34,687 nucleotides of DNA from an uncultured Gammaproteobacteria bacterium (GTDB lineage Bacteria > Pseudomonadota > Gammaproteobacteria > GCA-002705445 > GCA-002716945), in the NCBI GenBank assembly GCA_913048065.1, contig CAJWVG010000011.1, positions 1 to 34,687 of the forward strand, given 5' to 3'. Both the position numbers and the translations under genes were made by a program. Shown here in pieces: positions 1 to 34,687 of the stretch. The notes under the pieces were generated by a model. The model was not told the origin of the DNA, did no database searches, and was given only the letters and a program-made list of their open reading frames with translations. The stretch's first letter is position 1, and each line of letters starts with the position of its first letter.

Positions 1-164
1 TTTACTTTATTACAAAGAAAGCCTTTGGTTATAGGATGAGTCTTATCACCAATTAGCTTAATTGCTTTTTTAGTCTTAGCATCAACTGTTACCTCTAAAG
101 AGCAGGTATCTGGGCAATCATGAGGACAGGTGACCTTATATTTTTTAATCTTAGACTTTAACAT
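1..164 (-). CDS. Molybdopterin oxidoreductase, N-terminal fragment (runs off window)
   Basis: Reading the minus strand from ATG 164-162 gives 54 codons open to the window edge. The peptide carries CPHDCPDTC, then IGDKTHPITKG and FLCNK. This is the N-terminal 4Fe-4S module of molybdopterin-guanine-dinucleotide oxidoreductases (COG0243): Cys-x3-Cys-x3-Cys, with a fourth Cys further on. Such enzymes reduce or oxidise small substrates (formate, sulfur compounds, N/S-oxides) and the substrate cannot be told from this part. No signal or Tat peptide precedes the Fe-S motif, so this form looks cytoplasmic. The start lies inside the end of the upstream GltD-like gene (14-nt overlap), implying translational coupling and probably one complex. 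Family call is firm; the specific enzyme is unknown. Confidence 0.85.
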   Translation of the reverse strand, partial: MLKSKIKKYKVTCPHDCPDTCSLEVTVDAKTKKAIKLIGDKTHPITKGFLCNKV

Positions 165-1863
165 AATTTTGTTTTTCAACTTTTTGGATTGTTATTGCAT
201 TGGTTGGACATACTTTTTCACATTCCCCGCAACGTACACATTTTTTATGATCTATTAATAATTTTCCATGGTATAGACCAATACTTTTTTTAGGACTTAT
301 TCTTTCATAAGAAATATCTCCATTTTTGAGTTCATGGACGTCACTGATTTCAACGATACAATCTTTAATTGGTTTAGCTAGCAGGCACTCATCACATAAC
401 ACACAAAGATCATTGTTTATTTCAAATTTATAGTGACATAAATAGCATCTCGAAGCTTCTTTCTGGGATACATTTTTATGATATCCTTTTTCAACTTCAC
501 GACTGAAAGTTCTTTGATTCAGGTTGACTGTTGGCATTTCATTTATAGGAATATAGTTCAATTTTAGATTTCTTCCGGTTGACTTTATATTTGTTACTTT
601 TATATCAGAGCTAAACAGGTCTCTTTTCATTAAGAACTTATCTATTTCTTTTACCATATCTTTTGCATGTGCAATTGCATTGATTAGTGTAGTCGCTCCA
701 GTTGCAAAGTCTCCAACAGAGAAAATATTTTTCCTTTGGTTTTTTGTTAGTGATAGATGTTGCTTTTGACCAATCGCAAGAATAATATGATCCGTTTTAA
801 CTTTAAACGTTGATCCTTTTATATCACGTAATTGATATACTCCATTACGTTTAACCAATTTCGTTTTAATCAACTCTAATCCAATTAACTTATTATTTTT
901 TTGGATAATGTTGAGTGGTTGGGCATTAAAGATCATTTTACCATGTTCATTTATAAGTTCATCCAGTTCACCAGGCAAGATGACTAAATCATCTGTTGTT
1001 CTTCTATAAAAAGTCTTAACTGATTCAGCACCTAGTCTGAGCGCAGTTCTAGCGCAATCCATGCTTGTATACCCACCACCAATTACAACAACATTTTTAC
1101 CAACATATTTATTTTTATACTCATTAACTCTAAGTAAAAAATCTAATCCATCTTCAACATCATTACATTTAGAAAATCCTTTATTTATTTTATTTGGTTT
1201 TAATGTGCCAAGTGCTAGTACCACTGCATGATATTTCTTTGATAATTCTTCAACTTCTTCATAAGATTTAATGTCTTTGTTGTAATGTATTTTTATTCCA
1301 TGTTTTATAACTTGATTAATTTCTTTATCAATAATTTCTCTAGGTAGTCTAAATATAGGAATACCTTGATTAAGCATTCCGCCAGGAGAGCTATGCCTTT
1401 CAAATATCTCAACATCATGGCCACATCTTGATAATTCCCTTGCTGCAGTGAGACCAGCTACACCTGCGCCAATTACTAAAATTTTTTTATTAGTTTTTTT
1501 GCTATAGTTTTTAAGTTTAAAATGTTTAGCTATATTAAATGTTTCTGCAGATCTCTTAGAAAAGCATATTGATACTGAATCCCCATTAGAATCATCACTA
1601 TGTCTGCAAGCATCCTCGCATGGTCGTGAACATACTCTACCAAGAATGCCAGGGAAAACGTTATCTTCTAGATTTATTTTGTAGGCTTTTTCATAATCTA
1701 GATTATAAATTGCTTCTAAGTAGCCAGGTATATCGGTATCTGCTGGACAAGCTGATCTACAGGGCACGCTTTTTTCGTACCATTTGGCATCTTTTATTTT
1801 TACTGATTCCCCAAGATTAATTGTCAAGGCAGGCGAGTATCTGCCAAAGTAACTCTTTTTCAT
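151..1863 (-). CDS. GltD-like FAD/NAD(P)H oxidoreductase with 4Fe-4S domains
   Basis: 570 residues, related to the small subunit of glutamate synthase and to NADPH:acceptor electron-transfer subunits. Order: an N-terminal Fe-S helical domain (CRSACPADTDIPGYL, then CSRPCEDAC, about residues 35-90); an FAD-binding GAGVAGLTAARELSRCGHDV segment near 130-155; a second dinucleotide-binding GGGYTSMDCARTA segment near 265; the closing GDFATGATTLINAIAHA motif. A C-terminal ferredoxin part has a CYLC / CVLCDEC region and a canonical CVRCGECEKVCP. This is more Fe-S than GltD itself carries. No glutamate synthase large subunit is visible; the next gene downstream is a molybdopterin oxidoreductase, so an NAD(P)H-linked Mo enzyme is likely. 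Start ATG 1863 has a strong GGGGG ribosome site. The physiological reaction is unknown. Confidence 0.85.
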   Translation of the reverse strand: MKKSYFGRYSPALTINLGESVKIKDAKWYEKSVPCRSACPADTDIPGYLEAIYNLDYEKAYKINLEDNVFPGILGRVCSRPCEDACRHSDDSNGDSVSICFSKRSAETFNIAKHFKLKNYSKKTNKKILVIGAGVAGLTAARELSRCGHDVEIFERHSSPGGMLNQGIPIFRLPREIIDKEINQVIKHGIKIHYNKDIKSYEEVEELSKKYHAVVLALGTLKPNKINKGFSKCNDVEDGLDFLLRVNEYKNKYVGKNVVVIGGGYTSMDCARTALRLGAESVKTFYRRTTDDLVILPGELDELINEHGKMIFNAQPLNIIQKNNKLIGLELIKTKLVKRNGVYQLRDIKGSTFKVKTDHIILAIGQKQHLSLTKNQRKNIFSVGDFATGATTLINAIAHAKDMVKEIDKFLMKRDLFSSDIKVTNIKSTGRNLKLNYIPINEMPTVNLNQRTFSREVEKGYHKNVSQKEASRCYLCHYKFEINNDLCVLCDECLLAKPIKDCIVEISDVHELKNGDISYERISPKKSIGLYHGKLLIDHKKCVRCGECEKVCPTNAITIQKVEKQNYVKV

Positions 1864-1891
1864 ATTTCCCCCTTCTATTACTTTAGCAAAT

Positions 1892-1951
1892 ATATGTTAT
1901 GTTCATAGTATTTATTAGAGAACATACATAAGTATTTCCTAATGTTCTAGG
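1892..1951. promoter_or_regulatory. TGTTC inverted/direct repeats in a divergent intergenic region
   Basis: The 164-bp spacer between the GltD-like gene and the DUF1326 gene holds TATGTTC at 1898-1904 and its exact inverse GAACATA at 1920-1926, 15 bp apart. A further TGTTC lies at 1943-1947 inside a CCTA-N6-TAGG palindrome (1938-1951). Such repeats in a divergent spacer suit an operator, but no known regulator's box is recognised and AT-rich sequence yields repeats by chance. Confidence 0.3.
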
Positions 1952-2027
1952 TCATATAATCATACAATTAATAGATTTTTTAATATTATTATGTGATGAT
2001 TAGAGTGTTAATTAACAGGAGAAAGAT

Positions 2028-2630
2028 ATGAGTTGGAGTCTAAAAGGGGATTATGCTGAAAGCTGCAATTGTGATTTAATGTGCCCATGTTTATATCTTC
2101 AAAGCCCAACAAAAGGTTTTTGTGAAGCTATGCTAGTATGGGATATTAGCGAAGGTAATTTAGGTGATGTAAAACTTGATGGACTAAAAGTTTCTGCATG
2201 GCTACATGCGCCTGGTCCTAATTTAACCGATGGTGGTTTTCAATTAGCATTATATATTGACGAAAATGCTTCTGATGAACAAGCTACTGCTATTGAAGAA
2301 TTATGGGGTGGAAAGCATGGTGGACACCTAGGCGTCATAGCCAGCTTGGTTGGTGAAGTGATTGGCGTAAAAAGAGCTGCTATTACATGCAGTATCGATG
2401 GTATAAAAAAATCACTCGATGTAAGTGGTGTTGGCGGCTGGGATATGGCTGGTGTTGAAAGTGGAGATGGAAAAGTTGCACAATGTAATTATCATCCTCT
2501 TGCTATTAATCCAGGATTCCCTGTAGATGTCAGCATGACAAGTAAACAAGAGTATTCAGATCATGGCAGAACATGGAATACAACTGCTGATAGAGTAGGC
2601 CTTTCCGGACCATTTACTTATCAAGCATAA
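2028..2630 (+). CDS. DUF1326 domain protein
   Basis: 200 residues matching my recollection of the DUF1326 family, whose function is undetermined. Near the N terminus is a Cys cluster, C13-x-C15-x3-C19-x-C21 with C32 behind it. Further on are H97-x2-H100 in a GGKHGGHLG turn, and C153 with H156 in CNYHP. The pattern suggests metal or thiol chemistry, but that is inference. There is no signal peptide or membrane segment. AGGAGA just upstream gives one of the clearer ribosome sites in the window and fixes the ATG. The gene is alone: a divergent spacer precedes it and a strong intrinsic terminator follows. Confidence 0.8.
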   Translation: MSWSLKGDYAESCNCDLMCPCLYLQSPTKGFCEAMLVWDISEGNLGDVKLDGLKVSAWLHAPGPNLTDGGFQLALYIDENASDEQATAIEELWGGKHGGHLGVIASLVGEVIGVKRAAITCSIDGIKKSLDVSGVGGWDMAGVESGDGKVAQCNYHPLAINPGFPVDVSMTSKQEYSDHGRTWNTTADRVGLSGPFTYQA

Positions 2631-2647
2631 TTAAAAAAATAATTTTT

Positions 2648-2675
2648 AAAGAGGGCTATATGCCCTCTTTTTTTA
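2648..2675 (+). terminator. Rho-independent terminator of the DUF1326 gene
   Basis: A perfect 9-bp stem, AAAGAGGGC and GCCCTCTTT, encloses a TATAT loop and runs into a T tract. It starts 17 bp past the DUF1326 stop codon. The TPR gene at 2696 begins about 20 bp after it and so probably has its own promoter in that short gap. Confidence 0.9.
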
Positions 2676-2695
2676 TTAGTATAGTAGAAGTATAA

Positions 2696-4069
2696 ATGTC
2701 AGAAAATAAAATAGAAAATCAAGAAATACTTAAAGCAATCAATGCTTTTAGCCAAAATAATTTTAAAGAAGCTGAAAGTATTTGTATGCAAGTTTTATCG
2801 AATGAAAATAATGCTGATGCAAATCATATTATTGGCTGCATTAGAATGGGAGAAAAAAAATACGATGAAAGCATAGGTTTTATAAATAAAGCTTTGAAAC
2901 AAAAACCAGATGACATTGGAATATTAATATCACTAGGTTGTGTTTTAAGCTCTAAAAAGGACTATAAAGAATCTATTTTAATTTTCAAAAAAATAATTAA
3001 ACTCAAAGATGATATTTCCCAGGTATATTTTTATTTAGGTGAGGCATTAAGAAAAACAGAAAAACTAGAAGATGCCCTTGTATCTTTTAAAAAATGTTTA
3101 TCTATAAGTCCAGACCATATTGGCTGCCAATTACTAATAGGAATAATGTATGAAGAGCTTAAAAAATTTGACCAGGCTATAGAATCTTATAAATCATGCA
3201 TTCAGACTAATTCTGACTATCCAGAGCCACACATATATCTTGGTATGTGTTTTTTATTAACAGGGAACTATGACGAAGGTTGGAAGGAATTTCAATGGAG
3301 GTCGAAATTAAAACAAAAAATATATCAAATTGAATTCACTAAGCCCGAGTGGAAAAATGAAGATCTGACTAATAAAACACTAGTCGTCATTGCCGAACAG
3401 TCAATCGGAGAAACTTTTCAACATATTAGGTTTGTAAAACAGCTCGCTATGGAAGGCGCAAGAATAATCGTAGTTGCCCCAGATGATATAATTGATGTTT
3501 TAAAACAACAAAAATGGATTTCTGATACCATAGGTTATGATGATCAAATCCCTGAACATGATTTTTATATTTATATGATAAATATAGCACGCAATCTTGA
3601 ATGGAATCCTAAAATGGATACACAAAAACATCCATACCTAACTGCGAAAAAACAAGAATTTACTAATTGTATTAAGGGTAAAAAGAATATTGGTTTTATG
3701 AATAAGGCTGATATTAGCTTACCAAATTATAACCAAATACGTTTACCTGAAGATAAAATCAATACTATATTTAAGAAGTCAGGACATAATATTATAGATC
3801 TTTCTCTCGGATATAATTTTTCAGAACTTTCTAGTATCTTACAGCAATTAGATTTATTCATTACCATTGAAAGTGATCTATGTCATTTAGCTGGGTCTTT
3901 AGGCGTAAATACTTGGCTTATAATTCCTGTCGTTCCTAAGTATACTTGGGATATTAATTTCAAAAAAAGTACGCCATGGTACCCATGTATTGAGCTATTC
4001 AGACAGGAAATATATGGTGATTATAATTCAGTTTTAAAAAATATTGAGCAAAGGTTAACAGATGTCTAA
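2696..4069 (+). CDS. TPR protein with glycosyltransferase-9-like C-terminal domain
   Basis: 457 residues. About residues 8-200 are tandem 34-residue TPR units, with recurring phrases such as NNFKEAESICMQVL and KFDQAIESYKSCIQ. They end in a GNYDEGWKEFQWRSKL segment typical of TPR-glycosyltransferase fusions. The remainder resembles heptosyltransferase/GT9-like tails: AEQSIGETFQHIRFVKQL matches the family's G-E-Q-G-x-G-D phosphate-side motif in altered form, ESDLCHLAGSLGV matches the usual D-T-x-x-x-H-L-A-G motif, and PWYPCIELFRQ is a family-typical ending. The altered glycine motif and a shortened middle leave activity uncertain. No signal peptide is seen. It overlaps the next TPR gene by 8 nt. 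Likely role: sugar transfer onto a protein or surface polymer; substrate unknown. Confidence 0.75.
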   Translation: MSENKIENQEILKAINAFSQNNFKEAESICMQVLSNENNADANHIIGCIRMGEKKYDESIGFINKALKQKPDDIGILISLGCVLSSKKDYKESILIFKKIIKLKDDISQVYFYLGEALRKTEKLEDALVSFKKCLSISPDHIGCQLLIGIMYEELKKFDQAIESYKSCIQTNSDYPEPHIYLGMCFLLTGNYDEGWKEFQWRSKLKQKIYQIEFTKPEWKNEDLTNKTLVVIAEQSIGETFQHIRFVKQLAMEGARIIVVAPDDIIDVLKQQKWISDTIGYDDQIPEHDFYIYMINIARNLEWNPKMDTQKHPYLTAKKQEFTNCIKGKKNIGFMNKADISLPNYNQIRLPEDKINTIFKKSGHNIIDLSLGYNFSELSSILQQLDLFITIESDLCHLAGSLGVNTWLIIPVVPKYTWDINFKKSTPWYPCIELFRQEIYGDYNSVLKNIEQRLTDV

Positions 4070-4820
4070 ATTTCTAATAAGACAGGCTTTCGCAGAAGCT
4101 ATGGAATTTCATAAACAGAATAAATTTGATGAAGCAAAAGAAATTTATAATAAAATTCTAAAAGCTGATGAATCAGAACCAAATGCACATCATTTAATCG
4201 CATTAGTATTTATGGCGGAAGGTAATTTTCAGCTAGCGAAAAAACATATTGAAATTGCAATAGAAAAAGCACCCAATCAGGCAGTATTTCAGAGTAACTA
4301 TGGTAGTTTATTGCATTCAATGGGCGAGAATCAACTGGCAGTTAATGCGATTAAGAAATCATTAAAAATAGATAAAAAGCTTTTTCAGTCTTATTATTCT
4401 TTGGGGATTATTTATACTGATATGCAGGAATTTGATAAAGCAATAGAAAATTATTATAAAGCAATAGAAATTGATAAAAACTCATCGGCAGCCCATAATA
4501 ATCTTGCTAATTTGTTTAGCAGTCTAAATAATTCCGAAGCTGAATATCACTATAAGAAAACCGTCGATCTTGTTCCGGACGAGATATATCCTAGACTAAA
4601 CATATCAAACTATTATATCAAGAATTCTAAATTTGCTGATGCTAAAAATTATTTAAATGAGCTTATTGAAATGGGTTTGACGTCAAAAGAAGTATACAAT
4701 AGTTTAGGTGTTGCTCATAAAGGTCTGGAAGATATTGAAATGGCAAAGAAAATGTTTAACCAGGCTCTTGACCTCGACTCAAATTTTGATTTAGCACAAA
4801 AGAATTTAGATAGTCTATAG
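4062..4820 (+). CDS. TPR repeat protein
   Basis: 252 residues made almost wholly of TPR units from end to end, for example FHKQNKFDEAKEIYNKIL near residue 17, EFDKAIENYYKAIEID in the middle and EDIEMAKKMFNQALDLD at the end. No catalytic domain, signal peptide or membrane segment is apparent, so it is probably a scaffold. Its first repeat resembles those of the proteins at 2696 and 4868, suggesting local duplication. The ATG lies inside the end of the upstream gene (8-nt overlap), so the pair is translated together. It may present substrates to the neighbouring glycosyltransferase-like or hydroxylase-like proteins, but this is inference from position only. Confidence 0.75.
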   Translation: MSKFLIRQAFAEAMEFHKQNKFDEAKEIYNKILKADESEPNAHHLIALVFMAEGNFQLAKKHIEIAIEKAPNQAVFQSNYGSLLHSMGENQLAVNAIKKSLKIDKKLFQSYYSLGIIYTDMQEFDKAIENYYKAIEIDKNSSAAHNNLANLFSSLNNSEAEYHYKKTVDLVPDEIYPRLNISNYYIKNSKFADAKNYLNELIEMGLTSKEVYNSLGVAHKGLEDIEMAKKMFNQALDLDSNFDLAQKNLDSL

Positions 4821-4838
4821 AATCCACGACCCAAAATT

Positions 4839-4855
4839 TTTAGTTATAAACTAAA
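4839..4855. terminator. Weak bidirectional hairpin between converging TPR genes
   Basis: TTTAGTT-ATA-AACTAAA is a perfect 7-bp inverted repeat in the 47-bp spacer where the plus-strand and minus-strand TPR genes converge. It is AT-rich and lacks a long T tract, so termination would be weak. No better signal is present in the spacer. Confidence 0.35.
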
Positions 4856-4867
4856 TATCTTATAAAA

Positions 4868-6451
4868 CTAATCATATAAAAGTGTTACATTTACCCTACG
4901 GTCTTCATATCTGTCGTTAAAATTAAAAGTATCTGTGGTGTGGAAAAGTTTTGAGTTGAAAATTACAGCTCTATTTGTTTTATAAGGCACAATCTGCTCT
5001 GAGGATTTATTATCTGATAAAAATTTCTTCATCTTTGGTACGCTAACTCCAGCATTATAATCCTCAAAAGCCCAGTCTTCTGGTGGAATTGCATTCCAGA
5101 TTTTTAAACCACCACTCTTTTTATCTAGGTTTGCCTCATCCGGAGTTATCCAAAAATTCACATTTACTACAGCTGGATCAGCATGTATATTAACCCCTTC
5201 TTTAGTACTTTCATATTTATATATCCATGCTTGAGTTAATTTTAAATTGTTAAATATATTTTTAAATGTTGATTTCAAATCTTCGCTTAATTTAAGCATA
5301 AATTCATTTGCCAACCCTCTACTTAAGTAAGCCCCAACATAACCTCCGTTATGAGTATATTTAAAAATGTTAGCAGTCCTGCAAAATATTTGTAATTTTT
5401 TTAGAGCATCTGGTGTTAATAAGTTATCAACAATCAATACCTCGGGTTTAGAATCTAAGTATTCAGATTCTAGTTTTTTTATATCATTATCCTCATTTAT
5501 AAAATTTTGAGAAGAAACATTTGGTGGTTTATTATATAATATTTTAGCAATATTAAGTCTCATTGTGGATGATAAATCATTTAAATCAAAACTATTATTT
5601 TTAATTTTTAGATAAAGTCTTTTTAATTCTTGATAATACTCATTAGTGAATTTTGTATTTCTTATTCCATCTACATCATTATCAATAAAAGTTAGTTGTT
5701 CATATTCATGAGTTACTAAAGTGCTTATACTTTTTTTGTTATATAAATGTTTTTCAATATAGTCTGCCAAAACTTCTTGATTAGTAGTATCCATTGTTTG
5801 AATTTTATTAAAGCATTTAATTGCTTCAGTAGAGTTGCCCAACCACAAATTAGATAATCCTAAAGATATCAGCGCAGATGATAACTTAAATTCCGGTAAT
5901 GTGTATAACTCTTTTGCTGTAATGGCATTATTAAATAATTCAATAGATTTATGAAGGTACTCTTTATTTCTATCAATCTTGTACTTTTCTTGATGCATTT
6001 CTCCGAGTCTCTGATATGCCTCTGGAAAACTATCGTTAAGTTTTACTGTTTTCTCCAAATACTCAATTGCTGCATCATAGTTTCTAATATCGGCATATAA
6101 GTTGGCACAATTAAAATAGGCTTGAAAGTTATCTTTGTCAATAGAGATTGCTTTTAAAAAATATTTTTCAGCATTCTTTGTGTCACCCAGTTCTTTATAT
6201 ACGATACCGAGGTTGTTATTCACCTCAAAACTATCTGGGTTTGATTTTAATGCTCTATTGAAATATTTAATTGCATCATTAAACATCAATTTATCTGATA
6301 ATATACAACCATGAAGATAATTAGCTGCAAAATTTGTATCATCATTCCTTAAAACAGATTTATAAATATCATCTGCCTCATCCAACTTACCTTCTTGATG
6401 AAGAGCTATTGCCTTATCGAACAATGCTTTTTTATATAATTTATCTTCCAT
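4868..6451 (-). CDS. TPR protein with C-terminal 2OG-Fe(II) oxygenase domain
   Basis: 527 residues. About residues 5-230 are TPR units (HQEGKLDEADDIYKSVLRND, DAIKYFNRALKSNPDS). A less conserved linker follows, and the last 190 residues look like a prolyl-hydroxylase-type 2-oxoglutarate/Fe(II) oxygenase. The visible metal triad is H423-x-D425 in NIHADPAVVNVNFWITPDEA and H504 in IFNSKLFHTTD, with an Arg at 518/519 in RRVNVTLLYD suited to hold 2-oxoglutarate. Family members hydroxylate Pro, Asp or small molecules. The TPR arm suggests a protein or peptide substrate, but that is inference. It faces the two plus-strand TPR genes. ATG 6451 has no clear ribosome site. Confidence 0.8.
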   Translation of the reverse strand: MEDKLYKKALFDKAIALHQEGKLDEADDIYKSVLRNDDTNFAANYLHGCILSDKLMFNDAIKYFNRALKSNPDSFEVNNNLGIVYKELGDTKNAEKYFLKAISIDKDNFQAYFNCANLYADIRNYDAAIEYLEKTVKLNDSFPEAYQRLGEMHQEKYKIDRNKEYLHKSIELFNNAITAKELYTLPEFKLSSALISLGLSNLWLGNSTEAIKCFNKIQTMDTTNQEVLADYIEKHLYNKKSISTLVTHEYEQLTFIDNDVDGIRNTKFTNEYYQELKRLYLKIKNNSFDLNDLSSTMRLNIAKILYNKPPNVSSQNFINEDNDIKKLESEYLDSKPEVLIVDNLLTPDALKKLQIFCRTANIFKYTHNGGYVGAYLSRGLANEFMLKLSEDLKSTFKNIFNNLKLTQAWIYKYESTKEGVNIHADPAVVNVNFWITPDEANLDKKSGGLKIWNAIPPEDWAFEDYNAGVSVPKMKKFLSDNKSSEQIVPYKTNRAVIFNSKLFHTTDTFNFNDRYEDRRVNVTLLYD

Positions 6452-6534
6452 AATAAATTTATATTACTATTTGATGGTTTTTGCAATGAGCTGGGCTTTA
6501 GAATCTTTATCTCTATAGGATTTCTAAAAATAAG

Positions 6535-6666
6535 TCAAAATATTCCGAGATGGACTGATATCTTTTTTGACAGCTTTCTAAGACGTTTTTCTCTAGATTT
6601 GCATTTCTTCTTACAATTATTTTTTTTGCATTTCTTTGAGCAGTATATTTTCTTCATCACTATCAT
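6535..6666 (-). CDS. Small Cys/Lys-rich protein (43 aa), unrecognised
   Basis: From ATG 6666 to TGA 6535, an open frame of 43 residues preceded by AAGGAA two bases from the ATG; a second ATG at 6657 has better spacing and would give 40 residues. The N-terminal half holds four cysteines in a symmetrical C9-x3-C13-x4-C18-x3-C22 pattern among lysines (YCSKKCKKNNCKKKCKS). A basic helix-like stretch follows (REKRLRKLSKKI). The pattern suits a small metal-binding or nucleic-acid-binding peptide, though I know no family with it. It lies 14 bp beyond the tRNA 3' end in the same direction and may share the rpoD-msrA-tRNA transcript. AT-rich DNA gives Lys-rich frames by chance, so the cysteine spacing is the main support. 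Confidence 0.5.
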   Translation of the reverse strand: MIVMKKIYCSKKCKKNNCKKKCKSREKRLRKLSKKISVHLGIF

Positions 6667-6680
6667 TTCCTTATGTATAT

Positions 6681-6757
6681 TGGTGGGCCCGGGAGGACTC
6701 GAACCTCCGACCAATGGATTATGAGTCCACTGCTCTAACCAACTGAGCTACAGGCCC
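6681..6757 (-). tRNA. tRNA-Ile2 (anticodon CAU, probably lysidine-modified)
   Basis: A 77-nt cloverleaf on the minus strand with CCA encoded. The acceptor stem GGGCCTG pairs with CGGGCCC (one T-G wobble), the D arm contains TAGCTCAGTTGGTTAGAGCA, the anticodon loop is CTCATAA, and the T arm is GGAGG-TTCGAGT-CCTCC. The anticodon CAU could be Met or Ile2. C4-C5 in the acceptor, AGCAG after the D loop and TTGGTC in the variable region resemble E. coli ileX rather than the elongator Met tRNA, so Ile2 reading AUA after TilS modification is preferred. Its 5' end is only 3 bp past the msrA stop codon, so it is probably cut from the rpoD-msrA message. Confidence 0.85.
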
Positions 6758-6760
6758 GTT

Positions 6761-7231
6761 TTATTTACTGAAGAAATTAAATCTCTTTTTCTTTAGATAT
6801 TTTTGATGATATTCTTCTGCAATCCAAAAATTATCATCATGCTCAAGCGATGTCACTATTTTATTGTTAAATTTTTCTCTGTTTAATTCTTTTATTTTGT
6901 TTTCACTTGATAATTTTTGAAATTCATTAAGATAAAATATTGCTGATCTATATTGTGTTCCATAATCTGGTCCTTGGCTATTGAGTGTTGTGGGGTCATG
7001 TATTTCAAAAAATATGTCAAGTAGTTCATTATAGTCAATCACTTTATCATCGAAAAAGACTCTCACAGCTTCAGCATGATAAGTATCACCCCGGCAGACA
7101 TTATCATAGGTTGGTTTATCCAGCTTGCCACCAATGTAACCAACTTCAGTTTCGATTACGCCTTTTGCAGAATTAAATTTCTCTTCTATACCCCAAAAAC
7201 AGCCTGCAGCAAATATAGCTTTATCAATCAT
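6761..7231 (-). CDS. msrA: Peptide-methionine (S)-S-oxide reductase MsrA
   Basis: 156 residues, the usual size of a single-domain MsrA. The catalytic motif GCFWG places the nucleophilic cysteine at C11, followed by [22 protein letters not shown] and the [22 protein letters not shown] block that shapes the substrate pocket. The enzyme repairs methionine-S-sulfoxide in proteins using thioredoxin. It overlaps the end of rpoD by 8 nt, so the two are read from one message; this links oxidative repair to the housekeeping sigma factor only by position. A tRNA gene begins 3 bp after its stop. Confidence 0.96.
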
Positions 7232-9146
7232 TATCTAGAAAACTTTTTAAATTATGGGCTCTTGACGGATGTCTCAATTTTCTGAGGGCCTTAGCCTCAA
7301 TTTGTCTGATACGTTCTCTTGTTACATCAAATTGTTTACCTACTTCCTCAAGGGTATGATCTGTGTTCATATCAATACCAAACCTCATTCTAAGCACTTT
7401 TGCTTCTCTTGGTGTTAGACTGGATAATATCTCTCTCGTTGAGTCTGAAAGACCGGTATTAATTGTTTCATCTAATGGCTTTTCAGCATTTTCATCTTCA
7501 ATAAAATCACCAAGATGAGAATCTTCATCATCTCCTACAGGTGACTCCATGGATATAGGTTCCTTTGCTATCTTCAAGACTCTTCTTACTTTGTCTTCTG
7601 GCATTTCCATATGTTCTGCTAATTCTTCAGGGGTAGCTTCTTTACCGTTCTCTTGTAATAATTTTCTTTGAATTCTATTGAGCTTGTTGATTGTTTCAAT
7701 CATATGGACAGGTATTCTAATTGTCCTTGCTTGATCTGCAATAGATCTTGTAATAGCTTGTCTAATCCACCATGTCGCATATGTTGAGAATTTATAACCT
7801 CGTCTATATTCAAATTTATCAACAGCTTTCATTAAACCTATGTTACCTTCTTGAATTAAATCTAAGAATTGTAAGCCGCGATTTGTATACTTTTTCGCGA
7901 TAGAAATAACAAGCCTAAGATTGGCCTCAACCATTTCTTTCTTTGCATTCCTTTCTTTAAGCTCCCCACTTCTCCGATCCTTATTAATTTTTTTAATCTC
8001 TGTAATAGATATATCTTGATCATCTTCTATAGCTTTTAATCTTTTCTGAAATTTTGTTAATTGATTCTTTGCTAATTCTTTCTCATCTGAATCTAGTTTA
8101 GAAGACACTAGATATTCATCGACAAAAGATAAGTCTTTGAAACTATCCTTAAGCTCGACTATTAATATTTTTTTCGGTATTTTGAGTGTATCCAAGCAAA
8201 TTTTGACTATCTCTTTTTCATACTTAGAAATTAGAGATGTAATATTTTCAATCTTATTTGTTAATTTCTCTTTAAACAGACTAGTAAATTTGAAGTTTGC
8301 TGTTTTTTTTCTTATCTCCTCAAAAACATCTTTATAACGTTCATCTTTCTTTTGTTTGTATGTACTATATTCAAAATATAGACCAGATATCTCATTGACT
8401 GCTGCAACGACCATTTCTTTGTCTGGAGAGTTATCTATGACTTCTTCTTCAGTATCATTATCATCATCCACAGAGCTTGCTTCCTCTACTTCTAGGACTT
8501 CATTTTGATCTTTACTTTCCTCATCGGCTTTAGCCTCTGCTAATTTTAATATGTTAGGGCTGTTCTCTGGTATTTGGTCTGTTTTAAATTCTTTATCATC
8601 ATCAGATTTTATATCTAATATATAATCTGATATCAACGAGTCAATTTCTTCTTCGTTTTCAATATTTTGAAAAATTTTCGTAAAAAAAGCAGTTGATTCG
8701 GGAAACCTTTGGATAGCTTGATATATTAATTTTTGACCTTCTTCTATTTTTTTTGCTATTATTATCTCCCCAGCTCTGTTTAGAAGTTCAACTGTCCCCA
8801 TTTCACGCATGTACATTCTAACTGGATCTGATGTCCTACCAAATTCTTCATCCAAGCTAGATAGTACTTCCACAGCTTCATCTTCCGTGATATCGCTATC
8901 TTCATCATCTGTAACCTCTTCATCATTTAGGATAGGCGCATTCTCAGCTTCTTTAGCTGATTCAACAACTTTTATCTTAAGGTCAGTTATTAGTTTTGTT
9001 ATCTGCTCAATTTGATCAGCATCAAATAAGTTGTTTGGCAGCAAATCGTTTATTGCAGAAACTGTTAAATAGCCTTGTTTTCGACCAGTCTCGATTAATT
9101 CTTTAATCTCTTTCTGTTTGCTTTTAGATAAATTTGAATTGGCCAT
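7224..9146 (-). CDS. rpoD: RNA polymerase primary sigma factor RpoD (sigma-70)
   Basis: 640 residues, a little longer than E. coli RpoD. Region 1.1 is recognisable ([18 protein letters not shown]), region 1.2 has [21 protein letters not shown], and a long acidic non-conserved insert occupies about residues 130-400. Core regions 2.1-2.4 include [20 protein letters not shown] and the -10-reading segment [14 protein letters not shown]. Region 3 has [15 protein letters not shown], and region 4 ends in the -35-reading helix [20 protein letters not shown]. It directs RNA polymerase to housekeeping promoters. msrA follows with an 8-nt overlap. A consensus TATAAT lies upstream in the spacer shared with the carbon-metabolism operon. 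Confidence 0.98.
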
Positions 9147-9173
9147 AGATATTAAGTTACTTAAAAATGATGT

Positions 9174-9204
9174 ATTATATCATCAATATTATTGTATTAA
9201 ACAA
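9174..9204 (-). promoter_or_regulatory. Putative rpoD promoter
   Basis: On the minus strand, a perfect TATAAT (9179-9174) lies 27 bp upstream of the rpoD ATG. TTGTTT at 9204-9199 is a possible -35 with a long 19-bp spacer. No strong ribosome site precedes rpoD. Confidence 0.5.
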
Positions 9205-9224
9205 ATAAATGGATTCACCATCTA

Positions 9225-9230
9225 TATAAT
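9225..9230 (+). promoter_or_regulatory. Putative -10 box of the thioredoxin-like/tkt/gap operon
   Basis: A perfect TATAAT on the plus strand predicts transcription from about 9237, giving a leader of roughly 27 nt if translation begins at ATG 9264. No convincing -35 is visible 16-18 bp upstream. It sits back to back with the rpoD -10 in a 93-bp spacer. Confidence 0.45.
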
Positions 9231-9263
9231 AGAGACACTTTGAGGGATATTCAATTACTTAAA

Positions 9264-9818
9264 ATGGCAGAATTATCAACCCCAACATGTAATTTCGGCG
9301 AAAAAGCTCATAATTTTGAACTTAAAGGGGTAGACGATAAAATTTGGTCTCTTGATAAATGCATGGGTTCTAAAGGCTTGCTTATAATGTTTATATGTAA
9401 TCACTGTCCTTATGTAAAAGCAATCTTAGAGAAACTGGTTGTAGAAACTGATGTATTAGCAATGAAAGGGATATCAAGCGTCGCTATAAACCCAAATGAT
9501 TATATCTCATTCCCTGAAGATTCCTTTGAGAATATGAAGATTATTTCAAAAAAGAATGGATTTGGCTTTCCGTACTTAATAGACGAAGATCAAAGTGTAA
9601 CTAAAAATTATGGGTCTGTATGCACACCTGATTTTTTTGGCTACAACTCAAATTTAGAGCTACAATATAGAGGACGTTTTGACGATAGAGGGGCTAAAAA
9701 TGTCATCAATCCAAACCAAAGTGATTTATTTAAGGCTATGTTTGAAATTTCAAGAACTGGCAAAGGCCCTATCAATCAAGAATCAAGTATTGGCTGTTCG
9801 ATTAAGTGGAGAGATTAG
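9264..9818 (+). CDS. Thioredoxin-fold AhpC/TSA-family redox protein
   Basis: 184 residues from ATG 9264; a TTG at 9240 would add eight but would lie at the predicted transcription start, so I prefer the ATG. The start MAELSTPTCNFG and the active region FICNHCPYVKAI (a CxxC written CNHC) match the thioredoxin/peroxiredoxin-like family seen widely in proteobacteria. DDRGAKNVINPNQSDL near residue 140 is also typical. No signal peptide, so it is cytoplasmic. It probably reduces or oxidises thiols; the partner is unknown. Its stop is 18 bp before tkt, making it the first gene of the carbon-metabolism operon and a possible redox link for gap and its neighbours. Confidence 0.8.
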   Translation: MAELSTPTCNFGEKAHNFELKGVDDKIWSLDKCMGSKGLLIMFICNHCPYVKAILEKLVVETDVLAMKGISSVAINPNDYISFPEDSFENMKIISKKNGFGFPYLIDEDQSVTKNYGSVCTPDFFGYNSNLELQYRGRFDDRGAKNVINPNQSDLFKAMFEISRTGKGPINQESSIGCSIKWRD

Positions 9819-9836
9819 AAATCATTTTTTTATTAT

Positions 9837-11831
9837 ATGAATAAACAAGAACTATCAAATGCAATTAGGTTTCTTAGCTTAGATGCCGTAGAAAAAGCTA
9901 AATCAGGACATCCTGGTGCCCCAATGGGAATGGCGGACATAGCTTATATATTGTGGAAAAAATTCCTAAAACATAACCCATCAAACCCAAAATGGTTAAA
10001 TAGAGACAGATTTGTTTTATCAAATGGCCATGGCTCGATGTTGTTATATTCGCTTCTCCACTTAACAGGGTATAAAGTATCAATAAATGATATAAAAAAT
10101 TTCAGACAACTCCATTCGATAACCCCTGGGCATCCAGAATGTGACATAACGCCCGGCGTGGAAACAACTACAGGTCCATTGGGGCAAGGTCTGGCAAATG
10201 CCGTAGGAATGGCTATTGCTGAAAAGTCACTAGCTAAAGACTTTAATGAAAAAGACTATCAGATTATCGATCATTATACATATGCATTTGTTGGTGATGG
10301 TTGTTTAATGGAAGGCGTTTCACATGAATCTTGTTCACTAGCAGGGACATTAGGGTTAAACAAACTAATAGTAATATATGATATGAATAATATTTCGATA
10401 GATGGAGATATTTCAATTGCATTTACTGAAAATATTAAAAAAAGATTTGATTCTTATGGTTGGAATGTAATTGATGGTGTAGATGGCCATAATTTTAAAT
10501 CAATTGAGCAGTCAATAAGAAAAGCAAAACAACAAAAAAATAAACCAACGATTATTTGTATGAAGACTACTATTGGTTTTGGCTCTCCTAATAAAGCAGG
10601 AACTGGAGGAGTTCATGGAGCACCATTGGGTAAAGAGGAAGCAGAGTTAACCAGACAACGCCTTAAATGGAAATATAAACCTTTTCATATTCCAAAAACT
10701 ATTTATAAAGAATGGTGTAATAAAAAACAAGGAAAATTACAAGAAGGTATCTGGCTGAAAAAACTTAATTCCTATAAGGTTAAATTTCCTAAGAAATATA
10801 ATGAGCTTCAAAGAAGATTAAAAAATCGATTGCCAGCAACAGTTGATCAAAAATTTTCTGAATTAATATCACAAAATAAGAAATCCATGGCCACTAGAAA
10901 ATCTTCTCAAGTTGTATTGGAAAAAATTGGACCACATATACCCGAACTGATAGGTGGTTCTGCAGATCTCAAAGAATCAAATCTTGTCTTTTGGCCTGAA
11001 TCTAAACCAATGTCTAAAAATAATTTCTCTGGGAAATATATACATTTTGGTGTTAGAGAATTTGGTATGTGTGCTATCAGTAATGGTATCTTTCTACATG
11101 GTGGTTTCAGACCATATGCAAGTACATTTCTAATTTTTTCTGAGTATGCTAAAAATGCAATTAGGATGTCTGCATTAATGCATCTACCAATAATATATAT
11201 ATTTACACATGATTCAATAGGACTTGGTGAAGATGGTCCTACGCATCAATCTGTTGAACAACTGAGTACATTAAGGGTTATACCTGGCATGAGCGTATGG
11301 AGGCCGGCGGACTTAACTGAAACAGCATTATCATGGAAAAGCAGCTTGGATAAACTAAATGGACCATCATCACTAATACTTTCAAGACAAACTCTACCTG
11401 AAATTACGCGCAGTAAATCTCAAATACAATCAATACAAAAAGGTGGGTATATTATTTATGATTGTGGTAAAAAAATTAATGCTATAATTATAACATCTGG
11501 TTCTGAATTACATATTTGTCTTGAAGCCGCTAAAAAATTTAATAATTTAGGAGTTAATGTAAGAGTTGTTTCTATGCCATGTATGGAGATATTTATGTCA
11601 CAACCTAAAAATTATCAAAATAAAGTTCTGCCAGCTGAAATTGATAATATATTGGCAGTTGAAGCTGGGGTTGGTGAGTGTTGGGATAAATTTATAGGCA
11701 AAAAAGGTGATAAAATTGTTATGAAATCTTTTGGATTATCCGCACCTGGAGATAAGGCTTTAAACTTTTTTGGTTTTACGGTGAAAAATATTATAAACAA
11801 AGTAAATAAATTAATTAAAACTAATAGGTAA
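9837..11831 (+). CDS. tkt: Transketolase
   Basis: 664 residues, the normal bacterial size. The thiamine diphosphate domain shows [31 protein letters not shown] and the GDG metal/pyrophosphate motif in [14 protein letters not shown]. The pyrimidine-binding domain shows [20 protein letters not shown]. The C-terminal domain is intact. It moves two-carbon units between sugar phosphates in the Calvin cycle and the non-oxidative pentose phosphate path. Being upstream of gap, pgk and class I fba, and with rpe and rpiA elsewhere in the window, it belongs to a full pentose-triose rearranging set. No transaldolase is seen. The next gene starts 4 bp after its stop. Confidence 0.97.
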
Positions 11832-11835
11832 TAAA

Positions 11836-12846
11836 ATGACGATCAAAGTAGCAATAAATGGTTTTGGAAGAATTGGAAGAAATGTCCTTAGGGCAAATTA
11901 TGAAAATGCTTATGATAAAGAAATAGAGATTGTGGCAATAAATGATTTGGGTGATGCTGAAATTAATGCTCACCTATTAAAATATGATACTGCTCATGGA
12001 TCATTTAACAAAAGTGTAGAAACAAAGAGTAAAAAAATCCTCATAGATGGCAAAGATGAGATAATTGTACTAAGCGAAAGGAATCCAGAAAAATTACCTT
12101 GGAAAGATTTAGGCATAGATGTTGTACTTGAATGTACAGGTTTCTTTGCCTCTAAACCTGCTTCAATGGCTCATATTAATGCTGGAGCCAAAAAAGTTTT
12201 AATATCTGCCCCTGCCAAAGAGGTGGATGCGACAGTGGTGTATGGTGTTAATCATGATGTTATAAAACCAAGCGATCAGGTTGTCTCTAATGCTTCTTGT
12301 ACCACTAATTGTTTAGCTACCTTAATTAAAGATATACATGAAAAATTAAACATTGAAAATGGCATTATGACTACAATACATTCGTATACAAATGATCAAG
12401 TATTAACAGATGTTTATCATCCTGATTTAAGACGAGCGAGATCTGCAACACAATCCATGATTCCAGCAAAAACAGGTGCAGCGTCAGCTGTTGGGTTAGT
12501 TCTCCCTGATTTAAATGGTAAACTTGATGGGTTCGCCATTAGAGTTCCTACTATAAATGTTTCATTGGTGGATTTATGTTTTAATATTTCTAAAAAATCA
12601 TCTATCGAAGAAATTAATAAAATAATTAAAAATGCCTCAGAAAATAACCTGAAGGGGATTCTGGGTTATAATAATAAGCCGCTAGTGTCTATTGATTTCA
12701 ATCACTCTTCTTTTTCCTCAGTATATGACGAGAGTCTAACAAGAATGATGGATGATAAATTTTTTAAAATTTGTTCTTGGTATGATAATGAGTGGGGATT
12801 TTCAAATAGAATGTTAGATGTATCTAAAGTTCTTGCAAATGTTTGA
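11836..12846 (+). CDS. gap: Glyceraldehyde-3-phosphate dehydrogenase, type I
   Basis: 336 residues. The N-terminal Rossmann motif is [14 protein letters not shown], the catalytic centre is [11 protein letters not shown] with C155 as nucleophile, and NEWGFSNRM near the end is a substrate/NAD contact. D37 in AINDLGD favours NAD over NADP as judged from E. coli GapA, but the cofactor cannot be settled by eye. It interconverts glyceraldehyde 3-phosphate and 1,3-bisphosphoglycerate. The stop overlaps the pgk ATG by one base (TGATG), so these successive enzymes are translationally coupled. Confidence 0.97.
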
Positions 12847-14006
12847 TGATTAAACTAATCACAAATTCTCATATCATTAATCAAACTATTTTATTGAGAT
12901 TGGATCTAAATGTACCAACTTATGAGAATAAAATATTAAGTGATTTTAGAATTGTAAAATCTATTCCAACAATTAGATACCTTTTAAATAATAATAACAA
13001 AATTATAATTTTGTCACATTTTGGAAGACCAAAAGAAGGACTCAAGGATCCATCTTTAAGTTTAGAGAATATCTCTAATTACCTTGCAAAAAAATTGAAT
13101 AAAAAGATTATATTTTATGATGATTGGATTGATGGTGTAGATTTCTTGGATGCTGATATTGTAATGTGTGAAAATGTACGATTTCAGAATGGAGAGAAAG
13201 CTAACTCACCTGCTCTTTCTGAAAAAATGTCTCGTTTAGCAGATATTTACGTATTTGATGCATTTGGCGTGTCTCATAGAAAAGAATCTTCAACTTATGG
13301 TATATCAGATTATCTAGATAGTTACGCAGGCTTGCTGTTAGAAGAAGAAGTTAAAAATGCACAATCATTACTAGCAGATAGCAAGCCTCCATTAACTACT
13401 ATCATTTCAGGTGCGAAAATATCTACAAAATTAAGTCTAATAAAAAAACTAATAAATAAATCTGAAAATATTATTATTGGAGGCGGTATTCTCAATACTT
13501 TCCTATTAGCAATGGGGTTTAATGTTGGTAATTCTTTAATAGAAAAAAAGTTTATCCCCGAGGCAAAGGAAATAATCGATAGCGAGTATTTTAGCAAAAT
13601 TGTCATGCCAATTGATGTTGTGACATCTGATAACATTGATTTTCTTAACCCTAATACGAAAGAGATTTCTATGGTACAATCTAAAGATAAAATACTTGAT
13701 ATTGGTGCGCATACAATTAACAGATATATTGAAGTAATTAATAAATCTAAATCTATATTCTGGAATGGACCTTTAGGGTATGTTGAAAAAAAACCATATG
13801 ATAATGGAACGATTAAATTATCACAGGCTATTGCAGACTCTGATACATTTTCAATAGTTGGTGGTGGAGATACTATTCCAATTATTGAAAGTTTAAGAAT
13901 TCAAAATAACTTCACATGTTTGTCAACGGGCGGTGGTTCTTTATTAAAATTTATTGAAGGAAAAGATTTACCGATATTATCTAAGTTAGGTGTTTATAAT
14001 AAATGA
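12846..14006 (+). CDS. pgk: Phosphoglycerate kinase
   Basis: 386 residues from ATG 12846, which shares a base with the gap stop; a TTG one codon earlier is also in frame but less likely. Substrate-side motifs are LRLDLNVP, LSHFGRPKEG and CENVRFQNGEKAN. The hinge and nucleotide side show GGGILNTFLLAMG, WNGPLGYVE and VGGGDT near the C terminus. It exchanges phosphate between 1,3-bisphosphoglycerate and ADP, in glycolysis or, reversed, in carbon fixation. The stop overlaps the start of pyk by 4 nt (ATGA). Confidence 0.97.
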   Translation: MIKLITNSHIINQTILLRLDLNVPTYENKILSDFRIVKSIPTIRYLLNNNNKIIILSHFGRPKEGLKDPSLSLENISNYLAKKLNKKIIFYDDWIDGVDFLDADIVMCENVRFQNGEKANSPALSEKMSRLADIYVFDAFGVSHRKESSTYGISDYLDSYAGLLLEEEVKNAQSLLADSKPPLTTIISGAKISTKLSLIKKLINKSENIIIGGGILNTFLLAMGFNVGNSLIEKKFIPEAKEIIDSEYFSKIVMPIDVVTSDNIDFLNPNTKEISMVQSKDKILDIGAHTINRYIEVINKSKSIFWNGPLGYVEKKPYDNGTIKLSQAIADSDTFSIVGGGDTIPIIESLRIQNNFTCLSTGGGSLLKFIEGKDLPILSKLGVYNK

Positions 14007-15439
14007 GAAAAAGAACGAAAATAATTGCAACATTAGGACCATCATCTTCCAGCTCTAAAGTTATAACAAATTTGATAAAAGAGGGCACAGATGTATTTAG
14101 AATAAATTTATCTCATGCTTCTGTTGATCAGATAGCTAAAGTTATTTCTATTTTAAAATCTGCGTCAAATAAGTTAAACAGACCTATAGCTACATTAATA
14201 GATTTGCAGGGTCAGAAAATTCGCATAACGAATTTCAAAACAAAAAAATTTATTCAATTAAAATCCAATACCACTTTTATTTTAGATGCAGCTCTACCTA
14301 AAGATAATGGAAATCAAAAATCTGTTGGTCTTACTTATAAAAAATTACCCGAGCATCTGGATATTGGTGACGAACTATTGTTAAGCGATGCATTAATTAA
14401 ATTAGAAGTTATAAAGATAGAAAAATCTAAGATTTACACTAAAGTCATACGTGGAGGTAAGCTAAAACCATATCAAGGAATAAATAAGAAAGGAGGAGGT
14501 TTATCACTTCAAGGCATAACCGAAAAAGACATTAAGGAATTAAAAGAAGCTATAAAATTAGATATAGATTATGTTGCAGTTTCATTTGTGAAAGATGCAA
14601 AGGATATACAATCTATAAAAAAAATTATAGGTAAAAAATCTATCGGCGTTATAGCCAAAATTGAAAGGAGTGAAGCTTTAGGCAATATTGATGAAATTGC
14701 AAAAATAAGTGACGGACTTCTCGTAGCCAGGGGTGATCTAGGTGTAGAGATTGGAATAGAACAACTACCTGCTGTCCAAGACAAGCTTATTCGTAAAGCT
14801 ATATCATACGATAAAATTATTATTGTAGCGACACAAATGATGGAATCTATGATTAATAGTCGTGTTCCAACTCGTGCTGAAGTTTTTGACGTAGCCAATG
14901 CAGTTACATCAGGTGTAGATGCAATAATGTTATCAGCGGAAACAGCTATAGGACGATACCCAATAGATGTAATACAGGAGGCTAGTAGAATATGTGAGAT
15001 TGCTGAAAGAACAAATAGGAAAAGTTTAAATCTTATACGCCAAGAAAAAGAATTTATGTCTGTTGATCAGATAATTGCTATGGCTGCAGTATATAGTGCT
15101 GGTAAATCAAATATAAAAGCCATCGCTGCTCTAACGGAAACAGGTTCAACGCCATTATGGATGTCACGCATACAGTCAACCATCCCTATTTATGCAATGA
15201 CTCAAAATGATAAAACAAGTAGAAGAATATGTTTGTTAAAAGGGGTCTATTCTATTAGATTAAAAACTATCGAACATGTCCACGCAGAGGCAAATAAACA
15301 AGTAATAGATTTAATGCTAGAAAAAGGTGCTGTAAAAAAAGGAGATCTTGTGATTATTACTAAAGGAGATTTAATGGGAACGAGTGGTGGTACGAATGCA
15401 CTAAAAATTGTAGAAGTTGGAAATTTAATAGAGGTATAA
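14003..15439 (+). CDS. pyk: Pyruvate kinase
   Basis: 478 residues. Motifs in order: TKIIATLGPSS at the N terminus, FRINLSHAS, the B-domain entry IDLQGQKIRI, VAVSFVKDA, the catalytic lysine region AKIERSEALGNIDEI, VARGDLGVEIG and ATQMMESMI. The C-terminal allosteric domain is complete and ends in GTSGGTNALKIVEVG. It makes ATP and pyruvate from phosphoenolpyruvate, the irreversible last step of glycolysis. Its place between reversible enzymes shared with the Calvin cycle shows the operon also serves catabolism. The start overlaps pgk by 4 nt; fba follows after 42 bp. Confidence 0.97.
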   Translation: MRKRTKIIATLGPSSSSSKVITNLIKEGTDVFRINLSHASVDQIAKVISILKSASNKLNRPIATLIDLQGQKIRITNFKTKKFIQLKSNTTFILDAALPKDNGNQKSVGLTYKKLPEHLDIGDELLLSDALIKLEVIKIEKSKIYTKVIRGGKLKPYQGINKKGGGLSLQGITEKDIKELKEAIKLDIDYVAVSFVKDAKDIQSIKKIIGKKSIGVIAKIERSEALGNIDEIAKISDGLLVARGDLGVEIGIEQLPAVQDKLIRKAISYDKIIIVATQMMESMINSRVPTRAEVFDVANAVTSGVDAIMLSAETAIGRYPIDVIQEASRICEIAERTNRKSLNLIRQEKEFMSVDQIIAMAAVYSAGKSNIKAIAALTETGSTPLWMSRIQSTIPIYAMTQNDKTSRRICLLKGVYSIRLKTIEHVHAEANKQVIDLMLEKGAVKKGDLVIITKGDLMGTSGGTNALKIVEVGNLIEV

Positions 15440-15481
15440 TCAAAAGTATTATATAAAAGCAAAAAAATTTATGGAGTTAAA

Positions 15482-16480
15482 ATGAATACAGAAGCACTCA
15501 AAAAAACAGCAGAAATAATGATGAATAAACCAAAAGGCTTATTGGCAATGGATGAGAGCTCACCTACATGCGCAAAGAGATTTGCAGCACTTAAAATTCC
15601 TGAAACCGAAGAGAATAGAGTTCGATATAGAGAGTTGATTGTTACTACACCTAATTTATCTAATTATATAAGTGGCGCCATATTGTTTGATGAAACATTC
15701 CATCAAAAAATGAGTACAGGCATTTTATTTAGAGATCACTTAAATAGCATTGGTATTCTTCCCGGCATAAAAGTTGATACTGGCGCGAAAGATTTTTCTT
15801 GTCATCCTAACGAAAAGATCACTGAAGGTCTTGATGGATTAAGAGATAGATTGGTAAACTATGAAAAATTAGGCGCAAAATTTTGCAAATGGAGAGCCGT
15901 GATAACAATAGGCGACAATATTCCATCACAAGCATGTATTTCATCTAATTGTAATGCGCTTGCAAGATACGCTTCATTATGTCAAGAAAATAATCTTGTC
16001 CCCATCGTAGAACCAGAGGTGCTAATTAACGGAAAACACTCGATAGATAAGTGTAATACGATTACGAGAGAAACCCTAAAATGTCTTTTTGATCAGTTGG
16101 CGTTATTAAATATATATTTACCTGGCACTATACTTAAGCCAAGTATGGTTATATCCGGGGATAGTAATGATAGCCGTGCTGATTTTAAAATGGTTGCTGA
16201 TATGACAATTAAATGTCTAAAAGATATTTGTCCAGATGACTTAGGTGGTATTGCATTTTTATCTGGTGGACAAACTAATGAAGAAGCTACAACACACTTA
16301 AATCTAATGAATAAGGATTATGATTCGTTGCCATGGCGTGTAACTTTTTCTTATGCTCGTGCTATTCAGCAATCAGCTTTGAATGCATGGTGCGGTAAAG
16401 ATGAGAATAGTCAAAAATCACAAGAAATTTTATCAGAAAGAGCAAATCTATGCTCTAAAGCTTCCATAGGTGAATTATAA
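15482..16480 (+). CDS. Fructose-bisphosphate aldolase, class I
   Basis: 332 residues of the Schiff-base type common in animals, plants and some proteobacteria, not the zinc class II enzyme. Landmarks are LLAMDESSPTCAKRFAAL near residue 20, CKWRAVI, PEVLINGKH, the Schiff-base lysine in GTILKPSMVISG, and IAFLSGGQTNEEATTHLN. It joins or splits triose phosphates and fructose 1,6-bisphosphate, and may also act on sedoheptulose bisphosphate. A GGAG ribosome site sits just before the ATG. The 42-bp gap after pyk contains TATATAA, so an extra internal promoter is possible. It ends 3 bp from the converging bioD gene with no terminator between. Confidence 0.95.
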   Translation: MNTEALKKTAEIMMNKPKGLLAMDESSPTCAKRFAALKIPETEENRVRYRELIVTTPNLSNYISGAILFDETFHQKMSTGILFRDHLNSIGILPGIKVDTGAKDFSCHPNEKITEGLDGLRDRLVNYEKLGAKFCKWRAVITIGDNIPSQACISSNCNALARYASLCQENNLVPIVEPEVLINGKHSIDKCNTITRETLKCLFDQLALLNIYLPGTILKPSMVISGDSNDSRADFKMVADMTIKCLKDICPDDLGGIAFLSGGQTNEEATTHLNLMNKDYDSLPWRVTFSYARAIQQSALNAWCGKDENSQKSQEILSERANLCSKASIGEL

Positions 16481-16483
16481 TAA

Positions 16484-17170
16484 CTAATTTTTAAAATTTA
16501 TTACTTTTAATATTTTTTCAAAGCTTTTTTCGTTAGATGATTTCTTATTATTTATTTGAATTATTGGTTTCTTTATCATGGAGCTTAACTCTTGATAGTT
16601 ATTCATCCCAATAGGCTGTTTGTTTTCTATTTTGTTTAATATGATAGCCAAAAGTGTCAACTTATATTTTTTTATGATATTTATACATAATAAAACATTA
16701 TTTATAACCCCGATTTCATCTTTTGCTACCAATAATATTGGGCTATTAATTTTTTTGATGAGATCAATATTTAAGCCATCTATCGCAATGGGAGAACATA
16801 TACCCCCCGCTCCTTCAACAAGAAGATAATCATGCTTTGGAAGTATCTCTATTTTATTTAGATAGTTTCTAATATTAATTCTCTTTCTTGCTAGTTTTAT
16901 TGCCATATTTGGTGATATTGGCGGTTTAAATCTATAAGGGTTAATTAAATCTAAACTAACTCTCTCATCTAATAATTTATAATATCTGTATGAATCATCA
17001 GGTACTAGTTTTGATTTGATTATTCTACATCCAGTTTCAATTGGTTTAAAAGGTATAATTTTTAGACCCTTTTTGATAGCAAGCCTAACCAAGTTCAACC
17101 CTATAAAGGTCTTCCCAACATCGGTATTTGTCCCTGTTATAAAAATTTTATGATTTCTTTTCACAATCAC
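16484..17170 (-). CDS. bioD: Dethiobiotin synthetase
   Basis: 228 residues. The P-loop GTNTDVGKTF (about 13-22) is diagnostic, followed by PFKPIETGCR and the LLVEGAGGICSPI segment with the catalytic glutamate. The enzyme closes the ureido ring of dethiobiotin from 7,8-diaminononanoate, CO2 and ATP, the penultimate biotin step. No other bio gene is in view, so it is separated from bioA/B/F. Translation starts at a GTG whose first base is the last base of the purC stop (TAGTG); another in-frame GTG lies two codons later. It is the last gene of a pseudoazurin-purC-bioD run. Confidence 0.93.
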   Translation of the reverse strand: MIVKRNHKIFITGTNTDVGKTFIGLNLVRLAIKKGLKIIPFKPIETGCRIIKSKLVPDDSYRYYKLLDERVSLDLINPYRFKPPISPNMAIKLARKRINIRNYLNKIEILPKHDYLLVEGAGGICSPIAIDGLNIDLIKKINSPILLVAKDEIGVINNVLLCINIIKKYKLTLLAIILNKIENKQPIGMNNYQELSSMIKKPIIQINNKKSSNEKSFEKILKVINFKN

Positions 17171-18024
17171 TATGATGTAATCAAATCATATGCTAGCTGA
17201 TATTTACTGATTAGTACTCTCTTAATATCATCTGGTATATTGATTTGATTATTATCCCAATTATTATTTATTAAATAATTTCTAAAAAATTGTTTATCGA
17301 ATGATTCATACTTGATTTCTTGAGTTTTCTTGTCATACAACCAAAATCTCGAACAATCTGGTGTGAATATTTCATCTATTAAAACGAGATTATCATCTTT
17401 ATCAATACCAAATTCAAACTTTGTATCTGCAATTATAATACCTCTTTCTTTTGCATACTCATATGCAAATTTATAGAGAGAAAAACTTATATCAATAATT
17501 TTAGATGTTAAGTCATTTCCTACTAAATTTTTCATTTCTACCACACTAATATTCATATCTTTCTTACCAACTTCTGCTTTAGTTGACGGTGTGAATATCG
17601 GACTTTCCAACTTATCAAATTTTTGATATTGTCCACCAATCTCAAGACCGTTAACTTTTTTAGTTTTGTTATATGACTCCCATGCTGAGCCATCTAGATG
17701 TCCTCTTACGATAGCTTCTATAGGTAAAACTTTAGTTTTTTTTACCAACATACATCTGTCTGCAAAGGTAGTAGGTAATTTTTGATTATCAGTATTATCT
17801 ATATGATTAGCAATAATATGTTTTGTTTTAGTAAACCAAAATTTAGCCATTTTAGTTAACAAAATACCTTTATTATCTATTAAATCATTAAAAACAAAAT
17901 CAAAAGCTGAAATGCGATCTGTTGTTACAATTAGTAGTCTATCTGAATCAAAGTTATATACATTTCTAATTTTCCCTTTGAAAGCTAAATCATATTTTGC
18001 AAAGGATTCTTCTAGACTACTCAT
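17170..18024 (-). CDS. purC: SAICAR synthetase (phosphoribosylaminoimidazole-succinocarboxamide synthase)
   Basis: 284 residues of the longer bacterial/yeast-like form rather than the 237-residue E. coli form. Motifs: GKIRNVYNF (nucleotide loop), TTDRISAFDFVF, VRGHLDGSAWESY, and the metal/ATP region LIDEIFTPDCSRFW. It couples aspartate to CAIR with ATP in purine synthesis, in the cytoplasm. It starts 2 bp after the pseudoazurin stop and shares one base with bioD, so the three are almost certainly one message despite unrelated roles. Confidence 0.96.
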   Translation of the reverse strand: MSSLEESFAKYDLAFKGKIRNVYNFDSDRLLIVTTDRISAFDFVFNDLIDNKGILLTKMAKFWFTKTKHIIANHIDNTDNQKLPTTFADRCMLVKKTKVLPIEAIVRGHLDGSAWESYNKTKKVNGLEIGGQYQKFDKLESPIFTPSTKAEVGKKDMNISVVEMKNLVGNDLTSKIIDISFSLYKFAYEYAKERGIIIADTKFEFGIDKDDNLVLIDEIFTPDCSRFWLYDKKTQEIKYESFDKQFFRNYLINNNWDNNQINIPDDIKRVLISKYQLAYDLITS

Positions 18025-18026
18025 AG

Positions 18027-18476
18027 TTATTTAATCAGTGAAAAATAATCTGAAAATCTGCTTTTATTAGTAGCAAATTTAGATTCTTCACTTTCAGCAA
18101 ACTTCTTTGCTGAGGATAAATTATTGTTTGCATCTCCAACAACAATTAATCCAACCATACCTAAAATATAATGAGGTGTACACTTATATCCATATACGCC
18201 TTCTGTATCAAATTTGACAACAATTTCCTCATTCATTTTTCCATTCCATGTCGAACCACCGGCCGGTGTCATTTCATCAATTGATACGGAATTATGTCCT
18301 GGTTGAGCGTTTAACCATCTAACAGTATCCCCAGCTTTAATTTGTAGAACTGGTGGCTCAAAAACCATCATTTCGCCAGCATTTGAACTTAACATTTTTA
18401 CTTGATGTTCTGCAGCATATACATTACTTATAGTCAGAAAACATAAAAATAACCCTATAAATTTAATTTTTTTCAT
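18027..18476 (-). CDS. Pseudoazurin-like periplasmic blue copper protein
   Basis: 149 residues with a Sec signal peptide (about 1-21, ending VYA). The mature protein is a cupredoxin with the type 1 copper ligands visible: H61 in PGHNSVSI, and C99, H102 and M107 in CTPHYILGMVGLIVVG, the spacing typical of pseudoazurin. A charged helical tail follows. Pseudoazurins shuttle electrons in the periplasm to denitrification reductases or from other donors; no such reductase is in view. A GGAG site precedes the ATG. It heads the purC-bioD run, and the 102-bp spacer to rpe must carry divergent promoters. Confidence 0.92.
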   Translation of the reverse strand: MKKIKFIGLFLCFLTISNVYAAEHQVKMLSSNAGEMMVFEPPVLQIKAGDTVRWLNAQPGHNSVSIDEMTPAGGSTWNGKMNEEIVVKFDTEGVYGYKCTPHYILGMVGLIVVGDANNNLSSAKKFAESEESKFATNKSRFSDYFSLIK

Positions 18477-18578
18477 TATACTTACTCCATTAATAAAGCA
18501 TATAATATCATGAAAATTATAATATAATTAATAACTCTGTTAACATATGTACATCTAGTAAATATATTTATATTTAAT

Positions 18579-19250
18579 ATGAAAGATTATAAAATTGCCC
18601 CGTCTATACTATCTGCTGATTTCTCTAGATTAGGCGAAGATGTTGCTAATGTTATCGCCGCAGGCGCAGACATGGTGCATTTTGATGTGATGGATAATCA
18701 TTATGTCCCAAACTTGACCTTTGGGCCAATGATATGTTCAGCATTAAGGAATTATGGCATTACAAGCCCGATTGATGTTCATCTCATGATTAAACCGGTT
18801 GATAGAATAATTCCAGATTTTGCTAAAGCTGGGGCAAGTTATATAACATTTCACCCGGAAGCTTCTGATCATGTTGATAGGACAATTGACTTAATAAAGG
18901 AAAATGGGTGTAAAGCGGGAATCGTTCTTAATCCAGCTACATCTATTAATCATCTTGATCATTGTTTGGATAATTTAGATATGGTTTTGTTAATGTCTGT
19001 TAATCCGGGCTTTCCCGGCCAAAAATTTATTGAAGGCACCTTGGAAAAAATTACAAAGGTTAGAGATCTCATTGATAAAGAGGAAAAAGATATAAGACTA
19101 GAAGTTGATGGAGGTGTAAATCTACAAAACCTACAGAAGATTGCAAATGCTGGAGCTGATACATTTGTTGCAGGCTCGGCAATTTTCAAGTCAGAAAACT
19201 ACAAAAGCACCATTAATTCTATGAGAGATATACTTGCTAAAAATAAGTAG
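18579..19250 (+). CDS. rpe: Ribulose-phosphate 3-epimerase
   Basis: 223 residues, standard size. The TIM-barrel starts with [17 protein letters not shown], followed by metal ligands in [37 protein letters not shown], and the active EVDGGVN with GSAIF at the end. It interconverts ribulose and xylulose 5-phosphate. It leads the trp genes, with trpE 17 bp later. rpe ahead of trp genes is a known proteobacterial neighbourhood (often rpe-gph-trpE; gph is absent here). No clear ribosome site precedes the ATG. Confidence 0.97.
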
Positions 19251-19267
19251 CAAAGATCTTTAATCAA

Positions 19268-20740
19268 ATGAAAGAAGAAGAGTTTATAAGACATATCGAA
19301 GAAGGATACCAGCTCATTCCTGTTTCAAAAGCTATTGATAACCTTAATCTGGATCCAATTGATGTTTATGAAAATCTAGCAGATAAGTCAAAGTCATATC
19401 TCTTTGAATCATTAGAAGGTCAGAAAGATTGGAGTAGATATACAATCATAGGACTACCATCAAATGATTATATTGAAGTATCTCAAAACCAAATTAGAAT
19501 TTATGAAAATAATCAATTGGTTAAAAAAGTAATGACAGAAAACCCTGTCAAATGGATTGAAAATTATCATAAGAGTTTCAGAGTATTCCAGGATTCTACT
19601 TTACCTCAGTTTCAAGGTGGCCTCGTAGGTTATTTCGGATTTGATACTATAAAATATTTTGAGCCTAACATAAAATATAAAACTCAAAAAGATACGATGG
19701 AAACTCCTGATATATGTTTGATTGTCTCAAAAAAATTATTAATTTTTGATAAGATTAAAAACGCCATTAATATTATTATCTATGCTGAAAATAATTTAGA
19801 TAGTTTTCTTCAGGCTGAAAAAGAAATATTAGATAAGATTGATTATTTAAATAAATTCTCAAAACCCCATAATTTTACTAATCAAAAAAAAATTAATGAA
19901 GATATCAAAATTAGTTATGATTTAGAAAAAAGCGACTTTATTTCATCTGTTAAAAAAATAAAGCAGTATATTATGAATGGTGATGCCATGCAGGTGGTGC
20001 TGTCTCAAAGAATGTCTATGCCTTTCTATAACAAACCTATTAGTTTTTACAGAGAACTTCGTAGTCTAAATCCATCGCCATATATGTACTATCTAAATAT
20101 GGGAGACCACCATATTGTTGGCTCTTCTCCTGAAATATTAGTCAGACTCGAAGATAACTTAATCACTGTGAGGCCAATCGCCGGTACAAGACCAAGAGGA
20201 AAAAATGCGGTCGAGGATGATTTATTAGCTATTGAGTTAAAAAATGATTCTAAAGAAATTGCCGAACACCTAATGCTCATAGACTTAGGAAGAAATGATG
20301 TAGGCAAGGTGTCTAAAATTGGTAGTATTAAGTTAACAGATAAAATGATAATAGAAAAATATTCTCATGTAATGCATATGGTTTCAAATGTAACAGGTGA
20401 TATATTAGATAATTTGGGAATGATGGATGTTTTAAAGTCTACTTTCCCTGCAGGGACTGTATCCGGTGCACCAAAATTTAGAGCTATTGAAATTATTTAT
20501 GAGTTAGAGTCTATTAAAAGAGGTATATATGCTGGTGCTATTGGATATCTGGGCTGGAATGGTAATATGGATACAGCAATAGCTATTAGAACATGTGTTA
20601 TAAAGGATGGTATATTACATATCCAATGCGGAGCTGGTATTGTAAACGATTCCGTACCAGAACTAGAGTGGGATGAAACAATAAATAAAGGCAAAGCCAT
20701 AGTTCAGGCTTATAAGAATCTAAGGATAAAGAAAATATGA
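19268..20740 (+). CDS. trpE: Anthranilate synthase component I
   Basis: 490 residues. The N-terminal domain keeps a version of the tryptophan-feedback motif (YLFESLEG). The chorismate-binding domain has MNGDAMQVVLSQRM, LNPSPYMYYLNMG, VGSSPEILVRLE, TVRPIAGTRPRG, FPAGTVSGAPKFRA and CGAGIVNDSVPE. It converts chorismate and ammonia (from TrpG) to anthranilate. The related PabB is less likely because trpG, trpD and trpC follow directly. Only 17 bp separate it from rpe and no leader peptide or attenuator fits there, so control is probably by feedback or the operon promoter. Confidence 0.96.
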   Translation: MKEEEFIRHIEEGYQLIPVSKAIDNLNLDPIDVYENLADKSKSYLFESLEGQKDWSRYTIIGLPSNDYIEVSQNQIRIYENNQLVKKVMTENPVKWIENYHKSFRVFQDSTLPQFQGGLVGYFGFDTIKYFEPNIKYKTQKDTMETPDICLIVSKKLLIFDKIKNAINIIIYAENNLDSFLQAEKEILDKIDYLNKFSKPHNFTNQKKINEDIKISYDLEKSDFISSVKKIKQYIMNGDAMQVVLSQRMSMPFYNKPISFYRELRSLNPSPYMYYLNMGDHHIVGSSPEILVRLEDNLITVRPIAGTRPRGKNAVEDDLLAIELKNDSKEIAEHLMLIDLGRNDVGKVSKIGSIKLTDKMIIEKYSHVMHMVSNVTGDILDNLGMMDVLKSTFPAGTVSGAPKFRAIEIIYELESIKRGIYAGAIGYLGWNGNMDTAIAIRTCVIKDGILHIQCGAGIVNDSVPELEWDETINKGKAIVQAYKNLRIKKI

Positions 20741-21309
20741 TTTTGATAATAGATAACTATGATTCATTTACATATAATATTGTTCAATATTTGGGTGAGC
20801 TTGGTGCTGAACTTTTAGTTCATAGAAATGATGAATTAAGCATCAAAGATATCAAAAAAATAGAACCTAAAAAAATAATAATTTCTCCAGGACCATGTAC
20901 ACCTAATGAGGCAGGGATATCTATAGATGTTATTCAAGAGTTTCATAAATCTTTGCCTATTTTAGGAATATGTCTCGGTCATCAGAGTATCGGACAAGCA
21001 TTTGGTGGTCGAATTATTTCTGCTAAAAAAATAATGCATGGAAAAACTTCCTCAATCATTCATGATGGGAGCGAGATCTTCAAAGAGGTATCCGACCCAT
21101 TTGTCGCTACTAGATATCATTCATTGGTAGTAGAAAAATCATCTCTTCCTGATTGTTTAAGGATATCAGCTTGGACAAATAATAAAGAAGATGATGAAAT
21201 AATGGCGATTAGACATATAGACTATCCAGTTTTTGGATTGCAATTTCACCCTGAATCTATACTAACGACATCGGGGCACCAGCTTTTAAAGAACTTTTTG
21301 GAAATTTAA
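20737..21309 (+). CDS. trpG: Anthranilate synthase component II (glutamine amidotransferase)
   Basis: 190 residues, a single class I amidotransferase domain. IDNYDSFTYN opens the protein, the nucleophile is in ILGICLGHQSIGQ, and the His/Glu of the triad are in LQFHPES near the C terminus. It releases ammonia from glutamine for TrpE and often also serves PabB. The ATG overlaps the end of trpE by 4 nt, assuring balanced subunits. It ends 1 bp before the TTG start of trpD. Confidence 0.96.
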   Translation: MILIIDNYDSFTYNIVQYLGELGAELLVHRNDELSIKDIKKIEPKKIIISPGPCTPNEAGISIDVIQEFHKSLPILGICLGHQSIGQAFGGRIISAKKIMHGKTSSIIHDGSEIFKEVSDPFVATRYHSLVVEKSSLPDCLRISAWTNNKEDDEIMAIRHIDYPVFGLQFHPESILTTSGHQLLKNFLEI

Positions 21310-21310
21310 A

Positions 21311-22333
21311 TTGTATAAGAATTTACTTACAAAACTAAACAATGGAGAAAATTTAAGTCAAGATGAATCTAAAGCTTTCATAGATTTAGTGTTTGAAGGT
21401 GTAATCCCTACGGAAATTTTGACTGAGTCATTAATATTATTAAATAAGAATGGATTTGGATCTGAAGAATTAACAGGTTTTGCTAGATCTATGCGAAATG
21501 CATCTCAAAAAGTTATCTGTAATAAAGATATTGTTGATAATTGTGGAACTGGTGGCGATGGGCTCGGCACATTCAATATATCAACAACTGCGTCATTAAT
21601 AGCTGCTTGTACAGGTGTAAATGTGGCTAAACATGGGAATAAAGCAATAACGAGTAACTCTGGAAGTGCTGATTTACTAGAGTCAGCAGGAGTAAATATT
21701 AAACTGACACCGGAACAAGTGGGTCAATGCATTGATGAACTTAATTTTGGTTTTATGTTTGCCCCTTTACATCATCAATCAATGAAACATGTTGCAGAGT
21801 CAAGAAAAGCTATAGCCCCAAATAAAACAATATTTAATTTACTTGGCCCATTAACAAATCCCGCTGGTGCTAAAAAACAACTCATTGGCGTATACTCAAA
21901 AGATATGATGATGCCTATCGCTGAGACATTAGTTAATTTAGGTACTGAAAGGGCCATGATAGTTAACTCTGTTGACGGTCTAGATGAAATAAGTATTTTT
22001 GAAAAAACTAATATCATCGAAATAGATAGTTCCAAAGTAACTTCCTATATTTTCGATCCATCAAAGTATATAAATTGTAATGGATCATTGAGTGATATTT
22101 TAGTCAGTAGTCCCTCGGAAAGTTTACAAATGATGCAAAATGTTCTAAATAATACTAATCATAATTCTAGGGAGATATCAGTTATTAATGCAGGAGCTCT
22201 TGTATATATTTCAGGCATAACTGATAGTTTAAATGAGGCTATCACTTTATGTGAAGATGTTCTAGAATCTAAAAAAGTCAACCATAAACTAAAAGAATTA
22301 ATAAGCTTAACAAATAGTTTTCAAAATGCTTGA
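21311..22333 (+). CDS. trpD: Anthranilate phosphoribosyltransferase
   Basis: 340 residues starting at TTG 21311; the sequence from there (MYKNLLTKLNNGENLS) aligns with the usual family N terminus, so the rare start is credible. Motifs: the PRPP loop GTGGDGLGTFNIST, KHGNKAITSNSGSADLLE, and NLLGPLTNPAGAKKQLIGVYS. It joins anthranilate to PRPP. It is a stand-alone enzyme, not fused to trpG as in enterics. The end overlaps trpC by 8 nt. Confidence 0.96.
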   Translation: MYKNLLTKLNNGENLSQDESKAFIDLVFEGVIPTEILTESLILLNKNGFGSEELTGFARSMRNASQKVICNKDIVDNCGTGGDGLGTFNISTTASLIAACTGVNVAKHGNKAITSNSGSADLLESAGVNIKLTPEQVGQCIDELNFGFMFAPLHHQSMKHVAESRKAIAPNKTIFNLLGPLTNPAGAKKQLIGVYSKDMMMPIAETLVNLGTERAMIVNSVDGLDEISIFEKTNIIEIDSSKVTSYIFDPSKYINCNGSLSDILVSSPSESLQMMQNVLNNTNHNSREISVINAGALVYISGITDSLNEAITLCEDVLESKKVNHKLKELISLTNSFQNA

Positions 22334-23105
22334 AGAAATAATTAAAAATAAAATTATAGAGGTTGAAACTCTTAAAAAAACTCAAAATAATTCATTAGAT
22401 GACATTTTGTCTATGAATATACCTAGAAAAAGTTTTACTAAGTCTTTAACAGAAAAAATTAATTCTGGTAAAAATGCCATAATTGCAGAGTTAAAAAGAT
22501 GTTCACCTAGTAAAGGCTATTTAGATAAAAATCTTAATATGAAAGAAATGGCTCAAACCTATCAAGATTCAGGAGCTGCTTGCATTTCAGTCTTAACAGA
22601 TTCAAAATATTTTAAAGGTTCTAATGAAGATTTAAAACTTGTAAAAAAAAGTATAAATCTTCCTATATTAAGAAAAGATTTTATTATTGATGAAACACAG
22701 ATTATTGAATCAAAGTTAATTGGAGCTGATTGCATCTTACTAATTGTGGCATGTTTGAGCTCTCAAAGACTCAAGGAACTTCTAGATTTCAGTGACAAAA
22801 TAGGAATAGATGTTTTAGTGGAAGTTCATAATGAACAGGAATTATATACCGCGCTAAAGAATAACTGTAAAATCCTAGGAATAAATAATAGAGATTTAAA
22901 GACGTTTAATGTAGATATAGAAACAACTATTAGGTTACAAAATAAAATAGAGAATGATGACATAATTGTTATAAGTGAAAGCGGGATTAAAGACATCAGT
23001 ACAATCAAGACTTTGAATGAGAACAACATACATGCTTTCCTAGTAGGAGAAAGTCTTATTACAGATAATACACCTGCGATTACTTTAAAGAATATGGTTG
23101 GTTAA
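22326..23105 (+). CDS. trpC: Indole-3-glycerol phosphate synthase
   Basis: 259 residues, a single TIM-barrel without the TrpF domain fused in E. coli. Motifs: IAELKRCSPSKGYL with the catalytic Lys, LRKDFIID, the LGINNRDLKTFNVD segment and VISESGI. It closes the indole ring from CdRP with loss of CO2. trpF, trpA and trpB are not in this window, so the pathway is split between loci. The start overlaps trpD by 8 nt; the VOC gene starts one base after its stop. Confidence 0.96.
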   Translation: MLEEIIKNKIIEVETLKKTQNNSLDDILSMNIPRKSFTKSLTEKINSGKNAIIAELKRCSPSKGYLDKNLNMKEMAQTYQDSGAACISVLTDSKYFKGSNEDLKLVKKSINLPILRKDFIIDETQIIESKLIGADCILLIVACLSSQRLKELLDFSDKIGIDVLVEVHNEQELYTALKNNCKILGINNRDLKTFNVDIETTIRLQNKIENDDIIVISESGIKDISTIKTLNENNIHAFLVGESLITDNTPAITLKNMVG

Positions 23106-23106
23106 T

Positions 23107-23493
23107 ATGAGAGAAACATTAGGAATAAAGCACGTTGCATTGAAGGTTAGAAATTTTAATGAGTGTCTTGATTTTTATACTAATATTGTCGGCATGTCTA
23201 TAGATTGGAAGCCTGATGAAGAAAATGCTTATTTATCAAATGGAAAAGATAATCTAGCATTACATTTAGATAATAAACTTGATTTGAAAAGTAAGAATAA
23301 TCGTTTAGACCATTTTGGTATAATGTTAGCTGAGAAAAAAAATGTTGATGAATGGTATGAATTCATGTTGTCGAATAAGGTTGCTATATTCAAAGATATC
23401 CAAAACCATCGGGACGGTTCTAGGAGTTTCTATTGCTATGACCCTGATCATAATGTGCTACAGTTCCTATGGCACCCTATATTAAATAAATAA
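23107..23493 (+). CDS. VOC-family (glyoxalase/dioxygenase fold) protein
   Basis: 128 residues from ATG 23107; an in-frame TTG three codons earlier lies inside trpC and is less likely. Typical vicinal-oxygen-chelate phrases are GIKHVALKVRNFNECLDFY at the start, RLDHFGIML in the middle and YCYDPDHNVLQFLWHP at the end. Two metal-ligand histidines (IKHV and LDHF) are present, but the last ligand, usually Glu, is Gln in LQFLW. That leaves metal binding and activity open. The substrate is unknown. It sits between trpC and speD, and its stop overlaps the speD ATG (TAATG). Confidence 0.85.
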   Translation: MRETLGIKHVALKVRNFNECLDFYTNIVGMSIDWKPDEENAYLSNGKDNLALHLDNKLDLKSKNNRLDHFGIMLAEKKNVDEWYEFMLSNKVAIFKDIQNHRDGSRSFYCYDPDHNVLQFLWHPILNK

Positions 23494-24251
23494 TGTTAAA
23501 AAAAATAAGCAATACCAGCTCAACTTTAATCATAAATTCATATGAAGGTTTTTACTTAAATAATCCTAAAGATACTCTAGCCATTCAAGAAAAAATATCA
23601 AAAACCTATAATAGTAAGAACTTAATCAATATTGCCAGAAAGATTTCACAAACGATTGAAACAGAAATTTTACATGAGTCTTCTCATAATTTTAAGCCCT
23701 TTGGTGATAGTGGGTCTATGTTAATACAAGCAGACTTATCTCTATACAATTCAGCAACTCTGCATTTGGAGGAAAGTCATATTACATTTCATACTTACAT
23801 AGAAGATATATTAAAAAATTATTTGATAGTTAGGTTAGAATTTCATATTTCTTCATGTTCCGAAGCCAATGTTTTTCATTCTATCCATGATATATTCCAT
23901 AATAGTGCTTATTATAATTCTTTGTTTCCGGATTTAGTCACTATTGATTATTTACGAAGAGGTGCTAAATTTGGCAACCATAGCGGTGATATAATAAATG
24001 ACGACTTTGATATATCCGATATTAAATTCAAGAATCTTTATCACATCCTATCCAATAATAAATTTGTAAATAGTCCTAATACAAAAAATTATGTTCTATT
24101 ACTTAATATGAAGGATATGGTAGAAAAGTTGCAAGCTGAAAACTCTTTTTTATCAATACGATTAATCCATCAGCTTAGAAATTTTTTGTTACAAAGCTAT
24201 GCAAATGACTATGATAAAAGGGATTTACCTGATTTAGAGTATATTCAATAA
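23493..24251 (+). CDS. speD: S-adenosylmethionine decarboxylase, E. coli SpeD-like
   Basis: 252 residues, near the 264 of E. coli SpeD. The self-cleavage region is HLEESHITFHTY, with S95 as the serine that would become the pyruvoyl group. C122 in HISSCSE corresponds to the catalytic cysteine of the family's STCG, and FPDLVTIDYLRRG matches the E. coli DIVTIDYRVRG segment. The rest is strongly diverged. It makes decarboxylated AdoMet for spermidine synthesis. No spermidine synthase is adjacent. It is the last gene of the rpe-trp run, and its stop abuts the stop of the convergent coq7 gene with no base between. Confidence 0.82.
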   Translation: MLKKISNTSSTLIINSYEGFYLNNPKDTLAIQEKISKTYNSKNLINIARKISQTIETEILHESSHNFKPFGDSGSMLIQADLSLYNSATLHLEESHITFHTYIEDILKNYLIVRLEFHISSCSEANVFHSIHDIFHNSAYYNSLFPDLVTIDYLRRGAKFGNHSGDIINDDFDISDIKFKNLYHILSNNKFVNSPNTKNYVLLLNMKDMVEKLQAENSFLSIRLIHQLRNFLLQSYANDYDKRDLPDLEYIQ

Positions 24252-24884
24252 TCATATTCGACCTGTTATCTCTTTCATTATAGTAGACAAAATCGACATG
24301 GTTTTTTTTAGAAACTCAGGTATTTCATTGACTCCAATTTGTTGTGCTGTATTTCTATGTTTTTCTTCGTCTTTGGCTATCGTGTTCAAAAACTCTTTGC
24401 TCCTCTTATCTTGTTTTGGCAAAGACGAGATTGACCCTTCTAAATGAGCTTTTACTTGTTTTTCTGTTTCTTCTATAAAACCAAGCTTCCAATCTTTTTC
24501 TTTCAAACCTGCTATTGAACCAAGCGTAAAAGAAGCAAGATACCATAGTGGGTTCAACATACTTTTCTTGCCATCTAATTCTTTCAACCTCTGATTGCAT
24601 AGTTTAAGATGATAATTTTCCTCTTCGCACATCTGATATAACTGCTGCTTAACTTTCTTATCTTTAGTGAATGCAGCCTGCCCTCTGTATAAAGCTTGAG
24701 CACATACTTCACCCATATGATTGATTCGCATTATTTTTTCTGATTGACTAGATTGAGTTTTATTTAATTTAGCTTCCGTATCATTCGAGGACCATGCATC
24801 TGATTTATTATCATAAATAGTCCCTAAAGCATACTCAACCTCTATGATTAGTTGATCAACGAGTGAATTATTTTTATTTTGCAT
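24252..24884 (-). CDS. coq7: Demethoxyubiquinone hydroxylase Coq7
   Basis: 210 residues, normal for bacterial Coq7. The carboxylate-bridged di-iron ligands are visible: E59 in NHMGEVCAQALYRGQA, E89-x2-H92 in EEENYH, E141 in EETEKQV, and E173/E174-H176/H177 in KDEEKHRNTA. It hydroxylates ring carbon 6 of demethoxyubiquinone using O2, the late step also done by UbiF in E. coli. Its presence indicates aerobic ubiquinone synthesis and complements the two UbiH-family genes at 31430-33825. It is monocistronic and diverges from rplM. Confidence 0.96.
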   Translation of the reverse strand: MQNKNNSLVDQLIIEVEYALGTIYDNKSDAWSSNDTEAKLNKTQSSQSEKIMRINHMGEVCAQALYRGQAAFTKDKKVKQQLYQMCEEENYHLKLCNQRLKELDGKKSMLNPLWYLASFTLGSIAGLKEKDWKLGFIEETEKQVKAHLEGSISSLPKQDKRSKEFLNTIAKDEEKHRNTAQQIGVNEIPEFLKKTMSILSTIMKEITGRI

Positions 24885-24997
24885 AAAACATATTAAAACA
24901 CCTAATGACTGGCCTATAAATAACTTTTTTTATAAATTTCTTGTATAGATCCTATGATATGCGTAAAATCATGAATACTGTGTATTTAGGCATAATT

Positions 24998-25399
24998 ATG
25001 AACAACAAAGAATGGTATATAATAGACGCAAAACAGGCTGTTTTAGGAAGATTGGCTTCCAAGATTGCTACTCTGTTAAAAGGTAAGCATAAGCCTACTT
25101 ATTTGCCTCATGAGGATAATGGGGATTATGTAGTGGTTGTTAATGCAAAAAACTTAAATGTGACTGGCAATAAGCTTGAAGATAAAGTTTACTATAAACA
25201 TACTGGTTATGTCGGAAATATGAAGAAACCAAATTTAGCTAGTGTTATGAAAAAAGACCCATCTTTTGTAATTATGAATGCTGTCAGAGGTATGTTGCCA
25301 AAAAATCCACTGGGCAGGAGTATGCTTAAGAAATTAAAAGTATATAACACAAGTGCACACCAACATCATGCTCAAAAACCAAAGAAACTAGAGATTTAA
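24998..25399 (+). CDS. rplM: 50S ribosomal protein L13
   Basis: 133 residues from ATG 24998, which has AGG 7 nt upstream and starts MNNKEWYIIDA. In-frame ATGs at 24959, 24971 and earlier would add residues; the one at 24971 would match E. coli L13 in length before the conserved Trp, but its extension is not L13-like. Core motifs: LGRLASKIATLLKGKHKPTY, GDYVVVVNA, KVYYKHTGYVGN and GMLPKNPLGR. It binds 23S rRNA early in assembly. rpsI follows after 1 bp, the universal rplM-rpsI pair. A TATGAT at 24953-24958 is a plausible -10. Confidence 0.96.
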   Translation: MNNKEWYIIDAKQAVLGRLASKIATLLKGKHKPTYLPHEDNGDYVVVVNAKNLNVTGNKLEDKVYYKHTGYVGNMKKPNLASVMKKDPSFVIMNAVRGMLPKNPLGRSMLKKLKVYNTSAHQHHAQKPKKLEI

Positions 25400-25400
25400 T

Positions 25401-25787
25401 ATGCATAAAGCTTATGGTACTGGAAGAAGAAAGACGTCAAGTGCACGAGTGTATCTAAATGAGGGCACGGGCCAGATTACTATTAATTCTCGTGATATTG
25501 ATAATTTTATCCAGTCAAAATCATTGAAGTCATATTTGATGGCTCCACTAGAAAAATCACAACTAGAGAATAAAGTAGACTTAAAAATTAATGTAGCTGG
25601 AGGAGGACCAAGTGGCCAAGTTGGAGCTATCGTTCATGGTGTCACAAGAGCTCTTATAAAATATCAAAGCGATTTACTTCCCATATTAAGAAGAGAAGGG
25701 TTTGTTACGAGAGATGCTAGGAAAGTTGAAAGAAAAAAAGTTGGATTACGAAAAGCAAGAAAAGCTACACAATTTTCTAAAAGATAA
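25401..25787 (+). CDS. rpsI: 30S ribosomal protein S9
   Basis: 128 residues, complete. GTGRRKTSSARVYL opens the protein, VAGGGPSGQVGAIVHGVTRAL is the conserved core, and the C-terminal tail RKARKATQFSKR reaches the P-site tRNA in the ribosome. It lies 1 bp after rplM in one transcript. Its stop is 2 bp from the converging rpiA stop, with no terminator hairpin between. Confidence 0.98.
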   Translation: MHKAYGTGRRKTSSARVYLNEGTGQITINSRDIDNFIQSKSLKSYLMAPLEKSQLENKVDLKINVAGGGPSGQVGAIVHGVTRALIKYQSDLLPILRREGFVTRDARKVERKKVGLRKARKATQFSKR

Positions 25788-25789
25788 TT

Positions 25790-26443
25790 TCATAACTCAT
25801 CAATATTTGACCCATTTGAAACAAGCAATATATCGGCTCCACGCATTGCAAATAGCCCAGTAGTGACAACTCCTGGAATATTATTGATTTCTTGTTCTAA
25901 TTTTATAGGCTGTTGAATTTGTAGGTTATGAGTGTCAACAATAATATTGTTATTATCTGTAAGATAGTTTTCTCTTAAAACAGGCCGCCCTCCTAATTTA
26001 ATCATTTCTAGAGATACTAAACTTTGAGACATTCCGATAACTTCTATTGGTAAAGGAAAACTGCCTAGAGTATCAACCAACTTACTATCATCAATCATAC
26101 AAACAAACTTATCGCTGGCATGAGCTACTATCTTCTCTCTGGTTAATGCACCACCACCACCTTTAATCAGTTGCTTATGTTGATTAGACTCATCTGCACC
26201 ATCAATATATAATGGAATTCTTCCAGATTCTTTTAAATCAATAACTCTAATATTCTTTGACTTTACTAATTTCGTAGTCGCTTCAGATGATGAAACAACT
26301 GCATCTATCTTAGATTTAACTTTATCCAGTTGCTCTATTAGACAATTAACAGTACTTCCTGAACCAATGCCTATTATTTGACCATTCTCAATATATTCTA
26401 ATGCTGCACTAGCAACTTGTATTTTTTTTGTATTTTGGTCCAC
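25790..26443 (-). CDS. rpiA: Ribose-5-phosphate isomerase A
   Basis: 217 residues, standard for RpiA. Motifs: IGIGSGSTVNCLIEQL (phosphate loop), YIDGADESNQHKQLIKGGGGALTREKIVA (catalytic region) and CMIDDSK. It interconverts ribose and ribulose 5-phosphate. Together with rpe and tkt in this window it gives the pentose side of the sugar-phosphate network. Start is GTG at 26443; no ATG fits near the conserved N terminus and no clear ribosome site is seen, so expression may be low. Confidence 0.96.
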   Translation of the reverse strand: MDQNTKKIQVASAALEYIENGQIIGIGSGSTVNCLIEQLDKVKSKIDAVVSSSEATTKLVKSKNIRVIDLKESGRIPLYIDGADESNQHKQLIKGGGGALTREKIVAHASDKFVCMIDDSKLVDTLGSFPLPIEVIGMSQSLVSLEMIKLGGRPVLRENYLTDNNNIIVDTHNLQIQQPIKLEQEINNIPGVVTTGLFAMRGADILLVSNGSNIDEL

Positions 26444-26461
26444 GTAAATAAGTATTTTTCG

Positions 26462-26491
26462 TTAAATTATATTAATATATCCTGCTATTAT
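26462..26491 (+). promoter_or_regulatory. Putative ilvA promoter
   Basis: TTAAAT (26462-26467) and TATTAT (26486-26491), 18 bp apart, lie ahead of ilvA, with GAAGG at 26501-26505 as its ribosome site. The boxes are only fair matches to sigma-70 consensus. Confidence 0.35.
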
Positions 26492-26511
26492 ACATTATAT
26501 GAAGGTTTAAG

Positions 26512-28038
26512 ATGCGAGAAAATAAATTAAAGTCAGTTTATAATAAAATAAAGAAAACAAATGTTTATGACATTGCAGTCAAGACTCCACTTGACTATGC
26601 TAAAAATTTATCTAAACGCTTAGAAAATGAGATATACATAAAAAGAGATGATCTTCAGCCTGTGTTCTCTTTCAAACTCAGAGGTGCATATAATAAAATT
26701 TCCAGATTAAAGGCATCAAAAAATATTACTTCTTTAATTGCAGCGTCTGCTGGCAATCATGCACAAGGTGTCGCACTTTCTGCCAAAAAACTTAAAATTA
26801 AGGCTATCATTGTGATGCCAAAAACCACCCCCAATATTAAGATTAATGCAGTCAGGGCTTTAAAAGCTCAAGTAATACTATTTGGTGACTCATATGATGA
26901 TGCATATGATTTTGCAAAAAGAAAGGCAAAGAAAGAGAAGCTAGATTTTATTCATCCATATGATGATATTGATGTTATTGCGGGCCAAGGGACCGTTGCC
27001 CTTGAAATTATTGAGCAACTCAAAACAAAGCCAGATTATATATTTGTGCCTGTTGGCGGAGGAGGTCTACTTGCTGGTATTACAAGTTACCTTAAATATG
27101 AAAGCCCAAAAACTAAAATTATAGCTGTTGAGCCGTCTGACTCTGATTGTTTTAATCAAGCGTTTATAGCTAAAAAAAGGGTTAAATTAAAAAATATTGG
27201 CATATTTGCTGATGGTGTAGCTGTCAAACAAATTGGTAAAACTACTTTTGATTTAACAAGGGATTATGTCAGCTCATCACTGTTGGTAACTACTGATGAG
27301 ATATGCGCAGGTATTAAAGACCTATATGATGAAACCAGGACAATAGCAGAACCAGCTGGCGCGCTATCTATTTCAGGAATAAAAAAGTTTATCAAAATGC
27401 ATAACATTAAGAATAAGTCTTTTGTAGCAATCTTTTGTGGTGCAAATATGAATTTTGATAGATTAAGACATGTTTCAGAAAGGTCTGAATTAGGAGAGTT
27501 AAATGAGATGCTAATTGGTGTAACTATTCCAGAGCAACCTGGAAGTTTCAAGAATTTTTGTTCTCTAATTGGTAAAAAATCAATTACTGAATTTAACTAT
27601 AGATTTGCTAGTAAATCTGAAGCACATGTCTTTGCTGGGATAAAGCTTAGTAATGGTATTGAAGATAAAAAAAGTATACTAAAAAATTTAAAATCAAATG
27701 GTTATAAAGTTATTGATCTAACAGACAATGAGATGGCTAAATTACATATTAGATATATGGTTGGTGGGGTCTCATTAAACACAGAAAATGAGAAACTATT
27801 TAGATTTATATTTCCTGAAAAACCTGGTGAGCTCTTAAATTTCTTAAATTCTATTGGTAGCAAGTGGAATATTAGTTTATTTCACTATAGGAACCATGGT
27901 GCAGATTTTGGTCGAGTATTAATTGGTATACAGGTTTGTTCCGAAGAAGAACAAGTACTTCTAAAGCACTTAAATAAGCTTAATTACGAGTTTTTCGATG
28001 AAACGTATAACAAGGCATATAATTTATTCCTCAGTTAA
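26512..28038 (+). CDS. ilvA: Threonine ammonia-lyase, biosynthetic
   Basis: 508 residues, close to E. coli IlvA (514). The PLP lysine is K55 in SFKLRGAYNKI; SAGNHAQGVALSA and PVGGGGLLAGI bind cofactor phosphate and substrate. The last 170 residues form two ACT-like regulatory repeats (GVTIPEQPGSFKNFC and FIFPEKPGELLNFLNSIG), so isoleucine feedback is expected, unlike the short catabolic enzyme. It deaminates threonine to 2-oxobutanoate for isoleucine. It stands alone with its own promoter and a strong terminator. Confidence 0.97.
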   Translation: MRENKLKSVYNKIKKTNVYDIAVKTPLDYAKNLSKRLENEIYIKRDDLQPVFSFKLRGAYNKISRLKASKNITSLIAASAGNHAQGVALSAKKLKIKAIIVMPKTTPNIKINAVRALKAQVILFGDSYDDAYDFAKRKAKKEKLDFIHPYDDIDVIAGQGTVALEIIEQLKTKPDYIFVPVGGGGLLAGITSYLKYESPKTKIIAVEPSDSDCFNQAFIAKKRVKLKNIGIFADGVAVKQIGKTTFDLTRDYVSSSLLVTTDEICAGIKDLYDETRTIAEPAGALSISGIKKFIKMHNIKNKSFVAIFCGANMNFDRLRHVSERSELGELNEMLIGVTIPEQPGSFKNFCSLIGKKSITEFNYRFASKSEAHVFAGIKLSNGIEDKKSILKNLKSNGYKVIDLTDNEMAKLHIRYMVGGVSLNTENEKLFRFIFPEKPGELLNFLNSIGSKWNISLFHYRNHGADFGRVLIGIQVCSEEEQVLLKHLNKLNYEFFDETYNKAYNLFLS

Positions 28039-28040
28039 AA

Positions 28041-28068
28041 AAAAGGCCCTATTCAGGGCCTTTTAATC
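28041..28068 (+). terminator. Rho-independent terminator of ilvA
   Basis: A perfect 10-bp stem, AAAAGGCCCT and AGGGCCTTTT, closes on an ATTC loop two bases after the ilvA stop. The flanking A and T runs make it usable from both strands, so it may also stop the H1-like transcript coming the other way. Confidence 0.9.
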
Positions 28069-28116
28069 TAAGTGAACATTACAAGCACGCTCATAATGTA
28101 TTGCTAAGAAAAGATT

Positions 28117-28371
28117 CTATCTTCTTTTTCTTCTTTTAGCAGTCTTTTTCTTAGCTTTTCTTTTAGTCTTTTTCTTAGCGACTTTCTTCTTAGCTTTTTT
28201 CTTAGCTACTTTTCTTTTCGCCTTTTTCTTAGCTTTTTTCTTAGTTTTCTTTTTTGCAGCTTTTCTACGAGTAGTTGTTACTTTTTTCTTAGCAACTTTC
28301 TTCTTAGACGCTTTCCTCTTTGTTACTTTTGTTTTTCTCTTAGCAACTTTTGCTTTTTTCTTTGCTACCAT
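28117..28371 (-). CDS. Histone H1-like Lys-rich nucleoid protein
   Basis: 84 residues, more than half Lys/Arg with Ala, Val and Thr as nearly the only others. The chain is built of repeats such as KKKVAKKK, RKAAKKKTKKKAKKKA and KKKTKRKAKKKTAKRR. There is no acidic residue at all. This resembles the C-terminal arm of eukaryotic H1 and bacterial H1-like proteins (chlamydial Hc1/Hc2, AlgP/AlgR3 tails), which bind DNA non-specifically. A GGAGGG ribosome site precedes the ATG. The unusual A-tract region upstream may be its control DNA. The repeats make length variation between strains likely. Confidence 0.8.
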   Translation of the reverse strand: MVAKKKAKVAKRKTKVTKRKASKKKVAKKKVTTTRRKAAKKKTKKKAKKKAKRKVAKKKAKKKVAKKKTKRKAKKKTAKRRKRR

Positions 28372-28406
28372 AACTGTTACCCTCCGCAGTGTTGGTGGTT
28401 ATTTTT

Positions 28407-28435
28407 AGTTTATGGAGTTAAATATAATAAAACAA
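28407..28435 (-). promoter_or_regulatory. Putative promoter of the H1-like gene
   Basis: On the minus strand TTGTTT (28435-28430), a 17-bp spacer and TAAACT (28412-28407) form a fair sigma-70 promoter about 36 bp upstream of the ATG. The A-tract region lies immediately upstream, where an UP element or bent DNA would act. Confidence 0.4.
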
Positions 28436-28436
28436 G

Positions 28437-28565
28437 TTTTTTTTTATTGTTTTTTAATAAAATAATCTATTTTTTTGTAAAAAACTGCTAATTTTTTATT
28501 TTTTTGTATATTTATTGTATTTTTTATTTTTTTTGCACTTTTTTCGTGCATTTTTTCCTTTTTTT
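28437..28565. other. A-tract-rich, probably curved intergenic DNA
   Basis: About 130 bp holding eleven runs of six to nine T or A (for example 28437-28445, 28470-28476, 28499-28505, 28527-28534, 28551-28556). Centres are mostly about 8-13 or about 20 bp apart, near one or two helical turns. Such phased tracts bend DNA. A small hairpin TGCAC-N7-GTGCA at 28534-28550 lies inside, followed on the plus strand by T6. No gene is seen here. It lies upstream of the H1-like gene and downstream of the EVE gene. Confidence 0.6.
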
Positions 28566-29016
28566 ACTCTAAAGATAAAATAAATTGCCAATTTTTTTTA
28601 GAAACCTCTGTTATTGACAATCTATTACCTCGTTGCACCACTTTCATGTCTTGTAATTCTTTTTTACTTTTTAATTCAGTTAGGCTTATTACTCTTTTTA
28701 GCTTCCTTTTATACTTTACATCTACCATTAGCCATGTTGGTTTCTCTTTTATACTTTTTTTATCATAGTATTTAGCTTTTTTATCAAATGCAGTATGATC
28801 TGGATATGCCTCTTTGTTTATTGTCATCAAACCATATATGCCTGGTGTCTCACAATTTGAATGATAAAAGAATGCTTGATCACCCACTTTCATATCATCC
28901 CTAATCATATTACGAACTTGATAATTTCTTATGCCATCCCATGGCTCAGTTTTGTCTTTTTTTAGATTATCAATACTATAATCATCCGGTTCATTTTTCA
29001 TGAGCCAGTATTTCAT
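28564..29016 (-). CDS. EVE-domain protein (thymocyte nuclear protein 1-like)
   Basis: 150 residues, a single EVE domain. It starts MKYWLMKNEPDDYSIDNL and continues WDGIRNYQVRNMIRDDMKVGDQAFFYHSN, the family's signature; GIYGLMTINKEAYPDHTAF forms the rest of the pocket. EVE domains are PUA-like and bind modified bases in DNA or RNA; the bacterial role is not settled. The start overlaps the zapA stop by 4 nt. Linkage to zapA is also seen in other gammaproteobacteria, as I recall. Confidence 0.9.
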   Translation of the reverse strand: MKYWLMKNEPDDYSIDNLKKDKTEPWDGIRNYQVRNMIRDDMKVGDQAFFYHSNCETPGIYGLMTINKEAYPDHTAFDKKAKYYDKKSIKEKPTWLMVDVKYKRKLKRVISLTELKSKKELQDMKVVQRGNRLSITEVSKKNWQFILSLE

Positions 29017-29303
29017 TCATCAATACCAAAACTGTCTATAGATTTTTGTAGTGACTCTATTTCATCACCTATAGTTGAAAATTCCTTAAGCTCATCTTCT
29101 TGGTTTAAGTAACTACTCACGATGTTCAATGCTGCCATTACCGCAATTTTATCTTTTGTCATTGTTGGGACACTTTTTTTTATTTCAGACATTTTTATAT
29201 CAAGAAACGCTGCTGATTTCTGGAGCGATTCAATTTCTTTTTGGCTACATTTGATTTTATACTCCTGATCTAGAACTGTAATTGTTATCGTTTCTTGTTC
29301 CAT
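29013..29303 (-). CDS. zapA: Cell division protein ZapA
   Basis: 96 residues. ITVLDQEYKIKCSQKE is the typical start; a head domain follows with KDKIAVMAALNIVSSYL, and then a C-terminal coiled coil for tetramers. ZapA bundles FtsZ filaments at the division ring. It follows the TIGR02449-like gene by 1 bp and diverges from ygfB, the gammaproteobacterial arrangement. In E. coli the 6S RNA gene follows zapA; here the EVE gene overlaps it instead, leaving no room. Confidence 0.92.
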   Translation of the reverse strand: MEQETITITVLDQEYKIKCSQKEIESLQKSAAFLDIKMSEIKKSVPTMTKDKIAVMAALNIVSSYLNQEDELKEFSTIGDEIESLQKSIDSFGIDE

Positions 29304-29304
29304 A

Positions 29305-29517
29305 TTAATCTGACTCTACATTTTTGATTCTTTCTAATATCGCCTCGATCTCTTCCTTAGCAAATTCATTCTTTTTCACTAATTCAGCTTTTTCTGAGAC
29401 TAGACCCGATTGTTGCTGCTGCAGTAAGGAGTTCTCTATTTTAATTTTCTTAATTTCCTCCTTAACATTATCTATTGAGGCCTTGAGGTTTTCTAATTGT
29501 TCAGTTAATTTCGACAT
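29305..29517 (-). CDS. TIGR02449-like small coiled-coil protein
   Basis: 70 residues, nearly all one coiled coil: LTEQLENLKASIDNVKEEI, then ENSLLQQQQSGLVSEKAEL and a close resembling AKEEIEAILERIKNVE. Size, pattern and location just before zapA fit the TIGR02449 family of gammaproteobacteria. A division-related role like ZapB is possible but only inferred from location. The ATG has no strong ribosome site. Confidence 0.8.
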   Translation of the reverse strand: MSKLTEQLENLKASIDNVKEEIKKIKIENSLLQQQQSGLVSEKAELVKKNEFAKEEIEAILERIKNVESD

Positions 29518-29557
29518 ACTTTTAAAACAAATTTCTTTTTAGATATAAAACTTTTCC

Positions 29558-29565
29558 ATTATAAT
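29558..29565. promoter_or_regulatory. Palindromic ATTATAAT: shared -10 for divergent zapA and ygfB operons
   Basis: ATTATAAT reads TATAAT on the plus strand (29560-29565) and on the minus strand (29563-29558), in the 76-bp spacer between the TIGR02449-like and ygfB genes. Weak -35 candidates exist on the minus strand (TTTTGA, 17 bp away) and less clearly on the plus. Polymerase could use it one way at a time. Confidence 0.4.
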
Positions 29566-29593
29566 AATGTAGCTAACTAATCAAAAAGAAACA

Positions 29594-30124
29594 ATGCATT
29601 TATTACATAAAAACTTAGATAATTTTTTGACTAAAATAGATAGCCCATTCTCTATAGATGAAGTATCTGGTTATTTATCTGGTTTTGCTTCATCAAATGT
29701 ACCATATGACAAATATCATAATGGTTTAATAATCTATTTTTCAGGTGGCGGTATTTCTATACATGATGATTTAAATCTAGATATTATTAAATCTAACATT
29801 TCTCATATATCCGCGTCTTTAGAAAAACATGATTTTTCTTTCCCTTTTGATTCCTCTAAGGATTTAACTAAGAAACTGATAAATTTGGCGGCATGGTCTA
29901 GAAACTTTATTTTGAGCATAAATTACTTGATGGATAATAAGCTGTTAAATAACACTCTAAATATTCAGGAAATAATGCATGATCTAACTGAAATTAGCAA
30001 AGTCGAAGATAAATATAATCTTGATAACTCTACAGATAACAATAATTATTATGATGATATCAGTGATTATGTAATATCTTCAATGTATTATATTTATATG
30101 GAATCTAAAAAAGTTAATAAATAA
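29594..30124 (+). CDS. ygfB: UPF0149 family protein YgfB
   Basis: 176 residues. The opening FSIDEVSGYLSGFASSNVP and the acidic all-helical make-up fit UPF0149/YgfB. The later WSRNFILSINYL segment matches the family's Trp-containing region. YgfB has been described as a regulator in Pseudomonas; its biochemical role is otherwise poorly defined. The stop overlaps the pepP ATG (TAATG). Its place before pepP-ubiH-ubiI is the gammaproteobacterial order and supports the identification more than sequence alone does. Confidence 0.87.
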   Translation: MHLLHKNLDNFLTKIDSPFSIDEVSGYLSGFASSNVPYDKYHNGLIIYFSGGGISIHDDLNLDIIKSNISHISASLEKHDFSFPFDSSKDLTKKLINLAAWSRNFILSINYLMDNKLLNNTLNIQEIMHDLTEISKVEDKYNLDNSTDNNNYYDDISDYVISSMYYIYMESKKVNK

Positions 30125-31437
30125 TGTTTGATAAGAAAATTTACATAAAGAGAAGAGGAAAACTAGCCCTAGAAATGGTGAATAATTCGGTAGCTTTAAT
30201 AGAAGCATCTTCAGAAAAAATTAGAAATAATGATGCATATTATAGATTTAGGCAATCTAGTAATTTCTTTTATTTAACTGGATTTGATAAACCAAACGCA
30301 TTCTTGATGCTGATTAAGAAAAAAAATAAAGTTAAATCAGTTTTTTGTTCAAAAAAACCCAATAAACACGACGAAATATGGACCGGTAAACTTCTTAGTT
30401 CAAAACAAATAATGAATAATTATGGTTTCGATGCTTGTGATTATTTTGAGTCAATAGAGAAGATAATGCGTGTTAATTTAGAAGGAATAAGTGTTATCTA
30501 TCACTCTCTTAAAGAAGATACTTTTATCAAGAAAGTTTTTGACGATACTATATCTAATTTGGATAAACAATATAGGAAGGGAGTTGAGTCCCCATCTCAG
30601 GTATATTCATTAAAAAAAGTTTTGCATAAGCTGAGACTCGTAAAAGACAAAGATGAAATTAAAAATATAAGAAAAGCAACTGATATTTCATCTAAGGCAC
30701 ATGTGGAATTGATGAAAAGATGTAAGCCAGGGTTAAATGAGAAAGATCTGGAGGCAGGACTTATTTATAATTTTAATCTTAATAATGCAACAGAAGCCTA
30801 TACCTCTATAGTTGCGTCTGGAAAGAATGCTTGTATATTACATTATATTGATAATTCATCAAAATTAAAAAATGGAGATTTATTATTAACTGATGCTGCT
30901 TGCGAATTCAATAAATATGCATCAGATATCACAAGAACTATTCCTATCAATGGTAAATTTAGTAAAACACAAAAAATAATTTATCAAATCGTTCTCAGTG
31001 CTCAAGAAAAAGCTATCGCAAAATGTTACATAGGTAATACATTAAAAGATATTCACAATGAGGCTGTAAAGATTTTATGTAAAGGGCTTATTGAGATTGG
31101 ATTATTAAAAGTATCCTATAAAGAAGCTATCAAGAGTCAAGTATATAAAAAATTCTATATGCATAATACAGGACATTGGATGGGGTTAGATGTTCATGAT
31201 CCATGCGATTATATGGAAAATGAAAAACCAATTATCTTAAAAGAAGGTATGGTATTTACTGTTGAGCCCGGCATCTATATAAGACCGGATAAATCAATAA
31301 ATAAAAAATACCATAATATAGGCATAAGAATAGAAGATGATGTATTGATTACGAAAAATGGCCCCGAGGTTTTGACTGCTGTTGCTCCAAAACAGATAAA
31401 AGACATAGAAAAAATGATGAGCGATAAATATGTCTGA
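30124..31437 (+). CDS. pepP: Xaa-Pro aminopeptidase (M24B)
   Basis: 437 residues, as E. coli PepP. The N-terminal AMP_N domain has RRGKLALEMV, FRQSSNFFYLTGFDKPNAF. The pita-bread domain shows the dinuclear-metal ligands: the two Asp in TDAACEFNKYASDITRT, His in HNTGHWMGLDVHD, Glu in VEPGIYI and Glu in GIRIEDDVLI. It removes an N-terminal residue preceding proline, in the cytoplasm. It overlaps ubiH by 8 nt and shares one base with ygfB. Confidence 0.95.
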   Translation: MFDKKIYIKRRGKLALEMVNNSVALIEASSEKIRNNDAYYRFRQSSNFFYLTGFDKPNAFLMLIKKKNKVKSVFCSKKPNKHDEIWTGKLLSSKQIMNNYGFDACDYFESIEKIMRVNLEGISVIYHSLKEDTFIKKVFDDTISNLDKQYRKGVESPSQVYSLKKVLHKLRLVKDKDEIKNIRKATDISSKAHVELMKRCKPGLNEKDLEAGLIYNFNLNNATEAYTSIVASGKNACILHYIDNSSKLKNGDLLLTDAACEFNKYASDITRTIPINGKFSKTQKIIYQIVLSAQEKAIAKCYIGNTLKDIHNEAVKILCKGLIEIGLLKVSYKEAIKSQVYKKFYMHNTGHWMGLDVHDPCDYMENEKPIILKEGMVFTVEPGIYIRPDKSINKKYHNIGIRIEDDVLITKNGPEVLTAVAPKQIKDIEKMMSDKYV

Positions 31438-32620
31438 AGGTAAATTTGATTTTATTATTAGTGGTGCCGGTTTAGTAGGATGCTTGGTCACGTTACAACT
31501 CGCCAAATCTGGCTATAAATGTTGTTTGATAGAAAAGAATAAGGCTTTAAACAAAACTTCTTTTAAAGACTATTCACCATTATCATTGAATTATAGATCT
31601 TATTTATTATTAAAAAAATTTGGATTATGGGATAAATTAATCCAACATATATATCCCATTAAAAACCTCTTCTTGAAAAGTTATCATAGTTTAAACAGAT
31701 TAAGATTTGAAGCGAAAGATATTGAATTAGATGAATTAGGCTTTGTTATAGACCGAAGAGTCTTTACACAAGTTTTATTTGATGAAGTAAAACAGTCTAA
31801 GAATATTTCTTTACATAATGAATCTATCATTAATAAATTAGGCAATAATAAGAAAAATGAATTTTTTGGCGTATATTTAGATTCAACTCTGTCGAAAAAA
31901 TTGTTGACTAAATATCTAATTATTTCTGATGGTGCTGAGTCAAGCTTGAAAAATTTTTTAGATATTAAATCTAAAGAAATTGATTACTCACAAACTTCTT
32001 TTGTATTCAATGCAAATGCTTCGTTTGAATCTAGTACTGCTATACAGATTTTCAACAAATATGGGATTTTTGCCATGATACCTTATGCTGAAAACAAGAT
32101 AAATTTGATATTGACGATTAATAATAAATATACTTCTTCATTTGTTGGTCGAAATAAACAGATAGATGATATGAGAATTAAAGAAATATTTAAAAACTAT
32201 ATTAATAATTTAGACTCATGCAACTATGTTAGTGAGTATAATCTTATTACATCTAGGACTCATGAAATCGCTCGAAAAAATATTTTGCTTTTAGGTAATT
32301 CATCTCAGCTATTGCATCCTGTTGGTGCTCAAGGTTTTAATTTAGCGATAAGGCACATTGAAATGTTGATGGATCATATTAAATCTGAAAATTTAGATAT
32401 GCTTAGCTTATCTAAAGATATTGATAAGTCACGCCTAGATACTTTTGATCATATTGATTTAGCTACTAAGATTTTAGCAAATGATAAAATACCTTCTATG
32501 CTAATGACATTTGGAATAATTAATACAGTTAAATCTTCTAGATTACTAAGAAATATTTTTTTAAAAAAAATACTTGGTCTTGAGGGTTATGCATACTTAA
32601 CCGTAGGTTCTAAAGCATGA
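31430..32620 (+). CDS. ubiH: UbiH-family FAD monooxygenase (ubiquinone biosynthesis)
   Basis: 396 residues. The FAD motif SGAGLVGCLVTLQLAKSGY is at the N terminus, SDGAESSLKNF is the DG motif, and LLGNSSQLLHPVGAQGFNLAIRH is the second FAD motif typical of UbiH/UbiI/UbiF. It hydroxylates the quinone ring of a ubiquinone precursor with O2 and NADPH-type reductants, at the membrane. The order pepP-ubiH-ubiI suggests it is UbiH; ring position cannot be proven by eye. It overlaps both neighbours by 4-8 nt. Confidence 0.85.
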   Translation: MSEGKFDFIISGAGLVGCLVTLQLAKSGYKCCLIEKNKALNKTSFKDYSPLSLNYRSYLLLKKFGLWDKLIQHIYPIKNLFLKSYHSLNRLRFEAKDIELDELGFVIDRRVFTQVLFDEVKQSKNISLHNESIINKLGNNKKNEFFGVYLDSTLSKKLLTKYLIISDGAESSLKNFLDIKSKEIDYSQTSFVFNANASFESSTAIQIFNKYGIFAMIPYAENKINLILTINNKYTSSFVGRNKQIDDMRIKEIFKNYINNLDSCNYVSEYNLITSRTHEIARKNILLLGNSSQLLHPVGAQGFNLAIRHIEMLMDHIKSENLDMLSLSKDIDKSRLDTFDHIDLATKILANDKIPSMLMTFGIINTVKSSRLLRNIFLKKILGLEGYAYLTVGSKA

Positions 32621-33825
32621 AAAATCTTTGTATTATAGGAAATGGAATCATTGGTATGATGTCATCATTATTATTAGAAAAATATTTCAATAATATCTAT
32701 CTAATAGTTGATAAGGAGTCAAACAAAAAATCTAACAAAACACAGAGATACTTTTCGATAAATTTATTATCAAAATATATGTTTTTAAAAACAGATATTT
32801 GGCAAGACTTAATATCAAATGGCACTCAAAGTTATAATAAGATTGTGACCTGGGATGAAGATATTCGTGAGGACTTAATCTTCCAGTCATCTTCTATTTC
32901 TTATGATAATTTGGGTTATATTATTAGTGAATCAAAAATTAAAGACTTGCTAATAAATAAAATAGATCAAGCAACAAAGATAAAAAAAATTGACATTAAA
33001 GATATAGGGAAAATTGATATATATGATGAAATTACAAAACTTCGGCTAAATAGTGAAGAAATAATTGATTGCGATTTGTTATTAAATTCTGATATTAAAA
33101 TTAGCCAGTTTCTTGAAGTTAAATTACCTGATAAAACTATTGTTGATTATGAACAAAAGGCACTTGTCATGAATCTTAATATGTCCAGCGCAGTTACAAG
33201 TAATACTGCTTACCAGAGATTTTCAAAAGGACATATACAGGGGCTGTTACCTATCTCAGATGATATGTACAATTTAATTTGGTCAGCGGAAAATCCTTTT
33301 ATAGATGACTTAAAACTTAAAAACCCAAAGATGATTTTAGAGATTTTGAATGGTAATTTATCTAGATATATCGGTAAAATTAAAACATTATCTAGTTTTG
33401 CCACTTTTCCATTGTCTGGTTTTCATGTAAAAAAATATTTTTATAAAAGTGCAGCAGTGATTGGCGGCGTAGCACATTCTGTTCACCCAATGGCAGGTTT
33501 AGGTCTAAATATGGGCATACAAGACATATTTCTTTTAAATCAAGCTCTTTTAGAGAACAATGGAAATAGTAAAGATATGGATTTTATTTTATCTACATAT
33601 GATGAGTATTGTAGTTATGAGAATAGTAAAATATTTAATACAATAAATTTTTTAAAGAAATTCTATTCTAAAAATGCACTCCCTAGTACTGTTAAATCTA
33701 GTTCAATATCATTATTTAACAGAAATAACTTCATTAAAAATAAAGTAATTGAAAACGCCACAGGAATAGATGTCTTAAAAAGAAGATCACGAGATCAATA
33801 TTGTTATCCCAATTATAATGAGTGA
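32617..33825 (+). CDS. ubiI: Second UbiH/UbiI-family FAD monooxygenase, diverged
   Basis: 402 residues. The N-terminal GNGIIGMMSSLLLEKY is the Rossmann FAD motif and AHSVHPMAGLGLNMGIQD is a good second FAD motif. The central DG motif (normally ADGAxS) is replaced by NSDIKISQF, so NAD(P)H or flavin handling may be altered. By position it corresponds to UbiI (VisC), the C5 hydroxylase of ubiquinone synthesis; symbol is by synteny. It overlaps ubiH by 4 nt, and its last 39 bp overlap the convergent TauE gene. Confidence 0.75.
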   Translation: MKNLCIIGNGIIGMMSSLLLEKYFNNIYLIVDKESNKKSNKTQRYFSINLLSKYMFLKTDIWQDLISNGTQSYNKIVTWDEDIREDLIFQSSSISYDNLGYIISESKIKDLLINKIDQATKIKKIDIKDIGKIDIYDEITKLRLNSEEIIDCDLLLNSDIKISQFLEVKLPDKTIVDYEQKALVMNLNMSSAVTSNTAYQRFSKGHIQGLLPISDDMYNLIWSAENPFIDDLKLKNPKMILEILNGNLSRYIGKIKTLSSFATFPLSGFHVKKYFYKSAAVIGGVAHSVHPMAGLGLNMGIQDIFLLNQALLENNGNSKDMDFILSTYDEYCSYENSKIFNTINFLKKFYSKNALPSTVKSSSISLFNRNNFIKNKVIENATGIDVLKRRSRDQYCYPNYNE

Positions 33826-34590
33826 AAAGCAAAATATTTTTTTTAAGCTTATGGAATCAGATATATAAGTTATTCCTGCTCCAATGTATGAAAATATTAA
33901 TGTAGATATTGAAATTAGCAAGAAAGCATTATAGTCAATAAAATTAAAAATGTTATTCTCAAGTATTTGAGTAGTCATACTAACTATATATGTAATTATG
34001 ATTCCAAATAAGGCAATTGGAACTCCACATGCAGCTGCAGTGGCAATACTTCTTTTCAAAGTCTCGCCAAAAAATTTGAAATATGGAGTAGTAAGTGTTC
34101 CACCGCCAATACCCAGCAAAGTACTTACAGAACCAGTAAAAAAAGCAAAAGTATTGAGAAACTTATATTTGTTATTTTCTTTTATTGTAACCTCGTTTTT
34201 ATATGATTCTGTTGTAGTTATCATATAAATGGCTATAACTATAAGCAATATTCCATAATATATTTTAATTATGTGACTCGATAGTACAGTAATTAAAATT
34301 ACACCAACTATAGATCCCAAACTTAGACCTGGTAGCATTCGGTAAAATAACTTCCAGTTAATTAATTTATTCTTATTATGTTTTACTGCAGCAGAAAGAC
34401 TAGAAATCACAACACATGCAAGAGAGGTACTAACTGCGCTTTGCATGATATTATCTAAATAAAGTTCATTGTAGTGAAAAATAAAAAATAATGAAGGAAC
34501 AAATATTATTCCACCTCCGAGGCCCAAAAGTCCACCTAGAAATCCTCCAACTATTCCTATAATTAAATAAAGTATATAAATATCAAACAT
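33787..34590 (-). CDS. TauE/SafE-family sulfite/organosulfonate exporter
   Basis: 267 residues from ATG 34590 (TTG one codon earlier is also in frame; TTTTTAGG upstream gives the ribosome site). It is mostly hydrophobic with about eight membrane helices. GIVGGFLGGLLGLGGGIIFVP and its repeat GSVSTLLGIGGGTLTTPYF are the two glycine-rich signatures of the family. Members export sulfite, sulfonates or related anions across the inner membrane; the substrate here is unknown. It converges on ubiI with an unusually long 39-bp coding overlap and has its own divergent spacer upstream. Confidence 0.92.
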   Translation of the reverse strand: MFDIYILYLIIGIVGGFLGGLLGLGGGIIFVPSLFFIFHYNELYLDNIMQSAVSTSLACVVISSLSAAVKHNKNKLINWKLFYRMLPGLSLGSIVGVILITVLSSHIIKIYYGILLIVIAIYMITTTESYKNEVTIKENNKYKFLNTFAFFTGSVSTLLGIGGGTLTTPYFKFFGETLKRSIATAAACGVPIALFGIIITYIVSMTTQILENNIFNFIDYNAFLLISISTLIFSYIGAGITYISDSISLKKIFCFSLIIIGITILIS

Positions 34591-34677
34591 CAATCATTAC
34601 CTAAAAATCATATATTATAGTTTAAAATATCCTTAATTGTGGCATACTATATGAAATTAAAATTAAAGGAAATTCAC

Positions 34678-34687
34678 ATGTCAGGAA
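34678..34687 (+). CDS. Start of a gene cut by the window end
   Basis: ATG at 34678 with AAAGGA 7 nt upstream begins a frame reading M-S-G before the window ends. The spacing and the open spacer behind the TauE gene favour a true start, but the product cannot be told. Confidence 0.5.

Follow-up and report, generated by a model that had tools for sequence, protein, structure and literature searches.

A likely pseudo-glycosyltransferase and an uncharacterised TPR-hydroxylase at the junction of two conserved gene blocks in a small-genome gammaproteobacterium

Results

Three TPR genes and their surroundings

The window, by which we mean the whole stretch of DNA analysed here (34,687 nucleotides), is one entire contig of a 1.04 Mb genome (62 contigs, 83% complete) from what is apparently a marine bacterium with a small genome, isolate names and genome size being what suggests the marine origin. 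Its relatives were sampled as the 25 genomes of its family, of about 0.7-1.2 Mb each, beyond which an order-level search returned no genomes. The first-pass annotation had described three neighbouring TPR proteins at 2696-6451, and our ORF check recovered all of them at the lengths described, each with TPR_1 matches (Pfam E 1e-23 to 1e-28). We refer to them as GT-TPR, TPR-only and TPR-2OG, the last being encoded convergently with the other two, a point absent from the earlier description (Table 1). Scans of the full-length proteins with Pfam, NCBIfam and PHROG returned mostly TPR matches, and an Rfam scan revealed nothing near the genes except tRNA. The similarity noted earlier between the first repeats of the three arms is real (local BLOSUM62 scores of 59-73 between them), but special kinship had to be rejected, as the same repeats reach best scores of 68-78 against the starts of unrelated TPR enzymes from distant bacteria; the likeness is thus ordinary for this class of TPR arm.

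Table 1. Features around the three TPR genes, in window coordinates
Feature	Position	Strand	Remarks
DUF1326 protein, 200 aa, part of conserved block 1	2028..2630	+	Pfam PF07040 E 6.6e-43; 5' of GT-TPR in 13/13 family loci scanned (11 genomes)
GT-TPR, 457 aa: TPR arm (residues about 9-205) and degenerate GT-B/GT9-like domain	2696..4069	+	
GT-like domain of GT-TPR, residues 195-457; by alignment, descended from a widespread TPR-glycosyltransferase family	3278..4066	+	At least 565 relatives; alignment
EQSIGE in GT-TPR, residues 234-239, altered from EQGxGD of the wider family	3395..3412	+	
E392-S393 ... H397-L-A-G in GT-TPR: (V/I)DT of the wider family changed, HLAG kept	3869..3895	+	
TPR-only protein, 252 aa; start overlaps the end of GT-TPR by 8 nt	4062..4820	+	3' of GT-TPR in 13/13 family loci scanned (11 genomes)
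47-bp junction of conserved blocks 1 and 2; only in the window's genome	4821..4867		
TPR-2OG, 527 aa, paralogue A: TPR arm and C-terminal 2OG-Fe(II) oxygenase	4868..6451	-	
2OG-Fe(II) oxygenase domain of TPR-2OG	4871..5461	-	Invariant columns; PHROG 1644; phage tblastn match
TPR-2OG residues H423; D425; H504; R519	5183-5185; 5177-5179; 4940-4942; 4895-4897	-	
tRNA-Met (CAU), 5' of the TPR-2OG gene on the same strand	6681..6757	-	Arrangement repeated in L139 and L140
msrA, part of conserved block 2 (msrA-rpoD, then central carbon genes)	6761..7231	-	Adjoins rpoD in 21 relatives

Two conserved gene blocks meet in the window

Comparison of all window proteins with the loci of relatives delimited two blocks. 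Block 1, composed of a gltD-like gene (divergent) and the genes for the DUF1326 protein, GT-TPR and TPR-only, stays together in relatives, and its last three members were found side by side in every locus scanned. Block 2 consists of TPR-2OG, msrA, rpoD and a redoxin-like gene, followed by tkt, gapdh, pgk and pyk as in G019 and G022, the latter additionally carrying fba. The msrA-rpoD pair persists in 21 relatives, of which only L156 and L158 share with the window a TPR-2OG gene next to it. Since the two blocks are separate in relatives, the window joins them at the 47-bp junction. Downstream of TPR-only lies a gene with a DEAD-box helicase-like start (judged by eye) in G014, G015 and G011, and a different gene in G022 and G019. 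The junction is thus specific to this lineage or, with lower probability, an error of assembly, as could in principle occur in a draft genome.

Within the family, the GT-like domain is encoded in 20 of 25 genomes, the 2OG domain in 24 and both in 19. GT-TPR and TPR-2OG are adjacent in just one of these 19, that of the window; they share a contig at a distance of 118-190 kb in G015, G022, G004 and G002, and lie on different contigs in the remainder. Among 365 gammaproteobacterial genomes sampled outside the family, 51 contain the GT domain and four the 2OG domain, and a single genome (G334) has both, on different contigs, against a chance expectation of about 0.6. The two domains do not co-occur above chance outside the family.

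GT-TPR has lost motifs of a widespread glycosyltransferase family

A profile scan of genome contigs found at least 565 encoded relatives of the GT-like domain, and the matches listed span Azospirillum, Bradyrhizobium, Betaproteobacteria, Planctomycetes and others. In plasmid records, some copies bear the name 'tetratricopeptide repeat-containing glycosyltransferase family protein'. GT-TPR and this family share a TPR arm and a C-terminal domain homologous over its full length, together with the HLAG and PWYP-LFRQ motifs, which had been read in the first protein at the outset and are indeed present and conserved. Judged by the alignment, the GT tail descends from this widespread family.

The window lineage nevertheless departs from it at several positions. 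When compared with 29 distant relatives, EQGxGD, SLQ, DT and the R of WRW proved to be kept in at least 85% of them and changed in the window lineage, where EQGxGD has become EQSIGE, VDT reads IES, WRW is lost, and the SLQxG loop has disappeared together with about 20 residues, being missing from all 15 aligned family members. Expressed by residue, the changes comprise G236S, D239E and DT to ES or EG, with WRW lost in g1 and g6, while E234, G238, H397, W428, R436 and Q437 are kept. The D of EQGxGD would presumably be the catalytic base, by analogy with the heptosyltransferase WaaC. Two members of the same family, L011 and L012, retain EQGFGD and VDT, suggesting that the motifs were probably lost within the family.

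The pattern of conservation is altered as well. In the window family, the TPR arm is more conserved than the GT domain in 148 of 153 pairs (mean identity 56% and 44%, respectively), the reverse of the wider family, where no pair compared had a GT half of lower identity than its TPR arm; these latter pairs were picked at more than 45% GT identity, a choice that skews the distant ones, though close pairs agree (e.g., L071-L095, TPR 68% and GT 89%). For the GT half, dN/dS values of about 0.06-0.15 were obtained from close pairs (NG86, with synonymous sites near saturation in some), indicating that the domain is constrained and no relic.

Of the profile searches suggested in the first-pass annotation, that of the GT domain led to the relatives described above; the isolated tails of GT-TPR and TPR-2OG gave no significant Pfam match, and probing PDB sequences with profiles of the two tails yielded chance matches only. 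The GT9 profile PF01075 does not match the window GT-TPR and matches 7 of 15 relatives at E values up to 1 (best 1.3e-5). The structure model of GT-TPR (mean pLDDT 89.4) adopts a GT-B fold, for which SPINDLY/OGT (GT41) are the best fold matches. Like these enzymes, GT-TPR combines TPRs with GT-B, but its TPR arm and GT domain are shorter, and neither GT-TPR nor its relatives match the GT41 Pfam profile, so that the resemblance is one of fold only. The initial domain assignments, that of the oxygenase discussed below included, were thus right in kind. The accompanying caution that the GT might instead be a binding domain gains strength from the motif loss and the reversed conservation. From these sequence features we infer that transferase activity has been lost, and that GT-TPR is most likely a pseudo-glycosyltransferase kept for binding, that is, a scaffold with a binding domain.

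TPR-2OG resembles an intact oxygenase encoded beside tRNA genes

The Fe(II) triad proposed for the third protein lies exactly at H423, D425 and H504, and these residues as well as R519, the expected 2OG-binding arginine, are invariant in 19 of 19 full-length proteins. The HxD...H triad and arginine of the 2OG-Fe(II) oxygenase superfamily are thus present. In all 171 family pairs, the oxygenase half shows the higher identity (mean 58%, against 39% for the TPR arm), which is what one would expect if the enzyme works. Curated profiles pick up the oxygenase domain only weakly, namely 2OG-FeII_Oxy_3 (best E among relatives 0.0032) and PHROG 1644 (E 3.1e-8), which bears the label 'minor coat protein', but by tblastn it is homologous to an annotated 2OG-Fe(II) oxygenase of Synechococcus phage S-SCSM2R (E 1e-21). 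Relatives occur on 17 viral contigs, as stand-alone oxygenase domains where read; these homologous marine-phage oxygenases, of about 200-256 aa, have no TPR arm, unlike TPR-2OG. A literature search found no report of such proteins in SAR86 or phages.

In a check for the double-stranded beta-helix fold of the superfamily, the AlphaFold2 model of TPR-2OG proved beta-rich and of high confidence (mean pLDDT 91.5), and its best two-domain PDB match is AspH (E about 3e-10), but with full-chain TM-scores of only 0.34-0.44; we attribute these low values to a different arm geometry. AspH likewise combines a TPR region with a 2OG oxygenase (PMC6817910), the arm standing beside a C-terminal oxygenase as in TPR-2OG. 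It is, however, an ER-lumen enzyme that is described (PMC13168262) as departing from the usual iron triad, while TPR-2OG has the full HxD...H triad. In searches for sequence homology, neither Pfam nor the PDB sequences gave an AspH match to the TPR-2OG oxygenase domain. We consider TPR-2OG probably an active hydroxylase, as predicted from its sequence. Its architecture suggests that it acts on a protein, although a small molecule or RNA could be the substrate.

A second TPR-2OG gene is present in the window's genome (G000:C44; 60% identical over the searched tail), flanked by YccV-like and TerB genes. The copies linked to msrA grouped as one clade with full support (100/100) in a tree built from 22 proteins. 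The window copy (copy A) is a paralogue present in three genomes, located with tRNA-Met-msrA-rpoD-tkt-gapdh-pgk-pyk in G019 and G022. Copy B is found elsewhere, shortly downstream of tRNA-Phe at each of the 14 loci examined, whereas tRNA-Met precedes copy A at 3 of 3. Such adjacency did not hold as a rule outside the family, being found in only one of five distant relatives (L269, 65 bp after tRNA-Ser) and accompanied by no nearby tRNA in the other four. It may reflect either an insertion habit or functional co-transcription. Two of the distant relatives have neighbours of another kind, the TPR-2OG gene lying near sulfotransferases in L270 and near a TPR-methyltransferase and glycosyltransferases in L271. 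These neighbourhoods would leave room for a broader involvement in modification pathways but do not point to GT-TPR.

Discussion

We lean towards the view that two independent conserved loci, one encoding a pseudo-glycosyltransferase adaptor and the other an active TPR-hydroxylase, meet here by rearrangement. The first locus (DUF1326, GT-TPR and TPR-only) would provide two TPR adaptors of cytosolic look. GT-TPR would stem from a TPR-glycosyltransferase of the SPINDLY/OGT or GT9 kind and have suffered decay of its motifs for catalysis and nucleotide binding, which leads us to surmise that its TPR arm recruits a partner protein and that what was once the GT domain now functions in binding or dimerisation, a role probably shared with the overlapping TPR-only protein. 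The second locus (tRNA-Met and TPR-2OG) would encode an active Fe(II)/2OG hydroxylase whose arm may guide a protein or peptide into the pocket of the oxygenase, as in AspH. The two loci appear to lack a functional link. Synteny and gene layout, the state of the motifs, the patterns of constraint and the folds of the models are results of the analysis, while the loss of transferase activity, a protein as substrate of the hydroxylase and the missing link between the loci are our interpretation of them.

The main rival to the pseudo-glycosyltransferase reading is that GT-TPR remains an active glycosyltransferase with an altered donor, modifying a cytosolic protein bound by its TPR arm. The GT-B fold retained in the model, the low dN/dS of the GT domain and the six residues listed above as kept all speak for it, but they have to be set against the SLQxG loss throughout the aligned family, the altered EQGxGD and DT positions, the missing WRW and the reversed conservation of the two halves, so that we regard continued activity as rather unlikely. 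Several observations sit uneasily with the reading that we favour: a predicted GT-B fold under purifying selection would leave room for a changed donor, the presumed base has undergone a conservative exchange, D to E, both motifs survive in L011 and L012, and the presence of both proteins in most family genomes would also fit an unlinked shared pathway. In such a pathway, GT-TPR and TPR-2OG would serve one cytosolic protein modification, with the degenerate GT as a pseudo-enzyme scaffold from which a protein is offered to the tRNA-linked TPR-hydroxylase, an idea to which we give very little credence. FlmG of Caulobacter, the closest characterised bacterial TPR-glycosyltransferase that we found, has the same modular layout as GT-TPR, its N-terminal TPR domain binding flagellin and its C-terminal domain being of GT-B type (PMC7591256). 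A corresponding flagellin glycosyltransferase role can be rejected with near certainty, as its acceptor is absent: no flagellin gene was detected in any of the 25 family genomes (0/25), by a search that finds flagellin in the control Caulobacter.

The first-pass annotation had joined the two enzymes in a hydroxylation-then-glycosylation system, in which a protein is first hydroxylated by TPR-2OG and then receives a sugar on the new hydroxyl from GT-TPR. Their adjacency in the window, their near universality in the family and their resemblance to AspH and SPINDLY/OGT make the idea attractive. Co-occurrence in related genomes, named there as a check, nonetheless shows the genes scattered, an outcome that the annotation itself had set as refuting: the linkage is confined to the window and TPR-2OG is unlinked to GT-TPR in every relative examined, whether on distant parts of one contig or on different contigs, as in the one genome outside the family that has both. 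Together with the lost GT motifs, this renders the proposal very improbable. It is also doubtful that TPR-2OG acts on the translation machinery, be it a tRNA or a translation protein, with its tRNA adjacency being functional and not an insertion habit. The constant position of both copies behind a tRNA gene and the tRNA-Ser upstream in L269 are in line with such a role, whereas the neighbouring tRNA differs between the copies and is missing near most of the distant relatives. Moreover, tRNA 3' ends are common insertion sites.

With the tempting but unsupported two-enzyme operon removed, the locus likely holds a pseudo-glycosyltransferase and an uncharacterised TPR-hydroxylase, and no new pathway. 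These represent two core uncharacterised protein families in streamlined (about 1 Mb) gammaproteobacteria: a TPR-glycosyltransferase that has apparently turned into a pseudo-enzyme with its TPR arm under strong constraint, and a TPR-hydroxylase that is apparently intact and kept beside tRNA genes. Either family could give a simple bacterial model for TPR-guided protein recognition.

Genomic surroundings of the TPR-2OG and TPR-GT genes

The central carbon run of the window encodes transketolase, GAPDH, a probable phosphoglycerate kinase, pyruvate kinase and a class I aldolase, and is conserved in two family relatives (G019 and G022). In some distant bacteria, long open frames (1304-2456 aa) enclose the TPR-GT domain, together with more C-terminal parts.

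Coordinates of the features (L, locus examined)
Feature	Location	Strand	Remark
Central carbon gene run	window 9837-16480	+	beside rpoD, msrA
tRNA-adjacent TPR-2OG loci	window tRNA 6681-6757; L141-L149; L272-L276		
Long frames enclosing TPR-GT domain	L064:2478-6392; L070:2566-8121; L103:2044-9414		

A second TPR-2OG paralogue of the genome that contains the window (G000:C44:440-1996, locus L048) is adjoined by YccV-like and TerB genes. In two distant gammaproteobacteria, a TPR-methyltransferase and glycosyltransferases (L271:151-6025) or sulfotransferases (L270:6647-8898) lie near the TPR-2OG gene. All 17 family loci examined carry a tRNA gene directly upstream of TPR-2OG (tRNA-Phe in 14, tRNA-Met in 3); tRNA-Ser precedes it in one distant relative (L269). 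On viral contig L183, a stand-alone 2OG-oxygenase gene (3836-4450) abuts a tRNA-Asn/tRNA-Val pair (4441-4588), an arrangement that echoes the tRNA habit of the bacterial TPR-2OG copies.
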